Source: Nothopassalora personata
Taxonomy: Eukaryota > Ascomycota > Dothideomycetes > Mycosphaerellales > Mycosphaerellaceae
Direction of reading: 5' to 3'
DNA: 64,000 nt
NCBI GenBank assembly: GCA_033816765.1
Contig: CM066287.1
Location: 4,402,001 to 4,466,000, forward strand
Positions within the stretch are counted from its first letter, which is position 1; each line of letters begins with the position of its first letter. Below, piece after piece: positions 1 to 64,000 of this stretch. Below the pieces are notes generated by a model. The model worked only from the letters and a program-made list of their open reading frames with translations, made no database searches and was not told the DNA's origin. Both the position numbers and the translations under genes were made by a program.

Positions 1-962
1 GCACGTCTTCGGAGACGAGTCCTGCCCTTCGAGTCGTCATCGTCGAATGCGCCCTCAAGCAGGTTCTTGATGTTCTCGCTTGCTTTGTCAGCATCCACAT
101 ACATGTATGGATCTTCAGTGCCAAACGTCCTGCTCTCCGCTCTGATGGCAGCATCTGGGTCGAAGCACTCTCCGTCGCTGTTGTCGTCCTGCGCAGTGAG
201 GTCGACCACAGGCTTTGGTGGTGGGCCTGCTGATTTGTAGAATTCCGCCTGAGCTGTTGAGCTGAACATCGGCTTCGGTGGACGGAAGGTCTGGAGTGGC
301 GCGTTTGTTGGTTGGTGGATGTTTGTTGAGTTTGGGACATGACTTGGCTTGTATTGCTGTGCAGTGGTCGCGTTTGCCGGCAGCGATGCAGATGATGTCT
401 GGAGTTCTTCGGGCAGGTAGAAGTCGCGCTGGTCTGTAGGATACTCGTTCGAGGTCACTCGCGAAGCCGTGGTTGGTCTGATCGAGTGCTGCGGGCGCTG
501 CTTGGGCATGAAGATGCTCGATGTCTGCTTCCTGGGCTGTGTGGGCCCTCTGAGTGGGTTGCGTAGCGGACTGGCTTCCCCGAAGGTGACATCCGACAGT
601 GAGGTATTGGCAGGCTTGCCATCTCCATCTACCTCCGACGCTTTAGGTGAGGCAGACTGCATCTTGGCGGAGATGTTGGCAAGCGGGATGCGCTCCTTGG
701 TGTCTCGCTTTTGCGGCGAGAGATAGTGACCAGAGGATGTCCGGCTTGGGTCTCGTTCGCGGACCATGAGGTCGTTGCCGTCAGTGTCGAACGATGCCTG
801 AGCGTCTAACCAGTCGTTCGCTGCGTCGCTCGAGGACCCTTGAATCGACCGTATGCCGAGTGTGTTGATGGGCTTGAAGGCGCTTCGCCGCTGCGATGAG
901 TTGCGTTTGTCCGCCCTTGCTGGATATGAGCGCAAGAAGCTGTTGGGGGAAGGATGTCGCAC
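1..962 (-). CDS. Probable SNF2-family DNA-dependent ATPase, N-terminal part (runs off the window edge)
   Basis: Reading the minus strand in one frame from about 962 down to base 1 gives an uninterrupted low-complexity N-terminal region. It ends in an acidic stretch (DPDAAIRAESRTFGTEDPYM, then ENIKNLLEGAFDDDD and a basic RTRLRRR). From memory, this acidic block followed by a basic patch precedes the ATPase domain in fungal SNF2/Rad5-type helicases resembling S. pombe C23E6.02; the ATPase motifs themselves lie outside the window, so the family call is inference. An in-frame stop at 963-965 lies within a GTAAGT donor (minus strand, near 966), so an intron and an upstream first exon are likely. 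The only nearby upstream ATG on this strand is at 1122. The true start and the exact acceptor are not resolved. Confidence 0.45.
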   Translation of the reverse strand, partial: MRHPSPNSFLRSYPARADKRNSSQRRSAFKPINTLGIRSIQGSSSDAANDWLDAQASFDTDGNDLMVRERDPSRTSSGHYLSPQKRDTKERIPLANISAKMQSASPKASEVDGDGKPANTSLSDVTFGEASPLRNPLRGPTQPRKQTSSIFMPKQRPQHSIRPTTASRVTSNEYPTDQRDFYLPEELQTSSASLPANATTAQQYKPSHVPNSTNIHQPTNAPLQTFRPPKPMFSSTAQAEFYKSAGPPPKPVVDLTAQDDNSDGECFDPDAAIRAESRTFGTEDPYMYVDADKASENIKNLLEGAFDDDDSKGRTRLRRR

Positions 963-965
963 TTA

Positions 966-1974
966 CACTTTGAATCCAGGGCTTCGTCTGCGGTGTTATC
1001 AGATGTCGACGCTGATCAGACCGTTGCAAGCAGCTTCCGGCCCCAGTTTTGCCTGTTGTCAAGGGCAACAAACTGACGCGCGAGATCACGTGCACACATG
1101 TTCTGGCTTCTTGTCTCTTCACTTCATTTAGCCTGCAGACCAGCTCTTACAACATCCACTGCTCTGGATGGCCGCTACACCAGCGGCGCATCATACACGA
1201 TGCTGCTTTGCTCCGAATCATAAGTAAGGTGTCATGTGTCCCCTAATCCTGTTCGCTTGCGGAGGTATGAGCAAAGGTATACCTATCGCATCACCAGACA
1301 CGCTCACCGTGTGTTTAACAATGATTTGCTGCTCTCTTTTCCCGTTGTCGTGTGTAAATACTGACACAGGGCAGAGCTGTACTCAAATAGACTACTATTA
1401 GGCAGAGAACTACAACTCGCCTGGGAACTCATACTGGTGCATGCTGGCTTTCGCCGCCGTAGCTCAGCCTCAGTCTCGTCCTCGAAGAGCAATAGTACAG
1501 TTGGCATATGCAACGCCGACGCCGACAGCGATCTCTTCGAGCCACGGACTTTACTGCCCATGTTATATGCCGAGATCGAAGTAGACTCCACTACATGGCT
1601 GGCGACGGCTGTGTTTGCAATACCGAGTAGTGCAGAAGCTTGGTCTGATGTGTAGCAGAAGAGTTTGGTGGCAAAGCCATCCCTTCCACAGTGGGTCAAA
1701 GATCTAATCAACGAAGCGTGATTTCTGCGTACTCTGCACAAGATACTGGTCACTGAAAGTTCCTATGCACTTTTTCCGTCTGACCAGGCTCACGACAAGG
1801 GAAAGTAAGCACAAAAGCTCCCCCCTCTTCAAAACCCAATTTACCTTCCTTCATCTACCTCTAGCTGCTGTATTGGTCATAGTGAGACAACCCCCAGCTT
1901 CTATCTGCTAAGTAGGTCCTTGGCATGCTTTTCCCACGGCGGTAGGTTTTGATTGCAGTCTCGTAACTACAAAA
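966..1974. other. Intergenic or 5' region without a supported gene
   Basis: Besides a possible first exon of the neighbouring SNF2-like gene (ATG near 1122, minus strand), only a 149-codon minus-strand frame (1304-1753) is open. It is serine-rich, matches nothing I know and has no splice context, so I do not call it a gene. Confidence 0.5.
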
Positions 1975-2565
1975 CATCACGTTCATCGCACTGGGCAAGC
2001 ATCTTGGAAAGCTGGGCTCTACATAAAAGCGATATCCCATGAAGTGGCACACCATGAGCAATCTCCGAAGATCCCAAGCACTGCCACGAGTGTCAGACTG
2101 CGGATCAATACCTCTTCACAGGTGATTGCCTATCTATCGGCACGCCGTGAATCATCTTCAGAGCTCCTAAACATTGCAACGAGACCCCAGATGCAAATCC
2201 AAGCTTCGCGAGGGCAGCAACTCAGGACGTGATTTCACTTCACAAGTGATTGGCTATCTCTCGACACACCGTGAATCATCTTTGGCTACCAAGCATTGCA
2301 ACGAGGCCCCAAATCCGAAGCCAAGCTTCGTGAGGGCAGCAACTTGGGGAGCAACATCTCTTCACAGGTGATTGCCTCGTACGTGCGTTTACACGACGAA
2401 TTGGCACGCCGTGAGCAGTCTTGTTCAAGATCCCTAGTCTCGCCACAAGTTCCGGAGAGCGAACAGAGACTTCGTCCGGGCTGCATCTTGGGAAGTTGGG
2501 TTCACATGAAGACGACAGCCTACAAATTGGCACACCACGAGCAATCTTCACAAAAAGCTCACGGG
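1975..2565. repeat. Degenerate tandem repeat, about 125-bp unit, five or more copies
   Basis: A recurring block begins with GGCACRCCRTGAGCAATC or a close variant at about 2046, 2139, 2263, 2403 and 2529, giving spacings of 93, 124, 140 and 126 bp. Between these starts are diverged copies of further shared segments: ATTGCAACGAGRCCCCA, AAGCTTCGYGAGGGCAGCAA and TTCACARGTGATTG. An older partial unit (GGGCAAGCATCTTGGAAAGC) precedes the first block near 1998. No frame stays open through all copies, so it looks like a non-coding minisatellite-like array, or the relic of one. Confidence 0.7.
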
Positions 2566-5042
2566 TCTTGGAGCACCTTACTTGCCTCCCTTCATCTGCC
2601 TTGTGCTACGAGGTGGGCAGGCATGCTGAATGTACAGCGAACTGAAACCCACCCTGTTCGCCATTGGAAGAGCAGGATACAAGGCCAAGATATGGAGTTT
2701 ATAGCTCAGTTCCTCACCGCCACAGAGTGACTTTCATTTCAACAACTGAGGTCAACAGCCTCATAGGTGCATATCACCGGCGGGATCACACGCTTTCAGC
2801 TTCATACCATCCACGTCTTGCAGCGGGTCTCATTCACGTGAGGTGGTTCGTATGGGCCACAGTGCCATGTATCAAAACTCGAAGGTCGTGTGATATTCTT
2901 CGTCGAAGAATGCGTCATTCGCTGACATAATGTTACCTTGGGCCGCTCGATCGAGTATGTATCTGGGAGACAGCCTGAGGCAGACACCGACGGGATGCCT
3001 TTCCTGGACACAGACCTCGTCACGAGCGCATGCATTGCACCGCCACACCGTCAGTCTTTAACCGGCGTCCAGACAACGTCCTGGAGTATGCAAAGTATTG
3101 TTGCAATGACCAGGTCATGAGCCAGTACATGTGAAGCCATATGAGTGACCTATGCGAATGCGTTGAGATCACAGCATACAACGTTGAACGCTGAATGCGT
3201 AAAAGTATCTTCGTACCGATGTCAGATTGGGCATGTGAAGCCCTCTAGCACACCAAAATGCGCTTGCCCGCCCGGCGAGGGCTAGTAGCATCTATGTTTC
3301 CTATAGCCGCAGCAGACTTATGGGGGGCCTCCCGGAGGAAGGGAGGATCTCGTGGGAGGACCTAAGTGCAGCGGAGGCTAGGGGGTGGGTATTCATCATG
3401 TGATGGATTTGATTGATTAGTCAGATGGAGGGCTGCCCATAGTCGAAAATGGGGAGTTTTCCCGTGAAAGCACGTTGAGCAGATGAGAGGCGCGCTGGCA
3501 ATTGGCTCCGCAAACACAGGGCTGCGGAGGTCAGGAGGTGGAGATGTGGATATACCCCAGATGACAGGTACAGTACAGTACCGCCGGGTCAAGCCACGGT
3601 CTTCCCGAAGATCACGAGATGGGTTGAAACAAGCGTCTGACGGTAATGTTCGGGTGCGATCACGGGAAGTGGACATCTGAGACCCCAGATCACATGCGGC
3701 GAAAACGCTGTCTGACGGCAAAGGCTTTTGGGAGCATCACGAAGACCTTCCGCACCGTTCACGCGCCACGATGACCGGGGCGCACGCCTTTGCGACGCCC
3801 ACCCGCGATTCCCCAGAACTCTAGCACAACTGATGGGACACGCCGGTGAGCCTTGGTCGAAGAAGCTTTACCAGGAACCATCGGCTCTACTGCGTCTGCC
3901 GGGAAGAAATCCCGTATCTCCTCAGACACACGCGTGACCTGAAAGACGCGCCGATGATGTTGTTGGCTAGTCTCGTGAGAGGAAAACAAGAACGGGCTCG
4001 TTGTCTGAGACCGGATCTCTGCAACTCTCGTCAACACCTGCGACGTGGCCGAGCCTGTGGATCGACGATCTGTTGCTGTTTCCTTGATGGATGACGATGA
4101 ATATCAAACATTTGCACTGTTTCAGATCCGTGGGAAGTGTCTGTCAGGGCCGAGCAGCACCAGCCGGGCCGAGAGCGCTCATAGCGGCTGAATCACCATG
4201 CAGAAAGTGAGGGATGCGCGACGGGCAGCGAGTGATCTTGTTGCACGGTAGCAATTCATCTTCGTTCATCGTGGTATCCATGCACAACACGAGCAGGTCA
4301 TGGTTCGCTGGTTCTGTCGTCTAGTCCTTTACTCGTGGGCTAACAGGCTTCATCGATGTTCTTGTGATCATGGGGACATCGCGCTCAGGGCATCTCGATG
4401 TCCGACAAGGACTAGGAAGTGGCGGATCTGGGGCGGTGGCGGAAGGTTGACTCGTGTGTGCAAGGGCCAGATTCATACCGTGCCTTGGTTGTATGGAGTG
4501 CCGACAGCTGTCCAACGCTTAATACGAAACGAAACAGAAGGGATGATCATGCTAATGGTACGCGCAATGGCGACGACATCTTGCTTCTTCATGTGACAGA
4601 CCTGTTCTGCATCACGTCCGGGTGCACGCCTCAAGTCGCCGCTAACAACCGATTATCGAGTCATGAACTAGGCCGATACTCAGATGCCGATGTATGCTTC
4701 GCTCTACGAGGTCCTTGTTTCTGGCTTCAAACTTGCACGATCGTGGCAGCCTAGTCCACGATAGTCCTTCCGTTCGCGCTGGAGAAATTGTCCGTATATC
4801 ATAGCATGTTCCTGGACTCCTACAAATGCGGACATTGATCATATGACCGCAAAAGCCAACGGTCTCGTGGCGTTGAAGACAGGCCGGTCGGAAAAGGTTC
4901 AGCTGACCATTGCGGAGAGCGTAATTCAGATCGATATGATGGAGTATTGATCGAACGATGGTGTTTGAATCTTAAACCAACTTCTGCGAAGAGTCTTTGT
5001 TGTTAGTGGAAGCTAGGGTTGCATCGTGCCTATAGCCGTCAT
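2566..5042. other. Gene-poor stretch, no supported gene
   Basis: Only short frames with biased composition occur on either strand. I saw no splice-linked exon series, tRNA or transposon signature. Composition resembles the neighbouring unique DNA, with no RIP signature. Confidence 0.5.
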
Positions 5043-5438
5043 TCATTGCCGCAGCTCCACGTATCGTTGCCGTAGTCGCGTTTGCGTCGCTAACAGCCGA
5101 CGCGCCAGCACGAACCACATCGCCGACTCATCCCCATCATCAGCCCAAGTTTCGTAGCTGTAGCCTGTAGCGAGGACACAAGCGGGACCAAGGCGCGATT
5201 GTGGACCAAAACACCACAAGTCTAGATTCCTGAAAACGAGAATGCGCCGAACGTCGTCCGTCATTGTTCTAGCCGCGTCGGACACGACCAGAACATTCAG
5301 TTGCCTCGCCGTTTCCACCCAATGCTTCGCAAGAACGGGAGTATCCAATAGCACTGTTTCACTGAGAGCAGATGTGGAGATGACCCTCCGAAGTGAGTGA
5401 AAAAATTTCTCCGGCAGGCTCGTGTGAGCATTGGTCAT
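5043..5438 (-). CDS. Possible small hypothetical protein, 131 aa
   Basis: A single minus-strand frame from ATG at 5438 to TGA at 5043 encodes 131 residues with a balanced amino-acid composition (for example VLAKHWVETARQLNVLVVSD and ARRLLATQTRLRQRYVELRQ). It is more protein-like than other frames of this length nearby. I recognise no domain, and no signal peptide or membrane segment is evident. It could be a lineage-specific gene, one exon of a larger gene, or a chance frame. There is no strong splice context. Confidence 0.35.
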   Translation of the reverse strand: MTNAHTSLPEKFFHSLRRVISTSALSETVLLDTPVLAKHWVETARQLNVLVVSDAARTMTDDVRRILVFRNLDLWCFGPQSRLGPACVLATGYSYETWADDGDESAMWFVLARRLLATQTRLRQRYVELRQ

Positions 5439-6121
5439 GTGCAGAGCGACCGCTTGGCGATGTGTTGTCGGTCATCTGGAAGAGGTACCGTTCACAGGAT
5501 GTCAGATAGTGAACAATGGTCTCGGATTGAGGGACCTTGTTATCATCTGGCTGTAGCTGTCACAATCGATCAGCCTATGAGACGCCTCGGTTGCCTGTCT
5601 TGCATATGCCATGCACAACATGCAGAAGCATTCAGCACTTAGCGTTAGCGCTGGGATTTTCATTGGTGTGCAAATAGCGGTCTGCTCAGATGCGAGAGTC
5701 AGACTGTCCATAACAGCAGAACGGCTGCCTGCTCTTGCATAGCTTACGCACTTCATCGATGCACGTTGAGTGTGGAGGGAACGATGCACGTTGAATGTTG
5801 AGGGAACGTCTGCGGAACGTAGTTCCATTGTTTGTTGTACTGTTACAGCTCATATAATGTACAAAGCCAGACCAGGCCGAGCGCATGTTGGCTCAATAGG
5901 CACTGAGTCGGCGGGATAGTATCATAGCAAGCGATGTGCTGCCGGCCGTCAATAATCTGTAAAGTGCCGATGCTGGTATCATTTCTCTCCCTTATCCATC
6001 CCGGATGATTCTGCGACATCCAGGAGCAGAAAAATCTGCCCTTGCGAGCGAGCATCAAAACTCCGGTTCGCTGTGTGCCGTAAACAATCGCTAAAACGCA
6101 GTACCAAACAAAGTCCATGCT
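5439..6121. other. Intergenic, no supported gene
   Basis: Short overlapping frames only. A direct repetition of GATGCACGTTGAnTGTnGAGGGAACG occurs at about 5758 and 5785. Nothing else stands out before the 3' end of the MKS1-like gene. Confidence 0.5.
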
Positions 6122-7907
6122 TTACCAACCCTTAGCATGGTATTCACCCAATCCCTGGTGAAAGTAATCGTTGTTGAATTTTGATGAATCCTTGTGTGAA
6201 AGAGCGACGGGTTCCGGGTATTGCTTCAAATTTTTCACATCGTTCGAGGTGTGCCTTCGCTTCATCGCTGCGAGATTGCCAGTACTCCTATGCTGGCGCT
6301 CCCAGAGTAAGTTCTTACGTAGAGACTCCGTAAGCTCAGTCGACAACATGTGACGACGAGTAGTTCGTGGAGACAGCGCCAGGGGCTGAGTGGTGTTTGT
6401 CGTTGTGATGATGGGCTTAGGTATCGACATCTGGCCTTTAGACTGCAGGAGTCCATTCTCAATAGGGGACGCGGCTACCGATGGGCCGTTCGGAGTGCTT
6501 GTCCTTGAGCGACGAAGTGCGGGCTGTGACTTTGATGCGGCGTTTTGTAACGCTTTGGCCCGGTCGGGCTCGTGCATCATTGTTGTAAGAAGTGACCTTT
6601 GTGATGTAAGATTAGGCCGTGAATCCACCCGCTGGAAGAGGTCCTTGCTTTCGTTGACAGAAGACGGACCACTGCCATCGTCGGAGTCTTCCCAATCAGA
6701 AGAATCGTCGTCATCCTCAATTGCACTCTCGGAGACCTCGTCCTCCTCATCGTCAGACTCGAAAACAGGACTGTGGCGTGCAGCGGCCGCACGTGCTACG
6801 GCGACCTCGTCCTTGAACGAAGTTGTCTTCTTGCCTTTCGAGCTGTGCAGACTGCTTTGCGATTGTTTCAGGCTTTGGGAGAGGGCACTCCTCAGCATGT
6901 GACTCTCAAGGGAGCTCTCGTCTTCCGCAGACGAGCCAGATCCAAGGATGAATTTTGCGCGCTTCTCCGCTAGTGGTTGGCGCAGTTGTGGTGATGTCTT
7001 CAGGATCGGAGTCGGTTTAGTGCTGGCGAGATTTGTATGTGAGCGATATGAGGATGGTTTGGTGAAGCCGTGAACAATGCTGTGACCGCTCATCTCTGTA
7101 GACGAGCTGTCTTGGGATCCGACGTGCTGTGAAGGGAGTGAGTCGTCTGTTGCGACCGTCGACGCGGAGCTCTCCAGGAGCGTCGCTTGTGATGTGCATG
7201 TCTGTGGCGTCGCATTCGACGATGCATCGTCGAGATCAAACCTCGACAGGATCTGCGACGTGTTGGCAGAAGGAGGTTCCGCGGCGGGCAGCGCTGGGGT
7301 GGGCATTGGCAGATCGATGGGTTTCGGTTCCAGGCGCTTCGTTTCCTTGATGGAGATGACAATCTTCTCGAGGTCGATCGGTGTGATGTGCTTCTCGCGG
7401 CCGCGGCTTCGTGTGCTGTCTCCGGATTCGTCTCGTCTGAGGGCTGGCCGCGCTCGTGGAATGCGAGGGGTGATGGTATGTGACGTGGAATCGACGTCAA
7501 AGTCGTGGTCGGACGAGGAAGCTGAGTCCAGCGACGACGAGAGCGCGGGTCTCGACATGTCGCCGCTCGTCGCTGCGGTTCGTGATATTATGCGTGGTTG
7601 TTGGGAAGGCAGACTTCGCGAAAGCCGGCGTGGGGACTCCGGTGCGCAGCAGAACGTTTCTCTGTTCCACAGCCGCCAGCTGAGGTTCTCCAGCCGCTTG
7701 CCGTCTTCCATCGCATGCGAAGTCTTGGAGAACAGCGACCACTGTGCAGCGGCGAGCGAACATTAGCAGCTGGCTTTCATTATCCGGCGACGCACGTGGA
7801 CGTACCATGCCCATGAGGGCTTCGACGGACGACGTGTCGACCGTGTGCAAGAGCGGCACCTCGACACGCAATAACGAATGCTCAGGCCTGAAGGGCATCG
7901 TGCACAC
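6122..7907 (-). CDS. MKS1-like negative regulator of Ras-cAMP/nitrogen signalling (DUF1752 + DUF3295), 573 aa
   Basis: Two exons: 7806-7907 and 6122-7741, with a 64-nt intron (donor GTACGT, acceptor CTGCACAG). Splicing joins exon 1 (ending EALMGM) to WSLFSKTSHAMEDGKRLENL, which rebuilds the AreA-like DUF1752 motif with its SWRLWNRE core near residues 35-60. Serine/threonine-rich low-complexity sequence follows, then an acidic run (DDEEDEVSESAIEDDDD) and a C-terminal DUF3295 block (LSPRTTRRHMLSTELTESLR, then a short conserved tail ending GLGEYHAKGW). In yeast, Mks1 of this family regulates retrograde and nitrogen signalling downstream of TOR and Ras-cAMP; cytoplasmic phosphoprotein behaviour here is by family inference. 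An alternative start is the Met at 7898. The domain assignment is firm; the exact pathway in this fungus is inferred. Confidence 0.88.
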
Positions 7908-10900
7908 AACAGGCTGCGTCGCGAACGACGGGGTGCAGTTGTAGTGGCAGCAGGAGAGAGAAGTACTGCGGCGTTATGGTGGTGGTGGTGGTCCTGCTTG
8001 CGGACGTCACGAGGTGGCACTGTGGAGTAGGACACAAAGGTTCGGGCTGGCTGCAATCATCTGCACCCGCCGACCAATTTGTCAATTTCCGGCAGACTGC
8101 GCACGGCAGAGCGCGATGCGGGGGCTGTCGTTTGGTGTGCGAAGAGTCGTAGGTGTAGATAGATATTGGTGGCAGTGAAGAAGTATCTTCGTCGCAGTGG
8201 CAAGGCGGTGGGCGGTGGGTGACTGTCGCAGCATGCATGAACGAGCCGCGGTGGGCCCAGCTGGTCTATCTACCACTCTGCCTGGCTTCTGACATCCGCC
8301 TTGCAGCAGGCCAGCAGCAGGGGCTGGCTCATCACATCCGTCCTTACGGAGCAACGAGAGTTAGTTTACTTTACACTACTGTCGGAACGCAAGCCGCGCT
8401 CGATTCCCTGTCATCACCTTGTCAAAGCCTATTCACCTCTGGGCCGTTTCAGTTCAGCGGCCCACGGATATCGTTTGTGTCAAGCGTTTTGATGTGATCG
8501 CTGCTGTCTGCCCGGCCCTGAATCTGAATCACGCACGCGGCACGCCTTTGGCGACAAGCGTTGGGTATCACCTCCTGAGACTGCTAATTTCCATCGCAGT
8601 AATGTGCCCGATCATTGTGACCGTGTCCTCGCGGCACCGGCAGCACAGCACCACTTGCGTTGCGCTGCACGCCTCGCCTCGGCTCTGCCAGATGGGCTGC
8701 GCGTGGGGGCCCTGGTGTGGCGTATGGAAATCACAAAAGAAATGCCACGTTCAAGCGCCGTCTGTTACCAAGAACCCGACTACTCCTTGTGACACTCTGG
8801 CTGGACTCGCGGCCCTGCTCCAGGGAGCCAGCGTCGGATCAGCGTCGTCGGAAGCCGCGTCTGCGTCACTGAGAAGCAAGAATAGCAGTCCGTCTTCGTC
8901 AGCGTAGTGCATGGAGTCCTTCGTGGTATACAGGACCTTTGTACTACCCAGAAGCAATTATCTTGTAAGGCTTTGCCGTGCAGTAGTAGTAGTCACCTGC
9001 CAGACGCCTCAGTGCGACTGCCTGGCCACCGAGCTGCAGCGTGAGATCTACAACTATACCTATTCTGCAGCGGAAGCTGCAAGCCATCCTTGCTACATGC
9101 GGTCTCTATTCGGCGATGACGAGCACGTGGCTGAGGCGCAGAGAATTCGTTACGATTTTTCGGCTTTCCTCTTGCAGTAGTCCTTGTCGAGGAAGCCTCG
9201 AAGCGAGGCAGAGCGAAGTGCTGTATGCATCATCACGATCCTGGCCTTACTGCCTAACTGATCGACTTGATGTCTTTTTGAAACTGATCGCAAAGTCCTT
9301 TCACGTTGCCCTTCCACGCATGCGGGCGATGCGCTGAACTGTGGTTGCTTCGCCTCACGACAGACTCATCTGCAAGGCGCGGATCTTCTGCCAACCGGAC
9401 AGGCCGCCCAAGGAGTATACGGCGACAGCACATTAGACACTGGCTTGGTGCGTAGAACGTCAGGATTTGACGTGCTGCTCATGGCCTCGATCATCTGCAG
9501 GATTGGAAGCCGTGACAAGCTTATCCTATGCGCTGTTGAGCACGCAACGCAAGAGTTCAATTGCCTGTGATCTCCGCGAACAGGCACAGCCGCACTTCAC
9601 AAGGCGCTTCCATATTACTCACGCTGGAAGCGCATTCCCTATCAGATCACTGCACGACGTGCCCTGCAGGATTGGCAGGCAGATGACCCAATAATCAAGC
9701 TATGCGTTGTCAAACGGCTGTCGCATCGCAAGCGAAGGATGCAGCGCTGCTGATGAGTGCCGTTCGCTGCCACGAAGACGGCTCCATGGACACCCCACAG
9801 CCTGAATGCTTGTGTTTCCCATCCGTGTTACCTGGAGCAAGTACGGATAGCGAATCGAGACACTCAGGTCGTTACAATCGAGCCATCCCAGTCAAGCACT
9901 GCAGAGCAAAACTCCATGAGCTGCATTGTATGATCTGTGGCAGCTTGCGAGGTCTATACTAGCGCTTGCCAAAGATGCGGCCCAGCGGGTGATGCGTGTG
10001 AAGGTACAGATTTGATGCAGAGGAGAAGATCTCGGCCTGCGTCCCGGCATTTGCACAACAAGACTTCTGCAGAGGCAATTTGGGCAGATGACCACCCCGC
10101 CGTCCCGCGCGCCTCCTTCCCCTTCCCGGAATCGCATGTCACCCATCCACTCTCCTGTTATACGGCACCAACTGCATGTCCTTCAAACGGAGGCATTGTT
10201 ACACCATCAATATTTCTTCTCCCGAAGTGGTGTGGTCAACCGTGGAGCTGGAGTACGACGTCCGGCAACGATGTCTCACATGGTACGCAATACCTCGCTC
10301 TTGGCTTGCCAGCACAACAGAAGCATCTAGTCATCTGAGCAGTGGTGCGCCGATGGACACGATGAGAGGGGATATGCGTTGTATCCTTGTCATCAGCCAC
10401 ATTGGAAGTGAGTGCTGCGCCGCACGTCTATTTTAGCCGTTTGAAGGCGTCCAGATCCCCGGCCTCGGAAATACAGGCGCCTCTTTAGTCTGAACCCGTG
10501 AACTGGGTCGTCACGTACACGTCTGGACTTCACACCTTCGCATCCGGAACAATGCATACCGACTTCACCGCAAGTCCGTTCGCTTGCAAATGCTTGGTGG
10601 AAGTACCCGGTTCAGGACCATCTGGAAGAGACGCGCCGTATCGTATGCACGATCCGTTCGTCGCGATTGACCTAGACTTGCCCTCCGAGCTCACGGTCAT
10701 AGGACCGGCATCGGGTGTCGGATAGATGCATCCCGCGCATCCACCTGCTTAGCTGAAGTTCAAATCGCGACATCTCGGCTCCGTATTTCGATTGAAGCGG
10801 TGTGGCTATACGGCAGCTGATTCCTTGGAGAGACAAAGAAGAAACAGCGCGTTTGGACAACAACCCACGTTGGCCAGAACGAATACCTCCGGTATGTTCG

Positions 10901-12003
10901 ACCACTGTTTATGACGTGTCTATTGGTTTATTGTTGGTTTCGTGGGGAAATGAGCTCGTGCTGTCCTTGGCGCTGTGGGCGTCGACGGGGAGCGCCGGAC
11001 ATGCAGAAGCGGCCGTTTGACTTAAGCTGCCGCTTGGGACGGACTAATGGCGCGGCGCCGCCTACAGCGTCCGGAAGTCCTCCCCGAAAGTATATCCTTG
11101 GTCCCCTTTGATATCCCGCAGAGTCGGTGACGACCGACGATCTGCGCAATTCCAAGAGCAAAATACCTCGGGAATGGGACTGCGGGATAGTCTCCACGAA
11201 AGCCGTGTCGGTCTCCCTTGGCACGGCTGCACAACAAGTCGAGGGAAACGTGATGAGGCGAGTGGACAGTATTGTCACGTCTTGACAGATCGTCCCGACG
11301 AGACCTGGCTTTCTCTCCCCACGCGATCATGCCGAGATCCAGCAGCCATGGCTACGGCAATGCCCGGGGCGTGGACCGTTAGCATGGAGAGTCAAACCAC
11401 ATGACGTTTCCACGAGTATGGCTGCTTCTCGCACGCCAAAATGGTTGTGGTCACACTTCAATGTGTCTCATGACGTGGACAATTTCTGGTGGTTCGACTA
11501 TGTAGGCTAGATCTCATTTCGACGGAACCACAGACGGCACTGTTTGTCCAAGGGAATCCAGTCCAGACATGGCATAAGGCGAGTCGCATGCGATTTTGCG
11601 ATATCTTTGTCCATCGTTCCGACGGGAGGTGCTGCGGCCCGCTGATATTAGACCGCTTCATGGTATTGGAGCTCCGAGTAGCACTGAGCACAGCCTAGAG
11701 CCATCGTCCCATCAAGTAAGATTATTGTTCAGTCCGCGAGACAACAATAGCGGCATGTCCATTAGGCCCAGCGCTGTGCCACTGACGTCGTGACTCATCT
11801 CAGATCAGCATGGCGAGAGACTTGCTTACAGGATGGAAGGTACTATTGTGATCAAGGGACAAGGCCGACTATGCAACAAGACAGCGACATTGACTAACTA
11901 CTGTCGGCATCCAGAGGTTGTTAGGTGCGGACGAGAGAAAGTGTCTCTCACTGCCGCCTCCACGACATTTCTACCCTCCAGTCTTCAAGACTTGCCCTCT
12001 CCT
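7908..12003. other. Long gene-poor interval
   Basis: The first few hundred bases are probably the 5' leader and promoter of the MKS1-like gene, with a (GGT)n run near 7977-7991. Further on, frames such as 8419-8907 and 9937-10338 on the plus strand are open but have Ser/Cys/Arg-biased products, no recognisable motif and no splice context. I could not support a gene, tRNA or transposon here. The DNA is not RIP-mutated. Confidence 0.5.
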
Positions 12004-13642
12004 CTAACTAGCTGCCAGCACACTCATCCCGCCATCCTCCCCAAGCCTCTTCCTAGACTTCATCTTCATAGCCACAGCACCCAACTTCTTCGCCTTACCA
12101 TGCTCGCGGCAGACGAAAGAAGACGGCGAGAACACAAGAGACTCCCCAACATTCAGGTTCACGATCCTCTCGAACATGGCATGCGGTTCCTCCGACGGAG
12201 TCACCAACTTTGAAGCTCCGCTGAGATGATCCTTGATGGACAAGAACCACGCCGGACTAGTGAAGCGGTGGACGATGCTGATGGAGCAAAGGTCTAGCAG
12301 GCGCTCCGAGATGGTAGGCTCCTGGGTCGCGATGATGACTCTGGCCGCATTGTGGCGCTGTTCGCGGATGGTGGTGAGGAGACGCTCGGTGAAGGTGTCT
12401 GCGGCGCTGGATCTGTTCATGTACTTGTGCGCTTCGTCGAGCGCGATGACCAGACCGGATGGGGGACGCTGTTCTTTGATGAGGCCGAGGCATACGTCGA
12501 AGAGGGTGCAGACCGTGGAGGAGTCGATGAATGTATCGCTCAGATCGAGGATGGTTAGCGTGCCGGGGCTGAGATCGAACAAAGTTTTCTTTGCGTCGTT
12601 ATTCCTCTTTCCAGGGTGTATGCCAATGTCCTGAGGCGCCATGAAGCTCTCGAGAAGACCGAGGCGTAGGCTCATCGGGTTGGTTTGATCCTTGGTGAGC
12701 TTCTCTTCCGACAGCTTGGCTTTAAAGTTGGCGTAGCTGAAGGTGTTACTGATGGCCATCTCTCGCAGAATGTTCTCAGACTTCCATGTACAGGGGCATC
12801 GGGCCTTCCTTCTCTGCAATCGCCATGAGCTTGTGCATACGCTCGATGCTGAGGTCAGAAGAGCGAAGCAATAGCGGCTTCACCGTCAGATTGCCACTCC
12901 TGTCAATGGCTTTGTATGCTTTGGTTAAGGCGGGTGCATTGCTCTGAGTGACGAATACGTTCACTTTGATGCCGCGTGAGCAAAGGTAAGCTGCTTCAGC
13001 TACGGAGTTGGTGGAGTCAACGTCATAATGGAAGACAACGCCTGCGACTGGCTTGGTAACGTGGCCCAGTTCGGTGGTCGAAAGGAGGACGTTTTCAAGC
13101 ATCGAAGCGAGCGTGTAGCTTTTGCCTGAGCCTTGCGACCCGCAGATGAAGGCTGAACTGGGTGCATTCACGTTCAGGAGGATAGGCTCGTTCTGGCCAA
13201 TGGCCTTATCTTCTCCGAGGTGGTGCCCAAGGAGTGCATACTGTGGTAGGACCGGAGGTTCATCATAAGTCGGCTCGCTCGCTTTGCCGCCTTGGTCTGG
13301 GCACTCCGCTGTGTCTTTGATCTCGACAGTGGACGACTCATGAGGCGCATCTGAATAGTCGTCTGGGCTTAGAGCACTGTTACTGCGGCGCCGGATGGGA
13401 GCATCACGTCCGAGGTCGCCATCCATAGTATGCTTGACGGCCAGGGAGAAAAGTGGTGAGGTTCTGATTTCTTCCTGCTTGCCATGCCGCCCTGTGCCTG
13501 CAGTGGAGAGGTATCGTTGATAGCAAGCCTTCTCGTCTTCGTATGTTCGCGGCATGACTCTTGTACCGTTGACTGGGAAATCTGCTTCTACGTTGGATCG
13601 GTAAAGACCTGTGTAGGGATTCTGGGAAAGAGATCGCAGCAC
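12004..13642 (-). pseudogene. HerA/FtsK-like P-loop ATPase with an apparent frame break
   Basis: Two overlapping minus-strand frames (13642-12776 and 12819-12004) together make one ATPase of about 540 aa. The first carries Walker A GSQGSGKSYT in an N-terminal domain. The second carries Walker B LVIALDEAHKYM and the sensor-like VIIATQEPTIS, an arrangement typical of HerA/VirB4-type translocase ATPases. Homology appears continuous across the junction near 12,780-12,800 (PLYMEV | SENILREMA), yet the frames differ. The only GT...AG candidate there is 43 nt and would delete conserved residues. This is therefore a one-base frameshift (pseudogene or assembly error) rather than an ordinary intron. 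Its ends look intact: Met at 13642 and a stop at 12004. DUG2 lies 218 bp upstream in the same direction. Confidence 0.7.
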
Positions 13643-13860
13643 TTTTCTGTCGGTTTTATCTGCACCCAGGTGGTTATTGCAGCCTCCCAGCTTGCTGCAT
13701 GTCTACCATAACAAAGCTGAAAGCTTGATCTAATCTTACATGACACATGTTCGTCTTTGCAGCGATGCACCTCCTTTGAGACATGCCTCACGCCGCACGC
13801 CTGTCTTGCTCAATTGCGAAGCAAAGACTACCAGAGACTTGAAGATTCCCGGAACCATAC

Positions 13861-16662
13861 TCACTTCGAAGGAAGCTCCCGGAAGACTTTCTTGAAGATG
13901 TCCTTGCTTTTGTAAAGGTTCACCAATCTCAACCTCTCATTGTCCAAATGAGCCGAGTCGCTGGCCTGGCCACAAGGTAAGTGCGCTGCAGGTGCATTGA
14001 ACTCCTTTTCCAAGAACCTAATGGCAGGAATAGATCCACCTTCACGAATGTACAGCGGCTTCCTACGCTGCTTGTGCTCCGATGTGGGCGGCGATGCAAT
14101 CTGCTCGAGTTTGTTGGTGACTTCGGTCAAAGGAGTGAGGCCATTTGCAGGCAACGGAGTCTCTACACTGCCATTCGCAAGGACCGTTGAGGTCGTCGGC
14201 GATGGCTTTGTAGCAGAGTAACCGAAGGTGTGTGGAGGTGGTGAGACTTTCAATGGTGCCACCGACGATTTGCGGCGGTGGTGTTGCTCGATGGGACCCC
14301 ATGCATCCATGATGGCTTCTTCCAGTGTCTTGAAGAGTTGATTCGTGTAGTCCCCGAGCCACGGTTCCGCTTGGTGATCAATGGTGATCGAGAGTCGATT
14401 GTTGGACTCGAGCTCCTTGAATTGGGCGTGGAGGTACTCGATGAAGGCTCGCGCCACAACATTTGCCTCCTGATTCGGTACAAGGCGCATGGAGAGGGTA
14501 GCCTTGGCCATTCGAGGAATTATGGTAGCATTCTCCGGGCCGGAAGTCTGAAAGCGATGTATGGTCAAAGATGCCTCTCGCCAACGTCTCATCAATGATG
14601 CTGCCAAAGCATCAGGGTCGCCAAGATCAGGGTTGCGCTGTACAAGGGCATTCGTGATGTCGGCGTAGAGCTCAGCCTCCTTCTCGACCACCTCTGGCAC
14701 TGGATCGTAGAAGCCGGGAATCTTGACTTCCCCTCCCTTTCCTGTCAATGTACTCAGGAGCAGGACCAAATCTTTCAACGATTCGTCTAGTTGCGCACTT
14801 CCGTCGACACCACTGTGCAGGTCGGGATGGTTGCTCTCGATCTGAACAGTGGCGTGTATCACACCTCGTAAACCATATGTGAGGCACGGAATACGGTCAT
14901 CGAGCCAATAGCTGTTGGCCAGCAAGATCCAGTCGACGTCTCCAATCTTCTCCTTACTCGTTTTTACTGCTTTCTCAAAGCCTCGCGAGCCGCACTCTTC
15001 TTCACCTTCGATCAGGAAGATGATGTCCGAGTTCAAAGCCTGTTCACTGGCGAGCTCTGCGCATGCGAATATGGCGGCCATGATTGGTCCTTTGTTGTCG
15101 GATGTGCCTCTGCCGTATAGATAGCCGTCGATGCCCTCCATTTGGAAAGGTTCAATGAGCCATTTGCCGCTCATGTTCGTAGCAGCGACGACATCATAAT
15201 GCCCATAGAAGAGGATCTTCTTGCGCTTTGCGGCAGTAGCTGGGTTCCCGCGGAACTTTGCCATGATGATGGGATTGGCTGGATCTTCTGCAGGGAGCAT
15301 TTCCGTGGTTGCTCCAAAGCTCTTAAAAACGGAGCGAAGGAAAGATGCACCGCGACGGCAGTCCGCCTTGTGCTTAGGATCCGAAGACACAGTCCGGAAG
15401 GACACGAAGCGTCCAAGCGACTCCACCAGCTGTTCGTTGCTGGTCTTACTGCCCATGTATGGCGCACTGATGCAGTCACTGACATCCCAGATGGCTAGAC
15501 TGTTGTCGTTTGATCCGGTCGCATAGATTGGACGATCTTTGTGCCAAGAAAATGCTGATGTGAGCACACGACCATCGTGTGCTTTGAGTCTGTTCTTCAA
15601 CTGATACTGTCGATCGAATTTCCTCACATAGCCTGTGACTGCAGCTGTGAAGAGGAAGCCACCACCAAAGCAGATTGTCAGCACGTCATCCCTATGCGCC
15701 TTGATGTTCCGCAAAAGCTGTCTTGTCTCGAGGTCCCACACATCTACCTCGCCACCGCTCCTGCCACAGTAGATGAAAGTGCCCTCCATGGCAAGTGACA
15801 GTATGGCGTGCCCTTCTTCACGACCGTCGTCTAGACCATATAGCTCCTCAATTGCTCCCGTATCTTGGTCCAACTTCCACAACTTGATAACGCCATCGCC
15901 TCCGCCAGTCACCAAAACTTCCTGTCCAAGGTGTTCTGGCACGCCCTCTTTCGCCAGTAGCATGCAGTAGACGTATCCATAGTGCGCGAAGTGTCTGTCG
16001 TTCTCTTTTGCGATCTCTATCTTCTCCCCTCCTGTCGCGTGACGTGGTGTAACCTCTGATCCTGGGGGCCGAGGGGTTGTCACACCGCCAGGCCCTTTGG
16101 AGTCGAAGAACCTGTTGGGCGCTGGCGGAAGCTCTTTACCGCCTGGCTGGGTAATCCTGCTCCATTGGATGGTCGTGTTCTGCGCGCCCAGGTAGACCGT
16201 TTGGAGAGCTGCCGAGTAGGCGATGCAAAACACATCACCCACGTCGAAGGATGACATCAAGCAGCATGTTCTCTTCAGCGTGCGCGAATTCCAGACGTTG
16301 ACGATGCGATCGCCCGCGCTGGAGAACAACAGCGACTGGTCTTGTGATAGGCACAGGCCCAGCACGCTGCCCTTGTGGCCTTCGATGACGGCTTTCCGCT
16401 CGTAGGTGCTCAGGCTGTAGACGAGGATCTCTCCCGCTTGGGTGCCGGCGAAGATGTGGTCGTCGGAGATTGCTATTGCGAGGATGGAGCTCGTATGTCG
16501 CAGTCGTTGGGCGAGCGTGGGCAACGCATTGGTCGCATCGCCGTGGTCTTGGCTAGGCTGTCTGCTCAAAGCACTGAGCCTCGGGCGGACATGATCCGTT
16601 TCTGATGATTCTGTATTGGGCGTTGGCGTCAGCGCTTGTCGGTGGATCGCAAGCGCCGACAT
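13861..16662 (-). CDS. DUG2: Glutathione degradosome subunit Dug2 (WD40 + M20 metallopeptidase), 933 aa
   Basis: A single-exon frame of 933 aa. Residues about 50-420 form WD40 repeats (for example HKGSVLGLCLSQDQSLLFSS and ITVWD-like IVNVWN/LAIWD blades). The rest is an M20-family peptidase domain with the metal-binding GHYDVV near residue 487, a GRGTSDNKG loop and the general-base/ligand pair in IEGEEECGSRG near residue 552; it closes with a serine-rich insert and FKKVFRELPSK. This WD40-M20 fusion is diagnostic of Dug2, which with the amidotransferase Dug3 cleaves glutathione in the gamma-glutamyl-cycle-independent pathway in the cytosol. The stop codon is embedded in a GTGAGT sequence, so a short further 3' exon cannot be fully excluded, but the end matches the usual family end. 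Confidence 0.93.
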   Translation of the reverse strand: MSALAIHRQALTPTPNTESSETDHVRPRLSALSRQPSQDHGDATNALPTLAQRLRHTSSILAIAISDDHIFAGTQAGEILVYSLSTYERKAVIEGHKGSVLGLCLSQDQSLLFSSAGDRIVNVWNSRTLKRTCCLMSSFDVGDVFCIAYSAALQTVYLGAQNTTIQWSRITQPGGKELPPAPNRFFDSKGPGGVTTPRPPGSEVTPRHATGGEKIEIAKENDRHFAHYGYVYCMLLAKEGVPEHLGQEVLVTGGGDGVIKLWKLDQDTGAIEELYGLDDGREEGHAILSLAMEGTFIYCGRSGGEVDVWDLETRQLLRNIKAHRDDVLTICFGGGFLFTAAVTGYVRKFDRQYQLKNRLKAHDGRVLTSAFSWHKDRPIYATGSNDNSLAIWDVSDCISAPYMGSKTSNEQLVESLGRFVSFRTVSSDPKHKADCRRGASFLRSVFKSFGATTEMLPAEDPANPIIMAKFRGNPATAAKRKKILFYGHYDVVAATNMSGKWLIEPFQMEGIDGYLYGRGTSDNKGPIMAAIFACAELASEQALNSDIIFLIEGEEECGSRGFEKAVKTSKEKIGDVDWILLANSYWLDDRIPCLTYGLRGVIHATVQIESNHPDLHSGVDGSAQLDESLKDLVLLLSTLTGKGGEVKIPGFYDPVPEVVEKEAELYADITNALVQRNPDLGDPDALAASLMRRWREASLTIHRFQTSGPENATIIPRMAKATLSMRLVPNQEANVVARAFIEYLHAQFKELESNNRLSITIDHQAEPWLGDYTNQLFKTLEEAIMDAWGPIEQHHRRKSSVAPLKVSPPPHTFGYSATKPSPTTSTVLANGSVETPLPANGLTPLTEVTNKLEQIASPPTSEHKQRRKPLYIREGGSIPAIRFLEKEFNAPAAHLPCGQASDSAHLDNERLRLVNLYKSKDIFKKVFRELPSK

Positions 16663-17241
16663 TGCTGAAGCACGTGGATATCATCGTTCCGCGAGGAGAG
16701 GAAAGGGAGTGCATGAAGTGTGCGCGTGGAAGGGACAGGCGAAACGACTCGCGCGTGTTACCAAGACAAGGAAGGGCAAGGCGGTGACGTGGCTTATGAA
16801 CAATGCGCACACTCACCATCTTCTGCTTTGCTTGATGGACAACTCGACGAGGCAAGAATTCGTTCCCACACTTCGCTGCAGTCGCTCCGGGCAGCCAACG
16901 GCATGATTAGTGACCATCTATCACCACATACCCCCTATCGACCGACGGGCAGCAAGCGGCACGTTATATCACGCTTGACTCGAGCACGCAACTGAGCACA
17001 GAGAGTCACTAATCCTGATGACGCGATTGGTACCCGACGCCATGACCTGGAGCGGTCAACCACATGTGCGAGGCTGACCAGCACTGACATGCTGCTTCCC
17101 GTCTCGTTTCCAAAGCTCCGCCACTTTCTGTTCGACACACCGCTCACGCCTGATGCGTTCCTGTGTCTGCCTGAAGCTGCTCTTTGGCTGGTTGTGTACA
17201 CGCGTGTCTCATCACATATTCATGCCCACTCCAATCGCTCT
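16663..17241. other. Promoter/5' region of DUG2 and 3' flank of the MsrB gene
   Basis: No supported gene. Short frames on both strands lack conserved motifs. The interval presumably holds the DUG2 promoter, but I see no clear TATA box. Confidence 0.4.
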
Positions 17242-18000
17242 TCACTCCTTCACGGGATCGTCCTGGTTGAAGTTCAAGCTCACGCTGTTGACGCAGTGTC
17301 GCTCATCCGTAGGCGTAGCATATCCCTCTCCCTTGAAGACGTGTCCCAAATGTCCTCCACAGTTGGAGCAAACAATCTCCGTCCTCTCCATACCAAATGT
17401 CCTGTCCGTATGCCTCGTCACCGCGCCTGGCACAGCATCAAAGAAAGCTGGCCATCCGCATCCACTCTTGAACTTATGGTTCGCCTTGTACAGAGGCGCC
17501 TCGCAGCCAGCGCATGTGTATACACCAGCGTCAGGCATATGCTTATCACTGAAAGGGTTCAAGGTCAGTAGATGTCTGGAGACATGAGAAGGTGCCCAGA
17601 ACTCTTCAATTGACTTACTACTTGCCAGTAAATGGCGCTTCAGTGCCCTTTTCGCGGAGAATTCGGAACTGCTCTATGGTGAGAAGACGTGTCAGTGATG
17701 TTTGTGCCGGAAGACGCGCATCTTGAACCGTGATGGCGGCACTAGGGTGGGCATTTTCATAGACATACCTTTGTTCAACTGCGCTTGCCACTCGCTATCG
17801 CTCTTCTTCACGGGGTAGGTCATGTTGCGTGATTCTGCGGTCGAGAACAGAGATCCGATGAGCGGGATTGGCATAGAAGCTCTCAGTGCGGTCGCTTGTC
17901 GTCCAAGACTGGTATTGAAAGGCCTAGAAGGGGTTCGCAAGGTCGTGTTACTGAAGATATACAGAGTCCTGACGAATGTCTGGATCGATGAAAACCGCAT
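17242..18000 (-). CDS. Peptide-methionine (R)-S-oxide reductase (MsrB), mitochondrial-type, 197 aa
   Basis: Three exons rebuild one frame: 17769-18000, 17619-17673 and 17242-17548. The donors are GTATGT and GTAAGT, the acceptors CCATAG and TTTCAG, and the summed length of 594 nt is a multiple of three. The spliced protein has the MsrB fold signatures: zinc-binding CAGC and CSNCGGHLGH pairs, the substrate loop GCGWPAFF, and the catalytic Cys in RHCVNS near the C-terminus. It reduces methionine-R-sulfoxide in proteins. The chosen Met (18000) opens a basic, Ser/Arg-rich presequence (MRFSSIQTFVRTLYIFSNTT) that suggests mitochondrial import. A downstream Met (MPIPLIGSLF) could give a cytosolic form, and an in-frame Met at 18084 is also possible. 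Confidence 0.92.
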
Positions 18001-18191
18001 GAAGAGGAGTTGGAAGGTATGCGACTGATTGTGTAGAGCAATGTCTCTCTCGACGACACTTCCATAGAACATTGCCGCCACCACTCAAAGAGCTACATAA
18101 AATACGTCATCGATACACGCGTAATTCGCAGTCCATCGGACATTCGCCATACCGCATCACGTCGAGCATTTTCCTCCGAGCAGGAGCACCG

Positions 18192-19329
18192 TTATGAGTC
18201 CAGAGTAATACGTGATGCTTCAGATGCAAAGCTTGCTTTCACGATGGTCTCGGTCAGCATGCTCTTCACATACACGATGCGGGCGTGATCCCTGACAAGA
18301 GCTGCCGCGTCTTTGTCTTCTTGATCGAGGCCGAAGAAGATGACCCGATCCTTTGGAGTGATATTGTGACCACTGGCAACGCTTCGTCAGTAACGCTTCA
18401 ATTAGTGTGGTTGCGTTTATACTCACGTTGTTGCAGATCCACTCTCCACAGACGTTGCGCCAACAGCTTTCGCGATCTGACTGATATCGTCCCAACCTCC
18501 TCCGTAACTCCGCTTCGCTGCACTGGTGAAAAACAGAATCTTTCCGTTGAACAAGCTTCGCCTGTCTGTGTCAATCACGTCTTTGTGGATGTAGGAGTCC
18601 GCTTCGAGCAGGCTACCTGCCTTCTTCGAAGCAGAAAGCCATTCCTCGGTCACCAACGGCTTGTTGGCGATGAGGCTTCTCAGTACCTTAAGGGTCGTCT
18701 TGAGCGGCGTGCTCGGCACCACGCAAACGTAGTCCATGCGACTGGTGGCCTCTTCGACTCTGTCGACACCAGAACGCTTCAGGAATTTAGTGAGCGGTCC
18801 TGCAGGGTTGTAGCCACTAAAGAGCGCCCTCTTTGGAGGTCCTCTCCAAATAGGTGTCGTAAGCTTGTCGCTCGAAGGGATCCTCCGTCTCGTTGTCGAA
18901 GGCGCTACTACCATCTCATTTTCAGGCTCTTTGAGCGCTGAGTCGTCGTCGGAGCGAGCCACTTTGGGTTAGTCGACCTTTCCTCTTCTTCGCCGGCTCG
19001 TCCTCGACTTCATAGATGTGATCGCCTCCGTCGACTGATGGTCCGATAAAGGTGTCAGGTTCGTAAGTCTCGAAGGTGGATATGGGGGCACCTGCTTCAA
19101 TGAATTTAAGCGAGGAGCATAAACAGTGAATGCAGCTCGGCGACTTACATATGCGGCCGATCACCACGGAACATTGGCTGGAATCTCTTGTCGGGCACAG
19201 CGTCAGAGTCCCTCTCGAGTACACCAGGTCGTTCGTCTCAGAAGCGGGTGTGGTAATGGGCAATTCGAGAATGTCCGACCGTGAGCCGAACGTACAGCGG
19301 AGCGTCACCTCCCAAGCACCTGCAGTCAT
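18192..19329 (-). CDS. BRCT-domain protein, probably DNA-damage related, 325 aa
   Basis: A four-exon model (19149-19329, 18978-19091, 18427-18928, 18192-18372) sums to 978 nt in frame. Introns 1 and 3 have GTAAGT/GTGAGT donors. The 49-nt second intron has a poor donor (GTCGACTAAC...AAAG) but contains a CTAAC branch-like motif and restores frame. The N-terminus (MTAGAWEVTLRCTFGSRSDI) could be a small beta-rich, possibly FHA-like, module. A linker with the basic patch PAKKRKE leads to a BRCT-type region: KRALFSGYNPAGPLTKFLKR, then LIANKPLVTEEWLSASKKAG, then a second segment (RSLFNGKILFFTS, RIVYVKSMLTETIV). Phosphopeptide binding in DNA repair is the usual role of such modules. I cannot place it in a named subfamily. 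Confidence 0.72.
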
Positions 19330-20476
19330 ATCTGCTCAATCGGGCGAGGGGCGACACGCGATGCATGGAATATGTTGAGGACAGAGACGGACGGAATTGG
19401 GGGAAAGATGCGCTTCGCGACACATGGCGCGTTGAGCCGCAGCAGGCAGCGTTGTGGCCAGAGGGAAGGCACGACATGCGCGATATCCTCGCCTTCACTT
19501 GTCGGCAATGCAATGCAGCCATATTCGACCTCAGAGCATTGCCAGCTCTAGCATGTCTCGACCGATACTGCCATCGAGTGCTGCTTGGTTATAGGCATGC
19601 TGTGAAGGTGAGTGACCCTTTGGTTGACTGTGGTCACCTACCTCTTGTTCGGTGCAGGTGAATGCAACCTCGCAGCCTTGCAGCCATCAATTGTCAGCAA
19701 ATTTTAGCAAGATGTTGCCACCGGATTGCGCGTCTGATCATGGCCGAGCATGGCGCTCGAGAGCGAAGTGAAGCAGCCGTTAGCGTATCAGATTGGACCC
19801 CTGTCCGAACGGCTGGCCCAAGCGCTTTGGTATTGTTCTTCCTTCACGCAGCTAAGACAAGCAGCCACGACATCGAACCTCGACTTCACCATATCGCCAA
19901 TCATAGCGATCTGTAGTCGTATTGCGGATGCTTCGTCGTGGTGTCGTTGAAACAGTGTAGCTTGCAACGTGAATCTTGCGCTGAGTCCAGTTGACCAGGA
20001 TACGCCCATTCGCGCTGTTTTGGGCAGGAGCGATGAAAGAAGCCACTGCCTCTTCGCATGCCCACTTTCACCCCCGTCTCCTACTTCTCAAGCGTCCATC
20101 ACCACATCCGCGCCAACAATACTTGGCACGTCTATTCTCCTCCGCGTGGCTTCGGCGACCGGCTTCACAATCACCCACGCCTTAGTATTGTTAAGCGTGC
20201 CTCCTGATCAATATCTCTTCAGGTGTCCAGCAGAGATTGTCTCTGCTCCCCTACAAGAAGCTCGTCTTTTCCACCATCGCCACGCTTCCCAACTCTTCTT
20301 CCTTCAAGCACCTTCGAACGACTTCTCCGAACCGAGACAGACTATATCAACTTCTCGACCGCGCACTCTTTATCCTTTTCTTTCAGCAGACCCTCCCGCA
20401 GTCGCAAACTGCAGCGACAACACCACGACAACACCACAGCAGCAATCAATCGCAACCACTGCGAACGCTGCCCACG
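19330..20476. other. Intergenic region and 5' leader of the pheromone receptor gene
   Basis: No supported gene. The last 400 bp or so are pyrimidine-rich (runs of CTTCTC, CCACC, ACAACACC), as is common in fungal promoters and leaders. The STE2 frame stays open upstream to 20237, but the receptor-like start is at 20477. Confidence 0.45.
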
Positions 20477-21838
20477 ATGGACACCACTCCAAACAACGGC
20501 TCCTTCGATCCCTACGACCAAGTCATCACCCTCATCAATCCTGATGGCGTGGCAGGCACGAACGTCAGCATCTCCACCATTTTCGCCCTGCAAGAAGTTG
20601 TTCTTGAGGTGGCCGCTGTTTACGGCGTCCATCTCGGAATCACAACCGTGCTGATCCTTCTGCTGGCACTCCTCACCAAAGCGGACAAGCGGCGCAGCAT
20701 CGTCTTCGCCCTCAACATGGCTGCACTGGTGGCCTTCTGGATTCGTGCTATCCTCATGCTCGTCACCGCTGGTGGCCCGCTCATGAACTACTACATCTGG
20801 TGCCTCGGACTCTATGACCAAGTCGGCAATGCTTTCGACATCTCCATCGCAGCCGAGATCATGTCTTTGCTGAGTCTTGCAGCGGTAGAGCTATCCCTTC
20901 TCTTCCAGGTCCGCATCGTTTGCTGCACCCTACAGCAACGTTACCGCTTCTTCCTTACTATCGGCTCCGTCGCGATCGTCACCATCGTCATGGCGGCACG
21001 ATTCGCCTTGGCAGTGTTGAACATCATGTGGACCATGACTCCGGAGGGAACCACGGACGATAGAATTGCCTCGCTCAATAAAATCCAGTCCGGCAGCACG
21101 ATTTGCGTCCTCTGCAGCATCCTGATTTTCAGCGTAGCCTTCTGCGCCAAGCTCGGCTACGCCATCTACCAGCGCCGCAAGATGGGCATGAAGCAATTCG
21201 GTCCGATGCAGATAATATTTGTGAGTTAGCACAGGAACAGTAGCCAAAGTGCAACATCTGAGACACGCTCAGAGCGCATGGCTTCTGCCCTTCTTTGTGA
21301 GACATTTTCGCTGACCTACCTTACCTTTAGGTGATGGGATGCCAGACCTTGCTCATGCCAGGTACGTTCGCTTCCCGCTTCATTGATCTCACCAAAGTTG
21401 TGCGCTAACACCCCTTCACCAGCTCTCTTCGGCATCATCTCCTTTTTCTACCTTCGCCGCTCTCAGATTTACTCTGTCATGCCGCTCTTGGTGGCCGTCT
21501 TCCTTCCACTGTCAGCGATCTGGGCTTCAACAAACACAACCAAGAACATCAACATCGCCGCGCCGTATCAGTGGCGCAAGCAGAACCTCCGCAAATCGAT
21601 GACTGCTGGCAGCGGCAACAACTACACGAACGAGAAGGGACACTTGACCTCAAATAGCACCACAGATGGCACTCTCGTCGATGAGCGTGCCGAAAGCTTC
21701 TCCGGCGCCAGCCCGAGCTCTAAGAAGGCCGGCATGGGCCACCAGGCCGCCACAAGCCGAGACAGCATCGACCTCGAGCTGCAGAAAGGTAACCACGGGA
21801 TCCATGTCGACCGTACTTATAGTGTCAGATCGGACTAG
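20477..21838 (+). CDS. STE2: STE2-type (class D) pheromone receptor GPCR, 396 aa
   Basis: Three exons: 20477-21220, 21331-21361 and 21423-21838, with donors GTGAGT/GTACGT, acceptors TTTAG/ACCAG and 1,191 coding nt in total. The protein has an N-terminal extracellular segment with N-glycosylation sequons, seven hydrophobic segments (for example GITTVLILLLALL, ICVLCSILIFSVAF) and the hallmark TM6-TM7 region of fungal alpha-factor receptors: MGCQTLLMPALF followed by LPLSAIWA. A hydrophilic Ser-rich cytoplasmic tail follows. It detects the alpha-type peptide pheromone and signals through a heterotrimeric G protein to the mating MAPK pathway at the plasma membrane. ATG 20477 was preferred over in-frame upstream Met codons because the upstream residues are low-complexity and not receptor-like. 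Confidence 0.93.
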
Positions 21839-22316
21839 ATGTGGATTCGTGGCTGACCGGTTACCTGACCCGGTGAGACGGAAGCTGATTGTGAAGAGAA
21901 GAATATCTCGACATGGTACAGCAATGCCACTTGCTTTCAATACTGATGGATACATTCGGCGGGCGAGATTTATTTCAGTCGCTCGGGTTGCAAAAGTTCG
22001 GGTGAGACGCATGAGCAATGATTCTCCAGTGATTCTGAGCTTAATGGGTCGCCTGCTAATATTGCTGATGGGGAGCCAAATGGAGAGGCTTAGCAGCACA
22101 GCTTCGTAAAAAGCGGTATTGCTGGTTTCTGTGGTGCTCCTTCCTCTGATCCAGGTTCTCGACCGCATCCTCTAAAAGTCCTTCCATTGGCATTTTAATT
22201 CATGCTGCTCGTGCTCGCGTGCTCCGGATCAAGAAGTCTTGATGACCGATGGGCAGATCGTCGTCGACACTCGTCTTCATCTTGAACGTATATATACTGT
22301 TTGGCTCCAGCCGGTC

Positions 22317-22795
22317 TTAGCCAGGTCCGATTCGTGGCATATCGTTATGCTCGGAAAGTGTCGAAAGGTACTTGTTAAGCTGTTCCACGCGCTCTTTGTG
22401 GGTCTTAACTCCTTCCTTTTGTAGTCGTTCATCGAGCTTTATACACTGTCAGAGAGATTGCGAAAGATACTGACATTCATGTCTCTTGAAGGCAAGGTGT
22501 AACATACCCTCTTCTTTCGCCTTTCCTCGAATCTGCGTTGCGCCTCGGTCTTTCCATAATCTTTCACGTCCGCATCCGCCGCTTTGCCATTCTCCTGTCC
22601 CTCTTCCTCGTCTGCTAGTGCCTTTTGCAGTGCGGTCTGCGCATTGTTGGTCTCGCTTGTCTTCTCTAGCTTGGAGCCGCCGTCTTCTTCACTCTCTTTC
22701 TTCGACTTCTTCTTCTTCTTCTTCTTATCGACACCACCGGCACCTTTCAGCTTCAAGCCTCCACCGACTGCGTTTCTGTAGTCGGATGAAGGCAT
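22317..22795 (-). CDS. FAM32A-like nuclear protein, 135 aa
   Basis: Two exons, 22508-22795 and 22317-22436, separated by a 71-nt intron (donor GTATGT, acceptor ATAAAG). The protein begins MPSSDYRNAVGGGLKLKG, has a poly-lysine tract and an acidic/alanine-rich middle, and ends with the family's conserved block (KTHKERVEQLNKYLSTLSEH, then NDMPRIGPG), which is a near-diagnostic FAM32A/DUF1754 C-terminus. FAM32A is a small basic nuclear protein; its human homologue is found in the active spliceosome. The upstream in-frame Met at 22846 is less likely. The gene is convergent with STE2 and shares a 180-bp divergent promoter with SRS2. Confidence 0.9.
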
Positions 22796-22975
22796 GTTTC
22801 GGAGCTTGACGCGCTGGTCGCAAACGTATTGAGGAGAGTGGTGCAAGTCAACAAGTAACCTTCAAGGATGAAGGTTGGCAGGCCAGAGTCAAGATCACGA
22901 GACCGCGCGCTTTTTCTCCATTAGCGCGTCTTCTATCTCAACGCAACGTGCACAATACGACGACAACCCAATGCC
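22796..22975. promoter_or_regulatory. Divergent promoter shared by FAM32A and SRS2
   Basis: The two ATG codons are only 180 bp apart in opposite orientation, so both promoters must lie in or overlap this interval. No clear TATA box is visible. Confidence 0.55.
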
Positions 22976-25867
22976 ATGGAAAACATTTTGCAGGGCCTCA
23001 ATCCAGCACAGAGGTCCGCCGTAGCTTCTGATGCCGCTGTCTTGCAAGTTCTGGCGCCGCCAGGCTCCGGCAAGACCAAAACCCTCACAGCACGCGTCGC
23101 GTATCTGGTCGCGCGTCGCCAGTTGAGACCATGGAACATCATCGTGTGCACTTTCACCGTCAAGGCGGCAAACGAGATGAAAGAGCGCATCAAGAGCTTT
23201 GTTGGTGAAGAGCTCTCGAAGCAACTACAGCTTGGCACCTTTCACTCGGTGGCGTTGCGGTATCTGAAGCGCTATGGCCAACACATTGGACTCGCCAAGG
23301 ACTTTGGCATTGCCGACTCAGCGGACAGTAAGGCCATCTTGAAGAGGCTGGTCAAGAAGCTCGGTGTCTCTATGGAGCCTGGACAAGCTCTAGGCAGGAT
23401 ATCATCACGAAAGGTGCGGAGCGACGACGACCCGAAGTCTGGCAAGGGCGTGAAGGGCATTGAACAGCAAGAGTTTCAGCGGCTGTTCGACGAGTACGAG
23501 GCTGCGCTGGCAGCTTCGAATCTCCTCGACTATGATGACATCCTACTTCGTTGTCACTTCCTACTGAAGACACACCCGCAATGTGTGTCGAACGTGGAAG
23601 CAGTCCTCATCGATGAGTTTCAGGACACCAACAATATTCAATACGATCTGATGACTCTGTTCGCTCAGCACCGTAACGTCATCACTGTCGTTGGTGATCC
23701 GGATCAAAGTATTTACGGCTTCAGGGCAGCTGAGATCAAGAATCTGTCAAGGATGAAGAAGCGTTGGCCAGACACGCTCACGATCAACCTCGAGGAGAAT
23801 TACCGCTCATCTGGTGCTATCCTACATGCTGCGCAGAACATCATTGAGCAAGATGAGGGTCGGCCGCCGAAGAAGCTTCAGGCGACACACAGCTTCGGAC
23901 TCAGGCCCGTGCTACGAAAGCTGCCATCAGCATCATCCGAGGCAGAATGGTTGGTCTCTGAGATCGAGCGAATTCAGGCATTATCTGGCAACATGATTCA
24001 GCCAAGCGATTTTGCAGTCTTATTAAGGTCTGCTGCTCTCTCGCGTGCAATCGAGACTGCGCTCGGCAATGCTGGCATGCCGTATCGAATGGTGGGTGGC
24101 ATGAGATTCTACGATCGAGCGGAAGTCAAATTGGTTGTGGACTACCTCCGTGTCATACACAACCCTCACAATACGGAAGCAGTGGAGCGAGTCGTGAACG
24201 TGCCTTCACGAAAAGTTGGGGACGAGGTCATAAAGAGGCTGCGTGAAGAGGCCAGCTTGAAAGAGATCTCCTTGTGGGCGCTGGTTCTCGACATCGCACA
24301 GGGCCGATGTTCCCCAAAGACCAAGTTGACGGAGCCTGCTCGCAAGGGCTTGGACTCGTTTGTCAACGTTATCCTGAGTGGCCGCAAAAAGGTCGAATCA
24401 TGGAGGCCCGAGCAAGCATCGATAGTCGATCTCATCCACGTGATCACTCATAAGATCTCCTTGCAGGCGTACTTGAAACAGAAGCACGCTGCTGATGAGA
24501 CTCATGAAGCCCGTTGGAACAACGTTGAAGAGCTCATGGCCCAGGCTGCAGATGTCATGGCTCCTGGCAAGCTTGCAGAGCTCGGACAAGCTGATAGTCT
24601 ACCAGACGTGGACGACCTAGAACAGAGGACCGAATCACCCGAAGATGTACTCTCAGTTTTCCTGGCCAACATCGCATTGACAGCTTCTGCTGAGAAGAAA
24701 GCGGAAGAGGACGGCGAGCAAGTGCAGCAAATAACTATTTCTACCATACACGCTTCGAAGGGCCTGGAGTGGCCTGTCGTGTTCATCCCAGCCTGCTATG
24801 ATGGTTCTATACCTCACTCACGAGCAGACGACCATGACGAAGAACGAAGATTACTGTACGTTGGCATGACTCGAGCACAAGCAGTGCTGTACCTCAGTTG
24901 TCCGATCAAGAACACTCAACGAGAAGAGACTTCGATGTCTGCTTTTCTGACACATTCAGGAATGGGAAGATTTTTTGAAGAACATGGCCCGAGTCTCTCA
25001 CTTGCTGTGGTAACCAATTTATCAGTCACTCTTCGAAGAGAATGCCCATCGGCTGCGTTGATCGCAGAGAGCAAGCGTATCTTGGAACGCGACGAAGACA
25101 ACTATTGGCCACTCAATGGAGAGCAGGTCATGGAAGAGACCCAAAATTGGAACTACAACAAAAACGTTAGCACATTGCCTGGTTTTGGCAGTGCAAAACC
25201 TGCTGCATGGGCCTCAGGGACCACAATGCAGCGCCAGCAAACCTTTTCAGTGCCTGCCGCACCTCTGCAGACAGGCTTCACGAGTGTGAGCGAAACATAT
25301 GATCAGCTTATGGAGCAAGCCGAAGTGAGTCGAATCGACAAGCGAGCAGAAGAGAGTAAGGACAAACAAAAGGACACATCTACAGCCTTGAAGGGTCGCA
25401 AAAGGCAGATTGAAGGCCAAGGCGGCATCTCGAACTTCTTCAAGAGGCCGAAAGAAGACACGAAGGCAGCTGGACAGTCAGAAGCGCCACGTCCATTGCG
25501 TGAGCTACCACATGTCGCAAACCAGCGTGCTCCCACGACAATAAGCACCGTGCGGCATGCCATGCCCCAGCATAAACCACGAGCAGCGCCAATGTCCACC
25601 AGACCACAGCCGAAGGCTAGTGACGATATCGATGAGGGCAGATACGTGTTTCTATCGAGTTCGCCGCATAAAGGAGAGGACGACCGAGAACAGTCTTCAG
25701 AGATGCATGCGGAAGAACAGGACGAGACCCAGCCGGCGACTTCGACATCATTCAGGCCAGCTTCGACGTTCCACACAACCTCAATGGCAAAAGTCTCTGG
25801 GCCACAGCGCAAGACATTGGGCGTCAGAAGAAGTATGCAGGGGTGGAGTGCAAGACGAAAGCCATGA
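22976..25867 (+). CDS. SRS2: SRS2-type UvrD/Rep superfamily 1 DNA helicase, 963 aa
   Basis: An intronless 963-aa frame with superfamily 1A helicase motifs in order: Walker A APPGSGKTKT (residues about 27-36), motif Ia TFTVKAANEM, Walker B DEFQDTN near 212, motif III GDPDQSIYGFR near 240, LEENYRSS, TIHASKGLEWPVVF and motif VI RRLLYVGMTRA. Architecture and length fit fungal Srs2, a 3'-to-5' helicase that strips Rad51 from ssDNA and restrains homologous recombination in the nucleus. The C-terminal 250 residues are disordered-looking and contain QGGISNFF near residue 815, a consensus PCNA-interacting (PIP) box. The ATG at 22976 is the first in frame and gives the expected MENILQGLNPAQ start. Confidence 0.93.
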   Translation: MENILQGLNPAQRSAVASDAAVLQVLAPPGSGKTKTLTARVAYLVARRQLRPWNIIVCTFTVKAANEMKERIKSFVGEELSKQLQLGTFHSVALRYLKRYGQHIGLAKDFGIADSADSKAILKRLVKKLGVSMEPGQALGRISSRKVRSDDDPKSGKGVKGIEQQEFQRLFDEYEAALAASNLLDYDDILLRCHFLLKTHPQCVSNVEAVLIDEFQDTNNIQYDLMTLFAQHRNVITVVGDPDQSIYGFRAAEIKNLSRMKKRWPDTLTINLEENYRSSGAILHAAQNIIEQDEGRPPKKLQATHSFGLRPVLRKLPSASSEAEWLVSEIERIQALSGNMIQPSDFAVLLRSAALSRAIETALGNAGMPYRMVGGMRFYDRAEVKLVVDYLRVIHNPHNTEAVERVVNVPSRKVGDEVIKRLREEASLKEISLWALVLDIAQGRCSPKTKLTEPARKGLDSFVNVILSGRKKVESWRPEQASIVDLIHVITHKISLQAYLKQKHAADETHEARWNNVEELMAQAADVMAPGKLAELGQADSLPDVDDLEQRTESPEDVLSVFLANIALTASAEKKAEEDGEQVQQITISTIHASKGLEWPVVFIPACYDGSIPHSRADDHDEERRLLYVGMTRAQAVLYLSCPIKNTQREETSMSAFLTHSGMGRFFEEHGPSLSLAVVTNLSVTLRRECPSAALIAESKRILERDEDNYWPLNGEQVMEETQNWNYNKNVSTLPGFGSAKPAAWASGTTMQRQQTFSVPAAPLQTGFTSVSETYDQLMEQAEVSRIDKRAEESKDKQKDTSTALKGRKRQIEGQGGISNFFKRPKEDTKAAGQSEAPRPLRELPHVANQRAPTTISTVRHAMPQHKPRAAPMSTRPQPKASDDIDEGRYVFLSSSPHKGEDDREQSSEMHAEEQDETQPATSTSFRPASTFHTTSMAKVSGPQRKTLGVRRSMQGWSARRKP

Positions 25868-25965
25868 GATGTTATTCATGCAGGATAATCCGTTACGACA
25901 TGATGAGTCTATGATCTGTACTCGGTTGCTGTCAGTGCTTCGCTAGAACGCATCAGACATTAAAG

Positions 25966-27925
25966 TTAGAAATGTACCAGCTCAAGTTGCTGATGCCCGT
26001 GGCATTCGTCTTGCCAGCTTTTCGCAGTGAGATATGCTGCCGCACGCAGGAGGTGGTCTCCGCACTCTTCATCAGTCCTGGCAGGTCCAGAGACATATTT
26101 CCAAGCTGCGCCTTCTTTCTGGCTCTTCGCATCCTCCCAGCCGAGGGTAGACGATGTTGACTTGGATGCCACCAAGCCGAGGAAGTCACTCAGAGCGCTC
26201 TGGGAACGACGCGTCCTGATGTTGTGCTGTCGTGAAGCACGAGCTCCATGTTGATACCCCCTAACTATGCGTCGTAGCTCTTCCACTTCCTGCAGCTGCC
26301 AGTCTGCCTGCCCTCGCGTACTCCACAGCAAGCGCAAAGAGCTTTGCGTCGCGACTCTCCGTTGCATTTACCAGCGCACCAATTTGCGACGGAGAGTGCG
26401 CCAGTAACACCAGTACCTCCAACCAGAACGAGTATGTGGTTGACGGCGTGCATCTCTGGTACATGGTGATGGTAGGGTCCTTCTATCCTAACCTGTTGTG
26501 TTGCATTAGCGTGGTGCTCGAAGCTGAAGATGTGCCTTGACTTACCGTTAGTGATAGAACTAGACTCTGCCCTGCGTTCGTGGTGTCGTGGGCCAGATAG
26601 CTCAGCCTCCACGTCCATTCCTTGTCGCGTTTCTTGCCATTCTTCTTCGACGGACCCCGCTAGAATAGCGATACTGGTCCCGAGTCTGATACTCTGGCGT
26701 ACACGGCAGAGAACTGATGAGCTTCGAGGCGAATTATCTGTCCAATGTTGATGTAGTACGTCGCGATTGGACTTGAGTTCGACAACGGAACGACGCTCTT
26801 CTCGCTGTGATCGGAAGTATGACCAGACTCCAGTGCCTTTTTCGAAATGCCAGAAGCGCTCTTGGAGCCTGAGAGCAGCCGGATTCGATACCAATCGCTA
26901 CCTGCGTACTCAACCTGAGCCTCGTGCTTGGCGTACAAAGAAAACACGATCCGCCAAGCCCAGTCCGCGACCCACAATATGTCACCAGGTAGTAGGGAGT
27001 AGAATCCCGTGCTGGTGTGTATGCAGAGCGCCCAGATCACCAGCAAGGCTAGGATGATGTGGGTGAAGTGGAAGGCGTTGTAGTGCTTTCTCCTGAGCCA
27101 GGGCAGTGCAGTGATGATCATGGCTGGAATCAGTATCCATCCTGCGACCAGAGCAATAGGCACTGGCGTAGAGGTAGCTCATTTCGTTAGTCTCTTACCA
27201 GCTGTATGCTGGAATGTCGCTCTGGAAATGGCCCTGCACCTCATACGATGCTTAGAGATACACTTCGAGCCACGGCTAGGTCCATTTGCTAGCTGCTCTG
27301 TCGACCTGTGGCAATGGCCAGCAACTCACGAAGAATAAAAGTCCAGGGATGAGGGCAAAACAGGAAAAGACCATAGGCCAGCAGCTTGTGCACCAGTGGC
27401 AAAGTCGATGTATGGGTGTTGAACATGCTTCCCAGTATACTGTTCCTGCCCATTGGGGCTCCTGCCCAGATGTCACACCAATGCCCCTTGATCGCATACC
27501 AGGCAAGTAGAACCATATCTTCAGTCCAATCGACCAGTGCTCCACGATCAAACCAGAACTTGTGTTGCACCTGATACTAGTATCCAGTACTCCCGACTTT
27601 TGCCCCGACTATCAGAAAGCCGAGGACGAAGGCTCCCACCGAGAGTGGCTTGCAAGCCAATGGTACATGCTTCTCTGAGATGTGCCATTGTGAGATTCGT
27701 CGTATTGGTAGCGACAATATCCGAGCGGTAAGTGATAAGCCTACCACTGCGAGCAGACTGCAGAATAGCGCGAGGTGGATGCGAGTGTGGTAAGTACTGC
27801 ACGCAGTACGAGCTGTAACACGGAGCGTAGGTGAGTCCAATGGTAAGGCCAGCGCAGGACAGCAATGATGTAGGAGCAACAAGGTTGGACAACTTGTGCC
27901 TGAGAGATGTTGGTGGCGCCTGCAT
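25966..27925 (-). pseudogene. Ferric reductase (FRE/NOX-type) pseudogene
   Basis: Pieces of one fungal ferric reductase follow in order on the minus strand: an N-terminal membrane part (from Met 27925), a heme-bearing ferric-reductase-like core (GRNSILGSMFNTH, LVHKLLAYG), more membrane segments (NAFHFTHIILALLVIWAL), an FAD-binding stretch, and the NADPH-site motif LVGGTGVTGALS. Some breaks are introns (GTGAGT at about 27328 to CAG at 27166; GTAAGT...CAACAG at about 26,503-26,555), but others are lesions. There are in-frame TAG codons at 27577-27579 and 26660-26662, and frame changes within continuous homology near 27785, 27355 and 26345. A second heme-ligand histidine may also be lost (ALIPG where ALIHG is usual). 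A working gene would act in plasma-membrane iron uptake; this copy should not. Confidence 0.75.
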
Positions 27926-28651
27926 GGTCGATCGAGTGTACCGAGTCCGGACGGTACATGCAGTCATTCATTGCCGGCCAAAACGATGTCCTCGTCTCAT
28001 CAACGAGGAGATGGTGGATCTCCAGTAAGACGACCAGCTCTTTGGCCCACGACTCTCAGTCCTACTGAGGACGACAAGCAGCATGGGCCGTGTCCCGCAT
28101 GTCTCACCGTCGCTGTTCGCGATTATTGTGTGATGTGTACCTGGTTTAGCAGTATCTCATGCCTGATTGACGTACACTTTACAATGCTTCCAGCTCCAGT
28201 ATCTACCTGATCATATGTTATCGACGGTGGAAAAGCGCGAGATGCCGGAGTACGTCTCAACAAGCTTCAATGATAGTGACGCTCAATTGTCCGTGCTCCT
28301 GACCAGGCGTAACGATTGACATAGGATGGTCGCGTTCACGCTAGTGCTTGCTCGTGCATGCCACTAATACCAGTAGCAGTACTGTTACAGTACATGGCCA
28401 GGATTTCATATATCGAGATGGATGTTGTGCACACCTCCACTAAACTTAGCGCAGCTCGGTCAAACATTGACTAAGATCGTCTGGACAACAGTTGACTTTC
28501 ATTGCGCTATGCATGACGTGCAGCTGTGGTGCATAACCCAGACTGGTCGGAAAAAAAAAGTCATCTCGCCGATTTTCGCCAAGACTTTCCGTGTGCTCCT
28601 CAGTACGGGCGTTCAAGAAGTGCCGTCTCTGGTCACAAGACGCATCACAAC

Positions 28652-29110
28652 ATGCCGCCAATTCGATGCTCGATCTCGCCACGGCTGAATGCGAGACTCT
28701 ACAGTACCACCAAGTCAATACCTCCAACACCTCGCCCCTACCAACCCCCAGCGCCCGAACAGCGATTATCTCGGCATCCTGAGTACACAGAACCTCCGGC
28801 GCCGGTCGAGCAGAAGCGCAGTCTGTTGTCGCGGTTATGGCCGTTCAAGCCTTCACAGCAGGGTCCCATCAAAGTCGGTGCGAAGGATCCCGCAAGAGGC
28901 GTTGAGGCAGCGAGAAGAGTGGTGCAAGAGGGAGTTTTGGATGCGCGATACAAGCCCATGGCAAGACGCGTCACAGCACTGATATGTGGCCTTACGCTCT
29001 CCATTGGCTTGAGCTATGAACTGTTCCAGAGGCGATTCATGGGCAAAGAACGCAAGAGACATCTATCTCCACCAGCGAAACCGGTTGAAGACGGCGTGAA
29101 CCCGACATGA
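28652..29110 (+). CDS. Small predicted mitochondrial membrane protein, 152 aa
   Basis: A single exon with ATG at 28652. The first 20 residues (MPPIRCSISPRLNARLYSTT) form an amphipathic Arg/Ser presequence typical of mitochondrial import, followed by a proline-rich linker and a basic segment. One hydrophobic helix, VTALICGLTLSIGLSYELFQ, sits near residues 108-127, with a charged tail. This pattern (presequence, linker, single transmembrane segment, short tail) is common in small inner-membrane assembly factors. I do not recognise the family. The frame is open upstream to 28526, but that part is not protein-like. The gene is convergent with the SDR gene. Confidence 0.65.
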   Translation: MPPIRCSISPRLNARLYSTTKSIPPTPRPYQPPAPEQRLSRHPEYTEPPAPVEQKRSLLSRLWPFKPSQQGPIKVGAKDPARGVEAARRVVQEGVLDARYKPMARRVTALICGLTLSIGLSYELFQRRFMGKERKRHLSPPAKPVEDGVNPT

Positions 29111-29258
29111 AGCGACGAAATGACCCCTTGTCAATCGAACACACCATCAGGCGCGAGCTAGAACGCTATGGACAGCAACAAATGCGCCTACCGTTGGTCC
29201 TCAGTGCAGAGGAACATGAACATTTCCCTCCGCAGGTCGGCGTGAGCACAGAAATCGA

Positions 29259-30369
29259 TTACCAAGCGGCATGGCCACCATCGATCCGCAAGTCAGCTCC
29301 AGTCATGAAGCTTGATGCGTCGCTGATCAGGAACACTGCCGCGCCTCTATACTCGTCTGGCCTGCTCAACTTGCCGAGCATATTCTGTGTTGGCCAATCT
29401 TGTCTCCGCTCTGGATACTGCTCAAAGAGTGCCTCAACCATAGCCGTCACGATATAGCCTGGCGATATGGTATTGACTCGGATGCCATGCTGCCCCCATT
29501 CCGCAGCAAGATTCCGTGCGAGTTGCACCACGCCGGCTTTCGATACATTGTATGCGGAGCAAATTAGGCCCTATACATTGTCAATTCGATCGACCACGCT
29601 GGCCATGCCATGAACTTGAGACATACCCTATTGGCGATTGTAGCGCTCATGGAGGCAATCATTGCAATCGAGCCACCATTCCCATGCCGGATCATCTCTT
29701 TAGCCACTGCTTGAGCCGTCATGAACACACCCGTGATGTTCACCTCGAACATTGTGTTGGCATCCTCGGCACTGTACTCCAGCGCAGGGGTCTCTTGCTG
29801 TATACCCGCCGCGGCGATGAGTCCATCAAGCTTGCCTTGCGTTTCCGAAATGTTGCGAACAATCTCGTTAAGCTGCGGTACATCTCGAACGTCGATCTGT
29901 CGATAGTGCAGCGTTGCACCTCCAGCTGTTAGCTCGCATGTCCAACATTACAGCCAGTACGACACTTACCAAGCTCTTCAGCAGCTCGCTTCTGCACCCG
30001 GAAAAAGTCAGGACTTGGCTCTGGTAATCTGTCCAACGCATAAACCGTAGCTCCTGCTTCCAACAACGCCTCCGCTTGAACGAGACCAAGACCTCTGGCC
30101 GCACCGGTGACAAGAACAACCTTGTCGTTCAAGTTGAATTCCGGTAGTCTCTTCGTGGTGCCTAAAAATGAGCTTGATCTGGGGCTGTCTTTCAACGCAG
30201 CCGCCTCTTCCCTGGGAGCATCTGGTGGACCTCGTCCAGGTACTGCGACATTGCCCTTTCGGCCATCTGTAACGTCGTGCTGTGATCGATGCTGGACAAT
30301 CGGCAGTGCGCGAGGTGTGAATCTAGCCGAGCGAACTAGCCGTGGTGTGCTTCGAAGGAGAGATGCCAT
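29259..30369 (-). CDS. Short-chain dehydrogenase/reductase with mitochondrial-type presequence, 336 aa
   Basis: Three exons, 29970-30369, 29627-29925 and 29259-29570, with donors GTAAGT/GTATGT, acceptors AACAG/TATAG and 1,011 nt in frame. The N-terminal 60 residues (MASLLRSTPRLVRSARFTPR onward) look like a mitochondrial targeting sequence. The classical SDR core follows: cofactor loop TGAARGLG at residues 88-95, NITG, catalytic Ser in MIASMSA, the YNVSK active-site pair (Tyr about 240, Lys about 244) and a C-terminal SFMTGADLRIDGGHAAW. This arrangement matches fungal polyol/sorbose-type reductases that use NADP(H) or NAD(H), but the substrate cannot be read from the sequence. Start chosen at 30369 because the upstream frame is not protein-like and a TATA-like run lies 40 bp upstream. 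Confidence 0.88.
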
Positions 30370-30408
30370 GATGGTACGAGGAACGCAACAAGACTCTAGC
30401 GAGTGAGT

Positions 30409-30418
30409 ATATATATAT
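30409..30418 (-). promoter_or_regulatory. TATA-like run upstream of the SDR gene
   Basis: An alternating TATATATATA tract lies about 40 bp upstream of the SDR start codon, a plausible core promoter position. Low-complexity AT alone is weak evidence. Confidence 0.35.
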
Positions 30419-31061
30419 CCCTTTGGATGTCGGTACGGCGGATCGTGGATAGCTCTGCCAGCGGGCTTCTGGTTTACAGGAAGCAGGAGCAATCGGCGAC
30501 GCGAAGGCAAAGCCTGCCTCCTTGACCAGCCGGGCACATTGAGCTTTTTGTGCTACCATCGCAGCAAGCTCCACCCAGGTCGTTCGCTTTACTTGCTTCG
30601 CACAGAAGCGTGGCTTGAACCTAATGGTGGCGTGCTACAGCTAAACCACGCGGATGTTGACTCTGGAGCATGTGGGGTTGGAGGGGCACCGGAAGTCCAT
30701 ATCAGGTCTTCCGTGTGAATTGGACTGCCCTTTTGGCTCCCATAGTGACTCCTTGCGGGTCCATGTGGATGACATGTGTTATGCACAAGAAGTGGTGTCA
30801 GGCACACAAGCAGTGGTGTCAATGCTGACGCTGATGATGACAGTAACAATAAAGAGACACCACACTTTGCAAGAAGAATTCATTACGTGAAGAGGTCTAT
30901 TATCTGCCCAACAATCTCCAGAGCGTGCAAGATGTTCCTTCATCGAAGTGCTCACCGAAGCTCAGGTCAATAGTACGTGTCTCCATCGATGCTATCGCCG
31001 GCCAGCCAACCAGCCAAACAGCAACAGATTGCCGTACCTTAGGTGTTCAGGCGACAAGCGT
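30419..31061. other. Intergenic, no supported gene
   Basis: No conserved frame. A short direct repeat (AAGnAGTGGTGTCA) occurs near 30789 and 30808. Otherwise nothing notable. Confidence 0.45.
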
Positions 31062-32283
31062 CTACTTCGGAACGATGTAGAGGCCGATGGGGCAAGGGTT
31101 GCTGGAGCCAAGGCATGTCAGCATCGGCTTTCGTAGACAACAGGATCCAGCAGCGAATATCGCTTCAGTTGCGGAGACTTACTAGTCTTGGAAGAAGTTC
31201 AGGTAGGAATTGCCGACCGACTTTAGCCAGATTCCGATACGATCGCCAGCCGGGCAGCTGACACTGGCAATGTCAAGCGCAGTGCCTGGTGCGAGGGTGA
31301 ATTGACCTGTAGCGCAGAAAAATGTCAGCCATACTGGAGAGGCAAGCAGTGTTCCCAAGTTGATAATACGTACCGAAGTCTTGCTTGACCTTTGGGGCAG
31401 AGGCATATGTGGTCGACTCCGTTGCTGGATTGGCAAGGACACCGAACTGGAACAGCCCATCACCGCTGTACTCGAAGGCCGACGTCTCCAAATCCTTCTG
31501 TTCTGGGAAGAAGAACTTCAGGTTGCATGTCTTGCCCTGTGACCACGTCAGAAAGAACATGCGAGTGTTCGGATTTAACCAACCTTGGTCGATGAGGGAA
31601 TGTCGAAGTTGAAGATGGACGAGATGCTGCCTCCAGCGGTGCCGTTGTAAGATGTGCCGTAGCACTGGTCTCGGTGCTCGGAGTCGACGGGGATGATGAG
31701 ATGCTGCGAAGTATCAGTTCTGTTCGTACAGGCAGAGAAGTGTTTTGCAGCTCACCGGGAACTCGAAGTCCTTCATCTTGGCTGGGAGTTCGGCAGGGCA
31801 GGCACTTTTCGGTGGAGCCGGTGCTGGTGGTGGCTGCTTGGTGGCCTGGCAATTGTCGGTAAACAAGGTCACTTCAGTGGTCTTTGGCTCGCCGTTGAGG
31901 GGCTTGTCGTAGATGTTCCATCCGCCGTTGTCACCGGTAGGCGCTCCATAGAACGTGGTGCTTCCGTTCATGGCCAGTTTGCCATCAGATCCGACCGAGA
32001 ATCCTGGCGTGGGTGTCGCGCCGGCATCGCATTGCCATTGGCCGGTTGGTGGAGTGATGATGCAGCCACGACCCTTGGAGTCGGTCAGGCCACCGTTGCC
32101 GTTGATGCAGTATTGGCCTTCTGGAAGTCCGGTCTGGCCAATGCGGTTCTGTCCATCAAACAGCTGATCGACTCGACCACCAGGTCCACCCTTGGCGGTG
32201 AGGTGGAAGCAGCATCCAGTGCCGGCGTCACGAGCGACGAAGGCCTGTGCCACGGCAGGCAGAAGAAAAGCTGCAGACTTCAT
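31062..32283 (-). CDS. Secreted protein with C-terminal But2 domain, 324 aa
   Basis: Five exons give 975 nt in frame: 31756-32283, 31584-31703, 31374-31536, 31183-31306 and 31062-31101. The protein starts with a signal peptide (MKSAAFLLPAVAQAFVAR) and a cysteine-containing N-terminal region, then a Pro-rich linker (KQPPPAPAPPKSACPAELP). A But2 C-terminal domain follows: FEFPHLIIPVDSE, GTSYNGTAGGSISSIFNFDI, DLETSAFEYSGDG, SVSCPAG, and SYLNFFQDYNPCPIGLYIVP at the end. Splicing exon 4 to 5 supplies the conserved NPCPIGLY tail, confirming the last intron. But2-domain secreted proteins are abundant in Aspergillus and plant-associated ascomycetes; their function is unknown, with a cell-wall or extracellular location presumed. 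It lies about 1.1 kb from the RIP-mutated block. Confidence 0.88.
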
Positions 32284-33369
32284 CTTCGGTTCTGATGTTG
32301 AACTGTGCAAGGAGTCAGCGCCGTTCTCAAGAAGGGATTCCGGCGGGCCAGGAGGGTTGGGCTTACAAGTTATGTATGCTGGGTTGGTGTAAGCTGATGT
32401 TATTATTGGTGAGATGTTGGTTGCGGGTCGAAAAGTATGCGGTTGATGCAAGTTGTCGATGTTGATGTCGATGTTGATGAGAAGAAGACGAAGGATGTTT
32501 CGCTCAAGACTAAGACTTAGTTGTTGACAGGTCGACAAGCGTTCTTGCACCAGGAGATGGTCATTCCTGCGATTCGAATGCTCTCGTACCTGACCCGGCA
32601 CAGAGGTTACAAGTCCACTTTTGGAAATTGCGAGGGCGCATCGACTGAAAGAGCTCGTATGGCACGTCGAACCTGCTTTCCGAGTTTGTGTCGCCGATGG
32701 CTTCCTTTCAGGCAGGCACATCACAGCAAGGAGCAGCCACACGGTCGCTGTCCATATGTGACCGTACGCGCTAGGCGCTGGATCAGGCCGGGCCCGTCCA
32801 TCATGTTGACAGGAACATGTTGTTCGACGATGAAAGCACTCGCCACCTGCAGTTTCCGGTATACAGTGCCACCACATTCTAAGAGTTTCAGCGGCGTCAC
32901 GTGGGCGCAACGTTCCTTCATTGCGCCACTTCCATAGCGGTGGTGCGCCAGTGAGTGAGACCCCAGCCTTGTATTTACTTAGCTTTATACAATGCAACTG
33001 CCGACACTGCAAGGGCATGCACTAGGGAACCAACTAAGTTATGAGCATGGAACCCCGCCACAAAACTTCAACGCAAGGCCAGGGCTTTGCATGCCACTTC
33101 CTTATTACCACCCGTAGACAACATCTAATAGACTTCAACGTACTTTCCTTCTTCCGCTTGGTTGACGTCACTTTGAATCCGGAAGCTGCCTTCAACATGG
33201 GTGTGAGGTGGCTGGAGAATCCACGTGATCTAATCAGTAGAAGTCTTCCCCACCTGCCGCACGGTCCCCCCTGCTGCACACCTCCCAATGCATTCTAGCT
33301 CATTTTAGTCGCAATCTTTTGCAACACACTACTATAGCTACAGACGACCAATATAAGCTCGTAATAGCT
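32284..33369. other. Upstream region of the But2 gene up to the edge of the RIP block
   Basis: No supported gene. A (GATGTT)-like tract lies near 32457-32480. Composition shifts sharply at about 33,300-33,370 from normal CA/TG content to DNA almost lacking CA/TG. Confidence 0.5.
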
Positions 33370-34817
33370 TATTTAAGAGCGTAGGAGAAGCCGAATATTA
33401 CACAAATAGCTAGGTCCTTTAGGGTTAAGCGTACTAAACTTAGTAAGCTCTAGAACAACAAGCAAGGAACGAAGTAGCAGTAATATAAAGAACAGCGATT
33501 ATTAAGCTATGCATAAGAGGAGGAGCTATATAGATACATTAACACCCTTATAGAGCTAGCTCTACTACCTACGCTAATAATAACACGTAACTTCGTACGC
33601 GAGCTCTACGGTACTAAGCCTAGTAAGAACTAGGTTACTAGGTTTAGAAACAGGTAGTCTTATACCTTAGATGCAGCCTATCTTAGAGCATTAGATAAGG
33701 CCCGGAAAAAGGCTAATAGGTACGTCTCCTACGCCTAGTACTATTTACTACTTAAAGGGATAGTAAGGAAGTATAATATCTAGCCTAAGAACATTACTAA
33801 TATAGATAAGAAGGGCTTTATAATTAGGGTGTTGTCTAAGGCTAAGAGGATATTTACTAAGAACGTAGCTAAGTAAGGTAAGCTAATAGGACACCTTTAA
33901 GACGGCAATAGAGAGTAGGTTACTTATATAGTAGCCATATTAGCTAATAAGACAAGCCTACTACCTTACCTTATCTATAAGGCTACATCTAGCAATCTAT
34001 AAGACACCTAGGTTAATAATGTAGATCCTAAGTAACATATAGCCTTCTTTACGAGCTTACCTTCTAGCTAGACTAATAACGAGCTAGGTTATTAGTAGCT
34101 TATAAAGGTGTATAATAGATATACTAAAAAGAAGGCTCGCAATAGCCGTGACTAGAGGCTCCTAATAGTTAATAGCTATAGCTTACACCTTACTATAAAG
34201 TTTATCAATTAGGCTCTAAAGCATAAGATAATAGTAGGTATGTATCTACCTTATTCGACATATAGGCTATAGCTACTAGATATAAGCGTATTCGCTACCC
34301 TTACGTCTTAATATTCGATAGCCTTAAATAACTAGCTACACCGCTCTAGCGCTATCTAAGGTATTACGAAGAGGGCGTTCTTTATTATCTTCTAGTAAGC
34401 CTAGTAACTAGTAGTAACTAATCGAAACATTAAGTTAGCCTTTAAAAAGACAGGTATTTATCTATTCGATCTATAGATAGTGTTAGCTAAGCTCCTACCT
34501 CCGAAGAAGTTAGGCTCTATAACATTAGGCTCTCGGCCTACTTCTAAGTCTTCTACTAATAGTAGCATAACCGCACCTAAATAGAGAAAGATAGGGAGGC
34601 TAATTAAAGACGCTATCGATAAGAAGGACTACTCTAGAGTCCTATACTTACGGAATAAGGTCGACACCCTAAAGTTATAAAACACCCTCCTTATAACGTA
34701 AGTAAATAGCCTTCGATAGGCCCTATTCGACGAGTAGAAGCGCCGTAAGCGTAGTAAGAAGCTATTCGAAGATCTACGAGCTAAAGACGGCTCTACTACT
34801 ATTAAGGGATGTCGTAA
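33370..34817 (+). pseudogene. RIP-destroyed pogo/Fot1-like transposase (DDE_1)
   Basis: The plus strand conserves the outline of a pogo-family transposase in one frame, broken by many TAG/TAA codons at positions that would be Gln or Trp. In order: a helix-turn-helix-like N-terminus, NIDKKGFIIR (counterpart of the NxDExGF motif), LLIVNSYSLHLT (counterpart of LLIVDGHxSH), YLPYSTYRLQ-like and DISVFATL (counterpart of LPSHxxHLLQPLDVGVF). CpA/TpG are almost absent throughout, the classic RIP outcome. Its terminal repeats are not recognisable; the right end is cut by or abuts the LTR at 34,818. Confidence 0.7.
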
Positions 34818-34995
34818 TGTATAGCACGCCCACGACCTACTAGTCGTAGATGAACTAATTCTTACCTTTTATTTAAGACGCATTACGCGTCGTAAGGTGT
34901 ACGTATACGTGTTACGTGCGGCTTAGTAGCCGGTCGCGACTATATGTTACATATAAGGCTACATGTAAGGGTTAGCTACTAGGCTGCCCCTTACA
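34818..34995 (-). repeat. 3' LTR of the old gypsy element C
   Basis: On the minus strand it begins TGTAAGGGGCAGCC and ends near TATACA (TG...CA), and is preceded by a purine tract (GGGAGGGGAGGC, plus coordinates about 34,997-35,015) in the position of a polypurine tract. The start resembles that of B1's LTR (both contain GGGCAGCC). The length of about 178 bp fits. The partner LTR is off the window. Confidence 0.55.
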
Positions 34996-35282
34996 ATTGC
35001 CTCCCCTCCCGTGCGAGCTATCCTTAGCTCGCTAGTTACTACGTAGAGGCTCCTACGTACTTCTAGAACTATAGTTACTATGCGGCCTATATACGGATTA
35101 CGTATGTATCGTTATGTAGGTATAGGTAAGTAAGGCTTAGTTACTATGCCGACGTAGCTAATTAGGGGCATAAAACTCTAGCCTAACCTAGTTCTATTTC
35201 GTAGCACGTTCCCTAGCGTACTACCTCCGTCGTACTACTACTACGTACCCGCACCGCACCCGTACCGTAAGCGCCTCGCTAG

Positions 35283-35743
<461 letters not shown>

Positions 35744-35753
35744 AGATACAGCT

Positions 35754-37421
35754 ATGCAACCACCATTACAGCGTGTATTGTCTTCAAACGAGGCCAAACT
35801 GACCTTAGCTGTCCAGGCCACGAAACGCGACGCGACAATCACGAATCGACTTGCTGCAAAGGTATACGACGCGTCTCGAACCACACTAGGGTATCGATTG
35901 AATGGACGACCTCCTCGGGGTGACTGCGAGCCCAATTCGAAGAAGCTTACAGAGCTAGAAGAGAGGGTGATACTTGAGTACATACTCGAGCTGGATCTTA
36001 GAGGTTTCCCGCCATCAAAGGCTAGCGTACGAGCAATGGCCGATTCATTGCTACAAGAGAAGGGCCTCAAGCCCGCTGGTCTCAATTGGACAGACAGGTT
36101 CATTGGGCGGCATCGTGAGCTAAAGGTTCGCATGACACGTGGATACGATCGTCAGCGAGCCCTAATGGAAGATCCAGACGTTATCGAGAAGTGGTTCTTG
36201 CTTGTGCGTAATATGAAGGAGAAGTATGGCATCCTCGACCAGGACACCTACAACTTTGACGAGACAGGGTTTATGATGGGTGTTATTACGTCGCAGAGCG
36301 TCGTTACGGGTTCAGAAAGGCGTGGTGGAAAGAGGAAGGTCGTCCAACAGGGCAACAGAGAATGGGCAACAGTGATTGAGACCATCTGTGCAGACGGAAC
36401 AGCGCTCCCACCCTACGTCATCCTTGCAGGCAAACAGCACATCAGTACCTGGTACCAAGACGGCAACTTGGGTCCAGACTGGACAATCGGGCTAACAGAG
36501 AACGGCTGGACCAACAATGAGTTCGGTATACGGTGGCTGGAGCATTTCCAGAAGCATACTGTAGCTCGTACGACTGGGGCATGGAGACTGCTCATTATCG
36601 ATGGCCACGAGAGCCACAACTCGAAGGCATTCCAGAATCTGTGCAAGGAATACAAGATCTTGGCCCTATGTATGCCATCGCACGCCTCGCACTTACTCCA
36701 GCCATTGGATGTGGGTTGCTATTCGCCTTTGAAGAAGGCATACGGTGCTCAGCTCTCGGGCTTGGCACGCCAGCGCATCACTCATGTCGACAAAGTAGAG
36801 TTCCTACGCGCCTTCCGGGCTGCCCATGACGCTGTATTTAGACAGGAGAACATCCTATCGAGCTTCAGAGGCGCTGGTTTGGTTCCATTCAATCCACAGG
36901 CAGTGATAGACAAGCTTGATGTTAAGCTACGTACGCCAACGCCTCCAGCTCCGGACTCTACCCCTTGGGAGTCGAAGACACCACGAACTGCAAAAGAATT
37001 CGACTCTCAATCGACACTAGTAACGAACAAAATGCGTGCCCGGGCAGGTTCATCGCCAAACTCGTTACAGGAAGGGGTGCATCAGCTTGTGAAAGGGAGT
37101 AGAGAGATAGCGCATCAGATGGCTCTTATGCGAAGCGAGATCAGTGAGCTACGCAAGTCTAACGAGGCCCTTACACAGCGGAAAGCACGAAAGCGCAAGT
37201 ATATTCAGTCTAGAGGGTCTCTAACCTTCGATGAGGCGTCGCAATTGATACCTCCAGAGGATACTAGGAGGCAGGAAGTAAGTAGAGAGTCGCTAGATGG
37301 TGTTCGGCCAGCACCAAGGCTACGACGCTGCAAGCGATGTGGCGAGTCGGGGCATAACGTACGCACCTGTCAAGTAGACTTGCTAGATAGCGAAGAATCT
37401 GAAGAGGAATTGTCCTCCTAG
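35754..37421 (+). CDS. Pogo-type DDE transposase with C-terminal CCHC zinc knuckle, 555 aa
   Basis: The frame is open from the TIR, but the first ATG is at 35754 (MQPPLQRVLSSNEAK). Domains in order: an N-terminal helix-turn-helix (residues about 10-60), a CENPB-type DNA-binding region (RVILEYILELDLRGFPPSKA ... NWTDRFIGRH), and a DDE_1 catalytic core with acidic residues in YNFDETGFMMG and LLIIDGHESHNS, and LPSHxSHLLQPLDVG-like CMPSHASHLLQPLDVGCYSP. A coiled-coil-prone segment (SREIAHQMALMRSEISELRK) and a CX2CX4HX4C zinc knuckle (CKRCGESGHNVRTC) follow near the end. It would cut and paste its own element. No disabling mutation seen. Confidence 0.93.
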   Translation: MQPPLQRVLSSNEAKLTLAVQATKRDATITNRLAAKVYDASRTTLGYRLNGRPPRGDCEPNSKKLTELEERVILEYILELDLRGFPPSKASVRAMADSLLQEKGLKPAGLNWTDRFIGRHRELKVRMTRGYDRQRALMEDPDVIEKWFLLVRNMKEKYGILDQDTYNFDETGFMMGVITSQSVVTGSERRGGKRKVVQQGNREWATVIETICADGTALPPYVILAGKQHISTWYQDGNLGPDWTIGLTENGWTNNEFGIRWLEHFQKHTVARTTGAWRLLIIDGHESHNSKAFQNLCKEYKILALCMPSHASHLLQPLDVGCYSPLKKAYGAQLSGLARQRITHVDKVEFLRAFRAAHDAVFRQENILSSFRGAGLVPFNPQAVIDKLDVKLRTPTPPAPDSTPWESKTPRTAKEFDSQSTLVTNKMRARAGSSPNSLQEGVHQLVKGSREIAHQMALMRSEISELRKSNEALTQRKARKRKYIQSRGSLTFDEASQLIPPEDTRRQEVSRESLDGVRPAPRLRRCKRCGESGHNVRTCQVDLLDSEESEEELSS

Positions 37422-37469
37422 TAACGATTCTGTAGGATGTCGTCGTGTTAAGATACCGTCGCAATCAAA

Positions 37470-38145
<676 letters not shown>

Positions 38146-39367
38146 GTCGGACGGGCCCTCCTCGCCGCTATTCTCTAGCCGCTCCGCCTCCTCTAGTAGT
38201 ACTAGTAGCGATAGCACTACTAGCCCCTTAGAAGATAAGCGCCGCTAGGCGGCTCTAGTACGTAACGCACCTAGAACGCCTAGTAGTCATAAGCGACTAG
38301 CATTACCCTCGTAGCTACTAACGCCCTCGCCCGCTACTAAGCTCTCGTAGCAGATTAATATGTATATACGGTGCCTCCTATACTTCGTTAGGGGTAAGTC
38401 TCTACGCGCGCCGCCTACGATTCGTATACTAACCACTTACTAGACGAAGCCGATAACTGTAATAGTATTACTACCGGCGAGCTCCTAAGGAAGTGTAGCC
38501 GCTATAGGCGTAATAGACATAGCTACGTACCTAATACTAGCTACGCCATCGCCTCGCTAGTAAGTCGCCTACGCGCCGCGCGCTCCTAGCGCGACTTCCT
38601 TACGGCTATAATAGGCTAGGCGCCTATAGACCTCTAGTAGTAGGAGCTAGTAGAGTAGATCCGCCTATGTACCTAGCTAGGTAACGACATTACGGAGGTA
38701 AGTCGCTACTTCGCTCCTACGAGTCGACTACTACTCGCGTGCGGGGGCTCTAGTACGTCTCCTATGCTTCGGCTAACCCTTTCTATAGGCTATTAGGCAA
38801 TTCAATGCCTATAAGTATAAGCGTGCCGGGGAAACCCGTATACGTACTTCTACCGCCGCTACTACTACCGCCGCCCCCGCCGCCGAAGCCCTCGCGCTCT
38901 AGTAGGAGTAGAACCGCGCCCTTAATAGGCTGTTCGAACTCGGCCGCGCCGTAAGTCGTATGTTCCTTGCATACGTGTACCCTACTAACCGTAGTCCTAG
39001 TTCCTATAGGCGTAGAACATTAATACTACCGCCGCCGACTAGGCGTTCCTACCTAAGTTACTACGTAATAATAACTAAGGCGCTCGCCTTACACGCTACT
39101 CGCGGGCTCCTCGCCTACTTCTACTCTACGTAGCCCCTAGTAGGCGCGCTACTCTTTAGCTTTTATTTTATTTATAGTTAAGAAAAGTTTTGTTTATGCT
39201 CTAGTACTCCTATACTAGTCTTATTTACTTCTCCTTAACGCCTTATAGTCGGCTACTATACGATCCGTATTCGCGAGGCCCTCCGCCGGTTCCTAGCTAT
39301 TATACTCCTCTAGCTAGTCCTTCTACTAGACTAGATACTACAGCTTACCCTTACGCTTACGCCTATT

Positions 39368-39759
39368 AATATCTACTAACTACCCTATGTAGGCCTGTCT
39401 AAGTTGTAGTAGTGTAGAGCGGCGCTTATGTAAGTAGAGGTATTTACCGGTCCCGGGACCGTGAAATTAGGTCACGTGACAAGTAGCGCAGTAGCCGGAT
39501 AAAATAAGAGGATTGGCGGACCTAAACCCCTATGCCCTCTACTTAAGAGGTATGAATCGAATTGTTACCTTAATGCTACGCTTACAATGCTTAACTGCGT
39601 AGTATATATCTTAATAGCTATACCAGTCCCGCTAGCTTACCTAAATGTCTAATTAAACCTAAATAAAATAAGGGCAAGTTGGACCTAAGGAACCCTCCCT
39701 CTAAACCTAAGGTTAACATAACTAAACCTAAGGTTAACATAACCAATTAGTCGTTAATA
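39368..39759 (-). repeat. 3' LTR of gypsy element A, 392 bp
   Basis: Close copy of 62,366-62,757, differing mainly at C/T and G/A sites. On the minus strand it is preceded by GGGGGAGGATA, a fitting polypurine tract. It contains a variant of the TTTACCGGTCCC palindrome. Confidence 0.8.
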
Positions 39760-40245
39760 TATCCTCCCCCATTACGAACCTGTTCTTAGGTTCTAAAGTA
39801 GTAAGCCCGGGCATTATAGGTAGCTTAATTAGTCGCTATAAGCTAAGGTAGTCTTATAGTAGTATAGTAGCTCACCCTACTATTTAGCTTAACATATAAG
39901 ATGTTAGGCAGTCCTAGGGCCTACTAGCGACAGTTTATAAAGATCGAAAGGATCCTTCTAACAGAGACCGTAATAATAACGTTAATAACCGCGACTCGTA
40001 TCCGTCGTACTATACTAACGTATACTACGAAACTAGCGAGGGAATGGACAGCTATGTTAGCACTAATCGAGCGGGCTAGATGGTCGAATAACGTAAACGC
40101 CACTTATAAGACAAGTGAGCGTTAGTACTAGTAACCTAATAAATCTAAGGACGAATCTACCGCGTAGCTAGAAGGTAAGTTAAGGGAAGATAAGTAACTA
40201 TAAGAAACAAGTAAGGTCTAAGGACTAGAAGCACCTGTGCCCGAA

Positions 40246-40310
40246 GCATTAGAACTAGAATTAGAACTAGAATTAGAACTAGAATTAGAACTAGAATTAG
40301 AACTAGAATC
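40246..40310. repeat. 12-bp tandem repeat
   Basis: About five copies of TTAGAACTAGAA in tandem inside element A, possibly a relic of a repetitive coding or UTR segment. Confidence 0.85.
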
Positions 40311-40628
40311 CTATAGGCTATAGCTGTAGCCGGAAATCAACTAGAAACTAGGAGCCTATAGACCTACACTAACCACTTAGTTCTACTTAGTTTTACACAA
40401 CTCCTTTATCTAGACCCACTCGTTGTCGTAGCTAACACTAGTCTTACTAGACGCGTCCCTATAACCGTTATAAGGCAGTAGCGCCGAGACCGGTCTTATA
40501 AGTAGTAAGAGCAGTGCTATTAAGGTTACACTAAAGGTCCGATAACCCTACATGTAACCGAAAACCAGTGCTAGTAACCACCTAGGTAAGCATTCGGCAG
40601 GGGCATACTACGCTGTCACGTGATCCGA

Positions 40629-40652
40629 TTTACCGGTCCCGGGACCGGTAAA
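40629..40652. repeat. Perfect 24-bp palindrome
   Basis: The half-site TTTACCGGTCCC is followed directly by its reverse complement. The same palindrome recurs at 44,459-44,482, and an imperfect form in both LTRs of element A. GC-rich inside TA-rich RIP DNA. Confidence 0.9.
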
Positions 40653-43600
40653 TGTGACTCTACTAACTGAGGTCTAACTAAGATAAGAACACCCTATAAA
40701 GTAAAGTCTAGATAACCGAATCGGCTTAATAAACTAAAGGGCATATGCAACACATGCCTAAGGAAAGTGAACTCTATACGCTATTGCTAACTAATTAGTT
40801 CTTAGCCTCGATCCTACTAAACTGTGAAATTTCGGCTGTAGAAAGGTTATAAGGCCTAACCCATAGCTTCTTAGATTCCGGTTTAGGATACGATCCCTTT
40901 TTATTAACTCCTACAGGTAGTATGCCTTTGTCGGCGATAGGCTCGATCTCGTTCGAATCACTACTATCTTCGCTATTAGCGACGCTATTAGCGACTTCTC
41001 CCTCCCCTATTACGAGATCGATCCTATTATCTAGACCTAGTACTCCTATGTTATCCGGGCGAAGCTCTAGAACTAGCTTAAGGTTTTCTCGTGCCTAAAC
41101 ACCCTTTATTAGCGTGCTATTAAGTTCCTTAAGAATATAGGTACTAAACTCCCTAGACACACTAGACACCCGATATAGACCTTACTATCGGTAACCGATC
41201 TTACGTGAGAAGTCATCCTTATATAGCTTATCGAATCTTATGATAAGGTCGCCCTTCTAGAAACTAATAGAGTTAACATTCCGGTAAGAATTAAAGTAGT
41301 CCTTACTAAGTTCTCTTAGTCGCTTTCTTCGAGTATATAGCTCTTCTAAACTAAGGTCTCGAGCCTAGAGTTAACGCGCACGTATAGTAAGCAGGTCCTT
41401 AGTCGTTCTTACCGATCCCTATTAGTAATTCGCCTACGTCGGGTACTTAACCTCAATTGGTAGAATCGTGCGATAGCTATATAGGACCTAAGCTAGCGTC
41501 ATTCTAGTAGTACGACAGGTCGTGGTCCTATTAGCCTATAACATAGCGGGTACCTATTGCTCCTATCCGCGGTATGTGTTCCTTATAAGCTTTACTAACG
41601 CTATAAGAATCGGACGGTATCTAGTCTCGACCGGAGCATTAGACTACGGATAGTACGGCGATATCCAAATCCTTCGAACACTAAGCCCTACGAGCAACCG
41701 CTTAACCTTAGCCGTATGAACCGTAGCGTTATCGAGCACAATTTTAGTATAGTAGCCGTGCCTATAGAAGACATCTTCGTATAGAAACTTAGTAACCGTC
41801 TTAGAGCTAGGAGGTGCCCTTATTACTCTAGCCTCGATCTAGTTGCTAAGTGCTTCGCGCGTAACTAGGAGGTATCTATTTTTATGTACCTAGACGGGGT
41901 CCGAGTACCACTTTTCACTAATAACCTAAGGGCTCGATAAGTGAAGCTTACTAGCGCGCTAGTTACCTTCGCGAAACCTATAAGGAGTATAACTTCGAAC
42001 CTACGTGGAGACATCGGCGAAGCACCCGTCCCAGTAATACCGATCGGAAATAAGGTTATATACGACCTTAGTACTGCGATAACCGTGTCTTTTATAGCAT
42101 TCTATAACGATCTCCTTCTAAGCCTCGTTATCGTTAATTATAAGTTACAACGGTGCTCCTCGGCACTTCTAGAAGAATAGTAATTAGTCTCGGATAAAGA
42201 AATTGACGCTCTTCTTTACTAGTCGCCGGTACTTAGTACGGGTAACACTATCGGGCCGGGTCCTAGTTTCTATAACCTAAGCAAGTTACTAAGAGCTTTT
42301 AGAATATTAGTCCCCGAGATGTCGTGTTTTCTAGATTTCAACTAGATAGGTGTCGACCGGCTCCGGGTACCCGAATAGCTTATTATTAATTATCTAGTCG
42401 ACTTCGTCTTCGTTAGCTTCCCTAGGTTCCTAAGGTGTAGAGGGCCTACGAGATAGGGTATCTAGGCTAGTATACCTAGCTCCCGTAACGTGCTTTACTT
42501 CGAATGTAAATAGCCTAATCTATACGACCTACCGGGCTATTACCGAGTTAGGCAGGTCCGAAGCCGGCCGGTTAAGTTGCTATATAAGTGTCTTAGTATT
42601 AACCTTAAGGATAAAATTAACGCTAGTGATATATCTTTAGATCTTCTTAAGCCCCTTAAGGACCCTAAGGCATTCCCGCTTACTAGTATTATATCTAGAT
42701 TCTAACGCGTTCTAGATTCTACTCTTATACCGCACCGGGTAACGCCGTCGAGTGCTATCTATTAATTCTTAAGAAACGATACATCCCTATCTAGTACCGC
42801 TAGCATTAACTAAGATAAAGATGGACCTAGCACTAGGTAAGTAGTAGAGGGTAACTAAGGCTAGAGCCTATATAAGGTATCTAGTAACCTCTTCTTTTAA
42901 GAACTGCTCATTTTCTATCTAGGTGAACTCGGCGTCCTTCTTTTGTAGCTTATACATTAGTCGAGCGATAATAACGAACTAGGGGATCTATATCCGGAAG
43001 TACACACACAGCCCCATATAGGTGCGGACCTCCTTAATATAGGTAGGCGTAGGCTAGTCTAGGATCTTAGCTATAACCTTTAGGTTAGGATAGCGACTAT
43101 CCGGGCTAGTAACGTACCTAACAATCTTAAGCTTTTTATATAACCATTGGGATTTGCCTCTAGCAACTACCGCACTAGCTCTCTCTAGATTAGTAAGAAC
43201 TAGATCTAGGGAGACGATATGCTTAACGACCTATCTCCTTAGCCTAGGCTCTACTTCGGCATTCCTATAGTCCTTAGTTAGTCCCTTAATACCGATGTTA
43301 TCGAGAAACGGCTTTACTCGATACGAGATATAATTAAGTAGAATCTTTATTACCGCACGTACGAACTGAGTAACCGAATTAGTAGCCCCTTAAGGTAGAG
43401 TCGTGTTACGTACTAGGCTAAGAGGGGTTATAAAGGCTATTAAGTCCCGGTAGGACTTATCTAAAGTGATCTAATCATAACCTAAAAACAGGTCTATAAG
43501 TAAAGCGACTCGGTAACCGGCAAAATCCTCTAAGAAGCTATCCGTGTCCGGTAGAATGTTAGCATCGCGTATAGTAACCTTATTTAGGAGCATAGCTAAG

Positions 43601-44458
43601 TTAATTAACCGATATAGCACATCGCTTCTAGAGGTATTAACCTTCTTTACGACTAGGAACTAGCTATTAGAATATGCCCCTTATAAGTATTCTAGGATGT
43701 TGTTCTTAATCCGGGCTCTAATTATACGCTTAACAATTGCCCTAAGACTTAGGTGCAGCCGGATAGGGCGTGCCTACCATAGCCTATAAGGGACCGTGTT
43801 AATCTTCTAAGGTAGCATAACGTCGTGCCTAATTTGCCTTATGTAACTAAAATCCTAAGTAAGGACTGCCTCCCGGTTGTAGAGCATCTTATCAAATAAG
43901 GCCCTTTCTATTAGTAATAGCTTAATGCTAACCTTAATTAAGGTAAGTCGTTCTAGCGTGATCCGGCTACCTCGCTTAATACTTGAGAATTTCTTAGTTA
44001 AGTACTTCCTATCGAACGGTCCTTGTCCTTTAGGCATCTTAGATTCTAGGTACAGCGCCCTACGCTTCTATTCTATATCTCCCTTGACTCGTGATTCTAG
44101 GCGTTCGTAAACGCTCGCGTCTACTAGCTTCTTCTTATCCGCCTTACGCTTATATATCGTAAAGATCTGCGGCATCCTAATGTTAGCTATATGTTAGCCT
44201 ACTTGTTACTTTCGTACCTAAGCATTCAATGTAGATTACCTTAGGATCTCGGAAGGCTAATCCCCTTAAACTAAATAAACGTTAGTAATAGAATCTCCCT
44301 TAAACGCGCCTGTTCCAATTTCTGCAACTCGTTCCTTTACTCTAGTAGTCCTAAGCAATTCTAATAAATGAGCTGAATGGTTACTAGGCGTTAGAGCCTT
44401 ACCGGGTTCCTATAGATGCGTCGTGTCGTAGTAGTATCCGTTTTCCTTACTATAGCTA

Positions 44459-44482
44459 TTTACCGGTCCCGGGACCGGTAAA
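44459..44482. repeat. Perfect 24-bp palindrome, second internal copy
   Basis: Identical to 40,629-40,652, with unrelated flanks. Confidence 0.9.
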
Positions 44483-46817
44483 TTAAAGTCCGAGGTTTTT
44501 CCGAGATAGTACGAGAACCTCACTAATTTTATTAAATCCGGCTTTAGTAAGTCGGTGGGTTGAGCGCCGTAACTTAACCTACCCTTATATTTCCCGACGC
44601 TTTTAACAGTTCTTAAAGGGTCTTGCACCTATCCGAGCTAACTAGGGTAGTAAACATAACACTTTTACCTTTACGGCTAGTAATAGTCCCCTCCTATAAA
44701 CCATTATCGCAGTTACGGGTAGTAAGTCGCACCTTATAGGCCTACGGACGTCCTAGGATTGTTAGTAAGTTTAGATCCGAGGAGATAAATATATCTATTT
44801 AGTAGTAAACCCTAAATACCTAAACATTCAAATTGCCTATAACACCTTTAAACTAGGCCCGCCCTCTAGCACCTCGAAAGGTAAGCTAAGTACTCGACAT
44901 TACCGGTAACCTAAATCTATAAGCGTTCCTCTAGCCGATAATATTCACCTCGGAACCCTCGTCAATTAGGCACCTAATCTAGTTCTTATTCATCCCGAAC
45001 TCCGCTACTACCTAAGGACTAGGGACTATAGTAAAGTTGTTAAGGACACTAGAGAGCCCGATTTTCTTAACGTCCTTATAGAGCTTAGTAGTAGGGACCG
45101 CTCCTTTAGAGTAAAGTATAGTTAAATACACTCCGACATACTAGGCCTAACTATCTTCGCGGAAGACCTCCTTATTATACTTAGGTTCATCTTCACAGGT
45201 GACCACTTATCTAGTACGAACCTTAGGGTCCTTTCCTATAAGGCGTCGCACTATAGCGAGCTTCTCCTAAAGAGCGGGGGTGTTAGTAACGCGACCGAAG
45301 AGGGCAGCCTCGAACTAGCGACTATATCGAAACTAATCTTAGGCGTTCACATTAGGAAACGTTATCTAGAGGATCTAATCAATCTAGTAGATAATACCCT
45401 CTTCCTTTACAACCGGGCTATTACTAGCTAAACTATATTATCGGACGTAGTTGTTAATCCTTATAGTCTTAGCATTCTATATGCGCTTCCTTTATGCGAA
45501 GGGGGCGTTTACGGGACTAATAGGTATATCCTTAGGCAGTCCTTTATTAGTATCGTTCCCTAATCTATTTACTTAGGCATCATTTCCCCTTCCTAGGGTT
45601 ACCCCGGATTTAGCTAATGATTAAGTTTCGCTCATTTAACTACTAACTTTATCAATCATTTCAACCTCCTACTAGTTAATCTTACTAAGCTTACCGGATC
45701 TCCTGTTCTAATTGTAGGCGAACTTTCTTAGTAGCCTTAGCTCGGGCTCGTAGATCCTAGGCTAAGGACCGGGTCCTCGGGTACGGATTCTTTAGAATGC
45801 CTACGGGTACCTTCCCTTTCACTTTATTAGACTATATAGGATAGGCAGATACCTCGTTAAGCTCGCCTAAGTTAACCGCCTACTCTACTTCACTTTCTCC
45901 GAATAAGACCTAATATATACTAGTAGCCTTCTCTATTTAGCTAGACCGTGCGTCCTAAGGGCTATACTCTATTAAATGCCTAAAGTTAGGAGGGGGCTTA
46001 GAATGATTAGGAGGCGTAACCTTTGTTACCCTAGTATAGTCCCTACCCATCTATTACTTACGTAGTGTAGAAATCTTATACTAGTTATTAAACTCGATCG
46101 GCCTATAATGTTCTTCGAGTAGAGGGAGCATATAGAGCAGTTTCGGTTTACTATAGTCCCTCCGAAAGTTGAACTTAGTAGGACGCGGATCGCCTTCCTT
46201 CCCTAGATACTACTAGTTGTTCGGGGCGAGGTGTACGTAGCCCCGAGATATTAAGGACCTTATCGCCCTATAGTTACTAGCCTAGTACTTCGAACTGCTA
46301 CAGTTGTAGTAATAACCATCTATCGCTTTAGACTATTCGCGATTCTACGATAGGGGACGCTACATTACGTAAACCTACAGTTTAGTATCTAGGTCGTGCC
46401 TCTCCGGTTACATAGAGCGTTAATTCTCGCTCGGGTAGAAGGCACCCGCGTCCGCGACGCGACCGCGCTAGTATGCACGTATACTCATTTTAGCTACCTT
46501 CTAGATGAGGTCATTATTAATAACAGTCCTAGAAGTGGCCTTCTTAAGCGTGTTAATCTTAGGCTTAAGGCGCGGCATTTGCTTTACGACTAAGCGGTAT
46601 AGCTAAGGTAAAGTAAGAGGGAAATCTATATACATAGCTTTCTATCCATCCTTACTATCTACGATGCTAGCAGCTTTATCGAGGATCCTCTAAAAGTCCC
46701 TAAACTTCTTAGGTTACTTTAGGTAAAGCCCGTAAGCCTTATAGACCGCTTTTGCGACTCCCTCTAGTAATCCCTAAAGGAGGAGGCGACTCCGGGAGCT
46801 ATTATCTAAATCCTTAG

Positions 46818-47001
46818 TGTAAGGGCGCGCGTACCATAGGGTCCGAATGAGATAGTTGGTGTTCTACGAAGCTACGAAAGAGGAGCGCGAGGCGCGGCGG
46901 ATAGATAAAGCATCGCCAAGCCGCGCTAACCCGATGCGGAAGGTCCGAGGTTCCGCCGGGACGACGCATCGTCAGTGAAGGGTCGCGGGCTGCCCGTGAC
47001 A
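46818..47001 (-). repeat. 3' LTR of B1, 184 bp
   Basis: TG...CA ends, same sequence as 53,934-54,117. The pol frame continues into it. Confidence 0.95.
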
Positions 47002-49088
47002 GTACCCCCCCTCTCAAAACTCGTCTCAGTCCTCTGAGCGTTCAGTCCATTAACTCGCCTATCCATCGTCTTGTGCGGCCACTTATCACCCTTGCCTGTC
47101 GAACTCCATAATCGTGCAAACGTCCAATCGTCTTCAAGGTCGTCCTCCATCTCTGTCACTACTGCTGCGGCTTGCGCATCAGACTCTGTTTGCTCATACT
47201 GCTGGCACGCCCAGGGCCTAAGCCCCTCTTCGGCGAACGCTCGCGTCTGATCCTTTTGACCAAGGTTGGGTATCAATGCAGGCTCTGCAGGGTTCGCTAG
47301 AACATCGGTACAACTGTCTGTTCTGTCGTAGAGCTGAGGGCGGCGGCTTGCACCGTGATCCTCAGTTGGGACGACGGACTTTCCTGTAACCTGATCATCG
47401 TAGCGGTGCGTAGTGAACATGCGCTGACCAGATTCTATCAGAGGCAAGGCTCGGCTAGGCTTATTTGTGGCGGTGTCTCTGTCGACCCTGATCGTGTTAA
47501 GTCCGAGCACCTCATTGACTGGAGACCAGTCAGATGGCGTTGCGAAGCCCTGAGGCGTGGGCAAATCCGGCCGGCTGTGGTGAAAGTCCGCAAGAGCGGC
47601 GGCTGCCCTCACAAACAGGTCCTCTGCAGGTTGCCAAGTCTCTCCGGCCTCCATATCCTGATAGCCAGTCCATCGCACCTTGTACCAAGTGTCCACCTTG
47701 CGCTTCTTTCCCTTCTTCACTTTGCCTGCGCGCTTCCGCGTGTACATGTCCAAGATCTTGTCCACCTCATATTCTGGTGCCGGGGCTGTGACTGTGACAT
47801 CGGCGACTGCGTCAGCTGCAGTTGTGTCGGGTTCGATGGCCACTGGCGGCGGCGGTGCCAGGTGCTGTCCCTCGAGCGGTGGGAGATCGGGGTTGTCGGC
47901 TCGCTGTAACAGGGAGGTGTGGAAGCAATTATCGAGTCCGCTCAATGCATCCGACAGGTTCAGCTTGTATGACAGCCTAGCGGGCATCACCTCCGTGATC
48001 TGGTACGGTCCTGCATATCTGCGGTCCAGCTTCTTGGATGGTCGAGTGGTGCGAATGTTCTTCGTGCTTAGATACACCCAGTCGCCAACCTTGTAGTCTG
48101 GTGGGATGCTTCGGTGCCTGTTTGCTGCTTCGGCTTGCAGCGCCTGTGACATCCTCATGTTCTCTTGAAGATTGCGATGTAGCTCACAGATGCGTTTGGC
48201 GAAGGCTTCGGCTGACTTGCTGTCGAGTCGCTGAAGGGTTGTCATGTGTCGGTCCTTGCCTGCTTGCAAATCGATACGCTCGGTGAACTCTGGGTTATAT
48301 CCAACATTGGCGTAGAACGGTGACACTCCAGTGGTCTCCGACACTCGGTTGTTAATAGCGAACTGCGCTAAGCACAGCCAGTCGGCCCAGTCGCTCTGTG
48401 CCTCATTCGTGAAGGTGCGTAAGTACTGTTCCATCTCTTGGTTAGTGCGTTCTGATTGCCCATCCGTTTCAGGGTGGTAGGAGGAACTCAGCTTCCTGCT
48501 GATGCGCAGCATCTTGCATAGGCGCTTCCAGAAAGTGGCGATGAACTGCTTTCCGCGATCAGACGTGATGGTTTCTGGGAGGCCATGCCGGGTGAACACG
48601 TGCTTTAAGAAAAGTCGCGCCGCGTTCTGCGCTGTCATCGCGCCGATGGGTATCAGTTCCACTTCCTTAGTGAGTCTGTCGGTGACTGTCATAACATTGG
48701 TGTAAGTCATGCCGTCGAGTTCGCTTGGTGGCAGGTCAACCACAAAGTCAACTGCGATGTGTTGCCAAGGTCGTTCTGGCACCGAAAGTGGGTGCAGTAA
48801 TCCAGGTGGCTGGGTATGCACAGATTTCGTCGTGCGGCACCTGCGGCAATTCGCGTTGTATCTGCGCACAGATCTAGCCAAACCAGGCCAGTAGAATTCA
48901 CGTGCAACGAGCTCGTAGGTGCGGGCTCTGCCTGGGTGACCGGCCGCTGGGGTGTCATGGTTCATCTTGACTATCCGAGTGCGGAGCTTCTGGTCCTCTG
49001 GCACCCATAGACTCCAGTCATTATACTGGTTACGGACGTACAGCAGGTCCCCTTCGACCTTGCAGTGTACTGGATGCACCTTCGCTTT
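46926..49088 (-). CDS. B1 pol, 3' portion: integrase and chromodomain
   Basis: Same frame as the upstream protease-RT frame, separated from it by a single TAG (49,089-49,091). Integrase: HHCC zinc finger (H...GHPGRARTYELVAREFYWPG ... CRRCRTTK) and DDE core (AVDFVVDLP, TSDRGKQF, YHPETDGQSERTNQE). A GPY/F-like segment (RRYAGPYQITEVMPARLSY) and a chromodomain (YEVDKILDMYTRKRAG ... TWYKVRWTGY ... ETWQPAEDL) follow near residues 430-520. The chromodomain marks the element as a chromovirus, which targets heterochromatic histone marks. A 190-residue tail runs through the polypurine tract and stops inside the LTR. Confidence 0.92.
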   Translation of the reverse strand, partial: KAKVHPVHCKVEGDLLYVRNQYNDWSLWVPEDQKLRTRIVKMNHDTPAAGHPGRARTYELVAREFYWPGLARSVRRYNANCRRCRTTKSVHTQPPGLLHPLSVPERPWQHIAVDFVVDLPPSELDGMTYTNVMTVTDRLTKEVELIPIGAMTAQNAARLFLKHVFTRHGLPETITSDRGKQFIATFWKRLCKMLRISRKLSSSYHPETDGQSERTNQEMEQYLRTFTNEAQSDWADWLCLAQFAINNRVSETTGVSPFYANVGYNPEFTERIDLQAGKDRHMTTLQRLDSKSAEAFAKRICELHRNLQENMRMSQALQAEAANRHRSIPPDYKVGDWVYLSTKNIRTTRPSKKLDRRYAGPYQITEVMPARLSYKLNLSDALSGLDNCFHTSLLQRADNPDLPPLEGQHLAPPPPVAIEPDTTAADAVADVTVTAPAPEYEVDKILDMYTRKRAGKVKKGKKRKVDTWYKVRWTGYQDMEAGETWQPAEDLFVRAAAALADFHHSRPDLPTPQGFATPSDWSPVNEVLGLNTIRVDRDTATNKPSRALPLIESGQRMFTTHRYDDQVTGKSVVPTEDHGASRRPQLYDRTDSCTDVLANPAEPALIPNLGQKDQTRAFAEEGLRPWACQQYEQTESDAQAAAVVTEMEDDLEDDWTFARLWSSTGKGDKWPHKTMDRRVNGLNAQRTETSFERGGTVTGSPRPFTDDASSRRNLGPSASG

Positions 49089-51728
49089 CTAAAGGAGTGC
49101 TGGGGTCTCGCCCTTCTGCAGGGCTCTAATAGCTGACTTCAGGTCTGCATCCGCGGCATAAGCCATTGTCATTCTGTACTCGAGTTCGGCTTCCTGTTCC
49201 GTCTCGGATGCTGTCTGCGTCTGCGTGGACGGTATGAATTCGGTGGCCTCCGGGTTCAGGGCTTCCTCAATTGGTGCGGTAGGTGTGTTCTCAACAGGTG
49301 CAACATCCTCAGCCGCATCTTCGACAGTTGCGCGCATCGAGTCGATCTTAAGAAATCGCTCAGGCGGCAGCAACGTCTGATGCTGATGCTGATTTCGCGG
49401 ATCGTCCACCCCCTGCGGAAGGTCCTGGCTGCGTCTCGTGAGGCTGTCAGGCTTTGTGCCTTGGACACCTGGTCGATAGACAATACGGAAGTTGAACTGG
49501 GACAGGAATTCGGCCCAACGTGCCTGGCGCCGATTCAGCTGCTTAGTGGTCATAAAGTACTCCAAGTTCTTGTGATCCGTGAACACCTTCACGGGTTCGA
49601 TGGTGTCATCATCCGCCTCGCAGGCCAACTCCGGGCGCCATTCCTCGAAGGCCTTAATAATCGCTAGAAGCTCCTTGTCATAAATCTCATAGTTGCATTC
49701 CTGCGGGCTCAGCTTCTTTGAATAGAATGCTACAGGGTGAAGCACGCCTTCCTCGTCGTACTGAGAAAGCACTCCGGCGTTCACGAAATCTGATGAGTCC
49801 GTTTCGACTACTGTTTGCCTACCGGGCACATAGTGTGCGAGCATACCGGCTTTGCTGAATGCTGCCTTCAGAGCGTCAAATGCTGCTTGGCATGCTGGTG
49901 TCCAGTCAACCCTGCGATTCTTGTGATTACTAGGTCCATTTGACTTGGTCAATTCGGTCAGCGGCGCTGCGAGGCGTGAGAAGGCCTCGATGAACCGTCT
50001 GTAAAAGTTGGCGAATCCGAGGAACGCCTGCACATCCTTGAGGTTGGAAGGTGCTTCCCATGACTGGATACATTCAAGCTTCTCTGGGTCCATTTCGATG
50101 CCATCTGGGGTGATAATAAGTCCCAGGTACTTAACTCGCTGCTGGTGGAACTCGCACTTGTCGATGTCGACCGTCAGTCCGGCATCCCTCAATTTTGCTA
50201 GTACCTTGCGCACATGTTCGATGTGCTCCTCCAGTGTGTCGCTAAAAATTAAAACGTCGTCCAGGTACGCGGAGACGAAGTCATCCAGGTGTTCTTGTAA
50301 CACGCTGTTAATGTATGACTGAAACGACGCAGGGCCATTGCATAGGCCGAATGGTAACACAAGACATTCGTACACCCCATATCGTGTAGCGAATGCTGTA
50401 AGCCATTCGTGCCCTTCTGCAATGCGAAGCTTGTTGAAGGCTGCGACGATGTCCAGCTTCGTGAAGTACCTCTTGCCGTGCATGCGGTTCAGTGTCTCTT
50501 GGATTAGCGGTATAGGGTACCTGTTCTTAATAGTGATCGCATTGAGTCCTCGGTAGTCGATGCACACGCGCAGTCCACCGCCTGGCTTTCTGACTACCAG
50601 TACTGGTGCCGGCGATTGGCTCGTCTTCTGTCCTGCTGGCCGGACTTTGCCTTGTTGCTCCTGTTCGGTGACCCACTTCTTGACTGCTTCATTCTCCTGA
50701 GGCGCCAGTCCGTAGGGCTTACGGTATGGCGGTTCTTGGGGCCCATCAGGCTTGATGTGAATTTCGTGGTCGATTCCAGGTCTGTGAGGAGGAAGTCCTT
50801 CATGGTCTTTCGCTGAGAATGCATCTACGAGATCATGGTATTCTGGTGGGAGCTTCTCCTTCGGGTTATGGTTGAACTCCTTGTTCAGGAACTGATCCAA
50901 GTCATCAGCTGCCATTGCGCTCAGCTTGATCTCACCATCGCCTTCTTCGTCCTCTTTGCCGGTAGATAGTATGTAGAAACATTCAGCGCCAGGTCGGTGC
51001 GCGTACATCTCGAAGGCGCGCTGCGTGACGCCTATACACTCGACTTCCTCATCATCGTCGTACAGGCCCATCGAGGATAGGTTCAGTTCTGCTTCTGCCC
51101 CTCCTGCCGTGAAGCTGCGATCATCGGTGAAGGGCTCTGGTCCATATTTCATTGCTTCCTTACGTTGTCGGTGTCGATGGTTCAGGGACTGGACTGTTGT
51201 CGATGTCTTGTTCTTAAGACAGTGACCAAAGCAGTAGTCTGATCTGAGTGCCACTTCACCGGTCTCCCAGAAGATGTTTGGGTTGTGCGTGCTCAGCCAC
51301 GGCAGGCCCAGGACGATGTCGTATTCGAGGTCGGTTATGTAGCATAGCATTTGCTCGTGATGACCGTCGATATCAACATCGACGAGGGCTACGTGCGTGA
51401 TGCGACGTGCAGCAGCCTTACCATCCCCAAGGGTCAGGTTCTTGTTGCGCACAAGGGGTATCAAGGGTATTCTGTGTTTGCGTGTGAACTTCCAGTCGAG
51501 AAAGAGAGAGGTGGAAGCAGAGTCTACAAGGCCTCGTGCCTTCCCATGCTGTATCATTACTGGGAGTACTATGTGAGGGTGTACATCTGGTTGCTGCGGC
51601 TCCAATGCGCAGGCCGATATCTTCAGCTCCTCACCATAGTCTGTATCCGTGTCTTGCTCTTGCACTCTGTGTCTCTCAATCTCATGCTCTTTCTGTCCTT
51701 GGTTGTTCGGTTGACCACTGTCTGCCAC
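49089..51728 (-). CDS. B1 pol, 5' portion: aspartic protease, reverse transcriptase and RNase H
   Basis: An 879-codon frame. The retropepsin-like site is LVDSASTSLFLDW (Asp-Ser-Ala). RT motifs: LRVCIDYRGLNAITIKNRYP, LPFGLCNGPASFQ and YLDDVLIF with the catalytic DD. RNase H: ETDSSDFVNAGVLSQ and NYEIYDKELLAII. It has no ATG at its 5' end: the first in-frame codons overlap the last codons of gag in a different frame, so expression needs a ribosomal frameshift or reinitiation. It ends at an in-frame TAG exactly between RNase H and integrase. Confidence 0.92.
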   Translation of the reverse strand: MADSGQPNNQGQKEHEIERHRVQEQDTDTDYGEELKISACALEPQQPDVHPHIVLPVMIQHGKARGLVDSASTSLFLDWKFTRKHRIPLIPLVRNKNLTLGDGKAAARRITHVALVDVDIDGHHEQMLCYITDLEYDIVLGLPWLSTHNPNIFWETGEVALRSDYCFGHCLKNKTSTTVQSLNHRHRQRKEAMKYGPEPFTDDRSFTAGGAEAELNLSSMGLYDDDEEVECIGVTQRAFEMYAHRPGAECFYILSTGKEDEEGDGEIKLSAMAADDLDQFLNKEFNHNPKEKLPPEYHDLVDAFSAKDHEGLPPHRPGIDHEIHIKPDGPQEPPYRKPYGLAPQENEAVKKWVTEQEQQGKVRPAGQKTSQSPAPVLVVRKPGGGLRVCIDYRGLNAITIKNRYPIPLIQETLNRMHGKRYFTKLDIVAAFNKLRIAEGHEWLTAFATRYGVYECLVLPFGLCNGPASFQSYINSVLQEHLDDFVSAYLDDVLIFSDTLEEHIEHVRKVLAKLRDAGLTVDIDKCEFHQQRVKYLGLIITPDGIEMDPEKLECIQSWEAPSNLKDVQAFLGFANFYRRFIEAFSRLAAPLTELTKSNGPSNHKNRRVDWTPACQAAFDALKAAFSKAGMLAHYVPGRQTVVETDSSDFVNAGVLSQYDEEGVLHPVAFYSKKLSPQECNYEIYDKELLAIIKAFEEWRPELACEADDDTIEPVKVFTDHKNLEYFMTTKQLNRRQARWAEFLSQFNFRIVYRPGVQGTKPDSLTRRSQDLPQGVDDPRNQHQHQTLLPPERFLKIDSMRATVEDAAEDVAPVENTPTAPIEEALNPEATEFIPSTQTQTASETEQEAELEYRMTMAYAADADLKSAIRALQKGETPALL

Positions 51729-51730
51729 GC

Positions 51731-53764
51731 TTAGGCAGTGGCCTCGCCATTTCCCTGCCCGGCGGCCAGGGAACTGAGGTTGGTGTTGCCTCCGTTGTTG
51801 TTACGCGGGCGCGGTGGGCGATAGTCGCCGTCGTAGCTATACATCGGGCACTCGGTATTGCTGGATAAGTGGGGTCCGGTGCGGCATCGGTAGCACTTGC
51901 CCTGCTTCTTCAATTCCTCGCGACCCTCATAGTTGAGCGGTGGGAGGTCCCGAAGGTGAGCTGGCAAGTCTTCCTTCTTCTTGGTGCCTACGTACTGTGG
52001 TGGGCGCTGAACGACGGCGCCGGCAGCACCAGCGGCTGCAGCTGCAGCTGTGTTGCCCTGGTTCTGGTTGCCGTTGCCGTTGCTGTTCTGGTTGCCTCCT
52101 CCATTGCCGCGTGGGCGGTTGTTGTTCTCTTGAGGGTACAGCTGCTCGGTCTCGTAGAACTGCTCGTCCAGTGCAGTGCACTCTTCGATCACGTCCTGCA
52201 TGCTGTTCAGACGTCGGTCCACCTCGCGGTCTCCGAAGGTCTTGATGTAGTAGCGCTTGTTGAGGCGTGTGCGGAACAGCATCAACTCGGTCTCGTCACT
52301 CCAGTCAACCCATGCCCTCAGCTTGGAATAGCGTGCGAAGAATGGGACGAAGTTCTCCTTCTGAGCCTGTTTGCAGGTAGTGATGTCCACTGCAGCCTTG
52401 GTGGCCTCGTTGCGGACGCCGTACTGTCGAGTCATCCAGTCCAACAGTTCTTCGCCAGTCATGAACTCGTTGAAAGCCTGGTGCCCGGGGATGGGGATGC
52501 GAGGCTTCACAGTCTTCTGCACCTCACCGTCCGTCCATCCATACAGGAAGCGTAGGGCGTCCTGTTCAGTGCGGAACGTCGCGACTGTCAACTTCAGCAG
52601 GATGCTTGTGTACCAGCTGTCATAAGTCGGGTCGTCATCGTTCTTGAACTTCTTTGGGTCAGGCACACCCTTGCCGATCTTCATGCTGCGGTCGAGGGTG
52701 GGGTCGATGTTGATGAGACGCTCCGGCAGGTCCACGAGAGGTGTCTGCTGCGTGCGGTTGCTGCGACCACCGCCTGACCGCTGCGTGCCTTGTGTGCCTT
52801 GGCGCTCATCACGACGTGGTCGGTCATGGTCACGACCACGGCGATCCCTGTCCTTGTCTCCATTGCCATCGTCATCATCGTCTCCTCCGCCACCTCCTCC
52901 TGCTGCCGCCTCACGGTACCGACGCTGGAGCACCTCGAGTGAGGTCTCGCGGGGTGGTGGTGATCGTGGGCGTGAGCGTGGGCGCGAGCGCGAACGACGT
53001 CCTCGTGCCTGGTCCTCTGCTGCTTGCAGACGGACCTTCAGGTCATCAACCTCAGCTTGTAATGCCTGGCTCTTCTTCTTCTCCGAGTCGGTGATATCGG
53101 CGAACTGCTGACATAGCTCGTTCGCATCCTTGTACTTCTTCTCGACAGCCTTGAGTTTGAGGGTGTCGGCGTTCTTATTCTTAAGGTCCTGGGCCATCTT
53201 CGCGAGGGCGGTCTGTTCGGTCTTGAGCATCCCGTGGATGCGATCGTACTCGGCATACAGCGTACGGTACTGCTTGTTCTGAAGTGCATTGGCGCGTTGC
53301 ATCACATCGAGTTGTTGGCTAGATATGATGGCAGTGTTGAATCCTCGTAGCACGAAATCGTGGACGGTCTTCGGGTGTTCCTTGGTCAGTGTGGCCAGGT
53401 CTTCGGCGGTGATGTTCTGGAAGTCGGCGGCAGCGATGTGTTCGGCTTCGTCGTGTGAAATGAAGACTGGTGTGTCCTCCTCTTCTCCCACCCTGGGCTC
53501 GAAGAGTTCTGTGAAATCAAGCTCACCGTTCTGCTCCCTGTCTTGTGCTTTGTTCCATGCCTTGTCCAGCTCTTGCTGAAGCGCGACACCGGTGTCAACT
53601 GTGACTCGCCGAGTGTCGTCTCCTTGTGTCTGACTGTCGAAACTGGAGAGGTCGGGGAAAAGAGAGGTGCGCTTGCCTTGTGTCTGTGACTGCTGGGAAG
53701 TCATGTTGTTTCCTTCAACGCGGCCTGTTGCTGAGGCCTTTGGTGCGTTGGTTTCCTTGGGCAT
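51731..53764 (-). CDS. B1 gag, 677 aa
   Basis: ATG at 53764 (MPKETNAPKASATGRVEGNN). A coiled-coil-prone N-terminal half is followed by an Arg/Ser-rich low-complexity segment (RSRSRPRSRPRSPPPRE) and a Ty3-type capsid region (FMTGEELLDWMTRQYG, ARYSKLRAWVDWSDETELML). A zinc knuckle variant (CYRCRTGPHLSSNTEC, CX2CX4HX6C) lies near residue 640. It would form the cytoplasmic retroelement particle and package the RNA. Confidence 0.9.
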   Translation of the reverse strand: MPKETNAPKASATGRVEGNNMTSQQSQTQGKRTSLFPDLSSFDSQTQGDDTRRVTVDTGVALQQELDKAWNKAQDREQNGELDFTELFEPRVGEEEDTPVFISHDEAEHIAAADFQNITAEDLATLTKEHPKTVHDFVLRGFNTAIISSQQLDVMQRANALQNKQYRTLYAEYDRIHGMLKTEQTALAKMAQDLKNKNADTLKLKAVEKKYKDANELCQQFADITDSEKKKSQALQAEVDDLKVRLQAAEDQARGRRSRSRPRSRPRSPPPRETSLEVLQRRYREAAAGGGGGGDDDDDGNGDKDRDRRGRDHDRPRRDERQGTQGTQRSGGGRSNRTQQTPLVDLPERLINIDPTLDRSMKIGKGVPDPKKFKNDDDPTYDSWYTSILLKLTVATFRTEQDALRFLYGWTDGEVQKTVKPRIPIPGHQAFNEFMTGEELLDWMTRQYGVRNEATKAAVDITTCKQAQKENFVPFFARYSKLRAWVDWSDETELMLFRTRLNKRYYIKTFGDREVDRRLNSMQDVIEECTALDEQFYETEQLYPQENNNRPRGNGGGNQNSNGNGNQNQGNTAAAAAAGAAGAVVQRPPQYVGTKKKEDLPAHLRDLPPLNYEGREELKKQGKCYRCRTGPHLSSNTECPMYSYDGDYRPPRPRNNNGGNTNLSSLAAGQGNGEATA

Positions 53765-53933
53765 CTGTTGCTTAGTGCCTTGCCGTGTTCCGTGTTCTGA
53801 ATCCGTTTGCCTCTGTTGCGATGTTGCGAGTCGCGAGTTCTGTATCTACGCCGTGCGCGGTTCTGTGAGTCTGTTCCTGTTGTTACGCGTCCCTTACCTG
53901 GATCCGCGATCTGGGTAGGGAGGTAGAACAAAC

Positions 53934-54117
53934 TGTAAGGGCGCGCGTACCATAGGGTCCGAATGAGATAGTTGGTGTTCTACGAAGCTACGAAAGAGGA
54001 GCGCGAGGCGCGGCGGATAGATAAAGCATCGCCAAGCCGCGCTAACCCGATGCGGAAGGTCCGAGGTTCCGCCGGGACGACGCATCGTCAGTGAAGGGTC
54101 GCGGGCTGCCCGTGACA
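53934..54117 (-). repeat. 5' LTR of B1, 184 bp
   Basis: Same sequence as the 3' LTR. Followed on the minus strand by GTTTGTTCTACCTCCC, where I do not recognise a standard tRNA primer-binding site. Confidence 0.95.
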
Positions 54118-54539
54118 CTTAGGTTCAATTAGGTTACTTAAGGATACAAACAGGCGGATGAATTCCTTTATATCTTATTCTTTAGGCCTCTTGCCTTACT
54201 ACGCCCTAATAATCTCCTTAAGATATTCCCGACTCCCTAATATCGAGTAGGCGTTAAACCTTAAGAACTCTAATAAGAACGCCCTCCTAAAACGTGCCTT
54301 ATTAGTGAGCTACCTAGGTAGTCTCATAACTACGCGCCGGATAGTAGTTTCGCGATTGCGCTTAAACCTACCCTAGAAATTATCCTTCTTAATAGATGCC
54401 CGAGGCGGATACTAGTCTATTAGGTCGCTAAACCGCTCCTAGAACTTAGTAGCATTAGTGCTATTAAAGAACGGATTCTTAGCACCTCCTAGAGGTAGAA
54501 AGCGAGGGCTAGCGTTTTCTATTGCTACTACTAATCGTC

Positions 54540-54553
54540 TAAAGAGGGTAGTT
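54540..54553. repeat. Target-site duplication of the retroposon, left copy
   Basis: The 14-mer TAAAGAGGGTAGTT recurs at 55,314-55,327, bracketing a block of very different composition. Confidence 0.85.
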
Positions 54554-54631
54554 GTCGTCCTATAGAGAGCGCCTTCACGCGGCGGACGACGTAAGTATCT
54601 TCGTTACGACGAAGAGAAACTAAGACTCTCT
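54554..54631 (+). ncRNA. Candidate HDV-like self-cleaving ribozyme at the retroposon 5' end
   Basis: All elements of the nested double pseudoknot can be placed with Watson-Crick pairs. P1 GTCGTCC (54,554-54,560) pairs with GGACGAC (54,584-54,590). P2 AGAGAGC (54,564-54,570) pairs with G-A(bulge)-CTCTCT (54,624-54,631). P3 GCC (54,571-54,573) pairs with GGC (54,581-54,583) across the 7-nt L3 TTCACGC. P4 TCTTCGT/ACGAAGA is closed by a TACG loop (54,598-54,615). J4/2 then contains CTAAG with C54620 in the position of the catalytic cytosine. Predicted self-cleavage falls just 5' of G54554, the first base after the target duplication, matching how R2 and other LINE-type elements process their 5' ends. 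Confidence 0.72.
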
Positions 54632-54811
54632 CTCTCGAAAAATACAAGCCTACTCGACTCGAAACAAGAAAAGACAGGTCGGACGAACCGAACGAACGAG
54701 ATACGCTCAAAATCTACAAACAAGAACTCCGGAACTGCGAGAAGGGAAAGCGACGTACATAGCGTACACGTCGCTCGAACAACGAAGGCGCTGTCTACCT
54801 GTCGTCCCGGC

Positions 54812-54900
54812 AAACCACGTAAACTGCCGGCTGGAACCAAGAGAGGCGTTTAGGGGCGCAAACCACGTATACTGCACGGCTGGAACCAAGAGAGGCCGAG
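54812..54900 (+). repeat. Two-copy tandem repeat, 48-bp period, in the retroposon
   Basis: AAACCACGTAnACTGC followed by GGCTGGAACCAAGAGAGGC occurs at 54,812 and again 48 bp later. Confidence 0.85.
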
Positions 54901-55147
54901 GGGGGGACGACAGCGAGGCCACTGCGACCGAGGAGCTACACTCGAGACCGGAGAACGCGACTGGATTGAAACAGAGGCAACGGGTGTTTCTTGGGATTTT
55001 GCTCGGTGCGTACGGGTACGGCCGGCTTGGCTTTTTAAAACAAGAACGAGACACGGGCGCAAAACTTGTCTCGCCCGGGGCAAGGCGACAAACCGCAATT
55101 CTCGACAAGACACGACTACCGGGTACGCGCGTACTACGCCGCAATAT

Positions 55148-55262
55148 ATTCGATTTACGGTTCGAATAGCGAGCGTTGCTCGCATCTTTTAAGGAGTTTT
55201 TACGTCCGGGGTACGACGGGGCTTTTCTCCTTCTCTCAAATTTTGGTCTCGTTCTCGAGACC
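55148..55262 (+). other. Hairpins near the 3' end of the retroposon
   Basis: Three stems can be drawn: ATTCG/CGAAT (55,148-55,167), GCGAGC-GTT-GCTCGC (55,169-55,183) and GGTCTCG-TTCT-CGAGACC (55,245-55,262). Such 3' structures are often the recognition site for a partner element's reverse transcriptase; here that is inference. Confidence 0.6.
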
Positions 55263-55313
55263 CGTGTTGCATAGTCTTTGACTCAAATAGCACGTTAATG
55301 GAATAATCAATCA

Positions 55314-55327
55314 ATAAAGAGGGTAGT
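55314..55327. repeat. Target-site duplication of the retroposon, right copy
   Basis: Identical to 54,540-54,553. Confidence 0.85.
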
Positions 55328-55336
55328 TATAGTATC

Positions 55337-55455
55337 TATTACCGTATAGGCGCCTATTATTCACTTAAACCCGCGCGTACGTACGTAGACCCCGCGCGCG
55401 CCGCTAACTAAGCCGGCCCGAGGGCTTAGCGCTTATATATCTACCTCGCGCCTGT
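55337..55455 (+). repeat. B2 5' LTR, first 119 bp only
   Basis: Matches the start of the LTR at 61,642 with a few differences, then is interrupted after CTACCTCGCGCC by an unrelated, unmutated sequence. Confidence 0.85.
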
Positions 55456-55801
55456 TAGGAACCGCTGTACGTTATCACAACTCGGACTTGGATCTTTGCA
55501 GGGATGTCTCAATCAGTTATGAAGGTAGTGGTTCCAAACAGTATATGGTGTATACTTAAAATGAGTTGAGCACGAGGCTCCTATCTACTCGTAAAGAAGC
55601 GTCGTCTATATAGTGCCATGTCTTGGCGTGATCTGTCCTGCTCTGCCCTGAGCGAGTCTAATCAACTGATCAAGAGTGATTAGGACCGATCAGTCCTGAT
55701 CGCTCTGTCACGTGACTCCCCAGGCATCCATGTCTGCAGCTTCGTCTGGTTTCCTGCTCCGTTGTCCAACCATTTGCACCGATAACACTGTTCCGTAACA
55801 G
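55456..55801. repeat. Unmutated LTR-like insertion, 346 bp
   Basis: It starts TGTTAGGAACC and ends GTTCCGTAACA, giving short inverted ends and TG...CA termini like a solo LTR. CA/TG content is normal, so it post-dates RIP of B2. No 5-bp duplication is found, and the distal 70 bp or so of the host LTR is missing, so insertion came with a deletion or recombination. Confidence 0.5.
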
Positions 55802-58800
55802 GCATTAAGTTCGAAGAGTAGTAGCGTGCCGCCGAAGCTAAGCTATTAGCGTCTAAGTACCGCACTATTACGTCTTTACTATAGAATGTCTAAAGCTAGC
55901 TTAAGAACTTAGCCTAGAAATATGTCGACTCTAAGATCCCGAGCCTTACTAAGGTTACGAACGGCATAACACAAGCCTACGCCTCGGTTAATAACATAAT
56001 AGATGATCTAGTAGCCCGCTACGGCACTCGTAATGCGCACGCTACTACTATAACTAAGCTTACTACGCTAGACTAGGGCGAGAAGTAGAAGTTTAGTAAG
56101 TTCTACCCTATCTTCCGCGAGAACGTAGACATCGTTAACCTAGACGCCGGTACTACCGATAAGAAGCTTAAGAAGGACTTCCTACTACGTAAGCTAAACG
56201 CGAGATACGATAACCGTATCATAAGTAAGAATACGGCTAACATAACCCTTAAGTAGGTCGTGTCTATACTATACACTTACGAGGACAAGTTCGAGTAGTA
56301 CGACCTTAAGCATAAGAAGCAGCCCGCTAATAAGCCTAAGGATACTAAGGGTAACGACGGTAAGAAGGACGGAGCTATAAGCGGAGGCGGTAACACGCCT
56401 AGCAATCCTAACTCTAAGACTAAGTAGGCCGATCGTCCGTAGAAGTACTAACACCTATAACTACTAGATGCCGCTAAGGCATAGGAATGCATTAACTAGA
56501 ACAAGTGCATAAAGTACGAGGAGGTAGGTTACCGTCGTGTCGACTACGACTAGTGCCTACTAAAGGATGTTAGCCGTCGCCCCTATGCGCTAGGCTATAA
56601 TCCGAAGAACAACTAACGTAATAGTAGTAACAACACTACCGGCGGTAGTTCGGAAAACGTATAGTCTACTCCGTAAGCGTAACACGTAGTGGACGAGACG
56701 AGTTAGTACGAGAGTTACGAGATTACGAACATAAATATAAAAAGGAGCCTCCTAATAGAGGCAAGGTTTTAAGCATATTAGTACACTCCCTACTAGCGGC
56801 AAACCATTCTATAGATAAACATGACCTAGTAATAGCTTCTTATCTAGTTATGCTATACATAGTAAATAGAAAGATCCCTACTTAATCCTTTTATAATGAT
56901 AGTACTAACTCTACGTACTTTAACATCGACTTTACGTAAAGAAACAACCTTAATTTAGTACAGTTACCTAACCCTATAGGACTAATGTTAGTAGATAGCT
57001 AACCTACTAGTAAGCTAATTACTTATAAGACAACGGCACGAGTATAGATCGGCAACCATTTCGAGACGCGAGTTAGTTACTACACATCGTTAGAATATAA
57101 TGTTATCCTTGGCCGTCTATAGTACGACGAGTATTAGCCTATATTCTACTATACGTTAGGAACTATAACCCTATTCTTGTAGTGTTACCGAGAGAACTGT
57201 ATATATAGCGACGAGCCTATATACGTCTAGTCTATTAATAATAAGGGCATAACACCGGTAGGCATCCTATAGATAGAGATACCCGTGCCCGAGTCGTTAC
57301 TAGTTTCGATAGGTTACGTTAAGCCCTATGTCGAGGATAAGGAGCTAGCTATAGTATAGGAGACGTATTCGACGAAAGTAGCGATAAGGCATGCTCTACC
57401 TCTACTAGTCCGGATAGAAGAAGATATTAAGCTACTATAGCATGTCTAGCACCCGCTACTAGCCGATAGACCTAACACCTTAAAGCGACTAGTAAGACGC
57501 ATAACGAGGAAAGCTTCGGTATCGGAACCCGATCTAGTAATCGACATCTAACCTATTACTACTAAGGCATTAAGGCGTATAAGTAGGCGTAAGGGTTTTA
57601 AGGGATGCGAGATCTACATAATGTAGATGTTTAATCCGAAGGAAGATCTTAATAGACAAGTCGCGAGAGATCTACTATCCGCATACGCGTTAAAAGCATT
57701 TAGTATACGTGTAAAGCTAGTTTAAGGAGGTAACGCGGCAATGCTAGTAGATAGCAACACCTAGGACTACATAGATAGAAAAGAGTAGGAGCCCTAGGGT
57801 AAATACACCTAGCGGTAACTTAATGCCTCCGCTATGTCGGTAGATAACTACTAACGGTTCATAAATCCTAAGGATAAGGACTAGGATCCAATCCCTCTGT
57901 TACTACCTAAGTTCCGAGAAATGGTAAGACTATTTAGTCGTAAGGAAGCCGATAAGGTGCTACTACGATGACTAGGCGTTAATTACGAGATTAAGCTTAA
58001 GGCTAGCTAGACACTACCGTTTCGGAGACTATACTCCTTCTCTACACGAGAGAACGAGGTGATTAAGAAATGGCTTAATAACTAGCTTAAGAAGGGCGTA
58101 ATATAGCGTAGCGTGTTACTAGTAGTAGTACCTATCCTAATAGTTAAGAAGCTAGGAGGAGGCCTACGTATATATGTCGATTATCGTGCGTTAAATGCGA
58201 TTACTACGAAGAGCCGATATCCGATCCCCCTATTCTAGGAGACCTTAGATCGCATTACCGGTGCGCAATAGTTTACTAAGTTAGATGTTATCGTAGCATT
58301 TAACCGCATTCGCATCGTAGCTAGAGATAAATAGAAGACAGCTTTTACGACGAGGTATAGACAGTTTAAATGCGTAGTTATGCCCTTCGGCCTATACAAT
58401 GCCCCGGGCACGTTTTAGTCATTTATTAACGACACCTTACGAGAGTTCCTAGACGACTTCGTGTCGTATTATCTAGACGACGCCTTAGTTTTTAGTAAAA
58501 CCCGCGAAGAACACGTACAGTACGTAATAAAGGTGCTAAAGAGACTAGACGTAGCCGGGCTATAACTTAACATCGATAAGTGTAAGTTCTTCCGGTACGA
58601 GACGACATACCTTAGTGTTATTATTACGAATGAGGGTATAAAGATAGACCCTAAGAAGATCGAATGCGTTAAGAACTAGCCTATACCCGCTAATGTTACC
58701 GACATTCTATCGTTTATAGGGTTCGCTAACTTCTACCGTAGATTCATTAAGAACTTTAGTAAGATCTACTTACCTATAACTAAGTTAACCCGTAAGAACG

Positions 58801-61641
58801 TACCGTAGGAATGGTTAGAAGCTTACTAGAAGTCGTTCGATGCTCTTAAGTAAGCATTTATCAACGCACCTACTCTAAAACACTTCTATCTAGGAAGAGA
58901 GACGATCCTCGAAACGGATGCATCGGACTACGTAATAGTAGTAGTCTTATCGTAGCGCAATAAGAACGGTGTTCTACACCCTATTACATATATGTCTAAG
59001 AAAATAGACCCGTAGTAGTATAACTACGACATCTACGATAAAGAGTTACTAGCTATCGTATAAGCCTTTAAAGAATAGCGCCCGGAACTTATAGTTAATA
59101 AGTTCGGCGTAGATAACTACGAGAATCTACCTGATCCGGAGTCGGTAGAGGATAAGCCTATACTCGTATATTTAGATTATAAGAATCTCAAATGGTTTAT
59201 AAGTACGAAGTAGCTTAACCGTCGATAGGCGAGATAGGTAGAGTTCCTCTCTTAATTCTTCTTTAAGATCGTCTATCGGCTAGGCGTGTAGGAAACGAAG
59301 CCTAATAGCCTAACTAGACGCTCTTAAGACCTACTGTTACTAGGAGATCTAAGCAACCCGAGGAACTAGTAGTAACATTAAGTACTACTTAGGCTAGATC
59401 GTATACTTAACATCTCGTCTATAAGGCTAAGTATCTATGTAAATAATGTAGTTACGCTATTAACGACCGTAATCCGGGAACTGTATGCATAGCTAGAAGC
59501 TAAGGAAGTAGTGCGATAACTAGAAGCTAACTAGCCCTACTTGCTACTACGTAAACACCGTCTCGACGATCGACACGCGGTGCTAGTAGGAGGCATAATA
59601 TACATAAAGAATGTATACAGAGGGTACAGCCTATTTATGCCGCCTAAATCCGAGGATGCTCTCGACGACAGAGAGGTGCTAGTACGTACGCGCATTACTT
59701 AGGCTTTCTACGACTATACTATCGCTAGGCATATAGGTAATAAAAAGACGTACGAGCTTATTACACGTAACTACGTTTAGCCCGGTATAGCACGTTTCGT
59801 TAAGTCCTATATGCGAGCCTATCGCATCTATCGTACGAATAAGAGTACTAATATCTAGTACCTAGGTTTACTAAAACCTCTACTAGTTCCTTTCGTAGCA
59901 TAGGAGGATGTTACGATAGACTTCGTAACTTACCTACCGCTAGGTAAGAGTGCACTAGATAGGTAAACCTATAAGGACGCCCTTACTATTATATACCGAC
60001 TAACTAAAGAGAAACACATAATCCTAGTCTAGTCGATAACTATAGAGTACATAGCCCTCGTGTACCTACGATATGTATTTAGTAGACATAGACTCCTAAA
60101 GAGCATCGTCTCTAACCGTAGTACGTAATAGGTATCCGCGTTCTAGAGACGCCTCTACGCCTTATTAGGGATAAAGTAGAAGCTTTCTTTAGCCTATTAC
60201 CCTAAGACCGATAGACAATCCGAGAACACGAATAAGGCAATAGAGCAATATTAGCGCATGTTCGTTAACTACGTATAAGACGACTAGCCGGATTAGATTC
60301 CCCTCGCTAAGTTTACGGCTAATAACGCGGTGTTAGCTACGATAGGAGTATCGCTATTCTACGTAAACACCGGTCGCAACCCGCGGTTCTTAGAGCTCGA
60401 ATTGAATCTTCTAATGCTACTTATGCCCTATAAGTAACGACTAGATACCGAGTCCGTAAATCGCTTTATAACGTAGATGTACGATATATACGAATTTCTA
60501 CGCTAGTAGATAGCCCTAGCCTAAGCTATATAAGCTAAATATACTAACTAGAACCGCACCTCTCTACTACGATATAAGGAAGGTAATAAGGTGTAGATTA
60601 GTATAGAAAACTAGGAGATAGAGCGACCGTCTCGTAAGATAGATATTAGGTAGTTAGGACCGTACGTAATTACGGAGGTGCTCCCGGGCAACACTTATAA
60701 AGTGGAGCTCCTACCTACTATAAATATCGACAATCGCTTCCACTTACACCTACTCGTACCGGTACACCTACTACTAGTCTAAGGCTAAGTACAACCCGTA
60801 CCGCCGCCTATCCGTATAGTTAACGATAAACAGCACGAAACTAACCCCGCCGAACCCGACTAGTAGGAAGTTAAGTAGATCCTTGACTGTAAGAAGAGAT
60901 AGCCGTGCGGGCCTATACTACGAGGAGGAGAGAAGCAGCCGTATTAGGAATACTTAGTAAAGTATGTTAGATATAATCGGCTATCCTATAAAGCTACGGA
61001 TTAGGTTATTAAGACTACCGCCGCCTCTATAGCCGACTTTTACTATAACTATCCGCGAGCGACTAAACTACCTAGTTTTTAACCTCCTATAGACTAGGTG
61101 CTAAATAAGAATGCTATAGGCATGCGAGTAGTACGCACACCCGCGTTAGTATTAATGACTCTAGCGTAAACACCTACGATAGTAGAGGCTCTAATGCCGG
61201 CGGGACTAGGCCTCCGGACTTATAAGAAAGGGAGCGATACGCGTCGCAATAACGATCCTTCTCGATAAATAGACCGAGTCTCTAAAGCAGTCGAACACCG
61301 GCGTAGCGCGAGTTACAATAGACGTAAGGCTACTAAGGATTATTAGAATATAGAGTATAGCCGCCTAGATAGCGCGAGTTACTACGGCATAGGGCGCCTA
61401 TACAACGAGCTTAGTATATATACCGAAGGGGATACCGTCCGGACAGTAACTAAGGTTACTACGCCGTACCGCCGTAGAGACTTACCTACGTTACGTAGCA
61501 TTATAGATAGTTACGAGAGATACGAGGTAATAGATAACGATGAGATAGATAACGACCTAATAGATAATAAGATGTTTATAATAGTAATAATAGATGTAAG
61601 AGGAAAGAGTACTCCGGAGCGTACTCTAAAAGGGGGGGTAG

Positions 61642-61833
61642 TGTTACCGTATAGGCGCCTATTATTTACTTAAACCCGCGCGCACGTGCGTAGACCCCGC
61701 GCGCGCCGCTAACTAAGCCGGCCCGAGGGCTTAGCGCTTATATATCTACCTCGCGCCCTCCGCGCCTCTCTTAGATAGATTGTCTATTCGACTTATACCT
61801 TATCCGACTACGTGCTTGCACCTACTTATAACA
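61642..61833 (+). repeat. B2 3' LTR, 192 bp
   Basis: From TGTTACCGTATAGG to TTATAACA; preceded by a polypurine tract and followed by the GTATC duplication. Confidence 0.85.
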
Positions 61834-61838
61834 GTATC

Positions 61839-62003
61839 TATTCCAATTGTGCTATTCGTTCCTACACCTATACCTAATTTAGCGGCGCTAGTTCCGCTTC
61901 TCCCTTCCTTACTAGATTTAGGTGTTTCCCCTTCCTCCAATTCCTCTATCCCCTTATAAGGGACAGAATCCCTATAGACCCCTTCCATTTTCGTAGGTTT
62001 CAT
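61839..62003 (-). pseudogene. N-terminal gag fragment of element A
   Basis: The minus-strand frame MKPTKMEGVYRDSVPYKGIE continues to the insertion point of B2, where it is cut. Its position between the 5' LTR of A and the remaining gag pieces identifies it as the start of A's gag, one of few stretches of A without a stop. Confidence 0.5.
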
Positions 62004-62169
62004 AGGCTATTCGTAGCCTCTACCTATGTCGGTAAAGGTACTAAGTTTTTCTAGTAATGTAGCCGTATCTATTATTACGTGGTACTTACTTTAGAATGTA
62101 CTAATACTAGTTGTTACTTAATAGGACCTTGTGACCGTGATTGTTACTAAATACCTTAGACCTTAAGTG

Positions 62170-62310
62170 TTTTCGACCTTAGTCGACCTTAACCGTGAAC
62201 CTTAACCGTGAACCTTAACCTTAAACCTTAACCTTAAACCTTAACCTTAAGTAATGACCTTAACCGTAAACCTTAGACCTTAAACCGTGATTTTAACCTT
62301 ACAAACTGGA
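62170..62310. repeat. 13-bp minisatellite (AACCTTAACCKTR)
   Basis: About eight imperfect tandem units of AACCTTAACCGTG / AACCTTAACCTTA occur in the leader region of element A. Confidence 0.85.
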
Positions 62311-62365
62311 TGCTAATACGCTACCGGGTGTACACTTAATACCCCCCCTTATTAACTACTAAAAT

Positions 62366-62757
62366 AATGTCTACTAACCACCCTATGTAGGCCTATCTAA
62401 GTTATAGTAGTGTGGAGCGGCGCTTATATAAGTAGAGGTATTTACCGGTCCCGGGACCGTGAAATTAGGTTACGTAACGAGTAGCGTAGTAGCCGGATAA
62501 AATAAGAGGATTAGCGGACCTAAACCCCTATGCCCTCTACTTAAGAGGTATGAATCAAATTGTTACCTTAATGCTACGCTTATAATACTTAACTACGCAG
62601 TATATATCTTAATAGCTATACTAGTCCCGCTAGCTCACCTAAATGTCTAATTAAACCTAAATAAAATAGGGGCAAGTTAGACCTAAGGAACCCTCCCTCT
62701 AAACCTAAGGTTAACATAACTAAACCTAAGGTTAACATAACTAATCAGTCGTTAATA
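62366..62757 (-). repeat. 5' LTR of gypsy element A, 392 bp
   Basis: Partner of 39,368-39,759, including the palindrome variant near 62,441. The right flank enters the chromodomain of element C. Confidence 0.8.
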
Positions 62758-64000
62758 CTATCTAGTACTGCCTCTACCTTATACTCTCCGTCCTTATTAG
62801 CTAGAGAGGGTACGGGTCCATCCTTAGCGCTACCGATATACGGCTCGAGGAGAGAGACATAGAAGACGTTATAGATCCTTAAGTCGGCTAGTAGCGCTAG
62901 GCGGTACGCCTACGAACCGATAGCGTCCGTAATGCGGTATAGGCCGATAAACTTCGGACCTATCTTCTTCTTTAGTACTACTAACTTAAGGTTCTTCGTT
63001 AATAATAGAACTAAGTTACCTACGCGGTAGGTCTTAGCTTAGTAGGTCTTATTATAGTAGCGAGCCTAGCTTTCTACTATAGCCTTCTATCGCTCCTCGA
63101 GTATAGCGCGTATTTTTCGTATACGACTCGTAGCTATTACCGCTACTAGTACTTCCCCCCCCTAGGTCTCGTCTCGAGATCTAGTTAGTGTAGGGGCAAT
63201 CTTAGGTCGCTAACCGTGCGCTATCTCGAACGGACTTATCCGTAGTATTAGGTAGATGCTATTATTAGCTACGAATTTAGTAACTATAAGCTACTTAGCC
63301 TACTTAGTTTAATTGTTACTGCAGTAATAACGAAGGTATTGTTCGAGGGTTTAGTTTACCCTCTTAGTTTAGCCGTTAGTCTAAGGGTAAAAGGCCGTAG
63401 ATAGCTTACGCTTTACACGCGCCTTAAAGTAGAAGTTACTCTAAAACTAACTAGTAAAGACCGGACCTCGGTCGCTTACTATGCCTAACGGGATACTATA
63501 GTATCGTACGACTTCGTCTCGTAGGAGCCTCGTAAGCTCTACGGCTATGTAAGTCTTCGTCGTCGGGATGTATAAGCTCATTTTTAAGTAGCGATCGACT
63601 ATTACTAGGATCGCATTATATACGTAACCGGCTCGCGTACTTAGAGGTAGGTCCGTAATAAAATCTATGGTAATTTCCTACTACGGCCGCTCCGGTCTAG
63701 GAAGCGGTTATAGCCTACTATAGGGTCGATAGCGTTTAGCCTTCGAACCCTAGTAGGTTCTATAGGCTTAGACGTATTGCTTCACGTCCGTACTAAGTGA
63801 GTCCTACTAATAATTACGTCGCAATAGCTCTTTAGTCTTAGTTCTTCTAAAGTAACCCGCGAGGACATCGTCGTAGTGTATACGAATTAGATGCGACCTA
63901 ATTGCGTAATCCCTAGGTACTACGATCGCGTCTCCGTAGTACATAAGGTTATCCTTTATATACTATCCCTTAGCGTCCCTCGCGCTTAGCGCCTACGCTA
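62758..64000 (-). mobile_element. Gypsy chromovirus C, integrase part (RIP-mutated, continues beyond the window)
   Basis: On the minus strand it carries integrase landmarks with Gln/Trp codons turned into stops: LSTAFYP (counterpart of LSTAFHPQTDG), RVN-TLEQYLR and ISPFEIAHG near 63,420-63,190, then a GPY/F-like region. The start of a chromodomain (EYEVEAVLDS) is cut at 62,758 by element A and resumes at 39,367. Gag and most of pol are off the window. Confidence 0.75.

Follow-up and report, generated by a model that had tools for sequence, protein, structure and literature searches.

The first 80 or so nucleotides of a short retroposon in the ascomycete Nothopassalora personata are read here as a putative HDV-like self-cleaving ribozyme, with a probability of about 0.9. 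The element lies in the window, the whole stretch of 64,000 nucleotides analysed, and is probably a ribozyme-headed non-autonomous retroposon mobilised in trans by a LINE in whose examined pieces no such head was found. The first-pass annotation had proposed an HDV-like ribozyme at the exact 5' end of the element; target-site duplications, the rarity of the fold in descriptor searches and covariation among other copies support this reading, in which cleavage is predicted. The coordinates of all parts are given in Table 1.

Table 1. Positions in the window of the retroposon, its flanking duplications and the parts of its predicted ribozyme
Feature	Positions	Strand	Remarks
Target-site duplication, 5' copy, TAAAGAGGGTAGTT	54540..54553	+	14 bp, same letters as 55315-55328
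Whole non-autonomous retroposon	54554..55314	+	761 bp
P1, 5' strand GUCGUCC	54554..54560	+	cleavage is predicted to leave G54554 as the first base
J1/2 UAU	54561..54563	+	
P2, 5' strand AGAGAGC	54564..54570	+	
P3, 5' strand GCC	54571..54573	+	
L3 UUCACGC	54574..54580	+	directly before the P3 3' strand
P3, 3' strand GGC	54581..54583	+	adjoins P1'
P1, 3' strand GGACGAC	54584..54590	+	
J1.1/4 GUAAGUA	54591..54597	+	nearly invariant in 43 heads, most of which were found with a pattern containing GTAAGTA
P4 hairpin UCUUCGU-UACG-ACGAAGA	54598..54615	+	7 bp, UACG loop
J4/2 GAAACUAAG	54616..54624	+	putative catalytic C54620, assigned from conservation and fold
P2, 3' strand: G54624, bulged A54625, CUCUCU	54624..54631	+	
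Element body, apparently non-coding	54640..55259	+	no match to the LINE pieces examined
3' tail common to the resident LINE, ending AATCAATCAA(TCAA)n	55260..55314	+	94.6% over 56 nt to two LINE copies compared (L084, L085), the 56th nt being the first base of the duplication
Target-site duplication, 3' copy, TAAAGAGGGTAGTT	55315..55328	+	matches 54540-54553

Extent, ends and copies of the element

Short, non-coding, bounded by target duplications and ending like a LINE, the element has the features of a non-autonomous non-LTR retroposon. Only one ATG occurs in it, at element position 745, and a protein search with its longest frame gave no relatives at E 0.001. The genome searched comprises 54.5 Mb in 40 contigs. 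The first 38 nt of the element are found at 290 places with at most 3 mismatches (0 for the reversed control) and its 3' end at 312 places with at most 2, the copy number being about 300. On contigs C1-C3, a head lies at the distance expected from 55 of the 61 exact 3' ends, as counted by eye (53 of these heads were found by the search with the first 38 nt and 2 by the RIP-changed core pattern), and the majority of these copies are thus full length. The tail varies between copies, with AATCAATCAA(TCAA)n and a few other extensions.

The 5' end is sharply defined. The set of young copies holds 38 loci, of which 36 are distinct, L022 being the window's own place and L016 carrying the flank of L015. 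An exact duplication of 10-15 bp abuts the equivalent of G54554 in 31 of the 36 distinct copies, L017 has a duplication with one mismatch before the same G, and in the other 4 no duplication was seen. Other copies thus share the start at G54554, and the fold begins, as first annotated, at the base that follows the 14-bp duplication. The young copies are 97.9-100% identical, and no difference occurs among the 38 loci in the first 79 nt; the burst is therefore recent. An alignment of young copies used the 31 with an exact duplication.

The body carries a direct repeat of about 38 bp (54810-54847 and 54858-54896), over one unit of which copy L007 is deleted. A second GTCGTCC/GGACGAC pair, at 54801-54807 and 54905-54911, encloses this repeat; its letters are those of the P1 strands, with which it could compete.

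Promoter signals

No Pol III B box was found in the element with two patterns, nor a canonical A box; a degenerate A-box pattern is present at three places and two runs of 5 T lie inside. The internal Pol III promoter of a strict SINE is thus not found in the element, which by usage in the excerpted text of PMC3414825 is SIDE-like rather than a strict SINE. From the lack of a B box and the internal T runs we infer transcription by read-through or from an unknown promoter.

These data bear on the possibility that an internal promoter or a protein-binding module makes up the 5' structure and sets the start at G54554, the exact end then coming from initiation. Precise initiation would also give exact 5' ends, and the trypanosomatid Pr77 head is described as both promoter and ribozyme in the excerpts of PMC4035085, PMC8190864 and PMC4748587. 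However, neither the double pseudoknot, nor its paired double changes, nor the letters of L3 and J4/2 are needed by a promoter, and the box searches gave nothing beyond the degenerate A-box pattern, which makes this explanation improbable.

Layout and rarity of the fold

In a layout drawn on paper, the head of the element can be accommodated in the nested double-pseudoknot order P1-P2-P3-P1'-P4-P2'. Checked base by base, every part of the HDV-like double pseudoknot is present at the coordinates first proposed, all stem pairs in P1-P4 of the window copy are Watson-Crick, and the 7-nt linker described between P1' and P4 is J1.1/4. P1.1 may consist of only one Watson-Crick pair, between C54576 in L3 and G54591 in J1.1/4. 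L3 differs from the consensus L3 of the CPEB3 ribozyme in its last base alone.

On the two strands of the window a loose descriptor of the fold has one match; 40 dinucleotide shuffles of the 64 kb (2.56 Mb) contain 9, a chance rate of about one per 280 kb of one strand, so that a fold recognised by eye in a window of this length is insufficient alone. A strict descriptor, which allows Watson-Crick pairs only in P1 and P3, at most one G-U and one bulge in P2 and does not demand P4, has one match in a single strand of 100 shuffles (6.4 Mb) and none with the L3 signature. Its sole place in the window is the first base of the element, a position fixed independently by the target duplication. Applied to both strands of 298,668 bases of genomic loci, it gave 49 matches at 44 distinct places, as loci overlap, all 49 bearing the core letters of the element's head family.

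Minimum free energy folding of the first 87 nt, which ignores pseudoknots, forms P1, P3 and P4 and leaves both strands of P2 free, with an energy no better than that of shuffled sequences under the same pseudoknot-free folding (z 0.09; 102 of 200 fold as well). P1 is absent from the minimum free energy structure of the whole element and formed in its centroid structure.

Comparison with Rfam models

The covariance-model check proposed for the window head gave a negative answer at the formal threshold, no Rfam family reaching its gathering score. A 2.5-kb query returned no HDV family at E up to 10. The short query gave a sub-threshold match to HDV-F-prausnitzii (RF02682) at 54554-54616, starting from G54554 (19.9 bits, E 0.05 and 0.04, gathering 44), which is the best HDV-like model for the window copy. 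The alignment is in register for P1, P3, L3 and P1'; the J4/2 consensus of the model falls on part of P4. Since J4/2 is out of register and CRISPR-DR32 obtains the same E-value on this head (21.9 bits versus 19.9), the match is weak when taken alone. For the older locus L150 the best HDV-like model is the CPEB3 ribozyme (RF00622; E 0.036, 19.4 bits against a gathering score of 35), in an alignment that keeps J4/2 in register; the L3 of L150 has the CPEB3 consensus letters. Among the seven older loci tried, L117 and L135 match HDV-F-prausnitzii (E 0.61 and 9.1) and four (L149, L129, L142, L120) have no HDV-like Rfam match. Neither the CPEB3 ribozyme nor HDV-F-prausnitzii is known to be borne by a retroelement.

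These sub-threshold matches support a kinship of fold, not membership in the Rfam families concerned. Scores below gathering make it less probable that the head is a member of RF02682 or RF00622 and do not reduce the case that it works like them, because the models are narrow and omit P2. Further sub-gathering matches, to CRISPR-DR32, TLS-PK5, snoR30, TB11Cs4H3 and BTnc231, were taken for chance, even though CRISPR-DR32 scores like the HDV model. A model built from the heads gives the window copy 105.6 bits, a value high by construction, the next matches in the window having E 0.15 or worse. A search of viral contigs with the core pattern found nothing.

Conservation and covariation in older heads

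Older copies were gathered with a core pattern carrying a RIP-type change in L3, which has 39 mismatch-free places in the genome; these and one mismatched place were examined. With three heads from related searches and the window copy, and after dropping L143 (identical to L117), 43 distinct heads were obtained, mostly RIP-damaged older copies. L3, J1.1/4 and J4/2 are nearly invariant among them, a conservation that is partly built in at L3, P3' and J1.1/4, since the search that supplied 39 of the 43 rows demanded TTTACGCGG with at most one mismatch and thereby fixed the letters of these segments and the RIP-changed base. L3 reads TTYACG in all 43 heads, its last base being C in 42 and T in 1. 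The putative catalytic C is present in 40 (within CTAAG, CTAGG or CTAAA) and replaced by T in three RIP-damaged heads (L106, L108, L126).

Compensatory changes, which had been suggested as a check, were found in P1, P2 and P4. The second pair of P1 is U-A in 37 heads, C-G in 4 and U-G in 2; the third pair of P4 is U-A in 39 and A-U in 4, and its second pair C-G in 33, U-A in 3 and unpaired in 7. The first pair of P2 is G-C in 24 heads, G-U in 8, unpaired in 10 and A-U in the active family only, which is one row of the 43. Some lineages have a shorter P4 that still pairs, CCUU-UUCG-AAGG in L121 and CCAUC-GAU-GAUGG in L150, and the standard closing pair of P4 is missing in 23 of the 43. P3 is paired at 98.4% across heads, and 89.8% of the cells of P2, P3 and P4 together pair. 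The covariation score, 0.172 for these three stems, is reached by 0 of 500 shuffles, which give 0.147, and sliding the partners brings it to 0.098 at most. The numbers of double-change pairs and of further pair types are not above those of shuffles (239/500 and 407/500), which ignore relatedness. P1 was counted by segments and excluded from the alignment count because MAFFT shifted it by one column in lineages with a shorter J1/2; its strands pair barely better with their own partner than across sequences (6.30 versus 6.17 of 7), a gap that is small because most heads have one common P1. Since the set includes many old copies that are dead and RIP-damaged and were selected by a pattern fixing part of the core, it is the double changes at the level of lineages that carry weight and not the totals.

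That the whole could be a chance resemblance, a structured retroposon 5' end without catalysis, draws on the 9 loose matches in 2.56 Mb, on a z value near 0 for folding energy and on the absence of any score over the Rfam threshold. Against it stand the single strict match in 6.4 Mb and none with the L3 signature, the exact position of the fold, the covariation and the sub-threshold matches to HDV families, in view of which we regard chance as very improbable.

Taken over all copies, P1/P2 pairing and the CUAAG segment have not disappeared. They are intact in the young copies examined, and double changes maintain the pairing in older lineages, although single RIP-damaged relics are broken. Such relics are common, as would be expected of a ribozyme once active and now hitch-hiking in the element as a fossil. 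Every stem pair and the putative catalytic C are nevertheless preserved in young copies that are 97.9-100% identical, and copies so intact and near-identical derive from recent activity of an intact master, which renders the fossil explanation highly unlikely next to that of a working ribozyme.

At the pair 54564/54631 of P2, the active family has A-U; 24 of the 43 heads have G-C there and 8 an unpaired A.C. The active master may derive from a RIP-hit copy in which pairing was restored.

In 24 old copies, conservation rises abruptly at G1, from 0.29 to 0.89, and declines again after about 90 nt; eight heads with other spacing were excluded and 24 of the remaining 32 kept after removing common flanks. 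The profile is ungapped, and its drop beyond about 100 nt is partly lost register. The old copy L147 has a head 93% identical over 88 nt, a 3' part at 78.5% over 289 alignment columns and a middle without match; as judged from this sequence, the head is a module.

Eight old heads (L106, L109, L130, L132, L133, L136, L139, L140) have a near-identical upstream flank (gtagt..ggctacc); apparently another repeat or a duplication took one ribozyme copy with it. Eighteen of the 39 mismatch-free matches to the RIP-changed core lie within a 1.2-Mb stretch of contig C6 (0.14-1.30 Mb), which suggests an old, repeat-rich compartment. Locus L004 holds two old heads of different lineages, at 2544-2614 (-) and 2719-2765 (+), about 100 nt apart and in opposite orientation.

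The resident LINE and the proposed mechanism of movement

The LINE with which the element has its 3' tail in common encodes an endonuclease (PF14529) and a reverse transcriptase (PF00078). It was found through PF14529, since the candidates listed for PF00078, 150 out of 1916, were judged by match length to be LTR-type frames. The endonuclease match is free of stops in 11 copies, and in 7 of these it lies in a 1110-aa open frame. The LINE tail is of AATC type, like that of the element, with the motif present in 6 of the 11 three-prime pieces examined and missing from the other five. Three-prime ends of the LINE number 15 in the genome versus 312 for the element, about 20 to 1.

A comparable ribozyme was detected neither by descriptor in the 401-nt 5' pieces of two LINE copies and in L070 nor by the family model in 14 LINE pieces totalling 15,412 bases, the pieces examined covering all but about 780 nt of the LINE. 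Its 5' start differs in sequence from the head of the element. By eye, two LINE copies, C1a (L086, about 1603-1696) and C7a (L089), have about 90 and 40 nt of unshared sequence between the duplication and the common start, and C4a a few extra bases. The extra sequence of C1a and C7a is possibly upstream transcript or the result of template jumping.

From the ends and the tail, which are observed, we infer how the element moves, the simplest reading being mobilisation in trans by target-primed reverse transcription (TPRT). The element would be transcribed within a longer RNA starting outside it. The ribozyme would cut this RNA immediately 5' of G54554, with C54620 as the general acid proposed from fold and conservation, so that the element RNA regains its precise 5' end. 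At its LINE-like 3' tail of about 56 nt this RNA would then be recognised by the protein of the resident LINE, which would copy it into a staggered nick of the chromosome; the outcome would be duplications of 10-15 bp and mostly full-length copies from G1. Circularisation of a unit-length RNA before reverse transcription, on the model of the plant retrozymes with hammerhead ribozymes described in the excerpt of PMC4918200, is hardly credible here, since a single head per young copy, single copies, a LINE-like tail and duplications fit TPRT of a linear RNA.

To a fuller account, built on the ribozyme reading, we give even odds: the element would be a promoterless ribozyme-headed fungal SINE whose head is a free-standing module not taken from the helper LINE, which rides on host read-through transcripts, cuts its own exact 5' end, outnumbers the ribozyme-less LINE and has long persisted while the body was swapped and older copies were damaged by RIP.

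Relation to known ribozyme-headed retroelements

In the literature found, HDV-like ribozymes at the head of retroelements come from animals and trypanosomatids (excerpts of PMC3774820, PMC4035085 and PMC3414825, on which the comparisons below are based). The closest precedent is that of the Drosophila R2/R1 hybrid SIDEs (PMC3414825). Like the element, they combine an HDV-like head with the 3' end of another LINE, R1, the presumed source of the machinery that moves them, and they show target duplications, apparently recent activity and compensatory changes in stems. Unlike it, they reside in 28S rDNA, have a ribozyme that comes from R2 and are present in few copies. The element is found in a fungus, at dispersed sites and in about 300 copies, with neither a donor of its ribozyme nor a source of its body found.

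R4, Dong, baggins and L1Tc are named in PMC3774820 as cleaved at the 5' end, and R2 too bears a ribozyme of this kind. The R2 ribozyme resembles the head studied here in the order P1-P4, in the C of J4/2, catalytic in R2 and putatively so here, and in a conserved L3 with a functionally important G, and it cleaves at or near the 5' end of R2, as predicted here; R2 is in contrast autonomous and rDNA-specific, and its silkmoth form has a very long J1/2 versus 3 nt in the element (PMC3774820). The Pr77 of trypanosomatid L1Tc, NARTc and SIDER likewise places an HDV-like ribozyme at the first bases of both autonomous and non-autonomous elements (PMC4035085). The short trypanosomatid elements are truncated or degenerate relatives that share the head of the autonomous one, whereas in the LINE pieces examined here no similar head was found.

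The first-pass annotation had considered that an ascomycete case would be new. By titles and the beginnings of abstracts, no fungal retroposon with an HDV-like ribozyme was recognised among the matches listed in a literature search of incomplete coverage, and to that extent the claim stands; the R2/R1 hybrid SIDEs, in contrast, are a precedent for the architecture, which is therefore not new in principle. As far as the searches reach, what is new is the fungal host, the dispersed life at high copy number, the body and the absence of a donor. A recent, genome-wide and high-copy ascomycete case would extend ribozyme-headed retroelements to fungi. Such a case would also provide a system in which head (the ribozyme), tail (that of the LINE) and helper (the LINE with open frames) can be separated and tested. 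It raises the questions of where the ribozyme came from if the helper has none, how the element is transcribed without a recognisable promoter and how it spread in a RIP-marked genome.

Other features of the window

The best named relatives of an srs2-type helicase in the window come from Fulvia fulva (82% identity), Zasmidium cellare (68%) and Dothistroma septosporum (88% over a partial protein); on this single protein, a Mycosphaerellaceae-like Dothideomycete is the most likely host. Just upstream of the element, 46926-53845 (-) holds frames of a Ty3-type LTR retrotransposon with reverse transcriptase, RNase H, integrase and chromodomain. An open frame for a DDE_1/Tc5-type transposase is found at 35283-37421 (+).
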